64,000 nucleotides of DNA, from positions 744,001-808,000 of the forward strand of contig NZ_JAJPWV010000001.1 of the NCBI RefSeq assembly GCF_021215455.1, given 5' to 3'. The notes under the pieces are model-generated. The model did not search any database. It saw only the letters and a list, made by a program, of their open reading frames with translations, and was not told the DNA's origin. Source of the DNA: Mucilaginibacter roseus (GTDB lineage Bacteria; Bacteroidota; Bacteroidia; Sphingobacteriales; Sphingobacteriaceae). Below are positions 1 through 64,000 of this stretch, piece by piece. Every line of letters begins with the position of its first letter. The first letter of the stretch is position 1. A program made the position numbers and the translations under genes.

Positions 1-1
1 T

Positions 2-1495
2 AAATTGAGTCAAATTACTGAGGCTTTAAAAGAAATAGGAAAAACAGCAGAAGTAAAAGGTGATATAGCGTTTAAACTGCAAGATACGTTTGGATTTCCA
101 CTCGATCTCACTGAACTTATGGCCAGGGAGAAAGGTTTTCAGGTTGATATGATTGGTTTTAATAAAGCGCTCGAACAACAAAAATCACGTTCCCGCGCTG
201 CTACCGCTATTGATACCGGCGATTGGATCGTATTAAAACAAGACGATGCTGTTGAGTTTGTCGGCTATGATGAAACCGAAGCAGTTGCCCACGTGGTAAA
301 ATACCGCAAGGTTACGGCTAAAGGGAAGGAGCAATACCAGATAGTTTTAGATAAAACACCTTTTTACGCTGAGAGTGGTGGCCAAGTGGGTGATAAAGGC
401 GAACTGGTTTTTCCGGATGGAGAAATTGTTTATGTTACCGATACTAAGAAAGAGAACGGCCTTACCGTTCATTTTACCGATAGCTTACCCGAGGGCATTA
501 GCGATGCGCTAACCGCCATTGTTGAACCTGCTTTGCGCCATAGCAGCGAAAGTAACCACTCGGCTACGCACTTACTGCATGCCGCGCTTAAACAGGTTTT
601 GGGTACACATGTAAACCAAAAAGGTTCACTGGTTAATGCTGATTACCTGCGTTTTGATTTTTCGCACTTTGCTAAAGTAACAGACGAGGAGATCGCACAG
701 ATAGAAGCAATAGTTAACGCCAAAATTCGCGAGAACATCAGTCTTAAAGAAGAGCGTAACGTACCATACCAGCAAGCCTTAAGCAGTGGCGTAACCGCCC
801 TGTTCGGCGAGAAGTATGGCGATTTTGTTCGCGTAATTACTTTTGATGATGACTTTAGTAAGGAGCTTTGCGGTGGTACACACGTAAAAGCAACCGGGCA
901 AATCGGTTTCTTTAAAATAACCAGCGAAAGCGCCGTGGCTGCCGGTGTGCGCCGTATCGAAGCTATTACCGGTATTGCTGCCGAGAATTACATCAACGCC
1001 CAAAGTTTGCTGATTAACCAGTTAAAGGAGCTGCTTAAAAACCCGAAGGATATTACCAAAAGCATCGAGAGCCTGATCAACGAAAATGCAGGACTGAAAA
1101 AAGAGCTTGAAAAAAGCGTATTAGAAAAAGCTGCCGGTTTAAAGGATGATCTGGCCAAAACGGCTGAGAATATTAATGGTATCAACTTTATTGCCCAAAA
1201 AGTGGCGCTGCCAAATGCTGATGCCATCAAGAATTTGGCTTATAGCTTAAAGGATATCGTTGGCGACCTGTTCCTAGTGCTGGCTGCCGATATTGACGGC
1301 AAGCCAAGCCTTACCGTTATGATAGCCGAAAATTTGGTAAAAGATAAAGGCCTGAACGCGGGTACTATTGTACGCGAGTTGGCTAAGGAAATACAAGGTG
1401 GCGGTGGTGGTCAGCCATTTTACGCAACTGCCGGTGGTAAAGATGTTAGCGGTATTGACAGGGCTCTCGAAAAAGCAAAGAGTTTTGTAGCCTAA
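2..1495 (+). CDS. alaS: Alanyl-tRNA synthetase, C-terminal part (5' end outside window)
   Basis: This is the 3' part of alanyl-tRNA synthetase, which charges tRNA-Ala in the cytoplasm and hydrolyses mischarged Ser/Gly-tRNA. The reading frame is open to the left edge, so the N-terminal catalytic domain lies outside; about 497 of the usual ~870 residues are present. What is visible is the end of the tRNA-recognition region (LQDTFGFPLDLTELM), then the editing domain with its zinc ligands in HSATH and CGGTHV, then a Lys/Glu-rich helical segment, then the C-Ala domain with the glycine-rich GGGGGQPFYATAGG. There is no sign of damage. The gene stops just before a strong bidirectional hairpin and converges with aroQ. 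Confidence 0.95.
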   Translation, partial: KLSQITEALKEIGKTAEVKGDIAFKLQDTFGFPLDLTELMAREKGFQVDMIGFNKALEQQKSRSRAATAIDTGDWIVLKQDDAVEFVGYDETEAVAHVVKYRKVTAKGKEQYQIVLDKTPFYAESGGQVGDKGELVFPDGEIVYVTDTKKENGLTVHFTDSLPEGISDALTAIVEPALRHSSESNHSATHLLHAALKQVLGTHVNQKGSLVNADYLRFDFSHFAKVTDEEIAQIEAIVNAKIRENISLKEERNVPYQQALSSGVTALFGEKYGDFVRVITFDDDFSKELCGGTHVKATGQIGFFKITSESAVAAGVRRIEAITGIAAENYINAQSLLINQLKELLKNPKDITKSIESLINENAGLKKELEKSVLEKAAGLKDDLAKTAENINGINFIAQKVALPNADAIKNLAYSLKDIVGDLFLVLAADIDGKPSLTVMIAENLVKDKGLNAGTIVRELAKEIQGGGGGQPFYATAGGKDVSGIDRALEKAKSFVA

Positions 1496-1509
1496 CAAAA
1501 TTCTGGCAT

Positions 1510-1555
1510 AATAGAAATGGTCGGTTATTTTTATATATAACCGACCATTTCTATT
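1510..1555. terminator. Bidirectional terminator between alaS and aroQ
   Basis: A perfect 19-bp inverted repeat (arms 1510-1528 and 1537-1555) with an 8-nt loop sits between the convergent ends of alaS and aroQ. A/T runs at the stem ends on both strands suit factor-independent termination in both directions. Confidence 0.85.
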
Positions 1556-1567
1556 ATTTAAAGCTGA

Positions 1568-1981
1568 TTACAGCAAACTTTCAATCGCCAAACGGTAAGA
1601 GTCCATTCCAAAGCCTGCTATAACGCCTTTACAGTTTTTGGCCAGCATGGATGAATGCCTGAATTCCTCTCGCTTATATACATTACTTATATGCACCTCC
1701 ACCACTGGAGTATTGATACCAGCAATAGCGTCGCCGATAGCTACGGAGGTATGGGTATAAGCTCCGGCATTTATTACGATACCGTCAAACGTAAAGCCAA
1801 CTTCATGCAGTTTATTTATAATTTCGCCCTCTACATTGCTTTGGTAGTAGCTTATAGTAATATCAGGGTAGCGGGCTACCAGTTGTTCAAGGTAGCTTTC
1901 AAAACTGGCATCGCCGTAAATGGATTTTTCGCGTACGCCAAGCAGGTTTAAATTAGGGCCGTTAATTATCTGTATATTCAT
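1568..1981 (-). CDS. aroQ: 3-dehydroquinate dehydratase, type II
   Basis: Type II dehydroquinase, which converts 3-dehydroquinate to 3-dehydroshikimate in the shikimate pathway. The N-terminal signature INGPNLNLLGVRE is followed by the YG pair of the flexible lid, NAGAYTHTSVAI carrying the active-site Asn and His, and VEVHISNVYKREEFR near the end. The length (137 aa) is typical of the small dodecameric enzyme. An upstream TTG would add three residues; the ATG directly before NIQIINGPN is preferred because the family normally starts there. It is divergent from the recombinase gene with only about 40 bp between the starts, so the two promoters must lie very close together. Confidence 0.95.
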   Translation of the reverse strand: MNIQIINGPNLNLLGVREKSIYGDASFESYLEQLVARYPDITISYYQSNVEGEIINKLHEVGFTFDGIVINAGAYTHTSVAIGDAIAGINTPVVEVHISNVYKREEFRHSSMLAKNCKGVIAGFGMDSYRLAIESLL

Positions 1982-2023
1982 GGTGCCCAAACTTAGGTAT
2001 AAATTAATAAAAGTAAAATTACG

Positions 2024-2926
2024 GTGAACTGGCAGCAGGCAATTAAAGGTTTTCAGACGTATTTGAGGCTCGAGCGTTCGTTGTCGGTAAATTCTATAGA
2101 GGCTTACACCCGCGATATTGATAAACTCGCTCAGTTTTCAGTCATTGATCCCGAAAATGTAATTCAGCCGGAAAAAGTTACGCTTGCTCATCTACGTAAG
2201 TTCCTTATCTGGGTGAATGAGCTGGGTATGTTACCGACATCTCAAGCCAGGATATTATCAGGTATAAAAGCGTTCTATAAATATATGCTGATGGAAGATT
2301 TGATAATTAGTGATCCATCCGAACTGCTTGAAGCGCCCAAAACACAGCGAAAACTGCCCGATACGTTAAGCTACGATGAAATAAACCGTATTATATCAGT
2401 AATTGACCTTTCAAAACCAGAGGGGCCACGCAATAAGGCTATTGTTGAAGTTTTATATAGCTGCGGCCTGCGGGTATCTGAATTGACAGAACTCAAAATA
2501 TCCAACCTTTACCTTGATATTGAATTTATCAAGGTAACCGGTAAGGGCGATAAAGAACGGCTGGTGCCTATAGGCAATGCAGCTACTAAAGCGCTGAAAA
2601 TATGGCTTGATGAATTACGTGTTCATATAGCTATAAAAAAGGGGGAGGAGGATATGGTTTTTCTCAACCGGAGGGGCAGCAGGCTAAGCCGCGTATATAT
2701 ATTTATGTTGCTTAAAGATTTAACTGCGCTTGCCGGTATACACAAAAATATTAGTCCGCACACATTGCGGCATTCTTTTGCAACGCATTTGGTTGAGGGT
2801 GGGGCAGACCTGCGCGCAGTGCAAGAAATGCTTGGGCACGAAAGTATCACCACCACAGAAATTTACACGCACCTCGACCGCGACTATCTAAAGTCAACCA
2901 TAAATCAATATCATCCCCGATCGTAA
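2024..2926 (+). CDS. xerD: Tyrosine recombinase, XerC/XerD type
   Basis: Site-specific recombinase of the XerC/XerD class, expected to resolve chromosome dimers at dif together with a partner recombinase and FtsK. At 300 aa it has the usual length. The N-terminal SAM-like core-binding domain (about 1-90) is followed by the catalytic domain with Arg in CGLRVSEL, Lys in GKGDKERLVPIG, HTLRHSFATHL supplying His and Arg, GHESITTTEIYTH supplying the last His and the nucleophilic Tyr. All catalytic positions are present. The start codon is GTG. No integrase-type neighbours, att sites or tRNA are nearby, so a housekeeping Xer role is more likely than a mobile-element integrase. XerD rather than XerC is a judgement. 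Confidence 0.88.
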   Translation: MNWQQAIKGFQTYLRLERSLSVNSIEAYTRDIDKLAQFSVIDPENVIQPEKVTLAHLRKFLIWVNELGMLPTSQARILSGIKAFYKYMLMEDLIISDPSELLEAPKTQRKLPDTLSYDEINRIISVIDLSKPEGPRNKAIVEVLYSCGLRVSELTELKISNLYLDIEFIKVTGKGDKERLVPIGNAATKALKIWLDELRVHIAIKKGEEDMVFLNRRGSRLSRVYIFMLLKDLTALAGIHKNISPHTLRHSFATHLVEGGADLRAVQEMLGHESITTTEIYTHLDRDYLKSTINQYHPRS

Positions 2927-3437
2927 AATTAATTTCTTGTTCAAACACATTATTCATAACAAGAATAATAATTACACGATTTATCAAATACTTGACAATA
3001 CTGTCAATAAAAAGCGCTGTTTTAATATCATAATGATAAAGCTAAATGCATTAAGTTTGATTTTATCTTAATATAATATAAAATTTATAGTAATTTTTTA
3101 TGAATTTTATAATTTCCGGCACTTGGTGGTGTGAATTTGGAAAAAGATAGATTTTTTGTAATAATATTTTGATAAACCGTTTTTGTTGATTTAATTTGTT
3201 ATACCGATTAAATAAACGTCATACACACAAGTAAAACGTTCAGACTTGTGAGTTGCACAACATAGCTCTTATAAACAACCATTTAATAAACTAATTAAAC
3301 CCTTAACTATGCGTAAAATTTTTACTTTGCACATCTCTTTCACGGCTTAAGCTAAACTTAACTAATTGTTAGTCAGCTCTCTACAGGGCCTGGAATTATC
3401 ATTTCTTTTATTTCAATAATCTAAATTATCCATTAAT
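2927..3437. other. AT-rich intergenic leader upstream of the SusC/SusD locus
   Basis: These 511 bases hold no convincing gene. Features visible are: a weak 8-bp stem right after xerD (TTCTTGTT at 2934-2941 with AACAAGAA at 2958-2965); a perfect palindrome TTGACA-N4-TGTCAA at 2992-3007; a 7-bp inverted repeat CACAAGT-N11-ACTTGTG at 3226-3250; a promoter-like TTACTTTG at 3322-3329; and a 13-codon micro-ORF at 3309-3350. The region presumably carries the promoter and control elements of the 11-gene block that follows. Confidence 0.6.
3226..3250. promoter_or_regulatory. Inverted repeat upstream of the first susC, candidate operator
   Basis: Perfect 7-bp half sites CACAAGT and ACTTGTG separated by 11 bases lie about 190 bp upstream of the first susC. 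The geometry (half-site centres 18 bp apart) would suit a dimeric regulator, but it could equally be an mRNA hairpin or chance in AT-rich DNA. No regulator gene is adjacent. Confidence 0.3.
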
Positions 3438-6422
3438 ATGCGATACTTATGGCTGTGCTTTGCGGTTTTTTTCGGAACTGCAATCAAAGCATCAACTGGC
3501 TTGGCTAAAGGTAATAGTGAAGGGATAGGCAATTTTAAATTATCTTTTTTTCAGGATACAGTCCGTAAGGACACTTCCGCAAAAGATACTTTATTGAACG
3601 ACAGTATAGTAAACATCCGAAAAACGTTATACAACCGTTTTTCAGACAGTGTTAAAACTACTCCTGATCAGTTATCGCTTTTTCCGGCTATTTCATTACA
3701 GCAGTACCTTAAAGGCCAATACGCCGGCCTTTACGTTCAGGAACCATCCGGCGAGCCGGGTTCTGTTCAAAACATGTTCATCCGCGGCGCTGCAATGCCT
3801 TTACTTTCACGCCGGGAAGTTTACCAGGCGCAACCTTTGGTAATACTTGATGGTATTCCGCTGATAACGGAACACCCTTTTGCGTTTGATCTTCAGCAGT
3901 TTGATTTTAACCGCCCCGGGCCTGCAACCAATGTATTTGCTAACATTGATATGAATAATATCGCGTCGGTTGAGGTACTTGCTGATTTGTCGGCATCTGC
4001 TATTTACGGACCGCGCGCAGTTAACGGCGCTATCGTGCTTACTTCAAAAAAGCCTGGCAGCGTTCGCAGCATAAGCTTCAACTCGTACATTGGTATGGTT
4101 CAGCGCCCGTCGGTAACTACTATCAACGGTAAGTATGAAAACGCTTTTCGTCAGCGTTTTTACGATTTGTATACCACAAACGGGCGCTACTCTGATGATG
4201 AAAATTATCCTATCTACCTAAGCGACTCGCTAAACAACGTTTATAGCGGTCGATCAGACTGGACCGATCTTTATTATCGTAACGCGCTTATTCATGGCAT
4301 TAACTTCGGTATCTCCGGAGGTACAAGCCGTGCTAACTTCCGTTTTACATTGGGTAACACTAAAAATCAGGGTGTTGCTGATGATACCGGTATTGATAGA
4401 TACAGCGCTATGTTTAATATAAACATGAAGCCGGTGCCATGGTTGGTTTTCTCGGCAATGGTTAACGCAAACCGTTTAGAGCGCGATCGTAACCGTTACC
4501 TGCGCGACCGCTTTGCCCAGGTAAACTATTTCCCTGACCTGAGCGCGCCACTCCCGCCAAACAAACAGTATTACGCTGATTATCTAAATCAGTATAAAAA
4601 AGGTTTTGACGATAATAAAACCAACCTGATACAAGGCTTCGCTCGCATTGGCGTTGAGTTTGGCAAGTTTAAATGGAGTACCACTTTTGGTGTTGATTAT
4701 AACGAAGGTTACCGCGACGTATTTTACGCACGTACCTTGTTACAGGGCAACAGCTATGCATCAAACTTTTATGGTTTTAACCAGCGTTTAATGTTGGATA
4801 ACAAAGGTTCGTATGATTTTACGCCAACCAAAAACCATCAATTACACGTTGAGGTAGGCCAGTCTATACAGTGGGATACTTATAAATATACTAACGCTTA
4901 CGCTTATAAAGGCGCTAATGATTATATCAAAATAAACCTGCTTGAGTCTGATCCTACTAACGGGAACTATCTTAACCCCTTAGCTTTCCCGCGGGAGTTA
5001 ACTTACCGCTTTCTGGATAAGACAGGTGATAACCTGCTGTCGTTTTACGGCAAAGCCGACTATACCATCAATGATAAGTATATGATCTCGGCAACCTTGC
5101 GTACCGATGGGTCATCAAACGCGCAACCTACCAAACGCTGGTTCGTTTCTCCGGTGGTGTCTGCCGCCTGGAGCATGAAGAAAGAGTTTTTACAGGATAA
5201 TACTACCTTCAGCGATCTGGTGTTACGTGCCAGCGTTGGCCGTATGGGCCGCTTAAACGCTTACGATAATTACGCGCAAGGCCCGCAGTACACTGCTACA
5301 ACAGGTTACACTGGCAACCTAACTGTTCCGGGTTATAATGCTATCGCTGTATTAACCAGGCCTTACAGCGCGGGATGGATAGGCTACGGCATTCCATGGT
5401 CATATTCAGACCAGATTGATATTGGTATTGATGCGGGTTTCTTTGCAGAGCGCCTGCGCTTATCAGTTGATCTGTACTCAAAAACTGAAAAAGACCTGAT
5501 ACTTGGCGTGCCTGATTATGCCGAATATGGTTATAAACAATCGCTGGAAAACGGCATGTCTGTAAACAACCGTGGTATTGATGTAACTATTAAGGCCGAC
5601 ATCATCAAGCAAAATACTTTCGGGTGGACATCATCATTAAATGTTAATCATAACAGTAACAAATTAAAATCATTGCCTCGCGGTTTAAATGAGCTGGTTA
5701 TCGGCAACCGTTTGCTGAGAGTTGGTCAGCCATTTGATCAGTATTGGTTACTAACTAACGACGGTATTTATAATTCCGTGAGTGAAATTCCGGTAGTTGA
5801 CGGTCAGCCGTTAAAGTATAACGGTATTGCTTTGCAGCCCGGCGACCCGCGCTGGAGAGATATTAATGGCGACAATAACATCGACAATAATGATAAGATG
5901 CTGATGGGCCATTCTTTACCAACCATATCAGGTGGTTTTGATAACAACCTGCGCTATGGCAGTTGGAACCTTAACCTGAATTTCTATTTCAATCTTGGTC
6001 GTAAACTGATCAATCAGGATATGGCTAACAGGTTTGATTTTGTGAACCGTGAAGGTAACAGCAACATCAGTTCAGTTAAAGAAATAACCTTTTGGGAAAA
6101 ACGTGGTGATTACTCAAAATATCCAATGTACAATCCTTGGAGCACAGTTATACCGTATCGTACCGATCAGGACCTATTCCTGGAGAATGCTTCGTTCCTG
6201 AAGCTGCGTACAGTTGCTTTAGGTTATGACCTCACCAAGCTGTTAAGCCGCAAAAATGTTAAAGTGAGCCGGTTATACGTGTATGGCTCGGTGCATAATG
6301 TTTTCACCCTTACGCCATACACCGGTCAGGATCCGGAATTGGTTAGCTACGATGGTTTTGATCCAGGATACGGATTGCCAATACCGCGTACTTACACGCT
6401 GGGTGTAAAAATGGATTTGTAA
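3438..6422 (+). CDS. SusC/RagA-family TonB-dependent outer-membrane porin 1
   Basis: Outer-membrane TonB-dependent transporter of the SusC/RagA family, expected to import the ligand captured by the paired SusD. A hydrophobic signal segment (about 1-19) leads into a plug domain with LKGQYAGLYVQ, MFIRGAA, LVILDGIPL and VEVLADLSASAIYGPRAVNG, then a long beta-barrel ending in YTLGVKMDL, an aromatic-rich terminus fitting BAM recognition. Unlike the second SusC here, it lacks the N-terminal carboxypeptidase-regulatory-like domain and I see no EVVVVGYG-type TonB box; a Ser/Asp/Lys-rich linker (about 35-75) takes that place. At 994 aa it is slightly short for the family. It heads an 11-gene block and is followed 32 bp later by its SusD. 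Confidence 0.9.
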   Translation: MRYLWLCFAVFFGTAIKASTGLAKGNSEGIGNFKLSFFQDTVRKDTSAKDTLLNDSIVNIRKTLYNRFSDSVKTTPDQLSLFPAISLQQYLKGQYAGLYVQEPSGEPGSVQNMFIRGAAMPLLSRREVYQAQPLVILDGIPLITEHPFAFDLQQFDFNRPGPATNVFANIDMNNIASVEVLADLSASAIYGPRAVNGAIVLTSKKPGSVRSISFNSYIGMVQRPSVTTINGKYENAFRQRFYDLYTTNGRYSDDENYPIYLSDSLNNVYSGRSDWTDLYYRNALIHGINFGISGGTSRANFRFTLGNTKNQGVADDTGIDRYSAMFNINMKPVPWLVFSAMVNANRLERDRNRYLRDRFAQVNYFPDLSAPLPPNKQYYADYLNQYKKGFDDNKTNLIQGFARIGVEFGKFKWSTTFGVDYNEGYRDVFYARTLLQGNSYASNFYGFNQRLMLDNKGSYDFTPTKNHQLHVEVGQSIQWDTYKYTNAYAYKGANDYIKINLLESDPTNGNYLNPLAFPRELTYRFLDKTGDNLLSFYGKADYTINDKYMISATLRTDGSSNAQPTKRWFVSPVVSAAWSMKKEFLQDNTTFSDLVLRASVGRMGRLNAYDNYAQGPQYTATTGYTGNLTVPGYNAIAVLTRPYSAGWIGYGIPWSYSDQIDIGIDAGFFAERLRLSVDLYSKTEKDLILGVPDYAEYGYKQSLENGMSVNNRGIDVTIKADIIKQNTFGWTSSLNVNHNSNKLKSLPRGLNELVIGNRLLRVGQPFDQYWLLTNDGIYNSVSEIPVVDGQPLKYNGIALQPGDPRWRDINGDNNIDNNDKMLMGHSLPTISGGFDNNLRYGSWNLNLNFYFNLGRKLINQDMANRFDFVNREGNSNISSVKEITFWEKRGDYSKYPMYNPWSTVIPYRTDQDLFLENASFLKLRTVALGYDLTKLLSRKNVKVSRLYVYGSVHNVFTLTPYTGQDPELVSYDGFDPGYGLPIPRTYTLGVKMDL

Positions 6423-6454
6423 CAGGATGTTAACGTAAATCTGAAGTAAAACAA

Positions 6455-7954
6455 ATGAAAAAGATATTATATATAGCACTGCTGTTTTTGGTAGCACTAA
6501 CCGGATGTAATAAGATACTGGATAAGGATTCGGTACGTGTGGTAGGCGAAAAAAACATGTGGAACAAGCTGGAGGATGCCCGTGCCGGTATAATGGGTGT
6601 TTACGCGCTCACCCGTTCCGCTCTTTCAGACAATAACGGCCATTGGATTTATGGAGATGTGCGTACAGGTGAATTTTTAAGCCCTAACCGCCAGGATTTA
6701 AAGGCAGTAACATCAAACCAGTTAAACGCATCATATCCCACAATTGATGCGCTGTCGGACTGGACACGCTTTTATGCGGTAGTTAACGCAGCCAACATAT
6801 TTATGGAGCGTATTGGCGAGGTAAAGGCGGTTGACAGGCGCTACACTGAGAACAACATGATTGTTGATGTGGCACAGGCTCGTTTACTTAGGGCCTTCGC
6901 ATACTTCTACATGGTACGTATTTGGGGTGATGTGCCCTTCATAACAAGTTCATATGACGGTAAATTTGAAAATAAACCGCGCGAATCGCAAGCTAAAATA
7001 TTAGTTTGGATAGAGCAGGAACTACAAAAGTCCGCCGCTGACTTACCTTTTATATACAGCGCTAATGATGAGCAACAACCGGGATCATATTATGGCGAAG
7101 GTGATGGCCGTTGGGGGGGCGCTTTGGCAACCAAGAACACAGCTTATGCTTTATTAGCACACGTAGCGGCATGGCAGGGAAATTATGATGATGTTGCTAC
7201 TTACGCAAAGTTCGTTGAGGATAATTATGGTAAAAGCCGTATCAATTATCAGTCAACAACTGATCTGACCAATTCAAACGGATTTTTTTATAATAAAAAT
7301 ACCAGTCAGATGTTCGGTTTCAACTCTGATTGGGGACACATTGACGGATCTGTAACCGGACATATTGAAGAGTTAACCCTTGCGCAGCCGGTGGTTACTA
7401 AAAACGTGCCCGATATCTACATGCCGAAAGATACTATACTACGAGTATTTACCTTACTAAATGATCAACGCTTTAGCCTGGATACATTAGGCCAGCCACG
7501 CAACGAGAGTTACTTTGTTAACTTCAACGGTAAATATCCAATCTTTAGTAAAATCAAAGTTATCCAGGGCGGTACTAATGATCCTAATTTCAGATACTTC
7601 ACAAGCGCGCTGATATTCACCCGCCTGGAAGATATTGTCTTACTTCGCGCAGAGGCGTTGGCTGTATTGGGTGACACAAATGGCGCCTGGAACGAGATTG
7701 TCAATATCATGACGCGCCGGGGTGTAACTACCATTTTTCAAACCGGCGATGTAATAGACGTAGTTTTTCAAGAGCGCCGTCGTGAATTGATGGGAGAGGG
7801 GCATCGCTGGTACGATCTTGTTCGCTATAATAAGATAAAACAGAATAACCAACAGTTTATGCAACTGATAAATTCTCAGGGTATTTACTGGCCTATTTCG
7901 CGCAAGCTTATTTCACAAAACAACCAATTAACACAAAATCCTTACTGGAAATAA
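6455..7954 (+). CDS. SusD/RagB-family surface lipoprotein 1
   Basis: SusD/RagB-type lipoprotein that sits as a lid on the preceding SusC porin and binds the ligand at the cell surface. The lipobox is LTGC with the lipidated Cys at residue 18, followed by Asn-Lys. SusD-type helical/TPR features include WTRFYAVVNAANIFMERI, ARLLRAFAYFYMVRIWGDVPF and, near the C-terminus, the highly typical ERRRELMGEGHRWYDLVRY. At 499 aa it has normal length. The ligand cannot be deduced from sequence, because SusD pockets diverge and no enzyme in the block points to a substrate. Confidence 0.92.
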   Translation: MKKILYIALLFLVALTGCNKILDKDSVRVVGEKNMWNKLEDARAGIMGVYALTRSALSDNNGHWIYGDVRTGEFLSPNRQDLKAVTSNQLNASYPTIDALSDWTRFYAVVNAANIFMERIGEVKAVDRRYTENNMIVDVAQARLLRAFAYFYMVRIWGDVPFITSSYDGKFENKPRESQAKILVWIEQELQKSAADLPFIYSANDEQQPGSYYGEGDGRWGGALATKNTAYALLAHVAAWQGNYDDVATYAKFVEDNYGKSRINYQSTTDLTNSNGFFYNKNTSQMFGFNSDWGHIDGSVTGHIEELTLAQPVVTKNVPDIYMPKDTILRVFTLLNDQRFSLDTLGQPRNESYFVNFNGKYPIFSKIKVIQGGTNDPNFRYFTSALIFTRLEDIVLLRAEALAVLGDTNGAWNEIVNIMTRRGVTTIFQTGDVIDVVFQERRRELMGEGHRWYDLVRYNKIKQNNQQFMQLINSQGIYWPISRKLISQNNQLTQNPYWK

Positions 7955-7966
7955 AAATAAACATAT

Positions 7967-9076
7967 ATGAATACGATAAAAAGATATATGAAAACTCCGG
8001 CACTGCTGTTTTGTGTAGCGGCAACATTTTTTGCCTGCAGCAAAGATGGCGGTTACTATAACGCCGCAAATAACGATCCTCAATTTGCCGGTAATACTTA
8101 CGATTACCTGAAGAGTAAACCCGGCGTGTATGATTCACTTATAGCTGTTGTTGACCGCATGGGCCTTAAACCAATGCTTACAGATAGCAACGTTACCCTT
8201 TTTGCGGTAACTAACCCGAGCTTTCAATTGGCGATAACAAACTTAAATACGCTTCGCCGCCAAAGTGATAAGGATCCCCTTTACCTGTCGAACATAGATG
8301 GCGTTCACTTGGACACCATGGCCTCTTACTATATAATCAGAGGCAGATATACGTCAGACTCGTTAACCTTGCAGGATGGCCTTGACTTGCCAAGCGTTCG
8401 TTTTGCATACCCTATGCACGGTAAACTGGTGAGGAATTCAGCTTCCGGTAATGTTAACGCAGGTCCGGTTGCTGTAGAGTTTAGCAACACCAAGCGCAGT
8501 AAATTCATTCGTAATTGGTCAACCACTACAACCGGTTCAAATAACATCATCACAAAAAATGGTATTGTTCACGTGGTTAGTCCTGACCATATTTTTGGTT
8601 TTGATGAGTTTGTAACCAGGCTAACATTTGTGCCGCCGCCACCGAATCTGATGTTAGAGATCGGAGGTAAGCTTAGCGTATTGCGTGATAACGCTGGTGG
8701 ACCAGACAATGGTGAAGGATCGAAAAAAGTTATTGACGGCGACGATCATACCAAATTCCTTGCTGAGTTTCAGGGCCGTTTGTGGATGCAATACGAACTT
8801 AAAGAACCGGCTGTATCCGGCGTTTACACGCTTATTTCAGCCAACGATGCACCGGATCGTGACCCACGCGCCTGGACTTATGAAGGATCGATGGACGGTA
8901 AAACCTGGGTGGAACTTGACCGCAGAAGTAACTTCTTCTTTGAAGAAAGGTATCAAACCAAAGTATTCAGGTGCGACAATACGGTCGCTTACAAATTCTA
9001 TCGTATAGATATCTCCGAGATTAACGGCAGCGGTGCATTCCAGTTAGCTGAGTGGACTATAAACCGTGCGAATTAA
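7967..9076 (+). CDS. FAS1 (fasciclin) lipoprotein with C-terminal discoidin-like domain
   Basis: Predicted surface lipoprotein (lipobox FFAC, Cys about residue 24, then Ser-Lys). Residues about 42-212 resemble a fasciclin/FAS1 domain: TYDYLKSKPGVYDSL, VTLFAVTNPSF and the closing GIVHVVSPDHIFGF. A Pro-rich hinge (PPPPN, about 226) leads to a C-terminal module (about 232-369) resembling an F5/8 type C (discoidin) carbohydrate-binding fold, with RDNAGGPDNGEGSKKVIDGD and FQLAEWTIN. That module recurs in the last gene of the block (20533-21390). FAS1 domains typically act in adhesion or matrix binding. A second in-frame ATG (residue 8) is an alternative start. It follows SusD by 12 bp. Confidence 0.82.
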   Translation: MNTIKRYMKTPALLFCVAATFFACSKDGGYYNAANNDPQFAGNTYDYLKSKPGVYDSLIAVVDRMGLKPMLTDSNVTLFAVTNPSFQLAITNLNTLRRQSDKDPLYLSNIDGVHLDTMASYYIIRGRYTSDSLTLQDGLDLPSVRFAYPMHGKLVRNSASGNVNAGPVAVEFSNTKRSKFIRNWSTTTTGSNNIITKNGIVHVVSPDHIFGFDEFVTRLTFVPPPPNLMLEIGGKLSVLRDNAGGPDNGEGSKKVIDGDDHTKFLAEFQGRLWMQYELKEPAVSGVYTLISANDAPDRDPRAWTYEGSMDGKTWVELDRRSNFFFEERYQTKVFRCDNTVAYKFYRIDISEINGSGAFQLAEWTINRAN

Positions 9077-9079
9077 GAG

Positions 9080-10201
9080 ATGAGTTACAAAAAATTAAAC
9101 ATGATGCCAACCATGTATATAAACGTAAAAAAATCAATTGGGCTGATGTTGCTTGCCTGCATCGCGCTAAGCAGTTGTAAAAAAATATTTGATTTGCCGG
9201 ACGAAAAGGAATACCTCAGTTCGCGAATTAATTATAACAATAAAACCTTCGATCCGATTTTGGGTCGCAATAACGTAATGGGGGGATTTAACGGAGATAA
9301 CTCCACCCAGCCTATTAAATTTGAGATAATTAATGCAAGGTTTGGCGACGGCCGGCCGGTTACTGACCTGTTTCAGGTAAGGCCAACTTATGTATGGACG
9401 AAGGCTTACACCGGTTTGGAAAAGAGCATTGAGGAAATTGAATCAAAGCGTAAGCTTGAGGATCACCCGATGTTTGAGGTTCGCCAGTCAGGCGAGTTCA
9501 TTTTGTGGGCATCGTCAACAAATGAGTTGATTACGCCAAGAGCTGCCGATACCACAAATTTTCCGCAGGATACCCGTTATTTTGATGTACGCGTTACCAA
9601 TAGCGGCGGCAGTGCAATTATACGCGATCTGTCAGTTCGGCCGTTCCGCGAGCGCCCTTACGAACCATCTGATGACTTTAACATTTATTCGGGCGGCCCG
9701 GCACCACATCCAAAATCACCTAACAACCCTAATAGCCGCAATTATATCAGGCCTTTCTTAAATAACGTTATCGGCGCACAAAGCGATCAGCCATTGCGTA
9801 GTAACGATGATTATAAGGAAGTAGTGGTTTACATACGCCCGGTACCGGGTGGTTCGGGTAACTCAATAAGGTTTAAATTTTTAAACAAGGATTCGGTAGC
9901 CATTAATCCGAATTTGTTTAATGAAACCAAATGGGATAGGATCGTGCATGGCTTTAATATGGAGAAAACCAACGAATATGTACAATATACCGTTGCATAT
10001 CCAATTCCGCTGGTTGAAGTGGTTACCAATTATGCGCCGGGCGGAAGCCGCGATCACGCGGAATTCAGCTACTCTCGTAAAGGTTTTGGTGGCGGCAGAA
10101 CAGTGGCCTCGTTCGGCATAGACTTCGCCATCTACAAAAAAGGCGATTGGGAAGTGGTGTTCCACTTTTTAAAGGAAAATCCAAAGTTTGAAGACGAATA
10201 A
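9080..10201 (+). CDS. DUF5007-like surface lipoprotein
   Basis: Lipoprotein of 373 aa with lipobox LSSC (Cys about 33) followed by Lys-Lys. The body is beta-rich and carries no catalytic motif that I recognise. Its overall look and position after a FAS1 gene resemble Bacteroidota proteins annotated DUF5007, but this is from memory and unverified. There are ATG codons at residues 1, 8, 9 and 12; the first gives a long N-region and lies only 3 bp after the previous stop, the fourth gives a more standard signal peptide. The next gene begins shortly after. A role in ligand binding or scaffolding at the surface is inferred from context only. Confidence 0.6.
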   Translation: MSYKKLNMMPTMYINVKKSIGLMLLACIALSSCKKIFDLPDEKEYLSSRINYNNKTFDPILGRNNVMGGFNGDNSTQPIKFEIINARFGDGRPVTDLFQVRPTYVWTKAYTGLEKSIEEIESKRKLEDHPMFEVRQSGEFILWASSTNELITPRAADTTNFPQDTRYFDVRVTNSGGSAIIRDLSVRPFRERPYEPSDDFNIYSGGPAPHPKSPNNPNSRNYIRPFLNNVIGAQSDQPLRSNDDYKEVVVYIRPVPGGSGNSIRFKFLNKDSVAINPNLFNETKWDRIVHGFNMEKTNEYVQYTVAYPIPLVEVVTNYAPGGSRDHAEFSYSRKGFGGGRTVASFGIDFAIYKKGDWEVVFHFLKENPKFEDE

Positions 10202-10220
10202 AAACCATAAAGCCATCACA

Positions 10221-13200
10221 ATGAGAATACTTAGACTATTTTATACAGTGCTTATTGTTTGCGTAATATGCGGCACAAAAGTTTATTCGCAACAAAAAAA
10301 GGTTGTAACGGTAAGCGGTACCGTTATTGACAAAACAGCAAATATTGAGTTGCCCGGCGTAACCGTGGCTGCTGACGGCAAAGGTTTGATACAAACCGAC
10401 GGTAAAGGCCGGTTTACCGTAAACGTTCCTGAAAATGCAACCCTTTCGTTTTCATTTATGGGTTACGCAACACAAACGGTGAAAGCAACTGCTGCTTCAA
10501 AAAACATAGTTATCAATATGAGCGAAGATAAAAAAGCGCTTAACGAGGTAATTATTGTGGCATATCAGAAACGTGCCAAGGAAACCACAACCGGTGCGGC
10601 GGTGAACATCTCCGGTAAGGACATACAGGATATACCTGTTGCTAACTTTGAGAGCTTGCTACAAGGTAAAGTAGCCGGTTTAAACGTACAGAACAATACG
10701 GGTGCTCCGGGTTTCCGTGGCTCGGTGCAGGTACGTGGTCTGTCAACCTTGAGCGTTCAGGGTAGCGGTAACGAATCTTTCCTGCAACCAACATCACCGC
10801 TTTATATTATTGATGGTGTGCCGCTGGATGCTGATAAAGCGTCAGAGTTTGGTTTTCAAACTCAAGGTCCAGGCGTAAGCCCGCTATCCTTAATACCTGT
10901 TGAAGATATTGAAAACATACAGGTAATGAAGGATGCGCAGGCTACATCAATGTACGGTTCGCGCGGTGCATACGGTGTAATTATCATCACTACTAAACGC
11001 GGTAACTCAAAGGTGCCACGTGTTAGGTATACCACCAATTTCTTCGTGCAAACTCCACCAAAGCTACGCGAAACATTGGGTGGTAATGCCGAGCGCCAGT
11101 CGAAAATACAGCAGATATTATCTAATGCTCGTACCGAACAGCAGTTGCGCCAGTTAGGTCTTACTGATTTCCTGGCTGACAGTTTGAATGCGTATTGGAA
11201 CAACTCTACCGACTGGCAATCAGTTTTTTATGCTACTACTTATAACCAAAGCCATAACCTTGCGCTTGATGGTGGCGATCAGCGCTTTAATTACAAAGCC
11301 AACGTTGGCTACTTTTCTCAAAAAGGTGTAATTAAAAATACCGGTTTTGACAGGTATAACCTGAACATGAACATGGAGTTTAAGCCGAATGATAAGTTTC
11401 GCTTCTTCGGTTCATTATTTGGTTCGGTAGGTAACCAGGCTAAAGGCGACGGTGTGGGCTTGCTTCAATCAGGTGTTGCGGCAAATGGTCAGGCATCAAC
11501 GTTGTTGCCGCCACCTTCATTTTACCTTTCATCAAATGCGGTTACATCAGCATTACGTACACAAAACAGCAACAGTTCGAGGAATTTGCGTACCAACGTT
11601 GATGGTAGGTATGAATTTATTCCGGGTCTCGCATTGTCATCAAGTATAAGCTACGATTATACATCGGATGCTGAAGCAACCTTTACGCCTGCGGCAGCAA
11701 ACTCACAGTACGCCAGGGTGTATGATTTTGAAGGCCGTAACTACACGCTTTATAACCGTAACGCTATCACTTACTCAAAAACATTTGGTAAGGATCATAA
11801 CCTGTTTGTAAACACCTTTAACGAGATATACAAACAAGGCGCGCAGAGCGGCATCATCCGCCAGGAGCGTACCCCTAACGACCAATTGCAGGGCCCGGTA
11901 GGATATGATGCTTACTACTCTCGTGGTGGTGGTGTTTTATCAAACTATCGTAACGCTACAATTGCTTCGTTCGCCGGTTCGGTAACTTATGATTATCAAA
12001 AGAAATACGTTGCTGAGTTTTCATATCGCCTGGATGGTACATCGTCTAACGGTTTAGAAAATCCATACTCAAAAAACCCTGCGGTTGGTTTAAGGTGGAA
12101 CTTTAATAAGGAAAACTTTTTGAGCGATTTGTCATGGTTAAGTTTTGGTAGTTTGCGTTTAACCTGGGGCCAAAACATTGTGCCAAGCGGTACGCTGCAA
12201 AGCATTTACGGTGTTTACAACCTTAACGGTAATTTTAACAACAACCCAACCATTGGTATAAATAATGATTTTATACCCAACCCTGCGCTTAAGCCTACTA
12301 CTACTACACAGTATAACTTTGGTTTCGACTTAGGTCTTTTCCGTGAGAGACTTACTGTAGTGTTTGATACGTATTATAAACACGTTGATAACTTACTGTT
12401 TGACCGTAACCTGGCAAACATGACAGGCTTTGGCCGCCTGGCAAGTAACGATGTGGGTATTGCCAACTATGGTTATGAGTTAATGGTAACGGCAAGGGCT
12501 GTTGATACAAAAGATTTTAAGTTAACGGTATCAGTTAACGGCGCTATCAACCGCGATATGTTGCTTAAACTACCGGTTGAATATAACGGGCAATATATCC
12601 GTTTTGATAATAGCGGTTACAGGCAGCACATTGTTTATCGTGTAGGTAAAAATACGCTTTCAAACTATCTGCGCATTAATGAGGGTGTTTATGCATACGA
12701 TACCGACGTACCGGTTGACCCGGTTACCGGTAAGCGTTACCAAACCAACGGAACGTTTTTTGAAGGTGGCGATCCGAAATTTAAAGACGTAAACGGCGAT
12801 TATATACTTGATGACCGTGATTATGAAATTACAGGTAATTCACAACCATTGCTTACAGGTGGTATCTCAACCAACATCGTTTACAAAAACTGGGGGCTTA
12901 ACGTTTACGGCTCATTCACCGCTAACAGAACCATTTTGAACAACGCCTTGTCTGACCGTATGGCCATCATGCGCGATCCGTTCTCTCTTTTGGCTGTAGT
13001 ACCGCTTACAAATATGAATATATGGCGTAATCCGGGTGATGTTACCAGGTATCCAAACCCTTATGACTTTGCGCGTTTTAACCAGATCCAACCGCTGCGT
13101 CCGGATCAAACGTTATGGGCTGAGCAAGGGACTTATTTTAAAATCAATAACCTGACCCTGTCATACATGTTTAACCGCAACGCGATCAGGAGATATGGTT

Positions 13201-13370
13201 TTAATAACCTGAGGGTATTCTTATCAACTGACAACTTGGTAACCTTTTCAAGATACACAGGCCCTAACCCCGAAAACGTAACCTCGTTAGGCCGTGACAT
13301 TTCAAACGGTTACCCCGTAGCGCGTACATACAACTTAGGATTAAACCTTGAGCTTAACACAGGCAAATAA
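10221..13370 (+). CDS. SusC/RagA-family TonB-dependent outer-membrane porin 2
   Basis: Full-length SusC-family porin of 1049 aa. A signal peptide ending near YSQQ is followed by an N-terminal carboxypeptidase-regulatory-like domain (about 20-105: VSGTVIDKTANIELPGVTV, LSFSFMGYATQTV), a TonB-box-like LNEVIIVAYQK, the plug (ESLLQGKVAGLNVQ, VQVRGLSTLS, SPLYIIDGVPLD, QATSMYGSRGAYGVIIIT) and a 22-strand-type barrel ending YNLGLNLEL. The ATG at 10221 is chosen over an upstream in-frame ATG at 10188 because it gives a clean signal peptide and avoids overlapping the previous gene. It has the N-terminal domain that the first SusC lacks. Together with the next gene it forms the second SusCD pair. Confidence 0.93.
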   Translation: MRILRLFYTVLIVCVICGTKVYSQQKKVVTVSGTVIDKTANIELPGVTVAADGKGLIQTDGKGRFTVNVPENATLSFSFMGYATQTVKATAASKNIVINMSEDKKALNEVIIVAYQKRAKETTTGAAVNISGKDIQDIPVANFESLLQGKVAGLNVQNNTGAPGFRGSVQVRGLSTLSVQGSGNESFLQPTSPLYIIDGVPLDADKASEFGFQTQGPGVSPLSLIPVEDIENIQVMKDAQATSMYGSRGAYGVIIITTKRGNSKVPRVRYTTNFFVQTPPKLRETLGGNAERQSKIQQILSNARTEQQLRQLGLTDFLADSLNAYWNNSTDWQSVFYATTYNQSHNLALDGGDQRFNYKANVGYFSQKGVIKNTGFDRYNLNMNMEFKPNDKFRFFGSLFGSVGNQAKGDGVGLLQSGVAANGQASTLLPPPSFYLSSNAVTSALRTQNSNSSRNLRTNVDGRYEFIPGLALSSSISYDYTSDAEATFTPAAANSQYARVYDFEGRNYTLYNRNAITYSKTFGKDHNLFVNTFNEIYKQGAQSGIIRQERTPNDQLQGPVGYDAYYSRGGGVLSNYRNATIASFAGSVTYDYQKKYVAEFSYRLDGTSSNGLENPYSKNPAVGLRWNFNKENFLSDLSWLSFGSLRLTWGQNIVPSGTLQSIYGVYNLNGNFNNNPTIGINNDFIPNPALKPTTTTQYNFGFDLGLFRERLTVVFDTYYKHVDNLLFDRNLANMTGFGRLASNDVGIANYGYELMVTARAVDTKDFKLTVSVNGAINRDMLLKLPVEYNGQYIRFDNSGYRQHIVYRVGKNTLSNYLRINEGVYAYDTDVPVDPVTGKRYQTNGTFFEGGDPKFKDVNGDYILDDRDYEITGNSQPLLTGGISTNIVYKNWGLNVYGSFTANRTILNNALSDRMAIMRDPFSLLAVVPLTNMNIWRNPGDVTRYPNPYDFARFNQIQPLRPDQTLWAEQGTYFKINNLTLSYMFNRNAIRRYGFNNLRVFLSTDNLVTFSRYTGPNPENVTSLGRDISNGYPVARTYNLGLNLELNTGK

Positions 13371-13380
13371 AACAGCAGTT

Positions 13381-14904
13381 ATGAAAAAGATCATTACATC
13401 AATTTTGATAATAGCAGGAGGTTTCTGTTTGCCGTCCTGCAAAAAATTCCTGAATATACAGCCTATTGATAAGCTGACAGGTAACAACTTTTACCAATCT
13501 AAAGAGGACGTTCTGGCAAATATCTACGATATGTCTCGCCGGTTTTTTGGAAAAGTGAACGAAACGCATTTTATCGGCGCTACCGGCGAATACCGTTCGG
13601 GCGAGGTGCTGCATGAGCCACAAGCGGATGTAGGCCCGGCAAGGGAATATGTAGAGGTGCTTGGCCGTAATGATTTGTTGACGCTCTTACAAGGTGGCAG
13701 GCCGTGGGACTTTTACAACTTCGGCGCAATTACCGATTGGACCGGGTATTATCAGGTTATTCAAAGTGCCAACATTTTGATAGAAAAGTTAGACGAAGGT
13801 ATACCAGGCGTAAGCGCCAACGAGGCAAACCAGTTTAAAGCTGAGGCCGCTTTTATCCGCTCACTATCTTACTTTTTTATGGTGAGGTTATACGGAGATG
13901 TAGCTTACTATACAGATGCTTTTCACTCTGAGCCATTACCTCGTGAGAACATGGTATCGGTTTTAAATAAATGTATTGCTGATTTAAAGGCCTACAAAAA
14001 CTTTTTACCGTGGACATATAGTGACCCGGCTTTAAAAGGCGTTCGCGCAAGCAGAGGTAGCATTATTGCGTTGCTGATGAACATGAACATGTGGAATGCG
14101 GGCTTTGATCGGGCGAACGCTAATAAATACTATACTGAAACCGCAGAACTTGGTCGTGAATTGGTAGCAAGTAACGCTTACAGATTATTACCTATTGAAC
14201 AGTGGTCAACAGTAATAAAAGGCCGTTCAGAGGAGAGCTTGTTTGAATTTTACCGCAGTATCAACTACGGCGATCAAAATAGGGACGTGGCACCTTTTGG
14301 TGATATGTTTCTTCACTATCCGTACAAACGTCCGGAATATACACACCGTGTAAGCTTCGCTTATTTCCGTGCGGAATATATGCAAAAGCTTTATCCAAGT
14401 GCGGCCGACAAAAGGGCTACAGCCTGGTTTGACGAAGATATTTACGCTGACAACGGTAAATTCATGATGCTGAAGTTTGCGGCGAATACGTTTGCAGGAG
14501 GTGAAGAGAACGCCAACCCCGACAATACATTTATGATTTTCAGGTATGCGGGTGAGATATTGCTGTGTGCCGAAGCTATGGCGGAGCTAAACGAGGATGG
14601 AGATGCAATTGATATGCTTAACCGTGTACGGAGAAGGGCAGAGGCTCCTCTTTACAGCGGCGGAGGCGGCCAGGAGCTAAAGGACTTCATCTTTTTAGAG
14701 CGCTCAAGAGAGCTAATGGGTGAAGGCCATCATTATTTTGACTTGGTGCGCACACGCCGCATACTGAGCAGCCAGTGGTCATACAACGTACTAACGCTTG
14801 ACAAATTTAACCGTGGCGCCTGGACCTGGCCGATAAACAGTAATGCACTCGTTAACAATCCATTCATGACCTTGAACACCTATTGGGTAAACGGCGGTAA
14901 TTAA
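13381..14904 (+). CDS. SusD/RagB-family surface lipoprotein 2
   Basis: Second SusD lipoprotein (507 aa), partner of the preceding SusC. The lipobox is LPSC (Cys 20) followed by Lys-Lys-Phe-Leu, a typical SusD start. Characteristic elements are YYQVIQSANILIEKLDEG, AAFIRSLSYFFMVRLYGDV, FRYAGEILLCAEAMAEL and SRELMGEGHHYFDLVRTRR near the end. The start at 13381 is preferred to an in-frame ATG at 13348, which would overlap susC and place a polar stretch before the signal peptide. Paralogous to the first SusD but clearly diverged, so the two pairs may take different ligands. Confidence 0.92.
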   Translation: MKKIITSILIIAGGFCLPSCKKFLNIQPIDKLTGNNFYQSKEDVLANIYDMSRRFFGKVNETHFIGATGEYRSGEVLHEPQADVGPAREYVEVLGRNDLLTLLQGGRPWDFYNFGAITDWTGYYQVIQSANILIEKLDEGIPGVSANEANQFKAEAAFIRSLSYFFMVRLYGDVAYYTDAFHSEPLPRENMVSVLNKCIADLKAYKNFLPWTYSDPALKGVRASRGSIIALLMNMNMWNAGFDRANANKYYTETAELGRELVASNAYRLLPIEQWSTVIKGRSEESLFEFYRSINYGDQNRDVAPFGDMFLHYPYKRPEYTHRVSFAYFRAEYMQKLYPSAADKRATAWFDEDIYADNGKFMMLKFAANTFAGGEENANPDNTFMIFRYAGEILLCAEAMAELNEDGDAIDMLNRVRRRAEAPLYSGGGGQELKDFIFLERSRELMGEGHHYFDLVRTRRILSSQWSYNVLTLDKFNRGAWTWPINSNALVNNPFMTLNTYWVNGGN

Positions 14905-14916
14905 AATATTATAAAG

Positions 14917-15651
14917 ATGATAAGAAATTTTAAAACCATGTTATTCGCTCTTACAGGCCTGTTACTTGTTTTGGCCGGATGTAAGCGTGACGAATATTAT
15001 ATAGACGGCGGCAAAGCCCAGGCTGACTATCCGGGTAGCATGCTTGACTACCTGGAACAAAAACCGGTTCCGTTTGACACTATTGCGCAAATAGTAAAGC
15101 TGGCCGGAATGGAAGACGTTTTTCGCAACGAGGATTTTACCTTTTTCGCTCCGGATGATGATGTTGTTAAACGTACAATCGGATCGTACACCCGTGGCGG
15201 TTTAAACCGGGAATTATTTCTGGTTGGGCGTGATACGGTTAAGCAGTTATCAGACATAAGCCCGGTTGTTTGGCGTAAATATTTGATGCGTTATATGTTT
15301 AAAGGTGTAAACCGCCTTAAAGATTATCCGCAGATTGATTTGGGGCTGCAAAGCCAGTATCCGGGTCAGCTTTATTACACTAATGGTAACGATGTATGTA
15401 ACATAGGCGTAATATACGGTGATGCTAACGGTGTGAAATATATCGGCCCACGTAAGTTAAATATAATTTATATACCTGATATAGCTAATCCAACATCAGG
15501 TACAGTTACGAACGCTATCTCATCGTCAGATATAAAGCCGCGAAATGGTGTTGTACATACCCTGGCGTATTCAGGTACTACATTAGGGTATAATTTTGGG
15601 GAATTTTTTGATGACGTTTATTTTACTGGTTTAACCTCATCAAGTAACTAA
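14917..15651 (+). CDS. FAS1 (fasciclin) domain lipoprotein 2
   Basis: Short lipoprotein (244 aa; lipobox LAGC, Cys 22, then Lys-Arg) composed mainly of one FAS1-like domain: SMLDYLEQKPVPFDTIAQIV, then FTFFAPDDDVV, and the closing RNGVVHTLAYSGTTLGYNFGEFF. It parallels the FAS1 domain of the protein encoded at 7967-9076 and occupies the same position after susC-susD, but has no C-terminal discoidin-like module. Role inferred: surface adhesion or accessory ligand binding. Separated from susD by 12 bp. Confidence 0.82.
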   Translation: MIRNFKTMLFALTGLLLVLAGCKRDEYYIDGGKAQADYPGSMLDYLEQKPVPFDTIAQIVKLAGMEDVFRNEDFTFFAPDDDVVKRTIGSYTRGGLNRELFLVGRDTVKQLSDISPVVWRKYLMRYMFKGVNRLKDYPQIDLGLQSQYPGQLYYTNGNDVCNIGVIYGDANGVKYIGPRKLNIIYIPDIANPTSGTVTNAISSSDIKPRNGVVHTLAYSGTTLGYNFGEFFDDVYFTGLTSSSN

Positions 15652-15668
15652 CAGCAAAATTGTAAAAC

Positions 15669-17279
15669 ATGAAAAGAAAGATATACATAATTATACTTTT
15701 AGCAATAATGGCTGTTGGGCAGGGTTGCCGTAAGGAAAAGGTTGTTCTTACAGATCCTTATGCCGATGGCAAGGAAGTGCTCGGCATTACCTTAAACCGT
15801 GATGCGGTACCCGTGCCGGCAGCTGGCAGTCCGGGTACCGAGGTTACTTTTAAAGTAACCGGTTTAATGAAATATAAAGATCAGGCCCGCTTTTTATTTA
15901 ACGGTGAGGAAGGTGAGATTACGTCAATAACCGATTCAGAAATAAAAGTAAAAGTTCCGGAATGGGGTAGTACCGGTATTACGTCTATCGTAATTGACGA
16001 TCAACTGGTTTTAGGCCCTGAGTTTAAAGTAAACGGCTTGGTTAATATCGATCCGTCATTCCGTGCAACTAATGGCACAAACGGAGCCGTTAATGATGTT
16101 TTTCCGCTTGCTGATGGCCGTAACCTGGTTATTGGATCATTTACCAATTACGATAATAAGGGCATCATTGTACCAATTAACCGCATCGCGCGTATTTCCG
16201 GAGACGGCGAATACGACCGTAGCTTCCGTACCGGCAGGGCAGCGAATGGCTCATTATCAGGTATAATCGAAACTAATAATAGGTTTTATATATCCGGTGG
16301 CTTCAGTGGCTATAACCAGCGTACCGAAAATGTGAGTAACATTACTGCGCTTACCAGTACCGGTGCAATAGATACCATTGGCATAAGGGTATTTAAAAGA
16401 GGTAACAAAACCAACGATACATTGAAGTGGTTTCCGAGGTTTAACGGCGGTACTAATAGCTATATCGATAAAATATATAAGCATCAAAACAAAATCCTCG
16501 CGGTGGGCGGATTTAGGTACTATGTACGCCGCACATACGGAAAGCCTAATTACGATTTTTCACGTGATACGGTGATTTTAGACAGTACCGAGATCCGTCA
16601 GGTGCTTCGCTTTAACCTGGATGGTACGCTCGATTCAAATTTCCGCTTCAACAAGCAAACCCGCAAAGGCAACGTTTCGGCAAATGGCCCTGTAAACTCG
16701 TACATGCATACTGAGGGCGCCAATGCAGAAAAACTGGTATTATTCGGTCGCTTTAGCACATTTGACGGAAAAACCGCGGGTAACATTGTGCGTTTAAATG
16801 TGGATGGCACTATTGACGAAACTTTTCAGTCAGGAGTAGGTGCTGACAATACCATATCTTCTTTAACTTATAATAACGTTACCAAAAAATATCTCATCAG
16901 TGGAGTGTTCAGAAACTATAGCGGCAAACCGGCGTATGGTTTGGCATTGCTAAATGAGGATGGCTCGCTTGATCAATCATTCCAGGGCAAAACGTACGAT
17001 AATTTTATAAGCTTTTGCAGGCAGTTGAACGATGGGTTGATCGTTATATCGGGCGGCTTTAAAAAATATGACAATATAACCCGCAACGGTTTTGCCATAC
17101 TTACTGCAACCGGGTCATTAGCCAAAAGTTACAATGCCACCGGCCCATTTGCTGGTAGTTTGAATAATGTTATTGAAACCCAATCAGCCGATGGTAAACG
17201 TGCCTTATTACTCATAGGTGGCTTCTACAAGTTTGATAACGAAGACCGTTACAACATCATAAGGGTAACTTTAGAATAA
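15669..17279 (+). CDS. TIG-domain plus delta-60-repeat propeller lipoprotein (DUF5008-like)
   Basis: Lipoprotein (536 aa; GQGC lipobox, Cys 20, then Arg-Lys). Residues about 37-125 look like an IPT/TIG immunoglobulin-like domain (PGTEVTFKVTGL). The remainder contains repeated blades with the delta-60 pattern LNxDGTLDxxFxxG, for example INRISGDGEYDRSFRTG-like, LRFNLDGTLDSNFRF, VRLNVDGTIDETFQSG and LLNEDGSLDQSFQG, alternating with GGF/GRF-x-Y turns. This suggests a beta-propeller of about six or seven blades. Similar proteins are annotated DUF5008 in Bacteroidota, which I have not been able to check. No catalytic residues seen; a binding or scaffold role at the cell surface is inferred. Confidence 0.75.
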   Translation: MKRKIYIIILLAIMAVGQGCRKEKVVLTDPYADGKEVLGITLNRDAVPVPAAGSPGTEVTFKVTGLMKYKDQARFLFNGEEGEITSITDSEIKVKVPEWGSTGITSIVIDDQLVLGPEFKVNGLVNIDPSFRATNGTNGAVNDVFPLADGRNLVIGSFTNYDNKGIIVPINRIARISGDGEYDRSFRTGRAANGSLSGIIETNNRFYISGGFSGYNQRTENVSNITALTSTGAIDTIGIRVFKRGNKTNDTLKWFPRFNGGTNSYIDKIYKHQNKILAVGGFRYYVRRTYGKPNYDFSRDTVILDSTEIRQVLRFNLDGTLDSNFRFNKQTRKGNVSANGPVNSYMHTEGANAEKLVLFGRFSTFDGKTAGNIVRLNVDGTIDETFQSGVGADNTISSLTYNNVTKKYLISGVFRNYSGKPAYGLALLNEDGSLDQSFQGKTYDNFISFCRQLNDGLIVISGGFKKYDNITRNGFAILTATGSLAKSYNATGPFAGSLNNVIETQSADGKRALLLIGGFYKFDNEDRYNIIRVTLE

Positions 17280-17305
17280 AACACCAATTATAATATACTA
17301 TACAG

Positions 17306-19018
17306 ATGACAAAATTTAAAACAACAAAAGCAGCTGCATTGCTGTTCATCTGCGCTTTGTTTACTGCGGCCATCGTATCCTGTAATAAGGATTTTGCCCG
17401 CGTGCTGCCAGATAAAGAGTATACAGATTCGGTGGATGTATTTTACGGTAAACGTAAAGTGTTATATATAATTACAGATGGCGCACGTGGCGCCTCAGTA
17501 AACGCGGCCAACGTGCCGAACATCAAATCATTGCTGCCCAAATCTATCTACAGTTGGGTAGCGCTTAATGATCCGAATTCAAAGAACGACGCCCGTAACT
17601 GGGCTGATATGCTTACAGGGGTTAAAAGCGACGATCACGGCGTAACAAGCAATACCTTCGAGGGTAACAACCTGGAGCGTTACAAAGTGCTCTTCGAGCG
17701 TATAAAAGAGGTTAACCCAACCATTAAAATCGCTTCGTTTTCGGCATCTAATTTATTTAAAGAAAAATTGACAGCCGGCACCGATATCAGCGAAGCCTAC
17801 GCTACCGACGCCGATGTTAAAACCGCCGTTGTAAATAACTTACAAAGCGACACGGCAACATTTGTAGTAGCTCACTTTAATGATATTGATGATGCAGGCG
17901 CACAATACGGCTACGATAATTCTTTTCCGCAATACAAGGCCGCTATCGAAACCTTTGACGGCTACGTAGGCGAAATTGTAAATGCAGTAAAGGCACGCCA
18001 AAATTATGCTAACGAAGATTGGATGATCGTTATCGCCTCAAGCGGTGGAGGTGAGTTTGCTATCCCTCAAAATCAAAATGATAATACTGTTTTCAGTAAC
18101 ACAACAGCCAATACCTTTACCATTTACAGCGCTTTAAAGTATAGCCAGCGTGTTATCAGTAAACCGTTTACAGGTAACCGTTACCTTGGGCGTACAGTAC
18201 GTATGCAAAACGAGGCTGTTAGAGCTGAAATTGACACTGCTGATATATTCAATCTGGGTGGCGATACATCAAAGTTTACCATCGAACTAAAAGTGAAGAA
18301 GAACGGCGAACGTTTTACCTGGCCAAGTATATTGGGTAAACGGCGCGAATGGTCAAGCGGTCACCCGTCAGTGGGCTGGGTTATTTATCTGGAAGAAAAA
18401 TACTGGTATTTTGAATTACGTGGCGCTAAAGAGGTAAACGGTAACTACAGGCAATGCCGGGGCCGCGATTTGGAGCCGAACCAGTGGAAAACGCTATCGG
18501 TTAAAAGCGAGATACGGGGTGGCCGCCGCTACATACGCACTTATACCAACGGGCAATTTGATAACGAAATTGATATAACCGATGCCGGTGACCTGGACAA
18601 TAACGACAAGCTTAAACTTGGTTACTTAAATGGTACCGGTCATGGTTCTCCGGATGTGTACCTGAGTGATATCCGTTTCTTTAAAACCACACTGCCTGAC
18701 GCTACTATACAAAACTATGCCTGCCAGACAACTATTGACGAGGGACACCCGTATTATAGCTTTTTAGTAGGCTACTGGCCGGGCACTGATGGGCAGGGCG
18801 ACCTGATTAGGGATTTTGGCCCTCAAGCGCGCGACTTTAAGTTAATAGGCAATTATAAATGGGAGGATTTTAACGATCTGATATGCCCGCCGTCAGCTGA
18901 GACATTGGCGCAATTTGTTCCGCAAACCACTGATATACCATCACAAATATTTAACTGGTTTAGGATAGCGAGCCAACAGAGCTGGGATTTAAGCGGACGT
19001 GTTTGGTTAGATCAATAA
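17306..19018 (+). CDS. Degenerate phosphodiesterase-fold plus LamG lipoprotein (DUF4983-like)
   Basis: Lipoprotein (570 aa; IVSC lipobox, Cys 26, then Asn-Lys). Residues about 48-260 match the alkaline-phosphatase/type I phosphodiesterase fold: VLYIITDGARG, MLTGVKSDDHGV, HFNDIDDAGAQYG and IASSGGGEF. Measured against the family, Asp58 and Asp195 remain, but the nucleophile Thr position holds Asp95, the His of DxxGH is Ala199, and the metal-binding Asp-His of SDHG is Ser246-Gly247, so catalysis looks lost. A concanavalin/LamG-like region follows (about 300-470) and then a tail resembling DUF4983 (GYWPGTDGQGDLIRDFGP). Expected role: a binding protein derived from an enzyme. It sits in the second half of the SusCD/FAS1 block. 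Confidence 0.75.
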   Translation: MTKFKTTKAAALLFICALFTAAIVSCNKDFARVLPDKEYTDSVDVFYGKRKVLYIITDGARGASVNAANVPNIKSLLPKSIYSWVALNDPNSKNDARNWADMLTGVKSDDHGVTSNTFEGNNLERYKVLFERIKEVNPTIKIASFSASNLFKEKLTAGTDISEAYATDADVKTAVVNNLQSDTATFVVAHFNDIDDAGAQYGYDNSFPQYKAAIETFDGYVGEIVNAVKARQNYANEDWMIVIASSGGGEFAIPQNQNDNTVFSNTTANTFTIYSALKYSQRVISKPFTGNRYLGRTVRMQNEAVRAEIDTADIFNLGGDTSKFTIELKVKKNGERFTWPSILGKRREWSSGHPSVGWVIYLEEKYWYFELRGAKEVNGNYRQCRGRDLEPNQWKTLSVKSEIRGGRRYIRTYTNGQFDNEIDITDAGDLDNNDKLKLGYLNGTGHGSPDVYLSDIRFFKTTLPDATIQNYACQTTIDEGHPYYSFLVGYWPGTDGQGDLIRDFGPQARDFKLIGNYKWEDFNDLICPPSAETLAQFVPQTTDIPSQIFNWFRIASQQSWDLSGRVWLDQ

Positions 19019-19060
19019 ACCGAGTAGGAAGAGAAAGAGTAAATATAACCAGTAACCATT

Positions 19061-20521
19061 ATGAGAAAAGTTATATACAGCCTGACGGCCTTATGCCTTG
19101 CAGGAATAATTATTGCATCGTGCAGTAAGAATAAGCTGGATAACGTTGATCCGCTTGATAACGAGCAACGCAGCGTTTCTGGAGAGGGGATCATCGCGAG
19201 CGGTGTAGTTGCCGATAACGAGACGGTACGTGTACCTTTTAAAATAACACTGGATGCACCTGCAAAAAAGGCATTCCAGGTAGGTATCACGCTAAATACC
19301 GATACTATTGCCAAACTGATAAGCAACGGTACGTTAACCAATACAGTGGCTTTACCAAGCGGCTCAGTTGATTACCCGAACGTTATCAATGTACCTTATG
19401 GCGCTACAAGCGCGGTGGGTGAGGCCGTGGTACGTTTAAACGTGCTCGAGAAAAATTTCGGTAAGGATGTAGCCTTCGCCTTTAAACTTGCCGAGCCGGG
19501 CAAAGGCAACCAGATAAGCGCCAAAAATTCAAATATTATGGTAATTATGGATAGTGATGCCTTGATAAAGGAAAGCGACATTCATTATATTTCCATACAA
19601 AACGGCGCAGGTATACTGGATGTTGACTTTAATAAGAACTACAATAAATCGTGGCCGGGCGGTATAACCGTGCCGATAGCTATCAATTTAGCAGGTAAGC
19701 CAGCCGGCGCGTTCAATGTAAAAATTGAATTGGATACGGATACTATTGCCAAACTTATTGCCAACAAGGTGTTGCCGGCAAATACCATTGCCCTAAAACC
19801 TGATGAGTTTACGCTTGATACCAATATCCGTATTGTTACCGGCGCAAGCGGTGCTGTTGCCCGCCTTCAAATTGGCTGGCCGGTATTTGACGCCAATATA
19901 GTGGCTAACAAGCGGTTTGCCTTTGTGCTGAAAATTACCGATCCAACCAAACACTTGCTTGATCCTGTAAAAAATTATGTGATCGTGTTAGTACAGCCGG
20001 AAGTGAATCTGGATAATAATTCTTACATCACAGGTAACGGTACCGGGCTTAAGGCCGAATATTTTAGCAATTATCAAGGGTTGGACGATGATGGCCGTAA
20101 ACCCGATCTGGTACGAATTGAGGAAAATATTAACTGGACAGGCGACGGTCCTTGGCAAAATGCTACGCCGGGCATAAGCCGCGACAATTTTTCGACACGT
20201 TGGACCGGAGAATTTTTGGCACCTGTACGTGGTGAATACAAATTTTATCAAACCGAATGGGATGACGGATCGCGTTTGATTGTGAATGGCGTAAAATTAA
20301 TTGATGATTTCACAGATAGATGGGATAGACCTGAACGTGTCGGTACTATATTCCTCGAACGTGGTAAACGTTATAAAATTGAGGCGCACCATCGTGAAAA
20401 TGTTGGCGGGCAAAGGGCCATTCTTGCTTATGAGGTGAGAAATAATAGTGAGCCAAAAGATATAATTATAAGCAAACGTGTTATACCAATGAGCCAGTTA
20501 TTCCCGGCGCCATTAAATTAA
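19061..20521 (+). CDS. DUF1735 (two copies) plus PA14 lipoprotein
   Basis: Lipoprotein (486 aa; IASC lipobox, Cys 21, then Ser-Lys). Two similar BT_3987/DUF1735-type domains (about 50-165 and 200-315) share the core DTIAKLI, visible even at DNA level. Residues about 326-450 form a PA14 domain: GLKAEYFSNYQGL, NFSTRWTGEFLAPVRGEYKF, DDGSRLIVNG. PA14 modules often bind glycans or sit beside glycosidase/adhesin domains, and DUF1735 proteins are commonly found beside SusD. No enzyme domain is attached. Inferred role: surface glycan recognition feeding the SusCD pairs. Confidence 0.8.
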   Translation: MRKVIYSLTALCLAGIIIASCSKNKLDNVDPLDNEQRSVSGEGIIASGVVADNETVRVPFKITLDAPAKKAFQVGITLNTDTIAKLISNGTLTNTVALPSGSVDYPNVINVPYGATSAVGEAVVRLNVLEKNFGKDVAFAFKLAEPGKGNQISAKNSNIMVIMDSDALIKESDIHYISIQNGAGILDVDFNKNYNKSWPGGITVPIAINLAGKPAGAFNVKIELDTDTIAKLIANKVLPANTIALKPDEFTLDTNIRIVTGASGAVARLQIGWPVFDANIVANKRFAFVLKITDPTKHLLDPVKNYVIVLVQPEVNLDNNSYITGNGTGLKAEYFSNYQGLDDDGRKPDLVRIEENINWTGDGPWQNATPGISRDNFSTRWTGEFLAPVRGEYKFYQTEWDDGSRLIVNGVKLIDDFTDRWDRPERVGTIFLERGKRYKIEAHHRENVGGQRAILAYEVRNNSEPKDIIISKRVIPMSQLFPAPLN

Positions 20522-20532
20522 AATATCAGATA

Positions 20533-21390
20533 ATGAATATGAAAGCATTTTATAGAATTTCATCAGCCATTGTACTGGTAGCTATGCTGTCTGTTGGCTG
20601 CAAGAAGGAAAAAGAGCAAGCAAAACCTGAACCGGAGTTGCCGAGGCCAACTGCTGATTTTAGCGTAGAGGTTCCTGATACTATCGAGTATAACAATTTT
20701 AAATTTAGCAGTAACTCCACTAATTACGAAAGTTTACTATGGCAGTTTGGGGATGATAGTACATCGACAGACCCAAATCCAACGCACAAATATGAGTTTG
20801 ACGATAACTACAAAGTAAACCTGACCGTACGTAATGCACAGGGCTTTACTGCAAGCCGCGAGGTTATAGTAAGAGTGGCTGATCCTAATTTTGACCCAAC
20901 TAAAATAGGTCCAAGTTATTTTCAAACCATTGGTGGTACGTTATGGGTATCGCGTGATAATCAAGGCGGACCGGATGGTGGCGAAGGCTCAAAAAAAGTG
21001 GTTGATGGTGATCCAAACAGTAAATTTTTGCAATCAGGGTTTGCAGGTGACCTGGTAATTAAGTTTACACTCGATAGCGCCGTTTTAGCAGGTGGCTACA
21101 CGATGGTGTCAGGTAATGACTCGCCAGACCGCGACCCAAGAAATTGGGATGTACAAGGTTCTGAAGATGATGTGAAATGGATCACTTTAGAATCAGCAGC
21201 TGCATCGGACAATCCAAGTTCTCCTGCAACCTATAAATACTATTTTACAGGCCGTAACCAACGTAAATTCTGGCATTTCCGCAAAAATAATACGGCTTAT
21301 AAATACTACAGGTTAAGGGTAAAATCAAACTGGGGTAGCCGCGATTTCCAATTGTCAGAATGGTCTATCAACAAAAAACAACCTGATTGA
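20533..21390 (+). CDS. PKD plus discoidin-like lipoprotein
   Basis: Lipoprotein (285 aa; lipobox SVGC, Cys 23, then Lys-Lys). A PKD domain (about 40-118) shows the typical LLWQFGDDSTSTDPNPTHKY. The C-terminal module (about 130-281) is the same discoidin/F5-8C-like domain as in the first FAS1 protein: RDNQGGPDGGEGSKKVVDGD, NDSPDRDPRNW and FQLSEWSIN. It is the last gene of the 11-gene block and is followed by a strong terminator. Inferred role: a surface binding module. Confidence 0.82.
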   Translation: MNMKAFYRISSAIVLVAMLSVGCKKEKEQAKPEPELPRPTADFSVEVPDTIEYNNFKFSSNSTNYESLLWQFGDDSTSTDPNPTHKYEFDDNYKVNLTVRNAQGFTASREVIVRVADPNFDPTKIGPSYFQTIGGTLWVSRDNQGGPDGGEGSKKVVDGDPNSKFLQSGFAGDLVIKFTLDSAVLAGGYTMVSGNDSPDRDPRNWDVQGSEDDVKWITLESAAASDNPSSPATYKYYFTGRNQRKFWHFRKNNTAYKYYRLRVKSNWGSRDFQLSEWSINKKQPD

Positions 21391-21418
21391 TACGATACCT
21401 ATTACTTAAATCCATCAC

Positions 21419-21455
21419 AAAAAAGGCGCTTAACTATAGTTAAGCGCCTTTTAAA
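21419..21455. terminator. Terminator closing the SusCD/FAS1 block
   Basis: AAAAGGCGCTTAACTA (21421-21436) is followed directly by its perfect complement TAGTTAAGCGCCTTTT (21437-21452), giving a GC-containing hairpin with A and T flanks. It lies between the convergent ends of the PKD lipoprotein gene and the aldo/keto reductase gene and can act both ways. Confidence 0.85.
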
Positions 21456-21476
21456 TTTTTGTTGGACTGTTAGCTG

Positions 21477-22427
21477 TTAGTATTTGCCGGCGTCACTTAA
21501 CAAAGCTACATCTTCGGTAGATAGGTTTATTTCAGCCGCTTTTGCTATTTCTGTCAGCTGTTCAACGCTCGTTGCACTTGCAATAGGCGCTGTAACACCT
21601 GGTTGTGCTATCAGCCACGCAATGGAGATTGTTGCCAGGGGCACGTTGTGTTTTGCGGCCACTTCGTCCAAAGCCTCAAGTATTGCCTGGCCTCGGCTGT
21701 TGAGGTATTTTTTAATACCGCCGCCCCGCTGGCTTTTGTTAAGATCATCTTCTGAACGGTACTTGCCGGTTAAAAAACCACTTGCTAATGAATAGTACGT
21801 AATTACGCCCAAACCCTTTTCTAAACAAAGTGGCTGAAATTCTGCTTCGAAACTTTCACGATCATACAAATTATACTCCGGTTGCAGGCTCTGGTATGCG
21901 GCAAAACCGTTTTCCTCGCTTACTTTAATGGCTTCGGCGAGTCGGTCGGCTTTAAAGTTTGATGCCCCAATGGCCCGTACTTTTCCCTCTTTTATCAGTT
22001 GATCGAAGGCCTGCATGGTTTCTGCCAGTGGGGTATCTTTATCATCATCGTGCGATTGGTATAGATCTATATAATCCGTTTGCAATCGGCGTAAGGAAGC
22101 TTCAACAGCCTGATTGATATAGTTTTTTGATAAGCCCTTCATGCCTTCGCCCATGGGTTTGCCTACCTTGGTAGCCAGCACTATTTTATCGCGTTTGCCG
22201 GTGCTTTTCAACCAGTTACCTATGATAGTTTCTGATTCGCCACCCTTATTGCCCGGTACCCAATAGGAGTAAACATCAGCGGTGTCAACCAGGTTAAAGC
22301 CCTTGTCAACAAACGCGTCAAGTAATTCAAAAGATCGCTTTTCATCTGCCGTCCAGCCGAATACATTCCCGCCGAAGGCAAACGGCTTAACCATCAATCC
22401 GGATTTTCCAATTTCTCTGCTTTCCAT
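21477..22427 (-). CDS. Aldo/keto reductase
   Basis: NADPH-dependent aldo/keto reductase (316 aa), cytosolic TIM barrel. The catalytic tetrad is visible as Asp48 and Tyr53 (VDTADVYSYW), Lys87 (ATKVGK) and His126 (QSHDDD). The cofactor-binding GASNF and the late PIASATSVEQL segment also fit the family. The substrate is unknown; the sequence resembles the YghZ/general stress 69-like group. Its start codon shares one base with the stop of the small upstream gene (TAATG), so the two are probably translationally coupled. Confidence 0.9.
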   Translation of the reverse strand: MESREIGKSGLMVKPFAFGGNVFGWTADEKRSFELLDAFVDKGFNLVDTADVYSYWVPGNKGGESETIIGNWLKSTGKRDKIVLATKVGKPMGEGMKGLSKNYINQAVEASLRRLQTDYIDLYQSHDDDKDTPLAETMQAFDQLIKEGKVRAIGASNFKADRLAEAIKVSEENGFAAYQSLQPEYNLYDRESFEAEFQPLCLEKGLGVITYYSLASGFLTGKYRSEDDLNKSQRGGGIKKYLNSRGQAILEALDEVAAKHNVPLATISIAWLIAQPGVTAPIASATSVEQLTEIAKAAEINLSTEDVALLSDAGKY

Positions 22428-22669
22428 TACAGCGCCGTTTTATTGTTTTGAATTTGTTCTGTTAACTCATCAACCCAACCCGAAAAATAAGGTTCAGTAC
22501 CGCTTACGCGTTCCCAATTACCCTCTTCGTTACGAATGATGGTCAACTCCAGGCTCTCATCGATTGACTGAAATTTATATGCCAGGCCGGAGCCGGTAGT
22601 GAGTTCGGTAACAATGCCATCAATAGGCCCGTCAGATCCGGTTAATACTGCTTCAAATTGTTCGTTCAT
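22427..22669 (-). CDS. Small acidic hypothetical protein coupled to the aldo/keto reductase
   Basis: An 80-aa acidic protein with no family that I recognise. The ATG at 22669 is chosen over an upstream one at 22693 because the shorter form starts cleanly (MNEQFEAVLTG). It reads like a small beta-rich domain: alternating hydrophobic strands (GIVTELTTGSGLAYKF, SLELTIIRNEEGNW) and a C-terminal helix. There is no signal peptide. The stop overlaps the downstream aldo/keto reductase start by one base, which supports it being a real gene. Confidence 0.7.
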   Translation of the reverse strand: MNEQFEAVLTGSDGPIDGIVTELTTGSGLAYKFQSIDESLELTIIRNEEGNWERVSGTEPYFSGWVDELTEQIQNNKTAL

Positions 22670-22827
22670 AAGATATATGTTTAATAACTGCATTCATTTT
22701 AGCATCACTTTATCAATGTTAATACGGATTTTACCCGTTATAAGCGCTAAAGGATTGCTAATAATGCATTAACATTAAAACCATTGAATTGAATGCATTG
22801 TTTGTTATTAATACATCTAAGTGAATT

Positions 22828-23769
22828 ATGAGAAAAAAGACAAATTATTTTCAGGTTGCCCAAAATGTGTGGGGGATGAAAATCACCTTTGTTAACGTTT
22901 ACATGATAGCTAACAGGAGGGGGGCAGGCAAGGGTTGGGTATTGGTTGATGCCGGCTTACGCGGCACTGCCAAGAGAATAATTGCCATGGCCGAAAGTAT
23001 TTTTGGGCCAGGTACCAAACCTGCAGCTATTGTGCTTACACACGGGCACTTTGACCATGTAGGCGCACTTGAAGAATTATTAAAATATTGGGATGTGCCG
23101 GTATACGCTCATCCGCTTGAGTTGCCTTATTTAACCGGCCAATCATCGTATCCGCCGGCTGACCCGGGCGTAGGGGGCGGTTTGATGAGTTTAATTTCAT
23201 GGTCTTACCCAACTAAGCCTATTAATTTAGGCAGCCGGGTGATACCAATTGATAAGTATGAAGGCGTACCCGAGTTGCCGGAGTGGAAGGTGATCCACAC
23301 GCCCGGACATACGCCTGGGCATATCTCATTGTTTTTACCGTTGAATACTACGCTAATTGCGGGAGATGCTTTTACCACCACGCAAAATGAGTCGGTAGTT
23401 AACGCCTTGAATTTCAATAAAAAGCTTTCAGGCCCGCCAATGTACATGACGACTGACTGGCACGCTGCCGAAAAATCGGTGCGCAAGCTTGCTGCTTTAC
23501 AGCCTCGTATAGCCGGTACCGGGCACGGTTTTGTAATGCGCGGCAAAGAGTTGCAAACGGCGCTGAATTATCTTGCCAATAATTTCAGGCAACTGGCCGT
23601 ACCAAAACAGGGCCGTTATGTAAAACGTGCGGCAATGGCCGATGAAACCGGTGTAAAATACGTGCCATCGTATACAGAAACCACAAATCTTAAGCTTAAA
23701 GCCGCGGCGTTGGCGTTAGGTGCAGCAGCTGTTACATTTTTGGTTACAAAAGCTGTTGCTAAAAGGTAG
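22828..23769 (+). CDS. MBL-fold metallo-hydrolase
   Basis: Metallo-beta-lactamase-fold hydrolase (313 aa). Metal ligands are visible in HGHFDH (His72, His74, Asp76, His77), HTPGHTPGH, AGDAF and GTGHG. This pattern is shared by glyoxalase II-like and related thioester or phosphoester hydrolases; the substrate cannot be told. The last 24 residues form an Ala/Leu-rich hydrophobic segment ending in Lys-Arg (about 290-313), suggesting a C-terminal membrane tail, which is unusual for cytosolic MBL enzymes. Divergent from the small gene at 22427-22669. Confidence 0.85.
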   Translation: MRKKTNYFQVAQNVWGMKITFVNVYMIANRRGAGKGWVLVDAGLRGTAKRIIAMAESIFGPGTKPAAIVLTHGHFDHVGALEELLKYWDVPVYAHPLELPYLTGQSSYPPADPGVGGGLMSLISWSYPTKPINLGSRVIPIDKYEGVPELPEWKVIHTPGHTPGHISLFLPLNTTLIAGDAFTTTQNESVVNALNFNKKLSGPPMYMTTDWHAAEKSVRKLAALQPRIAGTGHGFVMRGKELQTALNYLANNFRQLAVPKQGRYVKRAAMADETGVKYVPSYTETTNLKLKAAALALGAAAVTFLVTKAVAKR

Positions 23770-23781
23770 TATATTTACCGC

Positions 23782-24033
23782 GTGGAAAATGTAATACCGG
23801 ATAAAGAGGTTTTAATAACTGCCGTAACTTTAAAAATGCCTTTCGGCAAATACAAAGGCACCTTATTATGCGATCTGCCGGTTTACTATCTGGAATGGTT
23901 ACATAATAAGGGCTTTCCGCCCGGCAAGTTAGGCATGACCCTGTCAACTGTTTTCGAGATAAAAACGAATGGCGTAACAGGCCTGCTTATGCAGGTTAAA
24001 CAATATGTTCAACAACAAAAAAGCGACAGGTAA
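23782..24033 (+). CDS. DUF3820 family protein
   Basis: Small protein (83 aa) of the DUF3820 family. The conserved block KMPFGKYKGTLLCDLPVYYLEWL is followed by GFPPGKLGMTLSTVFEIKTNGL-like sequence. The start is GTG, 13 bases after the MBL gene; an internal ATG would cut into the conserved block. The cellular role of the family is not settled. The stop codon lies inside the loop of the following terminator. Confidence 0.82.
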   Translation: MENVIPDKEVLITAVTLKMPFGKYKGTLLCDLPVYYLEWLHNKGFPPGKLGMTLSTVFEIKTNGVTGLLMQVKQYVQQQKSDR

Positions 24034-24050
24034 AACCCGTCGCTTTTTTA
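24017..24050. terminator. Terminator between DUF3820 gene and response regulator
   Basis: AAAAAAGCGAC (24017-24027) pairs perfectly with GTCGCTTTTTT (24039-24049); extra G/C pairs can form inside the 11-nt loop. It overlaps the DUF3820 stop codon and separates two convergent genes, with A/T runs on both sides. Confidence 0.82.
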
Positions 24051-24067
24051 TTATGATTTATGGGTGG

Positions 24068-25450
24068 TTACTCACCACGTTTTAAACCGTATTTTTCTAT
24101 TTTACTGTAAAGGTGACTGCGTTGTATGTCAATATCATCAGCAGTTTTTGATACATTCCAGTTGTTCTTCTCCAACTTGAATTTAATGAATTCGCGCTCA
24201 GCGAAATCCTTATACTCCTGGAAGTTTTTAAACTGGTTAAAGTCTGTTTGCGGAGCCGCAGGTTGGGCGCCGTTAACCGGAGTTGCCGGTGCTGACGGGT
24301 TTGCAAAGGAGCGTACATCATTATCAGTGATCATCTTATCACTCATGATGATCAATCGCTCTACCATGTTGCGTAACTCGCGGATGTTACCTGTCCACGG
24401 CAGGGATTTTAATGCATCAAGAGCACCTTCAGATATACGCTTGGTTGGCATGCCGTATTCGCCGCATATTTCATCCAAAAAGCTTTGGGTAAGTAATGGG
24501 ATGTCATCCTTACGTTCAACAAGCGGTGGAACGTGTATCAATATAACGCTTAGGCGATGGTACAAGTCCATACGAAAATTGCCGGCCTCAATTTCTTTAA
24601 GCAGATCCTTGTTAGTCGCCGCAATTACGCGTACATCTACGTCTATCTCTTTTTCGCCACCAACGCGCGTTATTTTATTTTCTTGTAATGCACGTAACAC
24701 TTTGGCTTGGGCAGAGTGGCTCATGTCGCCAATCTCATCCAAAAACAAGGTGCCGCCGCTTGCTGATTCAAACTTACCTATACGCTGTTTAATAGCCGAT
24801 GTAAATGAACCTTTTTCGTGGCCGAAAAGCTCACTCTCGATCAATTCAGATGGTATTGCCGCGCAGTTAACTTCAATAAGCGGCGCGTTTGCACGGTTTG
24901 ATTTTTCGTGCAGCCAACGGGCCACCAATTCCTTACCGCTACCGTTTGCACCGGTAACCAGTACGCGTGCATCCGTCGGGCCTACACGTTCAATGGTTTC
25001 CTTGATTTTTAAGATACCTTGCGAATCACCAAGTATAGGGCGAACCTTGGAAACTTTGCGTTTTAAGGTTTTGGTTTCAACAACTAAGCTACCACGATCA
25101 AGCGCGTTGCGTACTGTTATCAGCAGTCGGTTCAGATCAGGTGGTTTGGATATAAAGTCAAACGCTCCTTTTTTGCTGGCTTCAACGGCAGTTTCAACGG
25201 TGCCGTGGCCTGATATCATGATAAATGGCAAATCAGGCTTAATGCTTAAACCTTCCTGCAGCACTTCCATGCCGTCCATGCGGTTCATTTTAATGTCGCA
25301 AAGCACAAGGTCGTAATCATTATTCTGGATCATGTCCAGCCCGTCAACGCCGTTGTCTACATCTTCAACCTGATAATCCTCGTATTCCAGAATTTCGCGT
25401 AGGGTGCTGCGGATCGCCCGCTCGTCGTCAATAATTAAAATTTTAGCCAT
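24068..25450 (-). CDS. Sigma-54-dependent NtrC-type response regulator
   Basis: Response regulator (460 aa) with receiver, AAA+ and Fis-type DNA-binding domains. The receiver has the phosphoacceptor Asp52 (LVLCDIKM) and Lys102 (FISKPPD). The AAA+ part carries Walker A GANGSGKE (167-174), the sigma-54 contact loop in the form GSFTSA (214-219) where the consensus is GAFTGA, Walker B GGTLFLDEIGDM, and PWTGNIRELRN. The C-terminal helix-turn-helix is NNWNVSKTADDIDIQRSHLYSKI. No histidine kinase gene is adjacent. It is expected to activate sigma-54 promoters; targets are unknown. Confidence 0.93.
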   Translation of the reverse strand: MAKILIIDDERAIRSTLREILEYEDYQVEDVDNGVDGLDMIQNNDYDLVLCDIKMNRMDGMEVLQEGLSIKPDLPFIMISGHGTVETAVEASKKGAFDFISKPPDLNRLLITVRNALDRGSLVVETKTLKRKVSKVRPILGDSQGILKIKETIERVGPTDARVLVTGANGSGKELVARWLHEKSNRANAPLIEVNCAAIPSELIESELFGHEKGSFTSAIKQRIGKFESASGGTLFLDEIGDMSHSAQAKVLRALQENKITRVGGEKEIDVDVRVIAATNKDLLKEIEAGNFRMDLYHRLSVILIHVPPLVERKDDIPLLTQSFLDEICGEYGMPTKRISEGALDALKSLPWTGNIRELRNMVERLIIMSDKMITDNDVRSFANPSAPATPVNGAQPAAPQTDFNQFKNFQEYKDFAEREFIKFKLEKNNWNVSKTADDIDIQRSHLYSKIEKYGLKRGE

Positions 25451-25567
25451 TTGTATAATTGTTCAATAACTGAATCAGATGTTATAGGTTGCAGATAAAC
25501 GAAAGATTAACTACTGATATATGTATACAAAAATAAACACTTCTGGTTTTTATAAATCTGATAAAAA

Positions 25568-26827
25568 TTACACATGCTCAATGGCATGCTTAAGTGCGGC
25601 GTTGTGTTTGTACTTAAATACAAATGGAAATATTATAGCTATTACCAGCGCATAACCTGCAAAAGTAAGCCAGATGCCATGCCAGTCTTTAGTATTGTCG
25701 GGGTTGGTAAAAAACTCATCGATCAGGAAACCGCTGGCTAAACTGCCGAATACTGCGCCGAAGCCGTTTACCATCATCATGAACAATCCCTGCGCGCTGC
25801 CGCGTATCTCGGGTGTAGTTTGCGTTTCGACGAAAAGAGAGCCCGAGATATTAAAAAAGTCGAATGCCATGCCGTAAACAATGCACGACAGTATAATCAT
25901 CCACAATCCGTCAGCCGGATTGCCAAATGCGAAAAGACCGAAGCGTAAAACCCAGGCCAGCATACTAAATAACATGACGTACTTAATGCCGAACTTACGT
26001 AGAAAGAAGGGTATGGCCAGAATAAAGCCCGTTTCAGAAAACTGGGATATTGACATGATGATAGCCGGATATCTCACCGCCCAGGTATCCTTATACGCTT
26101 CCATTTCGGCAAATCCATGCAGATAGGTGTCGCCGTAAGCATTGGTAAGTTGCAGTGCTGCGCCTAATAGCAACGAGAAAGTGAAGAAAATTGCGAAGCG
26201 AGGGTCGCGAAGTAGTTTAAATGCATTTAAGCCTAAACTGCCAGAAGCCAGCACACCTGTCGCCTTATTGAGCATTGGCCTGGCTTTGGGCAGTGTAAAG
26301 GCATACAAGCCTAAAGCAAGCGCAACGCCACCTGCAATATAAAATTGATTGGCTGATGTTTCGTTTTTACTAATACTTACCGTCCATAACGCAGCAATAA
26401 AGCCAACCGTACCCCAAAAACGGATAGGTGGGTAGTCTTTAACAACATCCTTACCTTCATTTTTAAGAGCAGAGTAAGCAACGGTTATAGATAGTGAAAG
26501 GGTGGGCATGTAAAAAAACATGTTAATGAGCATTACCCAAAAAAAAGTAACCGGGTTAGTAACCATTGGTAAGCAGAATAAAATACAAGCGCCGCCAATA
26601 TGCATTATGCCGTATAATTTTTCGGCGTTGATATACCTATCGGATATAATGCCGGTTATTGCAGGCATAAAAATAGCCGATATACCCATGGTTGAAAAGA
26701 TAGCGCCAAACTGTGCGCCAGACCATTCTTTGTTTTGAAACCAATATGCACCAATGGTGAGCAGCCAGGCTCCCCATATAAAAAATTGCATAAAGTTCAT
26801 CAGTATTAAGCGTAACTTAATATTCAT
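25568..26827 (-). CDS. Nucleoside permease, NupG/XapB-type MFS transporter
   Basis: Major facilitator protein of 419 aa with about 12 hydrophobic segments, inner membrane. It resembles the nucleoside:H+ symporter group: N-terminal MNFMQFFIWGAWLLTIGAYW, GIISDRYINAEKLYGIMHI and PEIRGSAQGLFMMMVNGFGA. It probably imports nucleosides by proton symport. The nuclease-like gene 26983-27585 lies upstream on the same strand, with a hairpin in the 155-bp gap, so they may or may not be co-transcribed. Confidence 0.85.
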   Translation of the reverse strand: MNIKLRLILMNFMQFFIWGAWLLTIGAYWFQNKEWSGAQFGAIFSTMGISAIFMPAITGIISDRYINAEKLYGIMHIGGACILFCLPMVTNPVTFFWVMLINMFFYMPTLSLSITVAYSALKNEGKDVVKDYPPIRFWGTVGFIAALWTVSISKNETSANQFYIAGGVALALGLYAFTLPKARPMLNKATGVLASGSLGLNAFKLLRDPRFAIFFTFSLLLGAALQLTNAYGDTYLHGFAEMEAYKDTWAVRYPAIIMSISQFSETGFILAIPFFLRKFGIKYVMLFSMLAWVLRFGLFAFGNPADGLWMIILSCIVYGMAFDFFNISGSLFVETQTTPEIRGSAQGLFMMMVNGFGAVFGSLASGFLIDEFFTNPDNTKDWHGIWLTFAGYALVIAIIFPFVFKYKHNAALKHAIEHV

Positions 26828-26926
26828 AAGTGCTTGAGTAGTAAATAAAAGTCAGTTAAGTTTTTAAAAGCGGAAAGTAGCTAAATATTGCGATATATAA
26901 AACGCGAAAATTGTTATTGTTAAAAG

Positions 26927-26958
26927 AAAAACGCCGCCATTTGGCAGCGTTTATATTC
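26927..26958 (-). terminator. Terminator after the bifunctional nuclease gene
   Basis: On the minus strand AAACGCTGCC-AAAT-GGCGGCGTTT forms a 10-position stem with one mismatch, followed by TTCTTTT. It lies 25-50 bp downstream of the bifunctional nuclease stop codon. Confidence 0.65.
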
Positions 26959-26982
26959 GATTGAAATATTAGATTAATTTTA

Positions 26983-27585
26983 TCAGGACGATTTACGGCG
27001 ATTAAGTTCGTCGCGAAGTTTGGCGGCCTTTTCATAAGCTTCATCGTTCAAAGCTTCCTGCAGGCGGGTGCGTAATTCATCCTCGCTTAATGAAGCGTAA
27101 CTACCCGTTGAGGCGGATACACTTGGCTTGTCTTCAGTAGCTTCGTTCAGGTTTTCGAGGTATACAAACTCATTGCCCTCTATAACAATACCTGCTGTTG
27201 ATAATATAAACTCGTAGGTGTAAATAGGGCAGCTGAACCTTACAGAAATGGCGATAGCGTCAGATGTGCGGGCATCGATCTCCATGGTGCGCTTACCGTC
27301 ACTACAAATCAGCTTGGCGTAAAATATACCATCAACCAAATTGTAGATGATAACTTCCTGAACGCTTATGTTGAATGATTGCGCAAAGGTTTTAAACAGG
27401 TCATGCGTAAGCGGACGACTGGGCGTCATCTTCTCTATTTCAATAGCAATAGCCTGCGCTTCAAAGCTGCCTATTATTATCGGCAGCCTTCGCCTGCCGT
27501 TTATCTCACCCAAAACAAGGGCATAAGCGCCGGATTGTGTTTGACTGTATGAAAGCCCAACAATATCCAGCTCAATTTTTTTCAT
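26983..27585 (-). CDS. Bifunctional nuclease family protein (BFN plus UVR motif)
   Basis: Protein of 200 aa with an N-terminal bifunctional nuclease/DUF151 domain (about 1-135: YALVLGEINGRRRLPIIIGSFEAQAIAIEI, LVDGIFYAKL, DARTSDAIAISVRFSCPIY) and a C-terminal UVR-type helical motif (about 165-198: ELRTRLQEALNDEAYEKAAKLRDEL) as found in UvrB/UvrC and McsA. Named for plant proteins with DNase/RNase activity; the bacterial role is unclear. The start is set at the ATG before KKIELDIVGL; ATG at 27597 is an equal alternative adding four residues. Confidence 0.85.
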   Translation of the reverse strand: MKKIELDIVGLSYSQTQSGAYALVLGEINGRRRLPIIIGSFEAQAIAIEIEKMTPSRPLTHDLFKTFAQSFNISVQEVIIYNLVDGIFYAKLICSDGKRTMEIDARTSDAIAISVRFSCPIYTYEFILSTAGIVIEGNEFVYLENLNEATEDKPSVSASTGSYASLSEDELRTRLQEALNDEAYEKAAKLRDELNRRKSS

Positions 27586-27843
27586 GTTATTTCCCATCGC
27601 AAAACCCCTGAGGCATATCCTCACATGTATTTTGTATGCTTATATAAAATATTATAGTCCTGTTAATACAGTATTCTTATCTAAAAGCATATTGTATTAT
27701 CACAAAACGATGCACAACAATCTTTGTTTAAAAAAGAAATCACTGTTTTTAGGGGACTATTATTCCGGCTTAATGTACCCGGTTAAATTGAGCCGAATAT
27801 ACAAAATTGCTTTAATACCTCGACGGGTAATTCGGCGTTTGGC

Positions 27844-27872
27844 TTTCAAAAGCTATTTTTGAGCTTTTGAAA
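27844..27872. other. Perfect hairpin upstream of the TPR gene
   Basis: TTTCAAAAGCT (27844-27854) and AGCTTTTGAAA (27862-27872) are perfect 11-bp complements around a 7-nt loop, 32 bp before the TPR start codon. It could be a 5'-leader hairpin. The surrounding 27598-27903 spacer between divergent genes shows nothing else convincing. Confidence 0.5.
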
Positions 27873-27903
27873 AATAAAGCTACATAACACTACAGAATAT
27901 ATT

Positions 27904-28248
27904 ATGGAGGAGAGCAGGCTACAAAAGCTACTGGCGTTTTTTGAAAACGAACCTAATGACGAGTTTTTAAAATATGCGCTGGCAACCGAATATTTACGAC
28001 TGAACGAAACAGAGAAAGCACTTGCTTATTATGAGGACTTGGTAAACAACCATCCCAATTATACCGGTACTTACTATCACTTAGGCAAATTGTATGAAGC
28101 GCTTAACCGCAAGGACGACGCTATCAACATCTATCAAGCTGGTATGCGCATTACACGCGAAAAGCGGGATAACCATGCTTACTCCGAATTGCAGGCAGCT
28201 TATAATCAGGCAGCTGGTGTATTTGATGACGACGATGACGATTATTGA
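27904..28248 (+). CDS. Small TPR-repeat protein
   Basis: A 114-aa cytoplasmic protein made of about three tetratricopeptide helices pairs: DEFLKYALATEYLRLNETEKALAYYEDLVNNHPNY, then GTYYHLGKLYEALNRKDDAINIYQAGM. It ends in an acidic tail with a run of Asp residues. TPRs mediate protein-protein contacts; the partner is unknown. No signal peptide is visible. Confidence 0.85.
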   Translation: MEESRLQKLLAFFENEPNDEFLKYALATEYLRLNETEKALAYYEDLVNNHPNYTGTYYHLGKLYEALNRKDDAINIYQAGMRITREKRDNHAYSELQAAYNQAAGVFDDDDDDY

Positions 28249-28412
28249 TTTCATTGCTTAAATTGTGTTGATTGAATCAGGATATTCAGCTTTAGTGTTA
28301 ATAAGTCAATGCATTGTATATGTTTATAAGTATGCGTAACTATCTTAATTATAGTCTTTTATTGTGTTTGTAAAATTGTGTAAAACCTGTTTATAATTTC
28401 ATTGATAAAATA

Positions 28413-28444
28413 CTTGACAAGCGTTAATATGGTGTGTACCTTAG
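28413..28444 (+). promoter_or_regulatory. Candidate promoter of the structured RNA
   Basis: CTTG at 28413-28416 and TACCTTAG at 28437-28444 are separated by 20 bases, close to the Bacteroidota -33 (TTTG) and -7 (TAnnTTTG) boxes and their usual 19-21 spacing. Transcription would begin near 28450, directly before the hairpin-rich segment. Confidence 0.5.
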
Positions 28445-28449
28445 TATTA

Positions 28450-28803
28450 TCAAGAACGACGTACTTTGACAACCTCACAGGGAAACAAATAAAAAGACAG
28501 TGAAAGCCTTCGGGCAATTACAGTTTAAAAAGAGTTACCTGAAGCATATTAAAAAATTAATTAGCGAAAGCTGATTAATAAGTAAATATAGCTTAGAGAG
28601 GTCTTGCGGAAATCGCGGCGCTCTACGGAGCTAAAGCGACAAGAAGCAATTGGTAATGTGATGATTTGTGGTTCGCGAGGATTACTTAATCAGGCATACC
28701 GGTCAAAGATCACACAAAACTTGATGTCTCCGGTGGGCTAAGGCTGGCGGGAGATTAAAACGGAAGTTGAATCGAACAGAGGAGACTTCCGTTTTGCTTT
28801 TTA
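28450..28803 (+). ncRNA. Structured non-coding RNA of unknown class, about 350 nt
   Basis: No ORF of note, but a run of hairpins: 28508-28518 with 28534-28544 (11 positions, one mismatch); 28556-28565 with 28570-28579 closed by a GAAA tetraloop; a longer arm closing at TAGCT 28589 and AGCTA 28633 with inner AGAG/CTCT pairing; TTTGTG near 28665 able to pair with CACAAA near 28713; 28727-28738 with 28743-28754 (TAAG loop); and a perfect 11-bp terminator. A promoter-like pair lies at the right distance upstream. The hallmark motifs of RNase P RNA, tmRNA and SRP RNA are absent. A 6S-type or lineage-specific regulatory RNA is possible. A 5' leader of the gene at 28900 is less likely because the terminator intervenes. 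Confidence 0.6.
28757..28802 (+). terminator. Terminator of the structured RNA
   Basis: AAAACGGAAGT (28757-28767) pairs perfectly with ACTTCCGTTTT (28785-28795), followed by GCTTTTT. This marks the 3' end of the RNA and isolates it from the secreted-protein gene downstream. Confidence 0.8.
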
Positions 28804-28899
28804 TGAGGTTTTAGTTTTTGTTGGGGGAAATTTCTTTCCTTTAGGAAAATAAAATGTTGTTGATTGGGTTTTAAATGGTATCAATAAATCATTAATACC

Positions 28900-29610
28900 A
28901 TGAAAACCATCATCTTATCTTTCTTACTGCTTTTTTCATCCGCGATTATTGTCAATGCAGATAATCAAAAATTTTCTCATCATGTAATTAAACATAACCC
29001 GGCACCTGCAATTGAGGGTTGGTATTTTCGCGCTATAAGCGGCTACCCAGCCGCCATTTCTTTTGAACTGGTTGTGCTGTTTAAAAACGGCGAATATTAT
29101 GAGGTAGGAGATGAACCCGTTGAAACGCTCAATATTGCATCATCAAAAAGCGCTCGCCCTAAGGCCTGGGGTAATTGGAAAAAGACCGGCGCTGTATTTT
29201 ATCTCACTAACTCACAAAATAAAACGTACGATTATAAACTTGGGTCAGGCAATTGGTTTCCCGCTTTTGCTTACAGTCCATCGCTACCGTTAAAAAAGGG
29301 TTATGAAAAAACCAGCGGCGGTGATTATGGGAACGGTACTGTTGCGCTCACCATCAATAAAATCAATTTTGTTGATGCAACACATTTTACCACCGGCAGT
29401 AACAGCGGTATATCAACATCAAACGCCGCAGCTGGTAAGGTAACCAGCGCAAAAGGTACCTATAAAATAGCTGCCCATAGCATAACTTTTACTTACGATA
29501 ACGGAAAAACGGTCACTAAATCCTTCGCGATAGGTGCATCCGGTTCGCCGGCTAGGCCAACCAATACGATGATATTTATCGGCGGCGATCCGTTTACCGA
29601 TACCGAATGA
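28900..29610 (+). CDS. Secreted hypothetical protein
   Basis: A 236-aa protein with a clear Sec signal peptide (MKTIILSFLLLFSSAIIVNA), no lipobox Cys, so periplasmic or secreted. The body is beta-rich and aromatic (EGWYFRAISGYPAAISFELV, KAWGNWKKTGAVFYL) with a closing segment GTYKIAAHSITFTYDNGKTVTKSF typical of small beta-barrel domains. I recognise no family. The start codon lies inside a short inverted repeat (ATGGTAT 28875-28881, ATACCAT 28895-28901). Confidence 0.75.
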   Translation: MKTIILSFLLLFSSAIIVNADNQKFSHHVIKHNPAPAIEGWYFRAISGYPAAISFELVVLFKNGEYYEVGDEPVETLNIASSKSARPKAWGNWKKTGAVFYLTNSQNKTYDYKLGSGNWFPAFAYSPSLPLKKGYEKTSGGDYGNGTVALTINKINFVDATHFTTGSNSGISTSNAAAGKVTSAKGTYKIAAHSITFTYDNGKTVTKSFAIGASGSPARPTNTMIFIGGDPFTDTE

Positions 29611-29660
29611 TTAAATACCTGCTTGCTTTTCTGAATTATAAATACCTAATTTAGTAGGAT

Positions 29661-31010
29661 ATGGCAAAGGCAGGCAGGAGCAAACCGGCTTCTCAAAAAA
29701 AGATATTTGTACTGGATACCTCGGTTATATTGTACGATCATAACGCTTTGGAAAGTTTTGAAGAACATGATGTAGCCATACCGGTCCAGGTGCTCGAGGA
29801 GCTTGATAACAAAAAGAACGGTAACGATACACGTAATTTCGAAGCCCGCAGCTTTTTGCGGCTGATAGATGATGTGTCGCGCGATAACCTTTTGAATGAG
29901 TGGACGCCTTTAAAGAAAAAAGGCTTGGGCTGCTTTAAGGTAATTATGGATGCCAAGGCCTCAAAGGATGCCGAGGAGATATTTGGCTCTGAAAAAACCG
30001 ACCATCGTATACTCAACGCTGCGTTGAGCATACAGGAAGAATATCCGCAGAAAAAGGTTGTACTGGTATCAAAAGATATATGCCTGCGCCTCAAAGCCAA
30101 ATCGCTGAACATCAATGCCGAAGATTACGAAACCGGTAAGATTAAAAATGTCGGTGAGCTTTACAACGGCGTAACGCAAGTTGATAAAACTACCGAAAAG
30201 TTTATCGGGCAGCTGAATAAGCAACTAACTCTATCAAATGGCATGCTTGCTGATGGCACTTATAAAAGCAACCATTTTTATGTGTTCAACAGTAAAAAAG
30301 CATCCACGCCTGCCTTTTACAATGCTAACACCTTACAGTTGGAAAAGGTGACTGAGCAGCCGGTACTCAATATTTTCCCGCGAAATACTGAGCAGGCCCT
30401 TGCTATACATGCATTGCTGCATCCGGATATCAAGTTAGTGTCAATACAGGGTAATGCCGGCACAGGTAAAACATTGCTTGCTTTGGCCAGCGCACTTGAG
30501 CAGCGCAAATTCTATAGGCAGATTTATGTTACCCGGCCCATAGTGCCGCTTAGTAATAAGGATATTGGGTTTTTGCCTGGCGACGTTAAATCAAAGATAG
30601 ACCCATACATGGCGCCAATATGGGACAACCTTAAATTTATCAAAGATCAGTTTGCCGGCGACGAAAAAATGCAATCAAAAATAGATGAGCTGGTAAGTAA
30701 CGACAAGATAACCATAACGCCGCTGGCCTTTATACGTGGGCGCACACTCAGTAAAATATTTTTTATTGTTGATGAAGCGCAAAACCTTACACCGCATGAG
30801 GTAAAGACCATCATTTCAAGGGCTGGAGAGAACAGTAAGTTTGTATTTACCGGCGATATTTACCAGATAGATACACCTTACCTTGATGCGGAGAGTAACG
30901 GCCTATCATACCTGATTGATAAAGCTAAAGATCATCCGCTCTATGCGCACATCACCCTGCAAAAAGGCGAGCGCAGCGAGCTGGCAAATCTGGCAACGCA
31001 ACTATTGTAG
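29661..31010 (+). CDS. PIN-domain plus PhoH-type ATPase
   Basis: Fusion protein of 449 aa: an N-terminal PIN nuclease domain (about 14-150: FVLDTSVILYDHNALESF, acidic residues in EELDNKK and TDHRIL) and a C-terminal PhoH-like P-loop ATPase with Walker A GNAGTGKT (264-271) and Walker B FFIVDEAQN (about 369-376). Such PhoH2-type proteins act as RNA helicase/nucleases. No antitoxin gene precedes it, so a simple toxin role is not supported. Its 3' end overlaps the convergent FUSC gene by 9 bp. Confidence 0.92.
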   Translation: MAKAGRSKPASQKKIFVLDTSVILYDHNALESFEEHDVAIPVQVLEELDNKKNGNDTRNFEARSFLRLIDDVSRDNLLNEWTPLKKKGLGCFKVIMDAKASKDAEEIFGSEKTDHRILNAALSIQEEYPQKKVVLVSKDICLRLKAKSLNINAEDYETGKIKNVGELYNGVTQVDKTTEKFIGQLNKQLTLSNGMLADGTYKSNHFYVFNSKKASTPAFYNANTLQLEKVTEQPVLNIFPRNTEQALAIHALLHPDIKLVSIQGNAGTGKTLLALASALEQRKFYRQIYVTRPIVPLSNKDIGFLPGDVKSKIDPYMAPIWDNLKFIKDQFAGDEKMQSKIDELVSNDKITITPLAFIRGRTLSKIFFIVDEAQNLTPHEVKTIISRAGENSKFVFTGDIYQIDTPYLDAESNGLSYLIDKAKDHPLYAHITLQKGERSELANLATQLL

Positions 31011-33176
31011 TATACTATCAGTGATCTTGATAATATCGCTGCATATTTTATTAATAAAGTCGAGTTGCTCCTTTAATAAATTATCATCGGCATTAGGTGC
31101 AGTTGTTTCGGCGCTGTCCTCGGTTAAATGTTTTTCCACTTTAAATTCTGTGCTTGCGCCGAACAGTTTTAAACTCGCATCATTCAGCAGGGCAATGCTC
31201 TTTTTTACAGATCGTAAAGCAGATGGATTAGCTCGGCGAGCCGGCTTGCCTACTATGCCCGCGGCAATGGTTGCGATGTACGACGAAAGGATATGATTCA
31301 GTACCACAAACTTATGTACATCCTTAATTTTTACCTGCTTGCTTTTGGGCTCCGAGGTCATGCGCTGAAAAGCCGCTGATAAGTTGGCCGATTGAACGAA
31401 CACATCCTTACGTGCAAGTTTATAGTCGGTAACGTCAAGGTTGTTGCCCGCAATGCTGTAGCCAATTTTAGCCAGGTAATTGGCATTGGCATGAATAACG
31501 TCGCGCAGGTTTTCTTTGATCTGCTCAAACTCCCACGATGGAAATATAAAGTGACTCGCCAAAAACGCAATCAATGATCCGATCACTGTGTCTACGATAC
31601 GCTCCTGCACTACGTCATAGCCGCCAATGCCGATGAATTTAAGCATGATCAATACAAACGGTGTCATGAAAATTACGCTCACAATGTAATTTAGGCGTGT
31701 AAAGCTGTATGTGCCTATCATCAGCACAATCATGATACCGAATAAAACATTGTTATTGGATATCAGCCCAAGTATCAGCACCCCAATTAAACCACCAACG
31801 ATAGTGCCTATCAGCCTGTGATAATTACGCTCTTTAGATAAGCTAAAGCCCGGTTTAAGTATCACAATAATGGTCAGTAAAATCCAGTAGCTGTGGTGGC
31901 TTGGCGCAAAAAATTTGGCTACCAAAAAGCCTACCAGGCAAACCAACGATACCCTGAGCGCGTGTTTAAACGAAGTGGATTTAAAGCTTAAGTTATCAAA
32001 CAGTATATGCGGCGCATAGTCCTGGTGGGTAACAAATTTAGAATACTCAATCTTACCCTTCTTTTCAAATAACAGTCTTGACGAGCTGGAGTTATAGTAA
32101 TCGTATATATTATGTATTTTCTGGTTAAGATCGCGCAGGTTGATGAGTATCTTTTTAAGTACAAGATTGCTGGCGCTGCCTTGTTTACCGCCGGCTTCGT
32201 CTATTTTTAATTTTATCTGTTCAAGATCCTTACTCAGATCAAGCACGCGTTTGTTCCTTAGGTTTGATAGCACCATGAAGGCCACATTATCTACCTCGTC
32301 GGCCATTTTATAAATGATCTTGTTGATCAATGGCAATACCTCACTATCCTTGAAGCTTTCGCGTATGTGCCCATAATCATAATGCGTGGCCATAACCTGC
32401 TCAAACATATCCACCAGGTCAACAAAGGTTAATACTAATATCCGGCTGGCATTTGTCGATTCCTTTACGGTAACCCTGCTCTTAAATAGTATTTCGCGTA
32501 CCGCATCCTGATGCGTACTTACGTACACTTGTTGTGCTACGAGTTTTCTGTAATTTTCGTCGATGTCGGTATCGATATCATAAAAATCAGCTTTAATGCG
32601 GAGAAATTTGGCGATGTCGCCGATGCTCTCACCCAGTATCTGTTGTGCCGCCCGGTAAGGTCGTATCCTGAAAAATAATAAGCTAAATAACGTATACCAT
32701 ATACCACCAACAAGCAAGGTTAAGCTTACCGGCAAAATCTGATCGGGCTGGGTGTTTTTGCCCATCATAAATATCATGGCCAATATTGATGCTGTACCTA
32801 CGGAAGCAGCCCTGTTGCCATAAACAATCAATAATGAGAATATAAAGCTGAATAAGGTGATCTCAACGCCAAGCGTAAGAATATTAAGCCGGGCAAAACC
32901 CGTGATTAATGAAACCAGGAAAAGGCAAACATTACCTATAGCCATGGCGTTACGCTTATGCACAACCGGCCCCGGGCTATCAATTACCGACAAGCACAAT
33001 GCCCCGAGCGAGAGTGTAAAACCGGTATCAAGCATATCAAATTGCAGAAACAATAGAGACGGTAGTAGTATACCCGCTGTGTAACGCAATCCGTCAGAAA
33101 AATACTGGCTGTAAAAAAAACTTTTTACCTCTCGTTGCTGCGAATCATTGATGGGATTAGATAGGGAGAATGCCAC
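31002..33176 (-). CDS. FUSC/YccS-type inner-membrane protein
   Basis: A 724-aa membrane protein with two blocks of about five to six transmembrane helices (about 28-175 and 405-545), each followed by a long soluble helical region, as in the FUSC/YccS family. YSFTRLNYIVSVIFMTPFVL and HHSYWILLTIIVILKPGFSL mark the second pore block. Members are linked to efflux of aromatic acids or to envelope stress, but the substrate here is unknown. It stands alone, converging on and overlapping the PhoH gene. Confidence 0.85.
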   Translation of the reverse strand: MAFSLSNPINDSQQREVKSFFYSQYFSDGLRYTAGILLPSLLFLQFDMLDTGFTLSLGALCLSVIDSPGPVVHKRNAMAIGNVCLFLVSLITGFARLNILTLGVEITLFSFIFSLLIVYGNRAASVGTASILAMIFMMGKNTQPDQILPVSLTLLVGGIWYTLFSLLFFRIRPYRAAQQILGESIGDIAKFLRIKADFYDIDTDIDENYRKLVAQQVYVSTHQDAVREILFKSRVTVKESTNASRILVLTFVDLVDMFEQVMATHYDYGHIRESFKDSEVLPLINKIIYKMADEVDNVAFMVLSNLRNKRVLDLSKDLEQIKLKIDEAGGKQGSASNLVLKKILINLRDLNQKIHNIYDYYNSSSSRLLFEKKGKIEYSKFVTHQDYAPHILFDNLSFKSTSFKHALRVSLVCLVGFLVAKFFAPSHHSYWILLTIIVILKPGFSLSKERNYHRLIGTIVGGLIGVLILGLISNNNVLFGIMIVLMIGTYSFTRLNYIVSVIFMTPFVLIMLKFIGIGGYDVVQERIVDTVIGSLIAFLASHFIFPSWEFEQIKENLRDVIHANANYLAKIGYSIAGNNLDVTDYKLARKDVFVQSANLSAAFQRMTSEPKSKQVKIKDVHKFVVLNHILSSYIATIAAGIVGKPARRANPSALRSVKKSIALLNDASLKLFGASTEFKVEKHLTEDSAETTAPNADDNLLKEQLDFINKICSDIIKITDSILQ

Positions 33177-33361
33177 CTTGCAAATTTACGTAATTTATTT
33201 ATTGATATTATTTATACCGTTATTCTGACTTTTTGATTGATAAAAGCATAGAAAAATTAACATTTCAGCACGTTTTTGCTTATTTTAATTAAATTCACGC
33301 CGATAATGGCCTGTTACCGGTATGTACAGGCTTGGTTTGTTCCAAATTTTTAAAAATAACT

Positions 33362-35947
33362 ATGCCCGCATCGTTAAAACTAAGCCAAAGAGAAGCAACT
33401 TTTAACAATGAAGTTGTTGCCCGCTTTGAGTTATATAACAGTTTGTTTCAAACACTTCCGTTCTACCAGGTAAAGGAGATAGGCATATTACTACCCTTTT
33501 TTACCGCGCATTGTGAGCAGGGAGTTAATGCGGGTCTTTCGCCCGAGGAGATCATCTCATCATTCTTTAGCAAGCATGTGCCAGACATTGATCACCGCGA
33601 GCAAATAAACCGCATGTTCCGTTTATTGCAGTACATAGAGCGCCAGGTAGTATTGTTTGATGCCATTGAGGATTCATCATTCGGTAAAATAGGTCGTGCT
33701 GCCGACGCGGGTACTTTACAAAGCCTGCTGCAACAAGCTAACATCAGTGATCAGGCACGTAAGGACATCAGCGACAAGCTGAATGACATGTCGTTACGGT
33801 TGGTGTTAACCGCTCACCCTACGCAATTCTATCCCGGTACGGTGCTCGGCATCATGACGGATTTGATTGACGCACTTAAGCATAACGATATTAACAGTAT
33901 TGACGAATTGTTGCAGCAATTAGGTAAAACGCCGTTCTTCAACAAAACTTCGCCAACACCTGTTGACGAGGCCATAAGCCTAATCTGGTTTATGGAAAAC
34001 ATATTCTACCATGCCTTGTCGGGCATACAAACCACTATTGAGCAGGAGTTTGATGTTAACGTAAACGCTAAAAGGCAGATACTGGAGCTCGGTTTTTGGC
34101 CGGGTGGCGACAGGGATGGAAACCCCAACGTAAATACCGACACTACGCGTTCTGTAATGCGTATTTTGAGGCAGGTATTGTTCAGATGCTATTATCGCGA
34201 TTTCAAAGTATTAAAACGCCGTATCACTTTCCGCGGTTTTGGTAAAACGCTTGAGGAGCTGGAAAAACTGCTCTATCAGAATGCTTTCAATCCACAGCGC
34301 GATCCGCATGATGTACAAGGTGAATTGCTTGATATGCTGGGCAGCATCCGCGAAACCGTAATTAACGATCACGATAGCCTTTTTCTGGATGTCGTTGATG
34401 ACATGATACGCAAGGTGCGCCTATTTGGATGCTACTTTGCTACGCTTGATATAAGGCAGGACAGCAGGGTGTTACGCAGCGTATTTAAATACGGCAGCGA
34501 GCGTATTTCAGAAACCGGAATAAAACCCGAGTATTTTGATTTGGATGAAGCGAAAAAGCTAAAGAATATCAAATTTAACGAGGCTGACTTTATTTGCCCT
34601 GATGATGCCGATGATCTGACTAAAGATACATTGAACACCATTCGCTTAGTTAAAAAGATACAACACAATAACGGCGAAAAAGCTTGTCAGCGCTTCATTA
34701 TCAGCAACTGCCAGCAGGCTTCGGACATATTACAACTTATAGATTTGTTTTTATGGAGCGGTTGGGAGAAGGATCATTTAACCGTCGACTTTGTTCCGCT
34801 GTTTGAAACTGTTAACGACCTGAAACACGCGGCCGGCGTAATGGAAAAATTGTATACGCATCCGTTTTATAAAGAGCATTTAAAACAACGCGGTAGTGCA
34901 CAAACCATTATGCTTGGTTTTTCTGACAGTACGAAGGACGGTGGCTACCTGATGGCCAATTGGTCTATCTATAAAGCCAAAGTTGAATTAACGGCTATGG
35001 CCAATAAGTATAATATTGATCTCTCTTTCTTTGATGGCAGGGGCGGCCCACCGGCACGCGGCGGCGGTAAAACACACCGTTTTTATTCGTCAATGGGGCA
35101 GGAGATCGCTAATAAACACATCCAGTTAACCATACAGGGACAAACGGTGAGCTCTCAATACGGCTCGGTAGAGACCGCAAGATTTAATATGGAGCAGTTA
35201 ATACATGCGGGTATCGTTTCTGCATTACACCCTAATCAGCACGATTTGCTCGACAGCCGCCATAAGTCACTGATTAATGAGATGGCTGAGGAGAGCTATA
35301 AGCTGTTTATGAATTTGCGCGAGCATCCGCTGTTTACAGATTACTTAGAAAAATTCAGCCCGATAAAACTTTTATCGCTCGTTAACATCAGCAGCCGCCC
35401 CACAAAGCGTAATTCTGATTCTAAATTGAGATTAGAAGACTTACGTGCCATCAGTTTTGTTACCTCATGGAGCCAGTTAAAACAAAATATACCCGGCTTT
35501 TACGGTGTTGGTACCGCACTGAAAAAAATGAAGGAAAGCGGTAATTGGGCTGAAATTAAAGAACTATACCGTGGATCAGGATTTTTCCGTACCATGTTGG
35601 ATAACTGCATGATGTCCATGTCGAAATCAGATTTCAGGGTGACAGCGTACCTGGAGAAGGATGAGAGGTTTGGTGAGTTTTGGTCGATGCTTAAAAACGA
35701 GTACGAATTAACCAAAGCAATGCTGATGGAGCTTACAGAAGCCGACGTATTAATGGTTGATTACCCGGTAGAGCGCCGCTCAATAGCTATACGCGAAAAG
35801 ATTGTGTTGCCTTTAGTAATTATACAGCACTATGCTTTAAGCTTACTTCGCGATAATAATGATGATCGTGAACTTACCGGCGTATATAGTAAACTCGCTA
35901 TCCGTACAGTTTACGGTATAGTTAACGCGGGCCGCAACCTGGCTTAA
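33362..35947 (+). CDS. ppc: Phosphoenolpyruvate carboxylase
   Basis: Converts PEP and bicarbonate to oxaloacetate, replenishing the TCA cycle. At 861 aa it is near the usual ~880. Active-site motifs are LVLTAHPTQFYPGT (catalytic His), GFWPGGDRDGNPNV, MLGFSDSTKDGG and the Gly-rich FDGRGGPPARGGG. The usual VQGE motif appears as IQGQ, and the extreme C-terminus, normally ending (Q/R)NTG, is here GRNLA. The ATG at 33362 is chosen over an upstream TTG. Single gene, no obvious operon partner. Confidence 0.93.
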   Translation: MPASLKLSQREATFNNEVVARFELYNSLFQTLPFYQVKEIGILLPFFTAHCEQGVNAGLSPEEIISSFFSKHVPDIDHREQINRMFRLLQYIERQVVLFDAIEDSSFGKIGRAADAGTLQSLLQQANISDQARKDISDKLNDMSLRLVLTAHPTQFYPGTVLGIMTDLIDALKHNDINSIDELLQQLGKTPFFNKTSPTPVDEAISLIWFMENIFYHALSGIQTTIEQEFDVNVNAKRQILELGFWPGGDRDGNPNVNTDTTRSVMRILRQVLFRCYYRDFKVLKRRITFRGFGKTLEELEKLLYQNAFNPQRDPHDVQGELLDMLGSIRETVINDHDSLFLDVVDDMIRKVRLFGCYFATLDIRQDSRVLRSVFKYGSERISETGIKPEYFDLDEAKKLKNIKFNEADFICPDDADDLTKDTLNTIRLVKKIQHNNGEKACQRFIISNCQQASDILQLIDLFLWSGWEKDHLTVDFVPLFETVNDLKHAAGVMEKLYTHPFYKEHLKQRGSAQTIMLGFSDSTKDGGYLMANWSIYKAKVELTAMANKYNIDLSFFDGRGGPPARGGGKTHRFYSSMGQEIANKHIQLTIQGQTVSSQYGSVETARFNMEQLIHAGIVSALHPNQHDLLDSRHKSLINEMAEESYKLFMNLREHPLFTDYLEKFSPIKLLSLVNISSRPTKRNSDSKLRLEDLRAISFVTSWSQLKQNIPGFYGVGTALKKMKESGNWAEIKELYRGSGFFRTMLDNCMMSMSKSDFRVTAYLEKDERFGEFWSMLKNEYELTKAMLMELTEADVLMVDYPVERRSIAIREKIVLPLVIIQHYALSLLRDNNDDRELTGVYSKLAIRTVYGIVNAGRNLA

Positions 35948-36027
35948 CCGGGCAAGATATATTTTCGGATTTTGTAAACCGATGTAATGCACAATTGTTA
36001 CTTACTTACAATTATAAGTATAGGAGC

Positions 36028-36558
36028 ATGAGGAGAGCACACTACATCGGTTTATTTATTTTATTAATTATAGCACAAGCCTGTAACGATAAGCGCAAGG
36101 CCAAGAATTATAATCAACAGGTTAGTGTGGATGGAGATGCTTTAGTATTCATACGTAAAGCTGCAGAATCGGGCATTGCCGAGGTAGAAGCATCATCCAT
36201 AGCCAAGCAAACTTCTAAAAACCCAAAAGTAGTTCAATTTGCTACCATGATCGCTGATCAGCACAGCCGCATTAATGAGGAATTGAAAAGCCTGCAGAGC
36301 CGTAATATGATATCAAGTAATGATACCATCAGCCTTGAAAAACAACAGGAGATAGCAGCCATTGCTAAAAAGAGCGGTGTTGAGTTTGACCGCGAGTACA
36401 TGGCTATGATGGTTAAAGACCATGAAGAAGCAGCCGCCCTGTTTAGCTCAGGTTCAACGATACGTACCGCCTCAGTCAACAAATTCGCTAATAAATTTCT
36501 CCCTGAAATTAAGGCACATCTGGACACTGCAAAACAGATCAGTGCCGGTTTAAAATAA
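36028..36558 (+). CDS. DUF4142 family lipoprotein
   Basis: Periplasm- or outer-membrane-facing lipoprotein (176 aa; IAQAC lipobox) with a ferritin-like four-helix DUF4142 domain: DALVFIRKAAESGIAEVEASSIA, VVQFATMIADQHSRINEEL, FDREYMAMMVKDHEEAAALF. The start at 36028 gives a normal signal peptide; an upstream in-frame start would add a polar stretch. Function of the family is not established. The residues after the lipid Cys (Asn-Asp-Lys) differ from those of the SusCD-block lipoproteins. Confidence 0.88.
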   Translation: MRRAHYIGLFILLIIAQACNDKRKAKNYNQQVSVDGDALVFIRKAAESGIAEVEASSIAKQTSKNPKVVQFATMIADQHSRINEELKSLQSRNMISSNDTISLEKQQEIAAIAKKSGVEFDREYMAMMVKDHEEAAALFSSGSTIRTASVNKFANKFLPEIKAHLDTAKQISAGLK

Positions 36559-36575
36559 AAGGTTTCAATGCATAC

Positions 36576-36612
36576 AGCCGCTGTTTGTTACGCAAGCAGC
36601 GGCTTTGTTTTT
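36576..36612 (+). terminator. Terminator after the DUF4142 gene
   Basis: AGCCGCTGTTTG (36576-36587) pairs with CAAGCAGCGGCT (36593-36604) with one G-T pair and a 5-nt loop, followed by TTGTTTTT. Confidence 0.82.
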
Positions 36613-36727
36613 ATATGCTTGTTACCCGGGTTTAAATTTTTAAAAGACAGCTTTTTTAAGTAATAATATTGTGATTTTGGTGTAAGTTACCATCTAAATA
36701 AAATATATTAGCAATTACTCCGAATCT

Positions 36728-37279
36728 ATGAAGACCGAACTACAAAAAATGCTCGACGGCGAACTTTATGTAGCTGCTGACGAGCAATTAACCCATATGC
36801 GCTTAAACGCCCGGAAGCTTATCCATCAGTATAACCAAATGACAGTTGCAACCGTTGAAGAAAAAAACACGGTGTTAAAACAGCTTTTAGGCAGGTGTTC
36901 AACTATTGATATTCAGCCACCTTTTTATTGTGATTACGGCGTTAACATTATAGCAGGCGAAAACCTGTTCATGAATTTTAACTGTGTTGTATTGGATTGC
37001 GCTTTGGTTACCATTGGCAATAATGTACAGCTCGGCCCCAATGTTCAGATATATACCGCAACCCATCCGTTAATAGCATCGGAGCGAATTAAAGGCCCGG
37101 AACTGGCCAAGCCGATTACTATCGGCGATAACGTTTGGATCGGCGGTGGGGCTATTATTTGTCCTGGTGTTACTGTTGGCGAAAATACCACTATCGGCTC
37201 AGGTGCAGTAGTAACTAAAGATGTGCCTGCCAATGTTTTTGCGGCGGGCAACCCATGCCGAGTTATTAAAAACCTTTAA
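36728..37279 (+). CDS. Maltose/galactoside-type O-acetyltransferase
   Basis: Acetyl-CoA-dependent sugar O-acetyltransferase (183 aa) of the Maa/LacA group. The N-terminal Mac domain (KMLDGELYVAADEQLTHMR) precedes left-handed beta-helix hexapeptide repeats (VTIGNNVQLGPNVQIYTATHP with the catalytic His, ITIGDNVWIGGGAIICPGV, TIGSGAVVTKDVPANVFAAGNPCRVI). The precise acceptor is unknown. It lies 13 bp upstream of the SMP-30 gene and close to the xylose genes, consistent with sugar handling. Confidence 0.9.
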   Translation: MKTELQKMLDGELYVAADEQLTHMRLNARKLIHQYNQMTVATVEEKNTVLKQLLGRCSTIDIQPPFYCDYGVNIIAGENLFMNFNCVVLDCALVTIGNNVQLGPNVQIYTATHPLIASERIKGPELAKPITIGDNVWIGGGAIICPGVTVGENTTIGSGAVVTKDVPANVFAAGNPCRVIKNL

Positions 37280-37292
37280 ATTAAATTTTTAT

Positions 37293-38186
37293 ATGGATAA
37301 ACGTATTTGTTTTATAATCAGTACATTATTGCTTCTTGGCGCATTTTCAAGTAAAGCTCAGCAAAAGCCGTTATATGATACTACGCAAAAGGCAGTGTTA
37401 GTGTCGCGACAGTTTGAATTTACTGAAGGGCCGGCCACCGATAAAAATGGCGATGTATATTTTACCGACCAACCAAATGATAAGATATGGAAATATAGTG
37501 CCGATGGTAAGTTGACGGTTTTTATGGATAAGACAGGCCGGAGCAATGGCTTGTTCTTTGACAAAAAAGGCCGCCTGCTTGCAGCTGCCGACGAAAAAAA
37601 TGAGCTTTGGGCCATTGATAAAAAAGGAAACCACAAGGTTATACTATCCAATTTTAACGGCAAGCGTTTTAATGGGCCAAATGATGGCTGGGTTGCACCC
37701 AATGGCGATATTTATTTTACTGACCCGTACTATCAACGTGATTACTGGCAGCATAAATCGTCCGATCTTGATGGCCAAAAGCTGTACCTGCTAAAAAAAG
37801 GCGCTAAGCAGGCTGTTGTTGCAAACGACCAATTTAAACAGCCCAATGGTATAGTGGGCACTACTGATGGTAAGTTTTTATATGTAGCCGATATTGGTGA
37901 TAACAAAACCTATCTGTTTAACATTGAAAAGGATGGAACCCTAACCAATCGTGTGCTGCTGATAAAGCAAGGATCGGACGGAATGACGCTTGACGATCAG
38001 GGTAACATCTATTTAACCGGTAAGGGCGTTACGATATATAATCCGCAAGGAGAGAAGCTATTCAACATACCCATCCCGGAGCAATGGACTGGTAATGTAT
38101 GCTTTGCCGGGAAAAACCGTGATGTATTATTCATTACCGCGTCTAAAGGAATTTACACGGTAAAAATGAACGTAAAGGGTCAATAA
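37293..38186 (+). CDS. SMP-30/gluconolactonase-family periplasmic hydrolase
   Basis: Six-bladed beta-propeller hydrolase (297 aa) with a signal peptide ending near SSKAQQ, so exported. Metal-site motifs are visible: FTEGPA (Glu), NGLFFD, RFNGPNDGWV (Asn), QPNGIVG and GSDGMTLDDQGNIY (Asp). Family members hydrolyse sugar lactones or related esters. Near the xylose genes a xylonolactonase-like activity is conceivable but unproven. The ATG at 37293 is used because an upstream start overlaps the acetyltransferase and precedes the signal peptide. The gene ends 3 bp from the convergent lacI-type gene. Confidence 0.88.
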   Translation: MDKRICFIISTLLLLGAFSSKAQQKPLYDTTQKAVLVSRQFEFTEGPATDKNGDVYFTDQPNDKIWKYSADGKLTVFMDKTGRSNGLFFDKKGRLLAAADEKNELWAIDKKGNHKVILSNFNGKRFNGPNDGWVAPNGDIYFTDPYYQRDYWQHKSSDLDGQKLYLLKKGAKQAVVANDQFKQPNGIVGTTDGKFLYVADIGDNKTYLFNIEKDGTLTNRVLLIKQGSDGMTLDDQGNIYLTGKGVTIYNPQGEKLFNIPIPEQWTGNVCFAGKNRDVLFITASKGIYTVKMNVKGQ

Positions 38187-38189
38187 AAC

Positions 38190-39227
38190 TTATTGATAGG
38201 ATCGCCTTGAGGTTGACGCACGGATGATAAGCTTAGGCTTAACACTTATGGTGCGTGGTACGATAGGCGATTCTTTATTTTCCGACTCCTGGAAATACAG
38301 GTTGGCAATAGTTTTACCCATATAATGACTAAACTGGTCGATAGTAGTAATTGACGGGCTGGTAAGCTCCGTGAACGGCTCATTTGAATAGCCTAAAATA
38401 CCAAGGTCCGATGGTACTTTTATACCCATTGATGTAGCCACCTCTAATACACCGAGTGCCGAAAAGTCGGACGTTGATGCGAATATGGCATCAGGTGGTT
38501 CCGGCAGGTTCAGTAACTTACGGGTAGCATCGGCACCCAATTCCTTTGTCCAGGCGTTCTCAATAATCAATTCATTTATCACCGGCAGATTGTGAAGTTT
38601 TAGCGCTTCAAGATAGCCCTGCTTACGCTGGCGAAATATATCCAGGTTTTGAGGTCCTTCGAGCAAAGCAATCCTTTTGTAACCCTGCTCGATCATGTGT
38701 GTTATGCCTTCAAGCGATGCCTGGTGATTATCATTCAGCACCTTTAGTGTTTCCAGGTCATCTGCCACACGGTCAAATTGAATCAATTTAATACCATGGT
38801 CAATTACGTTTTGCAGGTGCGAATAATCGCTGCCTTCGGCTGCCACTGATATCACAATACAATCAACATGTTGGTTGATTAAAGCGTTTACGGACTTAAC
38901 CTCTTTCTCATGCGACTCATTAGACTGGCAGATGATCAGGTTATAATCCTTACTGTAGGTTGTTTCCTCAATACCGGCTATTACATTGGAGAATATATTT
39001 TGGTTGATGCGTGGCACCACGATACCAATTGTTTTTGATTCGCCTTTACGCAGGTTAGATGCCAGTATGTTACGCTTATAATTTAACTCCGCTGCGGTTT
39101 TCAGTACAAGCTTTTTAGTTTCCTCATTTACATGGCTGCTATTGTTAAGCGCGCGAGACACTGAAGAGGCTGTGATGTTGAGTTTTTCGGCAATGTCGTA
39201 AATAGTAGTTCTCTTTTTGGCTTTCAT
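38190..39227 (-). CDS. LacI-family transcriptional regulator (likely xylose repressor)
   Basis: LacI/GalR regulator of 345 aa. The N-terminal helix-turn-helix TIYDIAEKLNITASSVSRALNN and the hinge (NILASNLRKGESKTIGIVVP) precede a periplasmic-binding-protein-like sensor domain (QFDRVADD, EQGYKRIALLEGP, PPDAIFASTSDFSALGVLE). It is transcribed divergently from xylB-xylA, with a perfect LacI-type palindrome in between, so it most likely controls the xylose genes and itself, with xylose or a derivative as effector (inference). Confidence 0.92.
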   Translation of the reverse strand: MKAKKRTTIYDIAEKLNITASSVSRALNNSSHVNEETKKLVLKTAAELNYKRNILASNLRKGESKTIGIVVPRINQNIFSNVIAGIEETTYSKDYNLIICQSNESHEKEVKSVNALINQHVDCIVISVAAEGSDYSHLQNVIDHGIKLIQFDRVADDLETLKVLNDNHQASLEGITHMIEQGYKRIALLEGPQNLDIFRQRKQGYLEALKLHNLPVINELIIENAWTKELGADATRKLLNLPEPPDAIFASTSDFSALGVLEVATSMGIKVPSDLGILGYSNEPFTELTSPSITTIDQFSHYMGKTIANLYFQESENKESPIVPRTISVKPKLIIRASTSRRSYQ

Positions 39228-39257
39228 GGTTGGTTAAAAGTAAATAATAATTTTTTG

Positions 39258-39271
39258 TGCAATCGATTGCA
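39258..39271. promoter_or_regulatory. LacI-type operator between repressor and xylB
   Basis: TGCAATCGATTGCA is a perfect 14-bp palindrome with the central CG typical of LacI-family operators. It lies 31 bp from the repressor start and 74 bp from the xylB start, placed to control both divergent promoters. Confidence 0.82.
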
Positions 39272-39344
39272 TTTTTAAAAAAATCATTTAAATTCGTTGC
39301 CAGATAACGCTCAAACCACAACCAATAATAAATCAGTTAATACT

Positions 39345-40832
39345 ATGCTGCTGTTAGGTATCGATATAGGTACATCATCTATAAAAGTTTGTATTGTTAA
39401 TGCCGATAACCAACAGGTTGTAGTGGCAGCACAATATCCTGACGTGGAGTCGCCGATAAAATCCTTGCAACCCGGCTGGGCCGAGCAGGATCCGGCGATG
39501 TGGTGGGAGCATGTTAAGTTGGCATTGGCAAAGTGCCAGGCAAGTGGCAAGTATGATGCAAACCAGATAGCCGCTATTGGCATAGCGTACCAAATGCATG
39601 GTTTGGTTTTGGTAGATAAGCAGCAGAACGTGTTGCGCGACAGTATTATATGGTGTGATAGCCGTGCCGTTAAAATAGGCGATGATGCTTTTGAGGCTAT
39701 AGGCGGCGATAAGTGTTTAAGCAACCTGCTTAACTCGCCAGGTAACTTTACCGCATCCAAGCTGGCTTGGGTAAAGCAAAATGAGCCGGACGTTTACGCC
39801 AAAATCGATAAGATCATGCTTCCGGGCGACTATATTGCCATGAAGCTGACCGGTGAAATTACTACATCTGTATCTGCACTTTCGGAGGGTATATTCTGGG
39901 ATTTCAAGAACGAGGGAATATCTGAAGATATAAAAAACTACTTCGGTTTTGATGAGGATTTGTTCCCGCCGGTACATCCGGTATTTTCTGTGCATAGTAA
40001 GGTTTCGGAAGCTATTGCAAATGAATTAGGCATACCTAAAGGTATTCCGGTAGCCTATAAATCCGGAGATCAGCCTAACAATGCATTATCACTAAATGTG
40101 CTTAACCCCGGGGAGGTGGCTGCAACGGCAGGTACTTCGGGTGTTATCTACGGGGTTACGGATAGTTTGGAATATGATAGTCAATCGCGCGTAAACGCCT
40201 TTGCACATGTTAATTACAGCGATGATTTAAAGCGCGTAGGTATATTGCTATGCATCAACGGCACAGGCAGTATGTATAGCTGGGCTAAAAAGATGTTTGG
40301 CCAAACATTAACCTATCCGGAAATGAATGCTGAGGCTGAACAAGTGGCTGAAGGTAGCGATGGACTATTGATATTGCCGTTTGGTAACGGCGCTGAACGT
40401 ATGTTGAATAACCAGTTGGTAGGTGCGCAGTTCAGTAATATTGATCTGAACATTCATACTCGTGGTCACGTTTTCAGGGCTGTACAGGAGGGTATTGCGT
40501 GCTCGTTCCGCTACGGATTGGATATTATGAGGAGTAATGGTATGAATCCTTCTGTCATCCGCGCAGGTAAAAACAACCTATTTTTAAGCGAGCTATTTAC
40601 GCAAACGTTTGTAAACGTTACCGGCGTACCAGTTGAGCTTTACAGTAACGATGGGAGTGCAGGCGCTGCGTTGGGTGCTGGCATTGGCGCAGGAATTTTT
40701 ACTTCACCCGTAGAAGCGTTCAAAGATATGCAGCTGTTAAAGAGGGTAGAACCGCAGGGCGGTAATAATATGAATGAAATTTACGAAAACTGGAAAGCAT
40801 TGTTAAACAAATATTTAGAGATCATTAATTAA
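39345..40832 (+). CDS. xylB: Xylulokinase (FGGY family)
   Basis: FGGY carbohydrate kinase (495 aa), phosphorylating D-xylulose to xylulose 5-phosphate. The N-terminal phosphate loop LLGIDIGTSSIKV, the substrate region AIGIAYQMHGLVLV, the SGDQPNNALSLNVL segment and ATAGTSGVIYGV, and a C-terminal GAALGAGIGAGIF all fit. The assignment to xylulose rests on the xylA gene 30 bp downstream. The ATG at 39345 is chosen over an upstream TTG. Confidence 0.93.
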   Translation: MLLLGIDIGTSSIKVCIVNADNQQVVVAAQYPDVESPIKSLQPGWAEQDPAMWWEHVKLALAKCQASGKYDANQIAAIGIAYQMHGLVLVDKQQNVLRDSIIWCDSRAVKIGDDAFEAIGGDKCLSNLLNSPGNFTASKLAWVKQNEPDVYAKIDKIMLPGDYIAMKLTGEITTSVSALSEGIFWDFKNEGISEDIKNYFGFDEDLFPPVHPVFSVHSKVSEAIANELGIPKGIPVAYKSGDQPNNALSLNVLNPGEVAATAGTSGVIYGVTDSLEYDSQSRVNAFAHVNYSDDLKRVGILLCINGTGSMYSWAKKMFGQTLTYPEMNAEAEQVAEGSDGLLILPFGNGAERMLNNQLVGAQFSNIDLNIHTRGHVFRAVQEGIACSFRYGLDIMRSNGMNPSVIRAGKNNLFLSELFTQTFVNVTGVPVELYSNDGSAGAALGAGIGAGIFTSPVEAFKDMQLLKRVEPQGGNNMNEIYENWKALLNKYLEIIN

Positions 40833-40862
40833 ATAAACCATTTCAATAAACATATAAAACTT

Positions 40863-42191
40863 ATGGGCATAGTAACAGGTAATAAGGAGTTTTTTAAAGG
40901 TATTGGCCAGATAAAGTTTGAAGGCCTTGAGTCAGACAATCCTTTAGCATTCAGGTGGTATGATGCAGAGCGCGTTGTAGCCGGCAAAACCATGAAAGAG
41001 CATTTGCGCTTTGCATGCGCTTATTGGCATTCATTCTGCGGCAATGGCGGTGATCCATTCGGTGGTGCTACGCACAATTTTGCCTGGGATGAAAAGGCCG
41101 ACGCGGTTGAACGCGCCAAAGACAAGATGGACGCCGCGTTTGAATTCATCACCAAAATGAATTTACCTTACTACTGTTTCCATGATGTTGATGTGGTTGA
41201 TTATACCAATGATGTAAATGAAAATGACCGCAGATTACAAGCTTTGGTTGATTATGCCAAACAAAAACAAGCTGAAAGCGGCGTAAAGCTGCTTTGGGGC
41301 ACCGCTAATCTGTTCAGCCATAAACGTTACATGAACGGTGCTTCAACCAATCCTGATTTTCATGTACTGGCACATGCCGGTGCCCAGGTAAAGGCAGCGC
41401 TTGATGCTACCATTGCTTTAGGTGGCGAGAACTACGTTTTTTGGGGTGGCCGCGAAGGTTACATGACTTTGCTTAATACCGAGATGAAACGTGAGCAGGA
41501 GCATTTCGCCCGTTTTTTACATACCGCTAAAGATTATGCCCGCAAGCAAGGTTTTAAAGGTACCTTCTTTATAGAGCCAAAACCATGCGAACCAACTAAA
41601 CACCAGTATGATTATGATGCGGCAACGGTATTGGGCTTTCTGCAAAAATATGATCTGCTGAACGATTTTAAGCTGAACCTTGAGGTTAATCACGCAACAC
41701 TTGCCGGGCATACCTTCCAGCATGAATTACAGGTTGCTGTTGATGCCGGGTTGTTAGGCTCCATTGATGCAAACCGCGGTGACTACCAGAACGGTTGGGA
41801 TACCGACCAGTTCCCGAATGATATCAATGAACTGACCGAGGCTATGCTGATCATCCTTGAGGGTGGCGGTTTCCAGGGCGGTGGTATTAACTTTGATGCC
41901 AAAATCCGCCGTAACTCAACCGATCCGGCTGATCTGTTCTACGCGCACGTGGGTGGCATGGACATTTTCGCGCGCGCTTTGATCACCGCAGACAACATCC
42001 TGCAAAAATCAGATTACAGAAAAGTACGCGAAGAACGCTACGCATCATTTGACAGCGGCAAAGGTAAAGAGTATAAAGACGGTAAATTATCGTTAGAAGA
42101 TTTACGCCAATATGCTATAGAGAATGGCGAGCCTGCGGTAATTAGCGGTAAACAGGAATATCTGGAGAACCTGATAAACCGTTTTATATAA
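40863..42191 (+). CDS. xylA: Xylose isomerase
   Basis: Converts D-xylose to D-xylulose; Mg/Mn TIM-barrel enzyme of the long (class II) type at 442 aa. Active-site signatures are CFHDVDVVD (catalytic His-Asp), [18 protein letters not shown] (metal Glu and catalytic Lys), [17 protein letters not shown] (metal Glu, His) and [17 protein letters not shown] (metal Asp residues). It is co-transcribed with xylB and closed by a terminator. No xylose transporter is adjacent. Confidence 0.97.
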
Positions 42192-42214
42192 GGATTTTTC
42201 TTGTGTGTTATATG

Positions 42215-42249
42215 GCCCTGTGCAGCGATTGCTGTACAGGGCTTTTTTT
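42215..42249. terminator. Terminator after xylA
   Basis: GCCCTGTGCAGC (42215-42226) and GCTGTACAGGGC (42231-42242) pair over 12 positions with one G-T, then a run of seven T. The T-run touches the stop codon of the convergent nuoD. Confidence 0.88.
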
Positions 42250-43450
42250 ATCGGTCTACTTCGCCCAATACAAAATCAATAGAGCCGATTATAGCTATCA
42301 GGTCGGCGATCATTACCCCCTTGGCAATTTCGGGTAATACAGAAAGATTATTAAAGCTTGGTCCGCGTGATTTGGCACGAAACGGCACTTCCGATTTACC
42401 GTCGGCAATAAAGTAAAAGCCAAGCTCCCCTTTTGAACCTTCCCCACGCATGTAATAGTCTTGTGCCTTCGGCGTGATCTTACGTGGAAGTTTCGCACGC
42501 GGATCAAAATCGGGCGTGCGTTTCAATTCCTTTTGTAAACGATCAAGGCATTGCTCAACAATTTTTACCGATTCGGCTATTTCATCCACCCGCACTTTAT
42601 ACCTGTCCCAGCAATCGCCAACGGTGCCCATTTCGCCTTTACCTACCGGTACGTCAAAATCGAGCTCGGGGTAAGCGGAGTAGTTATCAATACGACGGAG
42701 ATCCCACTTTAAGCCAGATCCGCGAAGCATTGGCCCCGAGCAGCCATAGTTAATCGCTAGGTCCATTGGCAATATACCTACGTTAGCTGTACGGTCAATA
42801 AATACCTGGTTTTCGGTAAGCAGCTGATTCAGTTCAACCATCTTAGGCTTAAAGTATTCAATAAACTCGCGGCAACGCTCCTCAAAACCGACAGGCAAAT
42901 CATAATATAAGCCGCCTATCCAGATATAGTTATATAGCATGCGCGAGCCGGATGCCCACTCCAACAGGCCCATAATATGCTCACGATCGCGGAAGCACCA
43001 TAGGAAAGGAGTGAACGCGCCGATGTCAATACCATATGTACCTATGGCTATCAGGTGCGAAGCAATGCGGTTAAGCTCACAAACTAAAACTCTGATGTAC
43101 TCGACCCGTTTAGGTATGTCCTTATCTATACCCAGCATGCGCTCGACACCCATTACCCAAACATGGCTGTTGTTCATAGATGCCAGGTAGTCCATTCTAT
43201 CAGTAAACGGAATGGTTTGCTGGTAGGTAAGGCTTTCGGCATGTTTTTCAAAACAGCGGTGCAAATAGCCTAAATGCGGAATAACCTCTTTAACTATTTC
43301 GCCGTCAGTGATCAACTCTAACCGCAATACGCCGTGTGTCGACGGATGCTGCGGGCCAACATTCAACACCATATCCTCAACGGATGCGCTGGCAATCTTT
43401 TCGTTGTAACGCTGAAGAGCTTCTTCGTATTTTGAGTTAACTGTGATCAA
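42248..43450 (-). CDS. nuoD: NADH-quinone oxidoreductase subunit D
   Basis: 49-kDa-type subunit of respiratory complex I, in the peripheral arm next to the quinone site. Signature sequences are [40 protein letters not shown] (quinone-site region), [11 protein letters not shown] and [31 protein letters not shown] at the C-terminus. At 400 aa the length is typical. The longest form starts at TTG 43450; the next ATG lies inside the conserved region, so a non-ATG start is likely. It follows nuoC by 55 bp; no other nuo genes follow. Confidence 0.95.
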
Positions 43451-43505
43451 AGTAGTTGTATTTCGATAATAACTATTCTTTTGTCCTATTAGGGGGCGGC
43501 GGTAA

Positions 43506-44003
43506 TCAATCTATCTTGATCCCTTTATAATATTCAGCAGTCTTATAGTCTTTGCGTAGCGGATAACCCTCCCAGTCATCCGGCAAAAGTATCCGTCTTA
43601 AATCAGGATGGCCTTCAAAGTAAATACCCAGCAAGTCGTAAGCCTCACGTTCGTGCCAATCGGCAGTTCTATATACTGATGATACACTTTTAAACGATGG
43701 TAATTCGTCAGCATTCCCATCATGCTCGATGCTTATTTTAAGCGTAAGCTGCAAACGATAAGGCATAGATGCTAAGTGATAGACTACGCCAAAGCGGCCG
43801 GAATCCACACCATAATCAATACCGCTCAGGCTCGAAAGAAAATCGAAATAAGTTTTTGGATTATCCCGAAGTTCCCGGCAAACGTCAACAATGCTGTCAG
43901 GAGCAATGAGCAGTGCAGGCTGCAGCCCGCCGCGTTCTTCGCCCACAACAACGTCATTACCAAACCTGGCTGTCAAAATATCCTTTATCTCATCAAACGT
44001 CAT
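43506..44003 (-). CDS. nuoC: NADH-quinone oxidoreductase subunit C
   Basis: 30-kDa-type subunit of complex I (165 aa). The C-terminal family signature [20 protein letters not shown] followed by [15 protein letters not shown] is intact, preceded by [13 protein letters not shown]. Its start codon overlaps the pdxH stop by the classic ATGA, indicating co-transcription and translational coupling with pdxH. Confidence 0.95.
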
Positions 44004-44647
44004 GGTGCAAGGCGTACTTTTTTCCAGTTTTTTTTATCAATCTTTTTATAAACTATCCTATCGTGTAAACGGCTGGGTCTGCCTTGCCAAAATTCAATTA
44101 AAGTAGGCTTTAAAACATATCCGCCCCAGTGTGATGGCTTGGGTATATCTTTACTTTCGTATTCGGTTTCCAGTTGCTGCATCTTGCTCTCAAGCACTTC
44201 ACGGCTACCAATTTCCTGGCTTTGCGGAGAAACTACGGCGCCAATCTGGCTTGATTTCGGGCGCGAATGGAAATACTTTTCAGACTCGTCCTTACTTAAT
44301 TTTTCAATAGTTCCCTCTATACGTATCTGCCGCTCTAACGGCCCCCAGAAAAATACTAACGAACCCAACGGGTTTTTAGCCATTTCGCGGCCTTTACGGC
44401 TTAGATAGTTGGTATAAAATTTAAAACCATCGCTATTGTAACCCTTTAATAACACAACGCGTGCCGATGGCCGTCCATCGCTCGTAGCAGTTGCCAGGGT
44501 CATGGCATTAGGCTCATACATTTCGGCCGCAAGGGCTTCATTAAACCATTTGTCAAATTGCTTTAAAGGGTCGGCATTGGTGCTTTCCTCGGTTAAAGTA
44601 GCTGCACTGTATTCCTGACGTAAATTTTGTATCCTTTCGTTATCCAT
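44000..44647 (-). CDS. pdxH: Pyridoxamine/pyridoxine 5'-phosphate oxidase
   Basis: FMN enzyme that makes pyridoxal 5'-phosphate. At 215 aa it has normal length. Motifs: DPLKQFDKWFNEAL, PNAMTLATATSDGRPSARVV and LLKGYNSDGFKFYTNYLSRKG for FMN binding, VFFWGPLERQIRIEG, and C-terminal EFWQGRPSRLHDR with the substrate-binding Arg and His. The ATG at 44647 is used; a TTG directly before it would add one residue. Leads the pdxH-nuoC-nuoD unit. Confidence 0.95.
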   Translation of the reverse strand: MDNERIQNLRQEYSAATLTEESTNADPLKQFDKWFNEALAAEMYEPNAMTLATATSDGRPSARVVLLKGYNSDGFKFYTNYLSRKGREMAKNPLGSLVFFWGPLERQIRIEGTIEKLSKDESEKYFHSRPKSSQIGAVVSPQSQEIGSREVLESKMQQLETEYESKDIPKPSHWGGYVLKPTLIEFWQGRPSRLHDRIVYKKIDKKNWKKVRLAP

Positions 44648-44755
44648 CAACGCAAACTTACAAATTAATTATACCGTACATATTGTTATAATGTAAATTA
44701 GTGTACGAACATTAATTTATAAATATTGTTAAATAATTAAGTAAATGTAAACCTT

Positions 44756-45319
44756 ATGCTTAATTCTATATCAGCAGCGGCGGGCCGGTTATTAGTATCT
44801 GAACCCTTTATGATGGATCCGAACTTCAAAAGGTCGGTAATACTGCTTACTGAATACTCGGAAGACGGAGCTATGGGGTTTGTGCTGAACCACCAGACAG
44901 AAATGATGCTGGGCGATATTTTACCGGATGTTTCTTACTCAGAACTACCCGTGTATGAAGGTGGGCCGGTGGCTAAAAACACATTACACTTTATACACCG
45001 CTGCCCTGAAAAAATCTCCGGTGGAATTGAGATATGGGACAATATTTATTGGGGCGGCAATTTTGAGGAAGTAAAAGAGCTGATAAATAATTACCAGCTC
45101 GATGAAAATGAGATAAAATTTTTTGCGGGCTATTCCGGCTGGACACAAGGCCAGCTCGACGCCGAACTAATGGAAGATACCTGGATTGTCGCCAACAACT
45201 TTAACGCCGACCTGATATTTGCCAACAGCGAGCACAATTTATGGCGCGAAGTAGTGATCAGCCTCGGAAACCGCTATGCGCATATTGCTAATTTCCCTGA
45301 AAACCCATCGTTGAATTAA
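44756..45319 (+). CDS. YqgE/AlgH family protein (UPF0301)
   Basis: A 187-aa member of the YqgE/AlgH family. The N-terminal GRLLVSEPFMMDPNF, EDGAMGFVLNHQ, PVYEGGPVAKNTLHFIH and FAGYSGWTQGQLDAEL are characteristic. The family has an unresolved role; it was linked to alginate regulation in Pseudomonas but is widespread. Divergent from pdxH with a 108-bp spacer. Confidence 0.92.
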   Translation: MLNSISAAAGRLLVSEPFMMDPNFKRSVILLTEYSEDGAMGFVLNHQTEMMLGDILPDVSYSELPVYEGGPVAKNTLHFIHRCPEKISGGIEIWDNIYWGGNFEEVKELINNYQLDENEIKFFAGYSGWTQGQLDAELMEDTWIVANNFNADLIFANSEHNLWREVVISLGNRYAHIANFPENPSLN

Positions 45320-45395
45320 CCCCACCCAACTCTCCCCGGTAACGGAGGGCTTCAATATCAGCAAGTTTTGACCTTAGGGGAAGATTTAGAAGGGA

Positions 45396-45884
45396 TTAAC
45401 CCTCCATTTCCCTGGCAGATTCTTCTACCTTTTTTGCGAGTTCCTGTTTGTAGGCAATCAGGTTATTGGTAACCGTTTCGTTAGCTGTCGCGATAATTTG
45501 AGCGGCTAATAAACCAGCATTTTTTGCCGCATTTAAGGCCACGGTAGCAACGGGGATACCGTTTGGCATTTGCAGGATAGATAAAATAGAATCCCAACCA
45601 TCAATAGAATTGCTCGATTTTACGGGCACACCAATAACAGGCAAGTGGGTTAGCGAGGCGACCATACCCGGTAGGTGCGCTGCACCACCTGCACCGGCAA
45701 TAATAACTTTAATACCGCGGCCCGCGGCCTCTTTAGCATAGTTAAACATACGGTCAGGCGTGCGGTGGGCTGACACTACGGTTATCTCGTAAGCAACGCC
45801 TAACTCGTTCAAAATATCGGCAGCATCCTGCATTACGCCAAGATCTGATTTGCTGCCCATTATAATTCCTATTTGGGGATTCAT
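45396..45884 (-). CDS. purE: N5-carboxyaminoimidazole ribonucleotide mutase
   Basis: Class I PurE (162 aa), rearranging N5-CAIR to CAIR in purine synthesis. Motifs IGIIMGSKSDLGVM, VVSAHRTPDRMF and IAGAGGAAHLPGMVAS are intact, and the C-terminal helix is present. The ATG at 45884 is used; the longer frame runs into the intergenic repeat and is not plausible. It lies downstream of purK on the same strand, separated by a hairpin-forming repeat. Confidence 0.95.
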   Translation of the reverse strand: MNPQIGIIMGSKSDLGVMQDAADILNELGVAYEITVVSAHRTPDRMFNYAKEAAGRGIKVIIAGAGGAAHLPGMVASLTHLPVIGVPVKSSNSIDGWDSILSILQMPNGIPVATVALNAAKNAGLLAAQIIATANETVTNNLIAYKQELAKKVEESAREMEG

Positions 45885-45890
45885 ATTTAA

Positions 45891-45975
45891 GTCGATAGAC
45901 CATAGTCGATGGTCCATAGGTTTATCTAAATTATAAATACTGCTTCCATGGACTATCGACTATTATCCATGGACT
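45891..45975. repeat. REP-like hairpin repeat between purK and purE
   Basis: ATAGTCGATGGTCCAT (45902-45917) pairs with ATGGACTATCGACTAT (45948-45963), 15 of 16 Watson-Crick plus one wobble. Each arm also has its own small dyad (GACCA/TGGTC in the left, CCATGGA/TCCATGG in the right). It fills most of the purK-purE spacer and looks like an intergenic palindromic element. Confidence 0.65.
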
Positions 45976-45981
45976 AAAAAA

Positions 45982-47121
45982 TCAACTAACTACCTTAAGC
46001 GTCTTCTGTACAAACCTCGCTTTCTCTATCGCCTGTTCTCGGTCTGCATCTACAATCGTAACGTGGCCCATTTTCCGGAATGGCTTTGTTAAAGCTTTTC
46101 CGTATAAATGAACGTATACACCGGCGCACTTCAATACCTTTTCAATACCTTGGTAAACAGCCGGGCCTTCATGGCCTGCCTCGCCAAGCACATTTATCAT
46201 GATGGCGTTGTTTAAACAAGCCGTATCGCCAAGTGGCTGGTTGAAAATAGCACGCAGATGCTGTTCAAATTGCGATACCGTATTGCCCTCGATAGTTTGG
46301 TGGCCGCTGTTATGCGGACGTGGAGCCAGCTCGTTAACCAGTATCTTGCCGCTCTTATCCAAAAACATTTCAACCGCTAATAAACCAACGATCTTTAAAT
46401 CGTCGGCTATCTTTTTCGCAATCTGCTCTGCTTCCTGTTGTACCTCGAAAGGCAGGGTAGAAGGCGCTATCAAAAATTCCACAAGGTTGGCTTGCGGATT
46501 AAACCCCATCTCTACCATCGGGAAGGTTTTGATCTCGCCGCTTTCGTTACGGGCCACTATTACGGCTATTTCCTTCTCAAAATCAACCCAGCGCTCAACA
46601 AGGCTTGGCTCGGTAAAAGCCCCAGCCAGGTCGTCCTCGCTTACTACTTTGTAAACACCTTTGCCGTCATAACCATCCCTGCGTAATTTTTGTATATAGG
46701 GGAATGGAATTGCACTATTGCTAAGCTGCTCAGGCGATGATATGATCTGGAACTCAGCCGTAGGAATGTCATTCTCTTTAAAGAATTGTTTTTGCAAACC
46801 TTTGTCCTGTATCAGCCTTATCACACGCGATTGCGGGTAAACCAACACACCTTCACGCTCTAACTGCTCCAATGCATCCACATTCACCTTCTCAATTTCA
46901 ATGGTCAAGAGGTCAACCTTTTTGCCAAAATTGTAAACGGTTGCATAATCGCTTAGCGAGCCTACAGTAAATTCTTCGCAAAGTTTGCGGCATGGCGCTT
47001 CACGGTCAGGGTCGAGCACCTTTACCGTAACATTATAATTAATAGCCTGTTGTATAAGCATACGCCCAAGCTGGCCGCCGCCTAATATTCCTAATTTTAA
47101 ATCGCCGTAAAATGCTTTCAT
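45982..47121 (-). CDS. purK: 5-(carboxyamino)imidazole ribonucleotide synthase
   Basis: ATP-grasp enzyme (379 aa) that carboxylates AIR using ATP and bicarbonate; supplies PurE. The N-terminal LGILGGGQLGRMLIQQA, ATP-grasp QKLRRDGYDGKGVY, FEKEIAVIVARN, and the closing NELAPRPHNSGHQTIEG are typical. The ATG at 47121 is chosen over a TTG four codons upstream. Forms a unit with purE. Confidence 0.95.
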   Translation of the reverse strand: MKAFYGDLKLGILGGGQLGRMLIQQAINYNVTVKVLDPDREAPCRKLCEEFTVGSLSDYATVYNFGKKVDLLTIEIEKVNVDALEQLEREGVLVYPQSRVIRLIQDKGLQKQFFKENDIPTAEFQIISSPEQLSNSAIPFPYIQKLRRDGYDGKGVYKVVSEDDLAGAFTEPSLVERWVDFEKEIAVIVARNESGEIKTFPMVEMGFNPQANLVEFLIAPSTLPFEVQQEAEQIAKKIADDLKIVGLLAVEMFLDKSGKILVNELAPRPHNSGHQTIEGNTVSQFEQHLRAIFNQPLGDTACLNNAIMINVLGEAGHEGPAVYQGIEKVLKCAGVYVHLYGKALTKPFRKMGHVTIVDADREQAIEKARFVQKTLKVVS

Positions 47122-47339
47122 TGTTACCTGCAAAGTAAAGCATTTTAGTTAAGCTGTAAAAGTGCCTGATTCGGTTAAACTATAACATTAACAAGCAACT
47201 TATGGCTATAAAAATATCAATGTTAAAGTAAGCATATATTATCTTTTTTAGCCTCGAGAGTAATATAATCTTAACCAATTCAGGTGCAAACCTTATACTA
47301 ATTTGACTGTTGAGCCTTCAAACGGCGCTTTAAAAACGC

Positions 47340-47347
47340 TATATTTG
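47340..47347 (+). promoter_or_regulatory. Promoter -7 box upstream of isocitrate dehydrogenase
   Basis: TATATTTG matches the Bacteroidota -7 consensus TAnnTTTG exactly and lies 44 bp before the ATG. I see no good -33 TTTG at the ideal distance. The rest of the 270-bp spacer from purK holds nothing else evident. Confidence 0.55.
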
Positions 47348-47391
47348 CACCGTTTTTCAAATAAGTTGTTTGAACATTTAATTTATACTCA

Positions 47392-48849
47392 ATGAAAACC
47401 AAAATAGCAGTAGCCAATGGCGATGGTATAGGTCCGGAAATAATGGACGCCGTATTAAATATTTTTAAAGCGGCAAACGTGCAGTTAGAATATGACTTTG
47501 TTGAAATGGGCAAATCATACTTTGATGCAGGGCATTCTACCGGCATGACAGAGCAGGCTAAAGCTACCATTGAAAATTTGGGTATATTATTTAAAGGGCC
47601 GATGGAAACGCCTAAAGGCAAGGGCGTAAAAAGCATAAATGTAACTGCCCGCAAAGTATGGAATACATACGCCAACCAGCGCGATTTCCGTACATTAAAT
47701 GGTGTTGATACCGTTTTCTCTAAAGCGGGAATGGACATTAATCTTACCATCATCCGCGAAAATATTGAGGATACTTACGGCGGTATTGAGCACATGCTTA
47801 CTAATGATGTAGCCGTGGGCCGTCGTATCATCACCCGCCCTGGTTCGGCACAGGTAATACGCTATGCGTTTGAAATGGCTAAACGCAAAGGTCTTAAAAA
47901 ACTGGCTTGCGGACACAAGGCGAACATCATGAAACTGACTGACGGCATGTTCCTGGAAATATTTTATCAGATAGCCAAAGAATATCCGCAGATAGAGGTA
48001 TCAGACATCATAGTTGACGACCTTTGTATGAAGCTGGTTTCTCGTCCGGAAATGTTCGAAGCTATCGTATTGACCAACCTGCAAGGCGATATTGTGTCTG
48101 ACCTTTGCGCGGGTTTGGTAGGTGGTTTAGGCTTTGCGCCATCAGCTAATATTGGCGATAACATATCCATTTTTGAAGCCGTACATGGTACCGCTCCTGA
48201 TATTGCAGGCCGCGGTATTGCAAATCCAACTGCTTTGTTACTTTCAGGCATATCTATGCTGCGCTTTTTAGGCTTAACTGAAAATGCCGCCACTATAGAA
48301 AATTCGTTGCTTTACACACTTGAGCAAGGTGTACATACCGGCGATTTTGGTGACCGTTCAACACAATCTGTAAATACCCAAGGTTTTGCTGACGCAATTA
48401 TTGCAAACCTGGGTAAAGTTCCGGCTAACGGAAGTGTAGTCGCGCAACCTAACTTTGAAACGCGCAAACCGGTTACCCGCCCTGCGCAAAATAAAATAAC
48501 CGACACGAATCCTGACATTACCAAAGAGATTCAGGGCGTGGACATTTTTGTGGAAACAACACTGCAACCTGCCGAAATTGCAGAGGTAGCTAAATCAAAA
48601 CTGAATGATAAATTTAAATTGGTAATGATCTCGAACCGTGGTACGCAGGTTTGGCCAACAGGTTCAATTTTTACAGAATTGGTAAATCAGTCGCGTATAC
48701 GCTATGAGAAAACCGACGGCACTACTTTAACACCTCGTGATGTGTTTGCTATAGCGGCTGAACTATCAGATAGTATCCGGGTATGTTCAACAGAGTTGCT
48801 GACTATTTTTGATGGCAAGCCGGGCTACTCATTAGCACAAGGACAGTAA
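47392..48849 (+). CDS. icd: NADP-dependent isocitrate dehydrogenase
   Basis: TCA-cycle enzyme oxidising isocitrate to 2-oxoglutarate. It belongs to the isocitrate/isopropylmalate dehydrogenase superfamily: VANGDGIGPEIMDAVL, RENIEDTYGGIEH (substrate loop), ACGHKANIMKLTDG, DDLCMKLV, LTNLQGDIVSDLCAGLVGGL and EAVHGTAPDIAGRGIANPTA. At 485 aa it has an additional C-terminal domain of about 140 residues after the core, as in the Thermus-type enzyme. Monocistronic, with its own -7 box and terminator. Confidence 0.92.
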   Translation: MKTKIAVANGDGIGPEIMDAVLNIFKAANVQLEYDFVEMGKSYFDAGHSTGMTEQAKATIENLGILFKGPMETPKGKGVKSINVTARKVWNTYANQRDFRTLNGVDTVFSKAGMDINLTIIRENIEDTYGGIEHMLTNDVAVGRRIITRPGSAQVIRYAFEMAKRKGLKKLACGHKANIMKLTDGMFLEIFYQIAKEYPQIEVSDIIVDDLCMKLVSRPEMFEAIVLTNLQGDIVSDLCAGLVGGLGFAPSANIGDNISIFEAVHGTAPDIAGRGIANPTALLLSGISMLRFLGLTENAATIENSLLYTLEQGVHTGDFGDRSTQSVNTQGFADAIIANLGKVPANGSVVAQPNFETRKPVTRPAQNKITDTNPDITKEIQGVDIFVETTLQPAEIAEVAKSKLNDKFKLVMISNRGTQVWPTGSIFTELVNQSRIRYEKTDGTTLTPRDVFAIAAELSDSIRVCSTELLTIFDGKPGYSLAQGQ

Positions 48850-48868
48850 TTTAAATATCACATAATAG

Positions 48869-48896
48869 AATGCCGGTTAATCACCGGCATTTTTTG
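48869..48896 (+). terminator. Terminator after isocitrate dehydrogenase gene
   Basis: AATGCCGGT (48869-48877) pairs perfectly with ACCGGCATT (48883-48891) around a 5-nt loop, followed by TTTTT. Confidence 0.85.
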
Positions 48897-48981
48897 TTTA
48901 AGGAGTAATTCAGATTTTATTACTTTTAAAAACAACACCATCAGGCATAAAATGAATGGTGATTACATAAAAATCAACAGT

Positions 48982-50121
48982 ATGAAATTCGCAACCAAGG
49001 CAATACACGCAGGGCAGGAGCCCGACCCAACAACAGGCGCTATCATGACGCCTATATACCAAACCTCAACTTACTGGCAGGCGTCTCCTGGAGATAATAA
49101 GGGCTTTGAATATTCGCGCGGTACTAACCCTACCCGCAAAGCATTAGAAGATTGTTTAGCCGCGTTGGAAAATGCAAAATACGGACTTGCTTTTTCGAGT
49201 GGTATGGGCGCTACTGATGCTGTGATGAAGCTGCTTCAACCCGGTGATGAAGTAATAACCGGTGATGATTTGTATGGTGGCTCTTATCGGATTTTTACGA
49301 AGATATTTGCCAATTACGGCATTAAATTTCACTTCATCAGCTTTGCCGATCCGGAAAACGTTCGCAAATACATTAACGAAAACACAAAACTTATCTGGGT
49401 TGAAACACCAACAAACCCAACCATGCGGATAGTGGATGTTAAAGCTGTAGGGAAGATTGCTAAAGAAAAAAATGTAAAGCTGGTAGTTGACAACACCTTT
49501 GCTTCGCCATATCTACAAAACCCGATTGACCTGGGTGCTGATATTGTGATGCATTCGGTAACCAAATACATTGGCGGCCACTCGGACGTGGTGATGGGCG
49601 CGCTGATGCTGAATGATGAGGAACTGTACAAAAAACTTTGGTTTATATACAATGCCTGTGGTGCCACACCTGGCCCGATGGATAGCTTTTTAGTATTACG
49701 CGGCATAAAAACTCTACACCTGCGCATGAAAGCGCATTGCGAGAACGGCCGTAAGGTAGCAGAGTTTTTAAAAGACCACCCGCGGGTTGCTAAAATATAT
49801 TGGCCGGGTTTTGATGATGCACCGGGGCACTTAGTCGCTAAAAAACAAATGCGCGATTTTGGCGGCATGATTTCCATTACGCTGAAAGATGCTACGCTGG
49901 AAGATACCTTTAAGATAGCATCATCATTCAAAGTATTCTCGCTGGCTGAATCCTTGGGTGGCGTAGAATCATTGATAAACCATCCGGCTACCATGACGCA
50001 TGGTTCCATCCCTAAAGAAGTACGCGAAAAGGTAGGCGTTGTCGACAGCTTATTGCGCCTGAGCGTAGGAGTTGAAGATATTGATGATTTGCTGGAAGAT
50101 TTAAAACAGGCACTTGCCTAA
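48982..50121 (+). CDS. Cystathionine gamma-synthase/lyase-like PLP enzyme
   Basis: PLP-dependent Cys/Met-metabolism enzyme (379 aa from this start). The PLP-binding lysine lies in SVTKYIGGHSD; other family marks are SRGTNPTRKALEDCLAALE, FSSGMGATDAVMKLL, DDLYGGSYRIF, VETPTNPTMRIVD, VDNTFASPYLQNP and SLGGVESLINHPATMTH. Synthase and gamma-lyase activities cannot be separated by eye. An in-frame ATG at 48952 would add ten polar residues and is an alternative. It stands apart from the methionine genes at the right end of the window. Confidence 0.9.
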   Translation: MKFATKAIHAGQEPDPTTGAIMTPIYQTSTYWQASPGDNKGFEYSRGTNPTRKALEDCLAALENAKYGLAFSSGMGATDAVMKLLQPGDEVITGDDLYGGSYRIFTKIFANYGIKFHFISFADPENVRKYINENTKLIWVETPTNPTMRIVDVKAVGKIAKEKNVKLVVDNTFASPYLQNPIDLGADIVMHSVTKYIGGHSDVVMGALMLNDEELYKKLWFIYNACGATPGPMDSFLVLRGIKTLHLRMKAHCENGRKVAEFLKDHPRVAKIYWPGFDDAPGHLVAKKQMRDFGGMISITLKDATLEDTFKIASSFKVFSLAESLGGVESLINHPATMTHGSIPKEVREKVGVVDSLLRLSVGVEDIDDLLEDLKQALA

Positions 50122-50122
50122 G

Positions 50123-50195
50123 TTAGTTGCAGTAGCAGTAAGTGGTAGCAGTAATGTTGTACTTTTAACTGCTACTGCCACTGCAAGCGCTACTA
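50123..50195. repeat. Small palindromic repeat rich in AGTAGCAGT
   Basis: The spacer after the PLP gene holds GCAGTAGCAGT-type units on one side and ACTGCTACTGCCACTGC on the other. AGTGGTAGCAGT (50141-50152) can pair with ACTGCTAC-TG-CCACT (50168-50182), with a 2-nt bulge. It resembles a REP-like intergenic element and has no strong T-run. Confidence 0.45.
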
Positions 50196-50201
50196 AATAG
50201 C

Positions 50202-50969
50202 ATGATAGACAATCTAAAAATATTCCTTGATTCAAAAGTTGCACAATATAATCGTCCTGAATTTGTAATACCTGATCCGGTGAGCATACCACATATGTTC
50301 ACCAAAAAACAGGATATAGAAATTATGGGCTTTTGGGCTGCTACGCTGGCGTGGGGTCAACGGGTTACCATCATCAAAAAATGTAAGGAATTAATTGCGT
50401 TGATGGACGGAGCGCCTTATGACTTCATTATTAATCACCAAGAGCCTGACCTTAAAAAGCTGCTGAGTTTTAAACATCGCACGTTTAATGACATTGACAC
50501 GCTTTATTTTATAGCGTTCTTTCGGCAGCATTATGAGCGCTTTCAATCTCTTGAAGACGCATTTATACCGTCGGGATCAGTCGATTGGAATGCCGAAATG
50601 GCGCTGAATTATTTCAGGTCCTATTTCTTTTCGTTACCTGATTACCCGCACCGTACTAAAAAGCATGTATCGTCGCCTTCACAAAAATCAACCTGTAAGC
50701 GGTTGAATATGTTTTTGCGTTGGATGGTGCGGAAGGATAACTGCGGAGTTGACTTCGGCATCTGGAACCGCATTAAGCCTGCTGATCTTATTTGTCCGTG
50801 TGACTTACACGTGGATAGGGTAGCCCGTAAATTATTGTTAATAACTAGAAAGCAAACCGATTGGCAAACTGCTGTCGAACTTACAAATAAACTGAAGGAG
50901 TTTGATGCTGAGGATCCTGTAAAGTATGATTTCGCGCTATTTGGTTTAGGTATCGAAGAAAAATTTTGA
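50202..50969 (+). CDS. TIGR02757 (DUF2400) family protein
   Basis: A 255-aa cytoplasmic protein of the TIGR02757/DUF2400 family. Family-like segments are DIEIMGFWAATLAWGQRVTI, SPSQKSTCKRLNMFLRWMVR, DFGIWNRIKPADLICPCDLH and DPVKYDFALFGLGI. The fold resembles helix-hairpin-helix DNA glycosylases, but the reaction is unknown. No operon partner. Confidence 0.88.
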   Translation: MIDNLKIFLDSKVAQYNRPEFVIPDPVSIPHMFTKKQDIEIMGFWAATLAWGQRVTIIKKCKELIALMDGAPYDFIINHQEPDLKKLLSFKHRTFNDIDTLYFIAFFRQHYERFQSLEDAFIPSGSVDWNAEMALNYFRSYFFSLPDYPHRTKKHVSSPSQKSTCKRLNMFLRWMVRKDNCGVDFGIWNRIKPADLICPCDLHVDRVARKLLLITRKQTDWQTAVELTNKLKEFDAEDPVKYDFALFGLGIEEKF

Positions 50970-51193
50970 TGCGTTACTTTATTAACACGTAAACACCTGT
51001 ACCGTTGGAGAATAAACTTATTGAAACGGTAATGTGGAGAATTTATTACATTGTTAGTTGGTAAATTTGTATGTAATGCGCATATTTACAACGAAATACC
51101 AATCGCAAACCTAATAGAAAGGCACATCATTCAATGTGTCTTTTATTTTGAACAATAGCTAAATCGATCTAAATATATAAAATCATATAAACG

Positions 51194-51227
51194 AAAAATG
51201 CCCGTAGATTCTACGGGCATTTTTTTA
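51194..51227. terminator. Terminator after the 72-aa gene
   Basis: AAAAATGCCCGTAGA (51194-51208) and TCTACGGGCATTTTT (51210-51224) are perfect complements with A/T runs on both sides. It lies just downstream of the minus-strand gene ending at 51246. Confidence 0.85.
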
Positions 51228-51245
51228 GGTGTGTTCTTTTGGTGA

Positions 51246-51464
51246 TTATTCCCAGCCTGAACCTTTTTTAGCTGCACCGTTTTTGATGTGCTCTTCAGCT
51301 TTAGCCTTACCAAGTATAGCGGCAAGTTTATTACCGTCTTTATCTTTACCGGTTGCAATGTAGCGACCAGCTTTTACGTCGATTACCGGATCAATGATTG
51401 GAACGTTTTTGGTTTTGGTTTTTACTGAATAGGCGGTGATTGCGCCTTCGCTTTTTGTTGCCAT
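51246..51464 (-). CDS. Small conserved-looking hypothetical protein
   Basis: A 72-aa Lys-rich, soluble protein with no family that I recognise. The middle reads as a short beta/turn unit (VIDVKAGRYIATGKDKDGNKLAAILGKAKAEEH). It has its own perfect terminator downstream and an exact TAnnTTTG box (TATGTTTG on the minus strand, 51524-51531) about 60 bp upstream, which together support a real, independently transcribed gene. Confidence 0.72.
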   Translation of the reverse strand: MATKSEGAITAYSVKTKTKNVPIIDPVIDVKAGRYIATGKDKDGNKLAAILGKAKAEEHIKNGAAKKGSGWE

Positions 51465-51523
51465 AACTAGATTTTAATTTGTTTCTACTAAGTAAATGTT
51501 GATTTTACATTATTTGTTTGAAG

Positions 51524-51531
51524 CAAACATA
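51524..51531 (-). promoter_or_regulatory. Promoter -7 box of the 72-aa gene
   Basis: On the minus strand this reads TATGTTTG, an exact match to TAnnTTTG. It overlaps a short perfect dyad TGTTTG-AAG-CAAACA (51515-51529). A -33 TTTG is present but nearer than usual. Confidence 0.45.
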
Positions 51532-51644
51532 AACCTTTGCATTAAACAAAAGAATAGTAACGGGCATTTTTTGCACGTTTTTTATGCACAAAACCATGTT
51601 TTTAACATTTTTATCGATCAAATTTCAGTAAAACGGCGTATACA

Positions 51645-51680
51645 AAAAAGCGATACGAGAGATTATTCGTATCGCTTTTT
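51645..51680 (-). terminator. Terminator after the Pro/Thr-rich gene
   Basis: AAAAAGCGATACGA (51645-51658) and TCGTATCGCTTTTT (51667-51680) form a perfect 14-bp stem with an 8-nt loop, downstream of the minus-strand gene ending at 51716. Confidence 0.85.
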
Positions 51681-51715
51681 ATTTGTAGCGCTTGTATAGC
51701 GCTGCTTACATCCTA

Positions 51716-52213
51716 TTATTTTTGAGGTGACATGCCACCACCGGTTGTACCTGTTCCCATACCCGTGCCGGTACCTGTTGGCGATGTAGTCGGGCTTGTG
51801 GTTGGGGTTGACGGACTGGTAGTCGGTGCCGTTGGACTGGTGGTTGGCGGCGTAGTCGGGCTTGTAGTTGTTGGAGGCACTGTTGGGCTTGTTGGGCTGG
51901 TAGGTGCCGGCGTTGTGTTTGGCGTTGTTGTAGGCGCCGTTGGGTTAGCCGGATTTACGGGGTTTGTATTCGGGCTTGTCGGATTTGGATTAGCCGGGTT
52001 TACAGGTGTTGTACCTGGTGTAGTTGAGTTTGGCCTTACCTGTTTGTTGGTGCCCTTTTTAGTTGCCGGTACAGTATCTTGCTGCATTCCGTCAACCTGA
52101 TAGTAAGCTACAGGTGTGCGGTTAATATTTTTGTTCTGATCTGTGGTAACTTTTGCATAGCCAAACGCACACGTCGCGCTCACTGCCAATGCTATCAAAC
52201 TTACTCTTTTCAT
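51716..52213 (-). CDS. Secreted Pro/Thr/Ser-rich low-complexity protein
   Basis: A 165-aa protein with a signal peptide (MKRVSLIALAVSATCAFGYA), a short polar region (TPVAYYQVDGMQQDTVPATK) and then about 100 residues of Pro, Thr, Ser and Asn in repeating NPANPTxP and TTSPTTPPT patterns, closing with a Gly-rich GTGTGMGTGTTGGG tail. There is no enzyme domain or lipobox. Pro/Thr-rich stretches often form extended stalks or O-glycosylated linkers. The repeated DNA may vary in length between strains. Confidence 0.72.
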   Translation of the reverse strand: MKRVSLIALAVSATCAFGYAKVTTDQNKNINRTPVAYYQVDGMQQDTVPATKKGTNKQVRPNSTTPGTTPVNPANPNPTSPNTNPVNPANPTAPTTTPNTTPAPTSPTSPTVPPTTTSPTTPPTTSPTAPTTSPSTPTTSPTTSPTGTGTGMGTGTTGGGMSPQK

Positions 52214-52346
52214 AATTTTTTTCTTTTAAGTTATTTGTATTAACCTATGCTATAACTATGCCAAAAAATTCATATGCTGCGGATAAAATCAAATTTTAAA
52301 ATTCAACAATATAGTCGCTCGTTTGTATCAAAATACATAAATCACT

Positions 52347-52832
52347 ATGATCATGAACTTTAAACATCTTCCAATTTTAGCAATTACAGCGGCTTTAGCG
52401 GCCTGCAATTCAAACCCCAATACTAAAACAGCTGATAGCATTGCTGCTGACAGTGCAAAAAATGATACTACAGCGCAAGCAGCAGCACCCGGCCATATAT
52501 GCTTTTTACGTACTGAAGGAACCCAGCAGCAGGACAGTACAAAAATACACCTGATGATTGACGGTAATAAAGTTACCGGTGATATGCAATGGCTGCCAAA
52601 AGAGAAAGATGCTCGCAAGGGTACTATTGAAGGTAGACAGGACGGCAATGTTATTAAAGCTGTCTGGACATTTATGCAAGAAGGAATGAAGGACACCATG
52701 GCTGTTGAATTCAGCTTTCCAGGCGATAAACTTTTACAAAAACCATTTAAAGTTAACGCTAAGGACGGTCGCCAGGTTACCGATAGTAAGGCGGATTATA
52801 CAGTAGTGTATGATAAGGTTGACTGTAAATAA
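52347..52832 (+). CDS. Small lipoprotein, hypothetical
   Basis: A 161-aa lipoprotein (LAAC lipobox followed by Asn-Ser). A Thr/Ala/Asp-rich linker (about 25-50) leads into a compact beta-rich domain: HICFLRTEGTQQQDSTKIHL, DGNKVTGDMQWLPKEKD and GTIEGRQDGNVIKAVWTFMQEG. I recognise no named family. Divergent from the Pro/Thr-rich gene with a 133-bp spacer. Confidence 0.75.
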   Translation: MIMNFKHLPILAITAALAACNSNPNTKTADSIAADSAKNDTTAQAAAPGHICFLRTEGTQQQDSTKIHLMIDGNKVTGDMQWLPKEKDARKGTIEGRQDGNVIKAVWTFMQEGMKDTMAVEFSFPGDKLLQKPFKVNAKDGRQVTDSKADYTVVYDKVDCK

Positions 52833-52931
52833 CAGCTAAACGAAGGCTTTACATTAAACCAACAAAACTAACGGCAACAGTATGTTAATTTGAATGCGTA
52901 TTGTAAAAAGCAACGCTTAAACATTTACAAC

Positions 52932-53726
52932 ATGGATTTACAGTTAAAAGGAAAAACCGCGTTAGTGAGCGGATCTACTCAGGGAATAGGTTACGCTATA
53001 GCGCAAAGGTTACTTGCCGAGGGGGCGATTGTTATTATAAACGGCCGTAATCAACAAAAGCTCGATGATGCGGTAACTAAATTAAAGCAGGAACTTCCAG
53101 GTGCCCAGGTTAGCGGTATAGCCGCAGATTTTGCAAGTGCAAGTGATGTAGACACATTGCTTGCAGCTGTTGATGAAGTGGATATATTGGTAAACAATGC
53201 CGGGATATTTGAACCCAAACCCTTTGAGCAGATTACCGACGCCGACTGGTTACGCTTTTTTGAAGTTAACGTACTGAGCGGCGTAAGGTTGTCAAGGCAT
53301 TACTTCCCTAAAATGGTAAAAAAGGATTGGGGGCGTGTGATATTCATCTCCAGCGAGTCGGGTATAAACGTTGCTGAAGAAATGATACATTACAGTATGA
53401 CCAAAACCGCCCAGCTTACCGTAAGCCGTGGCCTGGCTGAATTAACCAAGGGAACCAACGTTACCGTAAACGCTGTGTTACCAGGGCCAACGCGATCTGA
53501 AGGAGTAAATGATTTTGTTAGCCAGTTAGCGCAGGGGCAGGGTGTAAGTTTTGAAGAGGCTGAGCGCGATTTCTTTAAAACCGCTCGCCCAACATCACTG
53601 ATACAGCGATTTGCAGGTGTTGATGAGATAGCAAATTTGGTAGCTTATGTAGCCAGTCCTTTATCAGCAGCTACCAATGGTAGTGCTTTACGTGCCGATG
53701 GCGGTGTAGCAAAGCTTATTATCTAA
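52932..53726 (+). CDS. Short-chain dehydrogenase/reductase
   Basis: Classical SDR (264 aa), NAD(P)-dependent oxidoreductase. The cofactor motif is ALVSGSTQGIGYAIA, NNAG is present in ILVNNAGIFEP, the catalytic Ser lies in IFISSESG, and Tyr and Lys are in HYSMTKTAQ. The C-terminus ATNGSALRADGGV is typical of oxoacyl-reductase-like SDRs. Substrate unknown. The ATG at 52932 is chosen over an upstream start. Closed by a terminator. Confidence 0.92.
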   Translation: MDLQLKGKTALVSGSTQGIGYAIAQRLLAEGAIVIINGRNQQKLDDAVTKLKQELPGAQVSGIAADFASASDVDTLLAAVDEVDILVNNAGIFEPKPFEQITDADWLRFFEVNVLSGVRLSRHYFPKMVKKDWGRVIFISSESGINVAEEMIHYSMTKTAQLTVSRGLAELTKGTNVTVNAVLPGPTRSEGVNDFVSQLAQGQGVSFEEAERDFFKTARPTSLIQRFAGVDEIANLVAYVASPLSAATNGSALRADGGVAKLII

Positions 53727-53746
53727 TCAGTAATAAAATCAACAAA

Positions 53747-53774
53747 AAAACGCCGCTAACTTAAGCGGCGTTTT
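53747..53774. terminator. Terminator between SDR and ppnP
   Basis: AAAACGCCGCT (53747-53757) and AGCGGCGTTTT (53764-53774) are perfect 11-bp complements with A/T runs on both sides between convergent genes. Confidence 0.85.
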
Positions 53775-53779
53775 ATTAT

Positions 53780-54064
53780 TTAGCGGTACTTGCAAAGGTA
53801 AGATACCTGCGTGTCTGCCTTCACCTTAAAACGTTTATTAGCTTCAACTTCAAATGTTTCGCCGTTTGTGTATGCCTGCCAGATTGAATCATCACCAGGT
53901 AAAAGCGCATGTAATGTGCCCTCAATAACCTTCATGGTTTCATGTTGCGATGTACCGAACTCATATTCGCCGGGCTCGATAACTCCAATAGTTGATTTGC
54001 CTTCGGCAGAAGTATAGGCAAGCGATTTAACCGCGCCTTCAAAATACTCATTAACGTTTATCAT
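53780..54064 (-). CDS. ppnP: Pyrimidine/purine nucleoside phosphorylase (PpnP)
   Basis: Cupin-fold nucleoside phosphorylase of 94 aa (former DUF1255/YaiE). Markers are NEYFEGAVKSLAY, STIGVIEPGEYEFGTSQHETMKVIEG and SYLCKYR at the C-terminus. It splits nucleosides to base and ribose-1-phosphate. It fits with the nucleoside permease elsewhere in the window, although they are not linked. Confidence 0.9.
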   Translation of the reverse strand: MINVNEYFEGAVKSLAYTSAEGKSTIGVIEPGEYEFGTSQHETMKVIEGTLHALLPGDDSIWQAYTNGETFEVEANKRFKVKADTQVSYLCKYR

Positions 54065-54139
54065 AACTTACATATAAATGGATTTCAATATGTAAATTAA
54101 ATTTGATAAGTGGAGCAAATAAGCACAGTATACTCTTGT

Positions 54140-54742
54140 TTACTTCAGTTTCTCTTTGAAGATTTTCTCGAGCTTATCCATTTTGGGTTTGATCACGATG
54201 CGGCAGTACGGTTGCGAGCCGTTCCGCTTGTAATAGTTTTGGTGGTAATCTTCGGCTTTGTAAAAGTTTTTTAGCGCGGCTATCTCGGTTACAACCGGTT
54301 TACCGAAAGCGTTTTGTGCATTTAATTCATTCTTATATTTTTCGGCTAATGCTTTCTGATCGGCATTGCTGTAAAATATCGCCGAACGGTATTGTGTGCC
54401 TACATCAGCGCCCTGGCGGTTTAGGGTTGTGGCATCGTGCATTTTCCAAAATACCTCGAGCAAATCTTTATAACTGATCACGGCCGGATCATAAGTTACC
54501 TGGATTACTTCGGCATGACCGGTTTTACCAGTGCATACATCCTCATACGTAGGGTTGGCTACCTTACCTCCGGAATAACCCGACTCCACTTTTTTAACGC
54601 CCTTTAACTGCTGAAATATAGCTTCTGTACACCAAAAACACCCCATGCCAAACGTAGCCTTTTCAGCTTTGGCTTTGGGTTGTGCGTTTACACTTATACC
54701 GGCAACCAGCAAAGCGATTACCATTATCCAAATTTTTCTCAT
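54140..54742 (-). CDS. msrA: Peptide methionine-(S)-S-oxide reductase, exported
   Basis: MsrA (200 aa) that reduces methionine sulfoxide. The catalytic Cys is in FGMGCFWCTEAIF, followed by ESGYSGGKVANPTYEDVC and GTQYRSAIFY, all typical. A signal peptide (MRKIWIMVIALLVAGISVNA) precedes the domain, so this copy protects envelope proteins. No msrB is adjacent. Confidence 0.95.
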   Translation of the reverse strand: MRKIWIMVIALLVAGISVNAQPKAKAEKATFGMGCFWCTEAIFQQLKGVKKVESGYSGGKVANPTYEDVCTGKTGHAEVIQVTYDPAVISYKDLLEVFWKMHDATTLNRQGADVGTQYRSAIFYSNADQKALAEKYKNELNAQNAFGKPVVTEIAALKNFYKAEDYHQNYYKRNGSQPYCRIVIKPKMDKLEKIFKEKLK

Positions 54743-54820
54743 TTTAATTGTTGTTTAACTGATGTACGGAGCCAAGGGCAATATAGTTTACAAGCCGTTC
54801 AGTTTTACAAATTACCGACA

Positions 54821-55579
54821 TTACCGCACATTGAGCTGAGCTATTTGCTGCTTGTATTTAACCGGCAGTAACATGTTCTTTACCATCGCTGCCAGGTTAA
54901 TTTGCTTTAGCGTTTTGTAGATGAACAGAACAGGTTTTATCCAGAAAATATTTTTAAGAGACAAGTGCTGTTTTACTACTGTAGGTACTAAAATGTTCTG
55001 CACGCCCAGCATAATGCGGTAATGCAGCCATCCCAAATGCTTTTTGTATTGTTTGTATAAATTAATGCTGAATGCGCTTTTTACGAGGTTTTGCTCGAGA
55101 TGCTGTTGCCGTGCTGTCACCCATTCCGTGTAGGATTCTGGCAAATCCCTAAGGCACATTTCTAAACCCATTCGATAGAAAACGTCGAACACATCCCGTT
55201 TTTCGTTTAAAGTGAGCTTACGTTCCAAGAGTTCAAAAGACCGTATCGAATAATCAATCAACATAAATAATACGTCGCGATACGCCCAATCGGGTATTTG
55301 GGCGCCGCGGCTTTTCTCAACGCCCTGATGTATAGCGGTTATTTTATGTATAGCCCGTAGTGCGGCTTCTTCATCAGCGAATATAATTGACCGGGAATAA
55401 GCCACTGTTGAGAAAAGCCGGTCTAAAGGATCGGCCGGTAATTTGCCCGTATAATATAACCAGTCCACCGCTTTGTTTAGTGCAAATTCAGCCGCTGCAC
55501 CGGCAAATATAAAGAGGACTGTGTCCGCATTACCCCATATTTGCCGCACAATTGAGTCTTTAGCTACAAAAGTTCTCAT
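54821..55579 (-). CDS. MpaB-like/DUF2236 family protein
   Basis: A 252-aa helical protein resembling the oxygenase MpaB/rubber oxygenase (DUF2236) family: IWGNADTVLFIFAGAAAEFALNKAVD, HKITAIHQGVE with a His, and PDWAYRDVLFMLIDYSIRSFELL. Characterised relatives are heme proteins, but substrate and cofactor use here are unknown. It overlaps the DUF2809 gene by 4 bp (ATGA), so the two are translationally coupled. Confidence 0.72.
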   Translation of the reverse strand: MRTFVAKDSIVRQIWGNADTVLFIFAGAAAEFALNKAVDWLYYTGKLPADPLDRLFSTVAYSRSIIFADEEAALRAIHKITAIHQGVEKSRGAQIPDWAYRDVLFMLIDYSIRSFELLERKLTLNEKRDVFDVFYRMGLEMCLRDLPESYTEWVTARQQHLEQNLVKSAFSINLYKQYKKHLGWLHYRIMLGVQNILVPTVVKQHLSLKNIFWIKPVLFIYKTLKQINLAAMVKNMLLPVKYKQQIAQLNVR

Positions 55580-55962
55580 ACCATTTTTGTTTTAAGTGTG
55601 TTGCCCCTTAGCTTTTCAATAACTACGATAAACGCAGCGCCAAGCGTGTAGGCCAGCATATCAATCCACGAAAAGGCATAGCCCATTACGGTTACCGCCA
55701 ATTTGGATTGTTGCAGGCCAAGCCGTTCGGCTAAATTCATATACTGGCTAAACTCAACTAAATAGGCAAAAATCAGGCAACCAACAGCGGCGCGTATGGG
55801 CTCGATAGCAATAAAGGCTTTTACAAAGCAATAGATCATAATCACCACCAACAGATCGCCAAAATAGGGGCGAATCACGGCGTCATGAATATAAAGGGCG
55901 ATAAGGCACTCGACGAGGAACAGAATAATGAATAGTGAAAAATACAGCTTGCTAAATTTCAT
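55576..55962 (-). CDS. DUF2809 membrane protein
   Basis: A 128-aa inner-membrane protein with about four transmembrane helices. Family-like sequence includes HDAVIRPYFGDLLVVIMIYC and FAYLVEFSQYMNLAERLGL. No function is known for the family. Translationally coupled to the downstream MpaB-like gene. Confidence 0.8.
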   Translation of the reverse strand: MKFSKLYFSLFIILFLVECLIALYIHDAVIRPYFGDLLVVIMIYCFVKAFIAIEPIRAAVGCLIFAYLVEFSQYMNLAERLGLQQSKLAVTVMGYAFSWIDMLAYTLGAAFIVVIEKLRGNTLKTKMV

Positions 55963-56036
55963 ATTAAAAAAGTACTTTTAAATACAAAGTAAATGAAATA
56001 AATTGTTTATAAGTTAGGAATTTTTAAAAAAAATCT

Positions 56037-57137
56037 TTAAATCAACTCTTGAATTAGTTCTACCTTATCTCGTAGAGCCTTGATAGTATTTGCCGGTTGA
56101 GCGCTTTGAGCTTTAAAGCCCCAAATGTTGTTACCACAGCTTTCGCAAAACTCAGATTCTGTGCCATATCCATCGTTGGTTTTGGAACACTCACATATCC
56201 AAACCTCTTTCTCTTTTGATGAAAGCATTTGTTTTTTGGTTGATCTGGTTCCTCGCTCTTTAAAATCTTGTGAGATATAGCTGATTATTTCGTTGAATGA
56301 ATCAATATCTTGTTTGTCATAGTAAGGCTTATCATAATGCAATATTGCCAGTGCTCTTTTTTGAAGGATAAAATTATCACTACGTAGTAGTTTATTAATT
56401 TCTTCAATATTTAACAATTGAAGCCTGCTTATCAAAACTAATAATTGACCAATAAGAGCCGGATCATTTTCAGTGGATATCGCATCATAAACTAGATTTG
56501 TCTTTTCATCTTCCGAAAAGCTATCTACGTAATTCATCAAACTCAACTGAAACTGGCTGTTTTGAGATGGGTCTTGTTGAAATTGAGCCAAACGCTTACT
56601 ATAGGCCCTCAACAAAAAAGGAAAAACTTCTTTTACTTGATTTGCAGTGACAAAATCCCAAAAGTCTTCATCAAATATCTGCTGAGTGTTCTCCGCTTTA
56701 GTAATTATTTCTTTTTTCTTTTTTAGTGTTTTGATACCTTCAGTAGTAGCAATCCCAAACGCCTGAGATTCTTCTTCATGTGATTTTAAAGAAGATTTTT
56801 CAATAATAATAGCGGTGCCAATAGCTGTAAGCATAAACATTGATTTGCCCTTACCTGATATTTCATCTGCATCAACTTTCAGATCCAATATACAGTTGGC
56901 ACCAATTTCAAATGCGGCTATCTTTAGCTTATTTACAGCTTCGTTGTAAATTGAAGATATTTGTTTTTGATAAGTATCAGACCTACCGCCGAATACATCA
57001 CTAAAGGATGCAAACATATCACTAAATACATTTGTACCCGCTACCACATGAGCCGATATGGGTTTTAGATATTTTTCTATTTTAATATTTTGAATTGTAG
57101 ACGTTGTTACTACGAGGATGTTTTTAGGGCTATTCAT
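56037..57137 (-). CDS. YbjQ-type domain plus zinc-ribbon protein
   Basis: A 366-aa soluble protein. The N-terminal about 112 residues match the YbjQ/UPF0145 heavy-metal-binding-like domain (VVTTSTIQNIKIEKYL, VVAGTNVFSDMF, AAFEIGANCILDLKVD). A middle helical region follows (about 150-300, possibly HEAT-like: QLLVLISRLQLLNIEEINKLL). The end carries a zinc-ribbon with C315-x-C317 and C331-xx-C334. The gene looks more A/T-rich than its neighbours, suggesting possible transfer. No mobile gene is near. The role is unknown. Confidence 0.7.
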   Translation of the reverse strand: MNSPKNILVVTTSTIQNIKIEKYLKPISAHVVAGTNVFSDMFASFSDVFGGRSDTYQKQISSIYNEAVNKLKIAAFEIGANCILDLKVDADEISGKGKSMFMLTAIGTAIIIEKSSLKSHEEESQAFGIATTEGIKTLKKKKEIITKAENTQQIFDEDFWDFVTANQVKEVFPFLLRAYSKRLAQFQQDPSQNSQFQLSLMNYVDSFSEDEKTNLVYDAISTENDPALIGQLLVLISRLQLLNIEEINKLLRSDNFILQKRALAILHYDKPYYDKQDIDSFNEIISYISQDFKERGTRSTKKQMLSSKEKEVWICECSKTNDGYGTESEFCESCGNNIWGFKAQSAQPANTIKALRDKVELIQELI

Positions 57138-57188
57138 TTTTGATTTAGGAAGTTTTGCCTAAAGTAAATAATTGAATAAATACTTTTT

Positions 57189-58058
57189 TTAATTCTTAAA
57201 ATAAACTGAATATTCCGCAGGCAGCGCTTTAATAGATCGGATTAAAATATCTTTATAATAAACCTCTGCCGCTTCGCTTTGAATTTGCAGGCGGCCGCTG
57301 GTGAGTGGTTTGTAAGTGTCGCCATCTTTGTACGATGATCCGCTCAACGCCATAACAACATGCCCGTTTAGTATATGCAGGCTTTTATCGCCAAAGCATA
57401 TCAATTCAAGCGTATTCCAGTCGTTATTCGGCTTTTCGTAATTGCGGCTTTGTTGTACAAAATTATTACCAGCACCCATAAAGGTTTTTACACCGGCCGG
57501 GTCATACACCATAGTGTCTTTTTTGGCTGGTGTTCTTTTGGTTTTAATGTACCCTGCTGATGAAGCAATACACCAGTAGTCGCCACAGCCGCCTTCCATT
57601 ACCTGCATTTCCTGCCCCAGCATCCATGATCGCCAATAATCAACACCAGCTTTGCCGTTTGAGTGATAGATGATACCCGAATCCTTAGGTTCATTAAGAC
57701 GTGGAATCCATTTTTTATCGCCCCATTTTACTTTCAGCTTTAAATGGTAGTTTTTGAACGACTGCTTTGTGTAAAGGCACCCGTAAACTTCGCCGCTAAC
57801 GCGTAACACCGGCTGGCTGGTGTTCTTTACAAGCGTAAACACACCCGTCTTGTCGTTATTGTAACCGATAGGTTTTATGGGTTTGCCATTTTCGTCAACC
57901 GGCGCTGTGCCCTTATAGCCATCTTTATGACGATAGCTTAAATAAGTTTTCCATTTGCTTAACTTGTTATCAAGCAATGGTGCCCATCCATCATTATCCG
58001 TAAATGAGGTAAACAGCAGTATAAAAACGGGGGTCAACAGGTAGTAAATGCGCTTCAT
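57189..58058 (-). CDS. DUF1080 (3-keto-disaccharide hydrolase-type) secreted protein
   Basis: A 289-aa exported protein with a signal-peptide-like N-terminus and one DUF1080 concanavalin-like domain: DGWAPLLDNKLSKWKTYL, GCLYTKQSFKNYHLKLKVKWG, DSGIIYHSNG, VMEGGCGDYWCI, NDWNTLELICFGDKSLHILNG, SGRLQIQSEAAEVYYKDI. Characterised relatives cleave 3-keto-glycosides; activity here is inferred. It is separate from the SusCD block. Confidence 0.88.
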   Translation of the reverse strand: MKRIYYLLTPVFILLFTSFTDNDGWAPLLDNKLSKWKTYLSYRHKDGYKGTAPVDENGKPIKPIGYNNDKTGVFTLVKNTSQPVLRVSGEVYGCLYTKQSFKNYHLKLKVKWGDKKWIPRLNEPKDSGIIYHSNGKAGVDYWRSWMLGQEMQVMEGGCGDYWCIASSAGYIKTKRTPAKKDTMVYDPAGVKTFMGAGNNFVQQSRNYEKPNNDWNTLELICFGDKSLHILNGHVVMALSGSSYKDGDTYKPLTSGRLQIQSEAAEVYYKDILIRSIKALPAEYSVYFKN

Positions 58059-58467
58059 TAAAAGGTTTGTTAATCGGCATTAAAATACCCGGTTAAGGCA
58101 TTACTATTTTACCAAAACATGGTGTTATATTAACAAATTTCGGAGCTGCAACTTTATGCATGCACCGCGGTTCAAGCACAAACCGCGGGCAATACATAAA
58201 GCTTATAGGTAGATGTTAGAAAACTGCTAATGTGATGGGTATTAGGTATTACCACGATGTAAAATTACGCAGGCCGCGCTTTTTAACCACGAGTTCAAAA
58301 ACCCATTATCGCTATACTTTAAACGCTCTTAAAATGGGTGAAAACACCTATTGCATTACTCAGGGCTGTAAAGTGGCTGGTTGTTAACAAAAAACCATTT
58401 TTCAACAAACAGAATAAAGTCGGTGCAAGAGGCTAACTTTATCGGGTTAAAAACCGAGGTAATAGAT
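58059..58467. other. Intergenic region upstream of mutS
   Basis: No convincing gene. A perfect 8-bp hairpin CCGCGGTT/AACCGCGG (58165-58172 and 58181-58188, 8-nt loop) stands out, without a T-run. The last part holds TAACTTTA (58433-58440), near the -7 consensus TAnnTTTG, at a suitable distance before the mutS start proposed here. I see nothing else. Confidence 0.5.
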
Positions 58468-61077
58468 TTGGCAAAAGCAACTACAAAAGAAACCCCTTTA
58501 ATGCAGCAGTACAACGCTATAAAGGCAAAGTACCCGGGCGCGCTGCTGCTATTTCGTGTGGGCGATTTTTACGAAACATTTGGAGAGGACGCCGTTAAGG
58601 CAGCCGGTATTTTAGGCATAGTGCTTACCAAACGTGCAAACGGCGCCGCTACACACATAGAGTTGGCAGGGTTTCCGCATCATTCGCTCGAAACGTATTT
58701 GCCCAAGCTGGTAAGGGCGGGGCAACGTGTTGCTATATGCGATCAGTTGGAAGACCCTAAAACTACTAAAACCATCGTTAAACGCGGCGTTACTGAACTG
58801 GTTACGCCTGGCGTGGCTGTTAGCGACAACATCCTGCAGCAAAAAAGCAATAATTACCTCGCCTCGCTATATTTTGAAAAAAACAGCATCGGCATAGCGC
58901 TGATCGATATATCCACCGGTGAGTTTTTGACCGCCCAGGGTAATAGTGGTTATATTGATAAACTTTTACAAAGCTTTTCGCCAAGCGAAGTAATCTATCC
59001 CAAAAGCCGCCAACATGATTTTAAGGACACATACGGCGACCGTTTTTACACTTACTCGCTTGATGAGTGGCCATACAGCGGTGATTACGCTTACGAAACC
59101 TTGCTCAAACACTTCGGTGTGCAATCGCTAAAGGGTTTTGGTATAGATAAGCTCGCTTTGGGTATAGTCGCCGCCGGTGTGGCGCTTCATTATCTCAACG
59201 AAACCGAGCACCGTAATCTGCAGCATATATCAGCCATCAGCAGGATAGAGGAAGACCGCTATCTGTGGCTCGATCGCTTTAGCATCCGCAACCTGGAACT
59301 GGTAGGCTCAGCCAATGAAAACGCGCATACCCTGGTTGATGTGCTCGACAATACCTGCTCACCTATGGGTGCGCGCCTGCTGCGCCGCTGGATAGTGATG
59401 CCGTTAAAGGAGCATAAACCCATTGTTGACCGGTTGAACGTTGTTGAGCATCTGATTGAGCATGAAGAACTGCGCGAAAACTTGCAGCAGCAACTACGGC
59501 AAATAGGCGACCTGGAACGCCTGATCTCCAAAATTGGATTGCAAAAAGCAAATCCAAGAGAGATTTGTCAGCTGAAAAAAGCTTTGCAGGCTATCAGCGA
59601 AATAAAAAAGATAAGTGAAGCATCGGGTAACCAGCCCCTTCAAACAATAGGCGCGCAGTTAAACCCCTGCGCTTACATATGCGAGAAGATAGAGAAAGAA
59701 CTTTACCCGGAACCACCGGTAGCTTTAATAAAGGGATCGGTAATTAACGAAGGTATAAATGAAGAACTTGACCGCTTGCGTAAAATCGCATTTGGCGGCA
59801 AAGGTTATTTGTTAGAGATACAAAAACGCGAAGCTGAAATAACCGGCATACCATCGCTCAAAGTATCTTTTAATAACGTTTTTGGTTATTATCTCGAGGT
59901 TACACACTCGCACCGGGATAAGGTGCCAACCGAGTGGATACGTAAACAAACGCTGGTAAATGCCGAACGTTATATTACCCCTGAACTAAAAGAATATGAA
60001 GAGCAGATATTAGGGGCAGAAGAAAAAATATTAGTGCTTGAAACCCAGCTATATAATGATCTGCTCTACTCTTTAACAGAATATATTAAGCCGATACAGC
60101 TTAACGCGCAATTGATAGCCCGGTTGGACGTGCTGCTGAATTTTGCGCACATATCCATCAAAAACCATTACGTTAAACCTATAATTAACGAGGGCAGACT
60201 GATAGATATAAAGGGTGGCCGGCATCCGGTTATAGAGAAAACATTACCACTGGGCGAATCATATATTACCAATGATGTTTACCTTGATTCAGAAACGCAG
60301 CAGGTAATCATTATCACCGGCCCTAACATGGCGGGTAAGTCTGCCTTGCTGCGGCAAACCGGCCTCATTGTGCTGATGGCACAGATGGGGTGCTTTGTGC
60401 CTGCCAAGGATGCTACGATAGGGTTGGTCGATAAGATATTTACCCGTGTGGGCGCATCAGACAATCTTTCATCGGGCGAATCAACCTTTATGGTGGAGAT
60501 GAATGAAACCGCCAGCATTTTGAACAATCTGTCTGACCGTAGCTTGATCCTATTGGATGAAATAGGTCGTGGTACGTCAACTTACGACGGTATATCCATT
60601 GCCTGGGCTATTGCAGAGTACCTGCATAATCACCCATCGGCTAAAGCAAAAACACTTTTTGCTACGCATTATCATGAGTTGAATGAGCTGAGCAACTCTT
60701 TTAACCGGATAAAAAACTTTAATGTATCGGTAAAAGAAGTTGGCCAGCAGATCATATTCCTGCGTAAGCTGGTACCGGGCGGCAGCGAGCATAGTTTCGG
60801 TATACATGTGGCTAAACTGGCTGGTATGCCGCCAAAGGTTTTGGGTCGTGCTAATGAAATACTAAAGAAACTGGAGGCCGAGCGTACAGGCGGGGAACAT
60901 ATAAAAGAAAGCATCCGCAAGGTGCAAAAACAAGCGGTACAAATGCAGATGTTCTCGATTGATGACCCAGTATTGGTTAAGATACGGGATACCTTGAACA
61001 ATTTAGATGTGAATACGCTGACTCCGGTTGAAGCCTTAATGAAACTGGACGAGATACAGCGATTAATAAAAAGCTGA
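58468..61077 (+). CDS. mutS: DNA mismatch repair protein MutS
   Basis: Mismatch recognition ATPase (869 aa from this start). The mismatch-probing Phe-Tyr-Glu is F34-Y35-E36 in VGDFYETF, close to the E. coli numbering (36-38). Walker A is GPNMAGKS (618-625), Walker [16 protein letters not shown], with FATHYHEL after it. The frame extends upstream to a TTG at 58381, but the TTG at 58468 gives a start [16 protein letters not shown] that fits the family and keeps the motif numbering, so it is preferred. The later clamp and lever domains are complete. Confidence 0.95.
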
Positions 61078-61080
61078 TAA

Positions 61081-61115
61081 AGCAAAAAGCTCCGGAACTA
61101 CCGGAGCTTTTTGCT
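61081..61115. terminator. Terminator between mutS and hom
   Basis: AGCAAAAAGCTCCGG (61081-61095) and CCGGAGCTTTTTGCT (61101-61115) form a perfect 15-bp stem with a 5-nt loop, able to end both convergent genes. Confidence 0.88.
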
Positions 61116-61133
61116 TTATTGATGTCTTGAATA

Positions 61134-62369
61134 TTATACCAGTTCGGCAGCTTGTGTTTTTGCCGTAGCTAAGCTCACCCCGGTCAACTGATCGGCGAAA
61201 GCTATAAACGCTTTGCTGTCTGATATAAGGTTTTGATTTTCTATCAGGTTTTGAAGATTTACCTTGCCGATAACGTATTTAAAACCATCGGATGTATAAC
61301 TTTCAAAAATATGTTCAAATTCAAGTGCCTGCACCAGGCTCTCGTCAGTATAACGCAGGTAAACGGTTAACTTGATATCATTGGTAAATGTAAGGCTGCC
61401 TTTTTCCTTCGCTTTTTTGTATTCGTAATGATAGTCGTAACGCAGTGCTGCAACGTCAGACAGTACGGCCGCGCCGGTAGGGTGGCCGCCCGCGCCCTTA
61501 CCGAAGAAAAATTGCTGATCGGCAAATGCAGCTTGTACTATAACGCCATTATACTCGTACTCCACATTATACAAAAACTCGCTTTCAGTTACCAGTTTGG
61601 GTAAAACGAACAAGGCTACATGGCGGTCATCCAGTTCTTTAGCTACCGGAACAAGCTTTATTTTCAGATTCTTCTCGCGGGTATATTGCAGGTCGTTCGC
61701 CGAAAGATTTTGTATGCCGATGTTCAGCACATCGTCCGGATTCACCACTACGCCATAAGCATGCGCTGCGGCAATAACCAGTTTAAATTTAGCATCGTAG
61801 CCGCCAACATCCATGGTGGGGTCGGTTTCGGCAAAGCCGAGGTCCTGTGCTTGTTTTAGCGCGCTTGCGTAATCCAGGTTTTCCAGGTAGCCCTTTGAAA
61901 GTATGTAGTTAGATGAGCCATTGAAAATGCCGCAGATGGAGTGCAATAACTCGTTATCATAATATTCTTCCAGGTTACGGATGATCGGAATACTACCGCA
62001 TACGGCTCCCTCATAAAGTAACGATGTGCCATGTTCATGCTGGATAGCCAACAACTCCTCAAGGTGAGTGGCAATCATTTTCTTACTGGCCGATACCACA
62101 TTCTTGCCTGATCTTAGAGCGGTAGATACAATTTCAAAAGCAGCATCTGTTTCATTAATCAACTCTATAACCGTGTTTATTTCAGGGTTATTCAATATTT
62201 CATTCCTGTCTGTAGTAAATAAGTCGGCAGGCAGGGTACGTTTCTTCTCAGGGTTTTTAATAGCGATCTTTACGATCTCCAGGTTCAGGTTCTTTGTTTT
62301 GATGATGTCGTACAAACCTTGTCCAACCACGCCGAAACCAAATAAACCAATAGTAAGTTTTTTGCTCAT
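61134..62369 (-). CDS. hom: Homoserine dehydrogenase
   Basis: NAD(P)-dependent reduction of aspartate semialdehyde to homoserine (411 aa). Rossmann motif IGLFGFGVVGQGLYDII, then VVSASKKMIATHLEELL, YEGAVCGSIPIIRNLEE and GIFNGSSNYILSKG, GFAETDPTMDVGGYDAKFK with the catalytic Lys. It has no aspartokinase domain. Its start codon shares one base with the metX stop (TAATG), so it is coupled to metX and supplies its substrate. Confidence 0.94.
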   Translation of the reverse strand: MSKKLTIGLFGFGVVGQGLYDIIKTKNLNLEIVKIAIKNPEKKRTLPADLFTTDRNEILNNPEINTVIELINETDAAFEIVSTALRSGKNVVSASKKMIATHLEELLAIQHEHGTSLLYEGAVCGSIPIIRNLEEYYDNELLHSICGIFNGSSNYILSKGYLENLDYASALKQAQDLGFAETDPTMDVGGYDAKFKLVIAAAHAYGVVVNPDDVLNIGIQNLSANDLQYTREKNLKIKLVPVAKELDDRHVALFVLPKLVTESEFLYNVEYEYNGVIVQAAFADQQFFFGKGAGGHPTGAAVLSDVAALRYDYHYEYKKAKEKGSLTFTNDIKLTVYLRYTDESLVQALEFEHIFESYTSDGFKYVIGKVNLQNLIENQNLISDSKAFIAFADQLTGVSLATAKTQAAELV

Positions 62370-63424
62370 TATGCTGTTTGTTGCAATTCAATAATTTTTC
62401 CCTTAACGTCAGTTTTCAGGAATGATCTGATAATATTTGTTAATGCTTCTGTTTCAATTAAAAATCCATCGTGCCCGTAAAATGAGTCGAACTCGGCAAA
62501 GGCAGCCTTGGGTATATGCTGAAATAAATAGCGCTGTTCTTCAATCGGGAATAACAAATCGGATGTTATGCCGATGACCAGTGTTTTAGCCGTTATCTGG
62601 CTTAGCGCCTTGTCAACACTGGTACGGTTACGGCCAACGTTGTGTGAATCCATCACTTTGGTTAAATACCAGTAGCTGTAAGCATTGTACCGGTTTACCA
62701 GTTTTTGGCCCTGGTAGTTTTGGTAGCTCGATGCTTTGTAGCCATCAGTAAGGCCATTAGTGTCCTCCTGTTGGGTGATATTGTATGCTTTATAACCGCG
62801 ATATGAAAGCAGTGCTATGCTACGCGCGGCTTTCAGGCCTTTTTCGCCACCCTGTGGGGTATTGGCGTAAAATGTACGGTCTGTACTGATAGCTAAACGT
62901 TGCGACTCGTTAAAGGCAATGCCCCATGGCGAGTGCTTAGCGTTTGTAGCTATAAGAATCAGGTTCTTGATCTTTTCAGGTTCCGCAATAGCCCACTCCA
63001 TAGCTTGTTGCCCGCCTAAGGATCCGCCTATCAATACTTCGATGTTATTGATATCCAGGTGTGCAGCTAACAGGCGATGCGCTTTAACCATATCGCGTAT
63101 GGTAATTTCCGGGAAGGCCAGGTAATAAGGTTGACCGGTTACCGGGTTAACACTTAACGGATTGGTTGAGCCGTAGGGCGAACCCAATATATTGGCGCAT
63201 ACGATGAAGTGCTCATCCGGATTAAAAAAATCTTTTGCGCCAAACAACCCTTTCCACCAATCAAGCACATCTGAATTGGCTGTAAGCGCATGGCATACCC
63301 AAATTACATTATCACGGTTTTGGTTAAGCTTGCCGTAGGTATTAAATCCTATTTCCAGCTGGCGTAACTCCTTGCCCGATTCAAGTGTGAATTTTTGTTT
63401 ATGCCTGTATATGTCAGTACTCAT
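62369..63424 (-). CDS. metX: Homoserine O-acetyltransferase
   Basis: Acetylates homoserine with acetyl-CoA, the activating step of methionine synthesis (351 aa, alpha/beta hydrolase). The nucleophile is in IGGSLGGQQAMEW; the N-terminal VWVCHALTANSDV-like segment, GSPYGSTNPLSVNPVTG, ITSDLLFPIEEQ (Asp) and FYGHDGFLIE (His) complete the triad and fold. Acetyl rather than succinyl transfer is the family expectation. Genes run metY, metX, hom. Confidence 0.94.
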   Translation of the reverse strand: MSTDIYRHKQKFTLESGKELRQLEIGFNTYGKLNQNRDNVIWVCHALTANSDVLDWWKGLFGAKDFFNPDEHFIVCANILGSPYGSTNPLSVNPVTGQPYYLAFPEITIRDMVKAHRLLAAHLDINNIEVLIGGSLGGQQAMEWAIAEPEKIKNLILIATNAKHSPWGIAFNESQRLAISTDRTFYANTPQGGEKGLKAARSIALLSYRGYKAYNITQQEDTNGLTDGYKASSYQNYQGQKLVNRYNAYSYWYLTKVMDSHNVGRNRTSVDKALSQITAKTLVIGITSDLLFPIEEQRYLFQHIPKAAFAEFDSFYGHDGFLIETEALTNIIRSFLKTDVKGKIIELQQTA

Positions 63425-63436
63425 CTCTTATCAATA

Positions 63437-63459
63437 AGCTCCCGGCTTTACGCCGGAAG
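63437..63459 (-). other. Intercistronic hairpin between metY and metX
   Basis: GCTTCCGGC-GTAAA-GCCGGGAGC on the minus strand forms a 9-position stem with one wobble pair between the two genes. No T-run follows, so it is more likely an mRNA processing or stability hairpin than a full terminator. Confidence 0.5.
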
Positions 63460-63483
63460 CATTTTAAAACTATAATCAAAAGC

Positions 63484-64000
<517 letters not shown>

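What the first reader, a model, noticed from the sequence alone, without database searches (positions are those of the whole stretch)
28413..28803. Unassigned structured RNA of about 350 nt with its own promoter and terminator
Between the TPR gene and a secreted protein lies a segment with at least five hairpins, including a GAAA-capped stem, a Bacteroidota-type promoter at exactly 20-bp spacing and a perfect terminator. Conserved motifs of RNase P, tmRNA and SRP RNAs are not present. The size and isolation suggest a stable, abundant RNA, perhaps a lineage 6S-like RNA or an undescribed regulatory RNA.
Basis: partly seen in the sequence, partly recalled or inferred. Interest (0 to 1): 0.6.

Follow-up and report, generated by a model that had tools for sequence, protein, structure and literature searches.

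The report
New RNA gene partnered with PhoH nuclease
A soil-bacterium genome carries a previously unlisted, elaborately folded RNA gene that its relatives keep almost only when they also have a particular RNA-cutting, RNA-unwinding enzyme (PhoH), so the two probably work together.

Summary
In detail: window 28448-28802 is a free-standing RNA gene with a Bacteroidota-type promoter at exactly 20-bp spacing, a multibranched fold (z -7.1) and a terminator. It matches no Rfam family. It belongs to a large family found in Mucilaginibacter, Pedobacter, Daejeonella and allies (154 of 301 Sphingobacteriaceae genomes), with only chance-level hits elsewhere in the class. Covariation is strong.

The unexpected part is its partner. 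In the same 301 genomes PIN-PhoH (window 29661-31010) occurs in 155: 152 have both, 144 neither. The three PhoH-only genomes proved to carry a divergent RNA beside phoH, so none of the 155 lacks it; two RNA-only genomes remain. On an rpoB tree about 8 of 9 independent PhoH differences are matched by the RNA. The RNA usually lies just upstream of phoH, but in 8 of 125 genomes it is over 10 kb away on the same contig, so it probably acts in trans.

Best reading: an RNA partner of the PIN-PhoH nuclease-helicase. 6S is not supported. I had no expression or binding data, and joint deletion of neighbours is not excluded.

The parts
28414..28444 (+). promoter of the RNA gene: TTG (28414-28416), 20-nt spacer, TACCTTAG (28437-28444)
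   Evidence: same arrangement before 89 of 98 homologous elements
28448..28802 (+). the structured RNA (5' end inferred from the -7 box, 3' end from the terminator; not measured)
   Evidence: homologues
28448..28454 (+). P1, 5' strand (TATCAAG), pairs with 28720-28726 and closes the whole domain
   Evidence: 6 of 6 pairs possible in 64 of 87 elements against 14.7 of 87 in a mismatched control
28455..28471 (+). most conserved stretch (AACGACGTACTTTGACA), including the internal loop between P1 and P2
28472..28602 (+). first arm: P4 (ACCTC 28472-28476 / GAGGT 28598-28602) enclosing a UUCG-capped hairpin and the GAAA-capped stem
28603..28650 (+). second arm: helices 10-12 with the UACG-capped hairpin CTCTACGGAG
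28651..28700 (+). third arm: helices 13-15; by eye the site of the roughly 260-nt expansion in the long (about 610 nt) homologues
28720..28726 (+). P1, 3' strand (CTTGATG)
28727..28754 (+). 3' hairpin (helices 16-17); its loop is UACG or UAUG in many relatives, UAAG here
28757..28803 (+). intrinsic terminator with a conserved inner UC/GA step, GNRA-capped in many homologues
29661..31010 (+). PIN-PhoH protein (RNase domain + helicase domain), the co-occurring gene
   Evidence: Pfam PIN_4 1.4e-34 and PhoH 2.4e-49; co-occurrence
28900..29610 (+). protein of no Pfam or NCBIfam family lying between RNA and phoH here; not part of the conserved pair
   Evidence: found by tblastn beside the RNA only in L002 (this genome), L003, L045 and L107 among the loci examined; no family

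Best explanation
A free-standing structured RNA (about 350 nt here, roughly 270-620 nt in relatives) that works in trans with the PIN-PhoH protein. Shown: it is a real RNA family under structural constraint with a conserved promoter and terminator, and its presence follows that of PIN-PhoH across repeated, apparently independent changes. Inferred: the RNA binds PIN-PhoH, an RNase fused to a helicase, and restrains or directs it (an RNA-protein partnership, possibly antitoxin-like). My estimates: functional dependence between RNA and PhoH 0.75; direct contact 0.55; restraint/antitoxin-like role 0.3; RNA matured by or used as substrate of PhoH 0.2; RNA guiding PhoH to targets 0.15.
For: RNA in 154 and PhoH in 155 of the same 301 genomes; both 152, neither 144. 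All three PhoH-only genomes carry the RNA at the phoH locus: its 3' domain matches model R2, built from Mucilaginibacter alone, at E 8.1e-10, 3e-9 and 5.5e-8, and promoter, 5' strand and terminator can be read there. So 0 of 155 PhoH-bearing genomes lack it. The five Mucilaginibacter genomes listed without the RNA are the five listed without PhoH. rpoB tree, states as first found: PhoH changes 13 times, RNA 15; of 9 independent pairs on supported branches the RNA goes the same way in 8.0, the other way in 0.2, no difference 0.9; median p 0.008, range 0.004-0.125. Starting from RNA differences: 10 pairs, 7.3, 0.2, 2.5; median p 0.016. With the three genomes corrected: 13 and 13 changes, 8.7 of 9 and 8.8 of 10 the same way, 0.0 the other way, median p 0.004. 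Of 125 genomes with both places listed, 92 have the RNA within 1.5 kb upstream on the same strand, 16 at 1.5-10 kb, 8 over 10 kb away on one contig, 9 on another contig. PhoH of this family departs at 15-27 of about 184 otherwise conserved columns, against 0-14 in 29 other-family proteins; 16 positions are fixed here and rare there.
Against: PIN-PhoH occurs in other families of the class (42 of 60 genomes, its own included) where no such RNA was detected, so the protein does not need it in general. RNA without PhoH: G337 (E 4.6e-7) and G103 (three weak hits, best 1.5e-4); neither could be followed. The correction was one-sided: PhoH-only genomes were re-examined with R2, the 144 genomes with neither were not. 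The two genes are usually adjacent, so one deletion could remove both and mimic functional linkage; neighbour genes were not counted as a control. Different contigs need not mean unlinked genes in draft assemblies (in G282, G124 and G244 phoH is near a contig end). The tree is a quick single-gene tree with 20 of 71 inner branches open. The PhoH divergence has no control from another protein. No expression, binding or phenotype data.
Confidence: 0.6

Rival explanations
1. The RNA is a large 5' leader or attenuator of phoH: its terminator decides whether transcription continues into phoH, in the manner of a riboswitch.
For: RNA upstream of phoH on the same strand within 1.5 kb in 92 of 125 genomes, with a terminator in between; in the 34 closest distinct pairs the terminator ends 45-167 nt before the ATG.
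Against: In 8 of 125 genomes the two are over 10 kb apart on one contig, six of them over 100 kb. At 11 phoH loci fetched from genomes whose RNA lies elsewhere or kilobases away, R3 finds nothing and R2 only one 12-bit match (L305, E 0.44). In the two g43 loci read it is on the strand opposite to phoH (L102; L291). 21 of 128 genomes list more than one copy. phoH has a TAnnTT[TA]G box within 40 nt of its ATG in 18 of 34 adjacent pairs against 4.7% of shuffles, starting 12-15 nt before the ATG, 10 of them at 14. In the window a whole gene lies between.
Confidence: 0.12
2. A trans-acting regulatory or 6S-like global RNA with no direct tie to PhoH; the co-occurrence reflects shared ecology or joint deletion of neighbours.
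For: Conserved promoter and stable fold; two distinct tandem copies in Daejeonella. No 6S model reaches its cut-off in this genome, so that role is vacant by search. Adjacency in most genomes makes joint deletion possible.
Against: Does not predict 0 of 155 PhoH-bearing genomes without the RNA, nor the pairing in genomes where the genes are far apart, nor the paired changes on the tree. The fold is not 6S-like.
Confidence: 0.2
3. A type III-like toxin-antitoxin: PIN-PhoH is the toxin and the RNA its direct antitoxin (a special case of the best explanation).
For: Promoter - RNA - terminator - nuclease gene order in most genomes with both places listed. Mycobacterial PhoH2 is described as a toxin with a small-protein antitoxin, PhoAT (PMC7390352 and PMC4826407, passages). 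PhoH was never found without the RNA while RNA was listed twice without PhoH, the asymmetry an antitoxin predicts, though with two cases only, one of them weak. One relative has repeated GNRA hairpins, about 33 nt apart, inside the RNA (L108).
Against: No tandem repeats in the window RNA; PhoH in other families has no such RNA; phoH seems to have its own promoter; the genes can be far apart.
Confidence: 0.25

Closest known systems
PhoH2 toxin-antitoxin (phoAT-phoH2) of mycobacteria
   Same: PIN RNase fused to PhoH helicase with a partner encoded just upstream (PMC7390352, PMC4826407, passages)
   Different: The partner there is a small protein, PhoAT; here the conserved upstream element is a structured RNA with its own promoter. 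The window protein matches NCBIfam PhoH2 well below its cut-off, 261.5 against 680 bits.
Type III toxin-antitoxin systems (ToxIN, CptIN, TenpIN)
   Same: Structured RNA, terminator and nuclease gene in a row
   Different: Those RNAs are repeats of short pseudoknots and the toxins have another fold (abstract starts, and recalled). The window RNA has no tandem repeats and the protein is PIN-PhoH.
Ornate large bacterial RNAs (OLE, ROOL, GOLLD; recalled)
   Same: Several hundred nucleotides, multibranched, conserved, free-standing; OLE has dedicated protein partners (recalled)
   Different: No Rfam match of the window RNA or of 20 homologue loci to any family.
6S RNA (RF00013, RF01685)
   Same: Free-standing RNA gene with its own promoter
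   Different: Multibranched fold, about twice as long as the 187-position 6S model, no match.

Membership tests
6S RNA (RF00013 / RF01685) | covariance-model match over the gathering score | tested here: not met
   no match over the element in the window or in 20 homologue loci
6S RNA (RF00013 / RF01685) | single long hairpin with large central bubble (recalled) | tested here: not met
   multibranched consensus with 19 helices
6S RNA (RF00013 / RF01685) | binds RNA polymerase | not testable with these tools
   needs an experiment
RNase P RNA | covariance-model match | tested here: not met
   no match in window; the genome's RNase P is at C1:963161-963538
tmRNA | covariance-model / ARAGORN match | tested here: not met
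   none in window; the genome's tmRNA is at C1:480494-480862
SRP RNA | covariance-model match | tested here: not met
   no Rfam match in window; the genome's own SRP RNA was not located
Type III toxin-antitoxin | RNA gene followed by a nuclease gene on the same strand | tested here: met
   within 1.5 kb in 92 of 125 genomes
Type III toxin-antitoxin | tandem repeats in the RNA | tested here: not met
   no repeats in 28440-28810; of three relatives searched one has repeats about 33 nt apart
Type III toxin-antitoxin | RNA neutralises the toxicity of the protein | not testable with these tools
   needs expression experiments
cis-regulatory leader of phoH | upstream of phoH on the same strand | tested here: not met
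   8 of 125 over 10 kb apart on one contig; opposite strand in two g43 loci
cis-regulatory leader of phoH | co-transcribed with phoH | not testable with these tools
   no expression data; sequence suggests a separate phoH promoter
PhoH2 (PIN-PhoH) protein | PIN domain fused to PhoH domain | tested here: met
   PF13638 and PF02562 over their cut-offs; the NCBIfam PhoH2 equivalog cut-off is not reached

The most novel reading that the evidence does not exclude
A whole bacterial family has put its PIN-PhoH RNase-helicase under the control of, or in complex with, a dedicated ornate RNA: the first RNA-partnered PhoH system, in which losing either part makes the other useless or harmful, and PhoH has adapted its conserved core to the RNA.
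Probability: 0.45. Interest if true: 0.88.

Novelty: new variant of a known kind. Interest (0 to 1): 0.72.

Why it matters
It is an RNA family that none of the 4,227 Rfam models recognises, present in 154 of 301 sampled Sphingobacteriaceae genomes, and it comes with a lead that orphan RNAs usually lack: one protein whose presence it follows. PhoH2-type proteins are described as highly conserved but poorly characterised (PMC7390352, abstract); a natural RNA partner would make their function directly testable.

Tried and rejected
Rfam at gathering level on the window and at lax E-values on the element and on 20 homologue loci: only chance hits near the element (best BTnc060, E 0.11, opposite strand, 25.4 against a gathering score of 228.9). 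blastn in plasmids and phages: none; pattern in viral contigs: none. Wider range: in 345 genomes of the class (some of them in the family), the 7 hits outside the family have E 0.0025-0.009, where about 3 are expected by chance at the threshold used. Deeper homologues near phoH in 29 other-family loci: R3 nothing, R2 two matches at E 0.75 and 0.96; the gap from phoH to the nearest upstream ORF of 100 aa or more is under 330 nt in 24 of the 29. A family-specific PhoH insertion: 0 inserted and 0 deleted columns. A regain by transfer in G046, which keeps both genes inside a clade lacking them: its phoH is followed by a gene whose product resembles the window's FUSC-type protein (by eye), so retention with several losses around it fits better. 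Loci L104, L109 and L112, hits of R1, were judged false on reading and dropped. For the covariation set 28 of 58 Mucilaginibacter elements were kept: seven left out by name, the rest for length over 385 nt, for no machine-found terminator, or because they came from later fetches. The output was cut in the middle. Searches were failed scripts, replaced. Literature searches for this RNA or a PhoH-linked RNA showed no paper describing it (listings and abstract starts; most subscription papers are not held).

Full report
What is there. Window 28448-28802 (+) is an RNA gene. A Bacteroidota-type promoter (the -33/-7 type, recalled) precedes it: TTG at 28414-28416, exactly 20 nt, TACCTTAG at 28437-28444. 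The RNA should start at or next to ATCAAG (28449) and ends after a 12-pair terminator stem, 28757-28795, and a T run. The strand folds to -115.7 kcal/mol, z -7.07, none of 100 shuffles as stable; three hairpins tested alone have z -4.3 to -5.9. The generic terminator scan did not list the terminator.

No known family. Rfam 15 gives no match at gathering level in the whole window. A lax scan of the element gives only chance hits. A lax scan of 20 diverse homologue loci gives three tRNAs and two weak matches, E 0.12 and 0.19. RNase P and tmRNA are elsewhere in the genome. Neither 6S model reaches its cut-off in the genome.

A large RNA family. blastn finds it in 55 of 61 genomes of the same genus, its own included, and weakly (E 0.004) in 1 of 39 genomes of other families. 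A covariance model of the 5' 100 nt (R1, 31 sequences) finds it in 99 of 301 genomes of the bacterial family at E 0.01. A more diverse sequence profile (R3, 63 sequences) finds it in 154 of 301 genomes and 11 of 25 genera at E 0.001. In the class, 7 hits outside the family are near chance level. Equal contig lengths suggest that the window's genus (g1) is Mucilaginibacter, g53 Pedobacter and g60 Daejeonella. It was not found in plasmids, phages or viral contigs.

Anatomy. In 28 Mucilaginibacter elements aligned together, 83 pairs in 19 helices are 91.0% paired, against 83.3% (sd 0.4) when 3' letters are shuffled and at most 45.7% when partners are slid. 46 of the 83 pairs show a change on both sides (shuffled 26.8, sd 2.8), and the covariation score is 0.328 against 0.198 (sd 0.006). 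The structure was derived from the same alignment, which favours it in the slid control, and the shuffles ignore kinship. The closing helix P1 joins the 5' end to a site just before the 3' hairpin. Across 87 elements with a machine-found terminator, 64 can make 6 of 6 pairs there, against 14.7 of 87 when the 5' strand of another type is used; compensating types include ATCAAT/ATTGAT, GTTAAG/CTTAAT and AACAAA/TTTGTT. The most conserved stretch is AACGA(C/A)GTACTTTGACA, part of it an internal loop between P1 and P2. By eye, loops are often UUCG, UACG or GNRA types. The 87 elements measure 267-619 nt, mainly near 350 and, in one group, near 610 through an expansion that I place by eye in the third arm. 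One relative contains a hairpin repeated about every 33 nt. The promoter arrangement stands before 89 of 98 elements (55 at spacer 20, 22 at 21, 12 at 19; shuffled 0.4%). Of 128 genomes whose RNA places were listed, 107 list one copy, 20 two and 1 three. Several Daejeonella-group genomes share two distinct tandem copies.

The partner. The RNA is usually upstream of a PIN-PhoH gene; in the window this is 29661-31010, PIN_4 plus PhoH, with a gene of no known family between them. Among 125 genomes with both places listed, 92 have the RNA within 1.5 kb upstream on the same strand, 16 at 1.5-10 kb (one on the opposite strand), 8 beyond 10 kb on the same contig (six of these beyond 100 kb) and 9 on another contig. 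In draft assemblies the last nine may include true neighbours: in G282, G124 and G244 phoH is close to a contig end.

Co-occurrence. In the same 301 genomes the RNA is in 154 and PIN-PhoH in 155. Both are in 152, neither in 144, RNA alone in G103 and G337, PhoH alone in G112, G143 and G319 (Fisher p 4e-80, not corrected for kinship). In the three PhoH-only genomes the 3' model R2, built only from Mucilaginibacter, finds the RNA beside phoH (E 5.5e-8, 8.1e-10, 3e-9), and the promoter, the ATCAA 5' strand and the terminator can be read there. R3 had missed them because the 5' core has diverged. So none of the 155 PhoH-bearing genomes lacks the RNA. This correction was one-sided: R2 was not run over the 144 genomes with neither.

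Kinship. rpoB was sought in 80 chosen genomes and found in 75; one partial match was not used, leaving 74, of which 72 are in the family. With the states as first found, PhoH changes 13 times and the RNA 15. On well-supported branches there are 9 independent pairs differing in PhoH; the RNA goes the same way in 8.0 on average, the other way in 0.2 and does not differ in 0.9 (sign test median p 0.008, range 0.004-0.125). Starting from the RNA there are 10 pairs with 7.3, 0.2 and 2.5 (median p 0.016). With the three genomes corrected, both change 13 times and the figures are 8.7 of 9 and 8.8 of 10 the same way, 0.0 the other way (median p 0.004); calling G103 negative changes little. It is a quick single-gene tree with 20 of 71 inner branches open. 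The two outgroup genomes carry PhoH but are printed as PhoH-minus in that tree, as they lie outside the 301; they were left out of the counts.

Not a leader. The RNA and phoH can be far apart. At 11 phoH loci from genomes whose RNA lies elsewhere or kilobases away, R3 finds nothing and R2 only one 12-bit match (E 0.44). In the two g43 loci read the RNA is on the strand opposite to phoH. phoH has a TAnnTT[TA]G box within 40 nt of its ATG in 18 of 34 adjacent pairs, against 4.7% of shuffles, starting 12-15 nt before the ATG; several of the others have near variants by eye.

PhoH itself. The family's PhoH has 16 positions fixed in at least 85% of 34 sequences and rare in 29 other-family proteins, and departs at 15-27 of about 184 otherwise conserved columns, against 0-14 for each of those 29. 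The 29 are the best-matching other-family proteins, and no other protein was used as a control, so this is only suggestive.

Mechanism. Mycobacterial PhoH2 couples sequence-specific RNase and helicase activity and has a small-protein antitoxin (PMC7390352 and PMC4826407, passages). I propose that in Sphingobacteriaceae this RNA is a trans-acting partner that binds PIN-PhoH and restrains or directs it. The dependence is supported by the pattern of presence; the contact and its direction are inference. The main weak point is that adjacent genes can be deleted together, and neighbour genes were not counted as a control. PIN-PhoH elsewhere in the class occurs without a detectable RNA of this kind, so the RNA looks like a lineage addition.

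Literature. Searches for Bacteroidota structured RNAs, Pedobacter or Mucilaginibacter small RNAs and PhoH-linked RNAs showed no paper describing it (listings and abstract starts only). The Flavobacterium psychrophilum transcriptome paper (PMC9723704, passages) reports 85 newly described RNAs and 6S in another family and does not contain the word PhoH.

Noticed in passing
L108:1220-1406: The homologue of one Mucilaginibacter genome (G364) contains repeated GNRA-type hairpins (four register copies of a 64-nt reference, spaced 33, 33 and 57 nt), an expansion of a hairpin that is single in most relatives seen.
   Followed up: partly
window 28900-29610: A protein with a signal-like N-terminus and no Pfam or NCBIfam family lies between RNA and phoH in this species; among the loci examined tblastn found it only in L002, L003, L045 and L107.
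   Followed up: partly
L073, L074, L081: Daejeonella-group genomes carry two tandem, clearly different copies of the RNA, each similar between species, which suggests two lasting roles.
   Followed up: partly
window 29661-31010, PhoH residues 141, 265, 291, 314, 318, 320, 357, 362: Positions with one residue in at least 86% of other-family PhoH proteins are changed and fixed in this family, one of them (265) in the Walker A region.
   Followed up: partly
L294:4637-5167 (-): In G046 an ORF of 176 aa on the opposite strand lies between the RNA and phoH; not identified.
   Followed up: no
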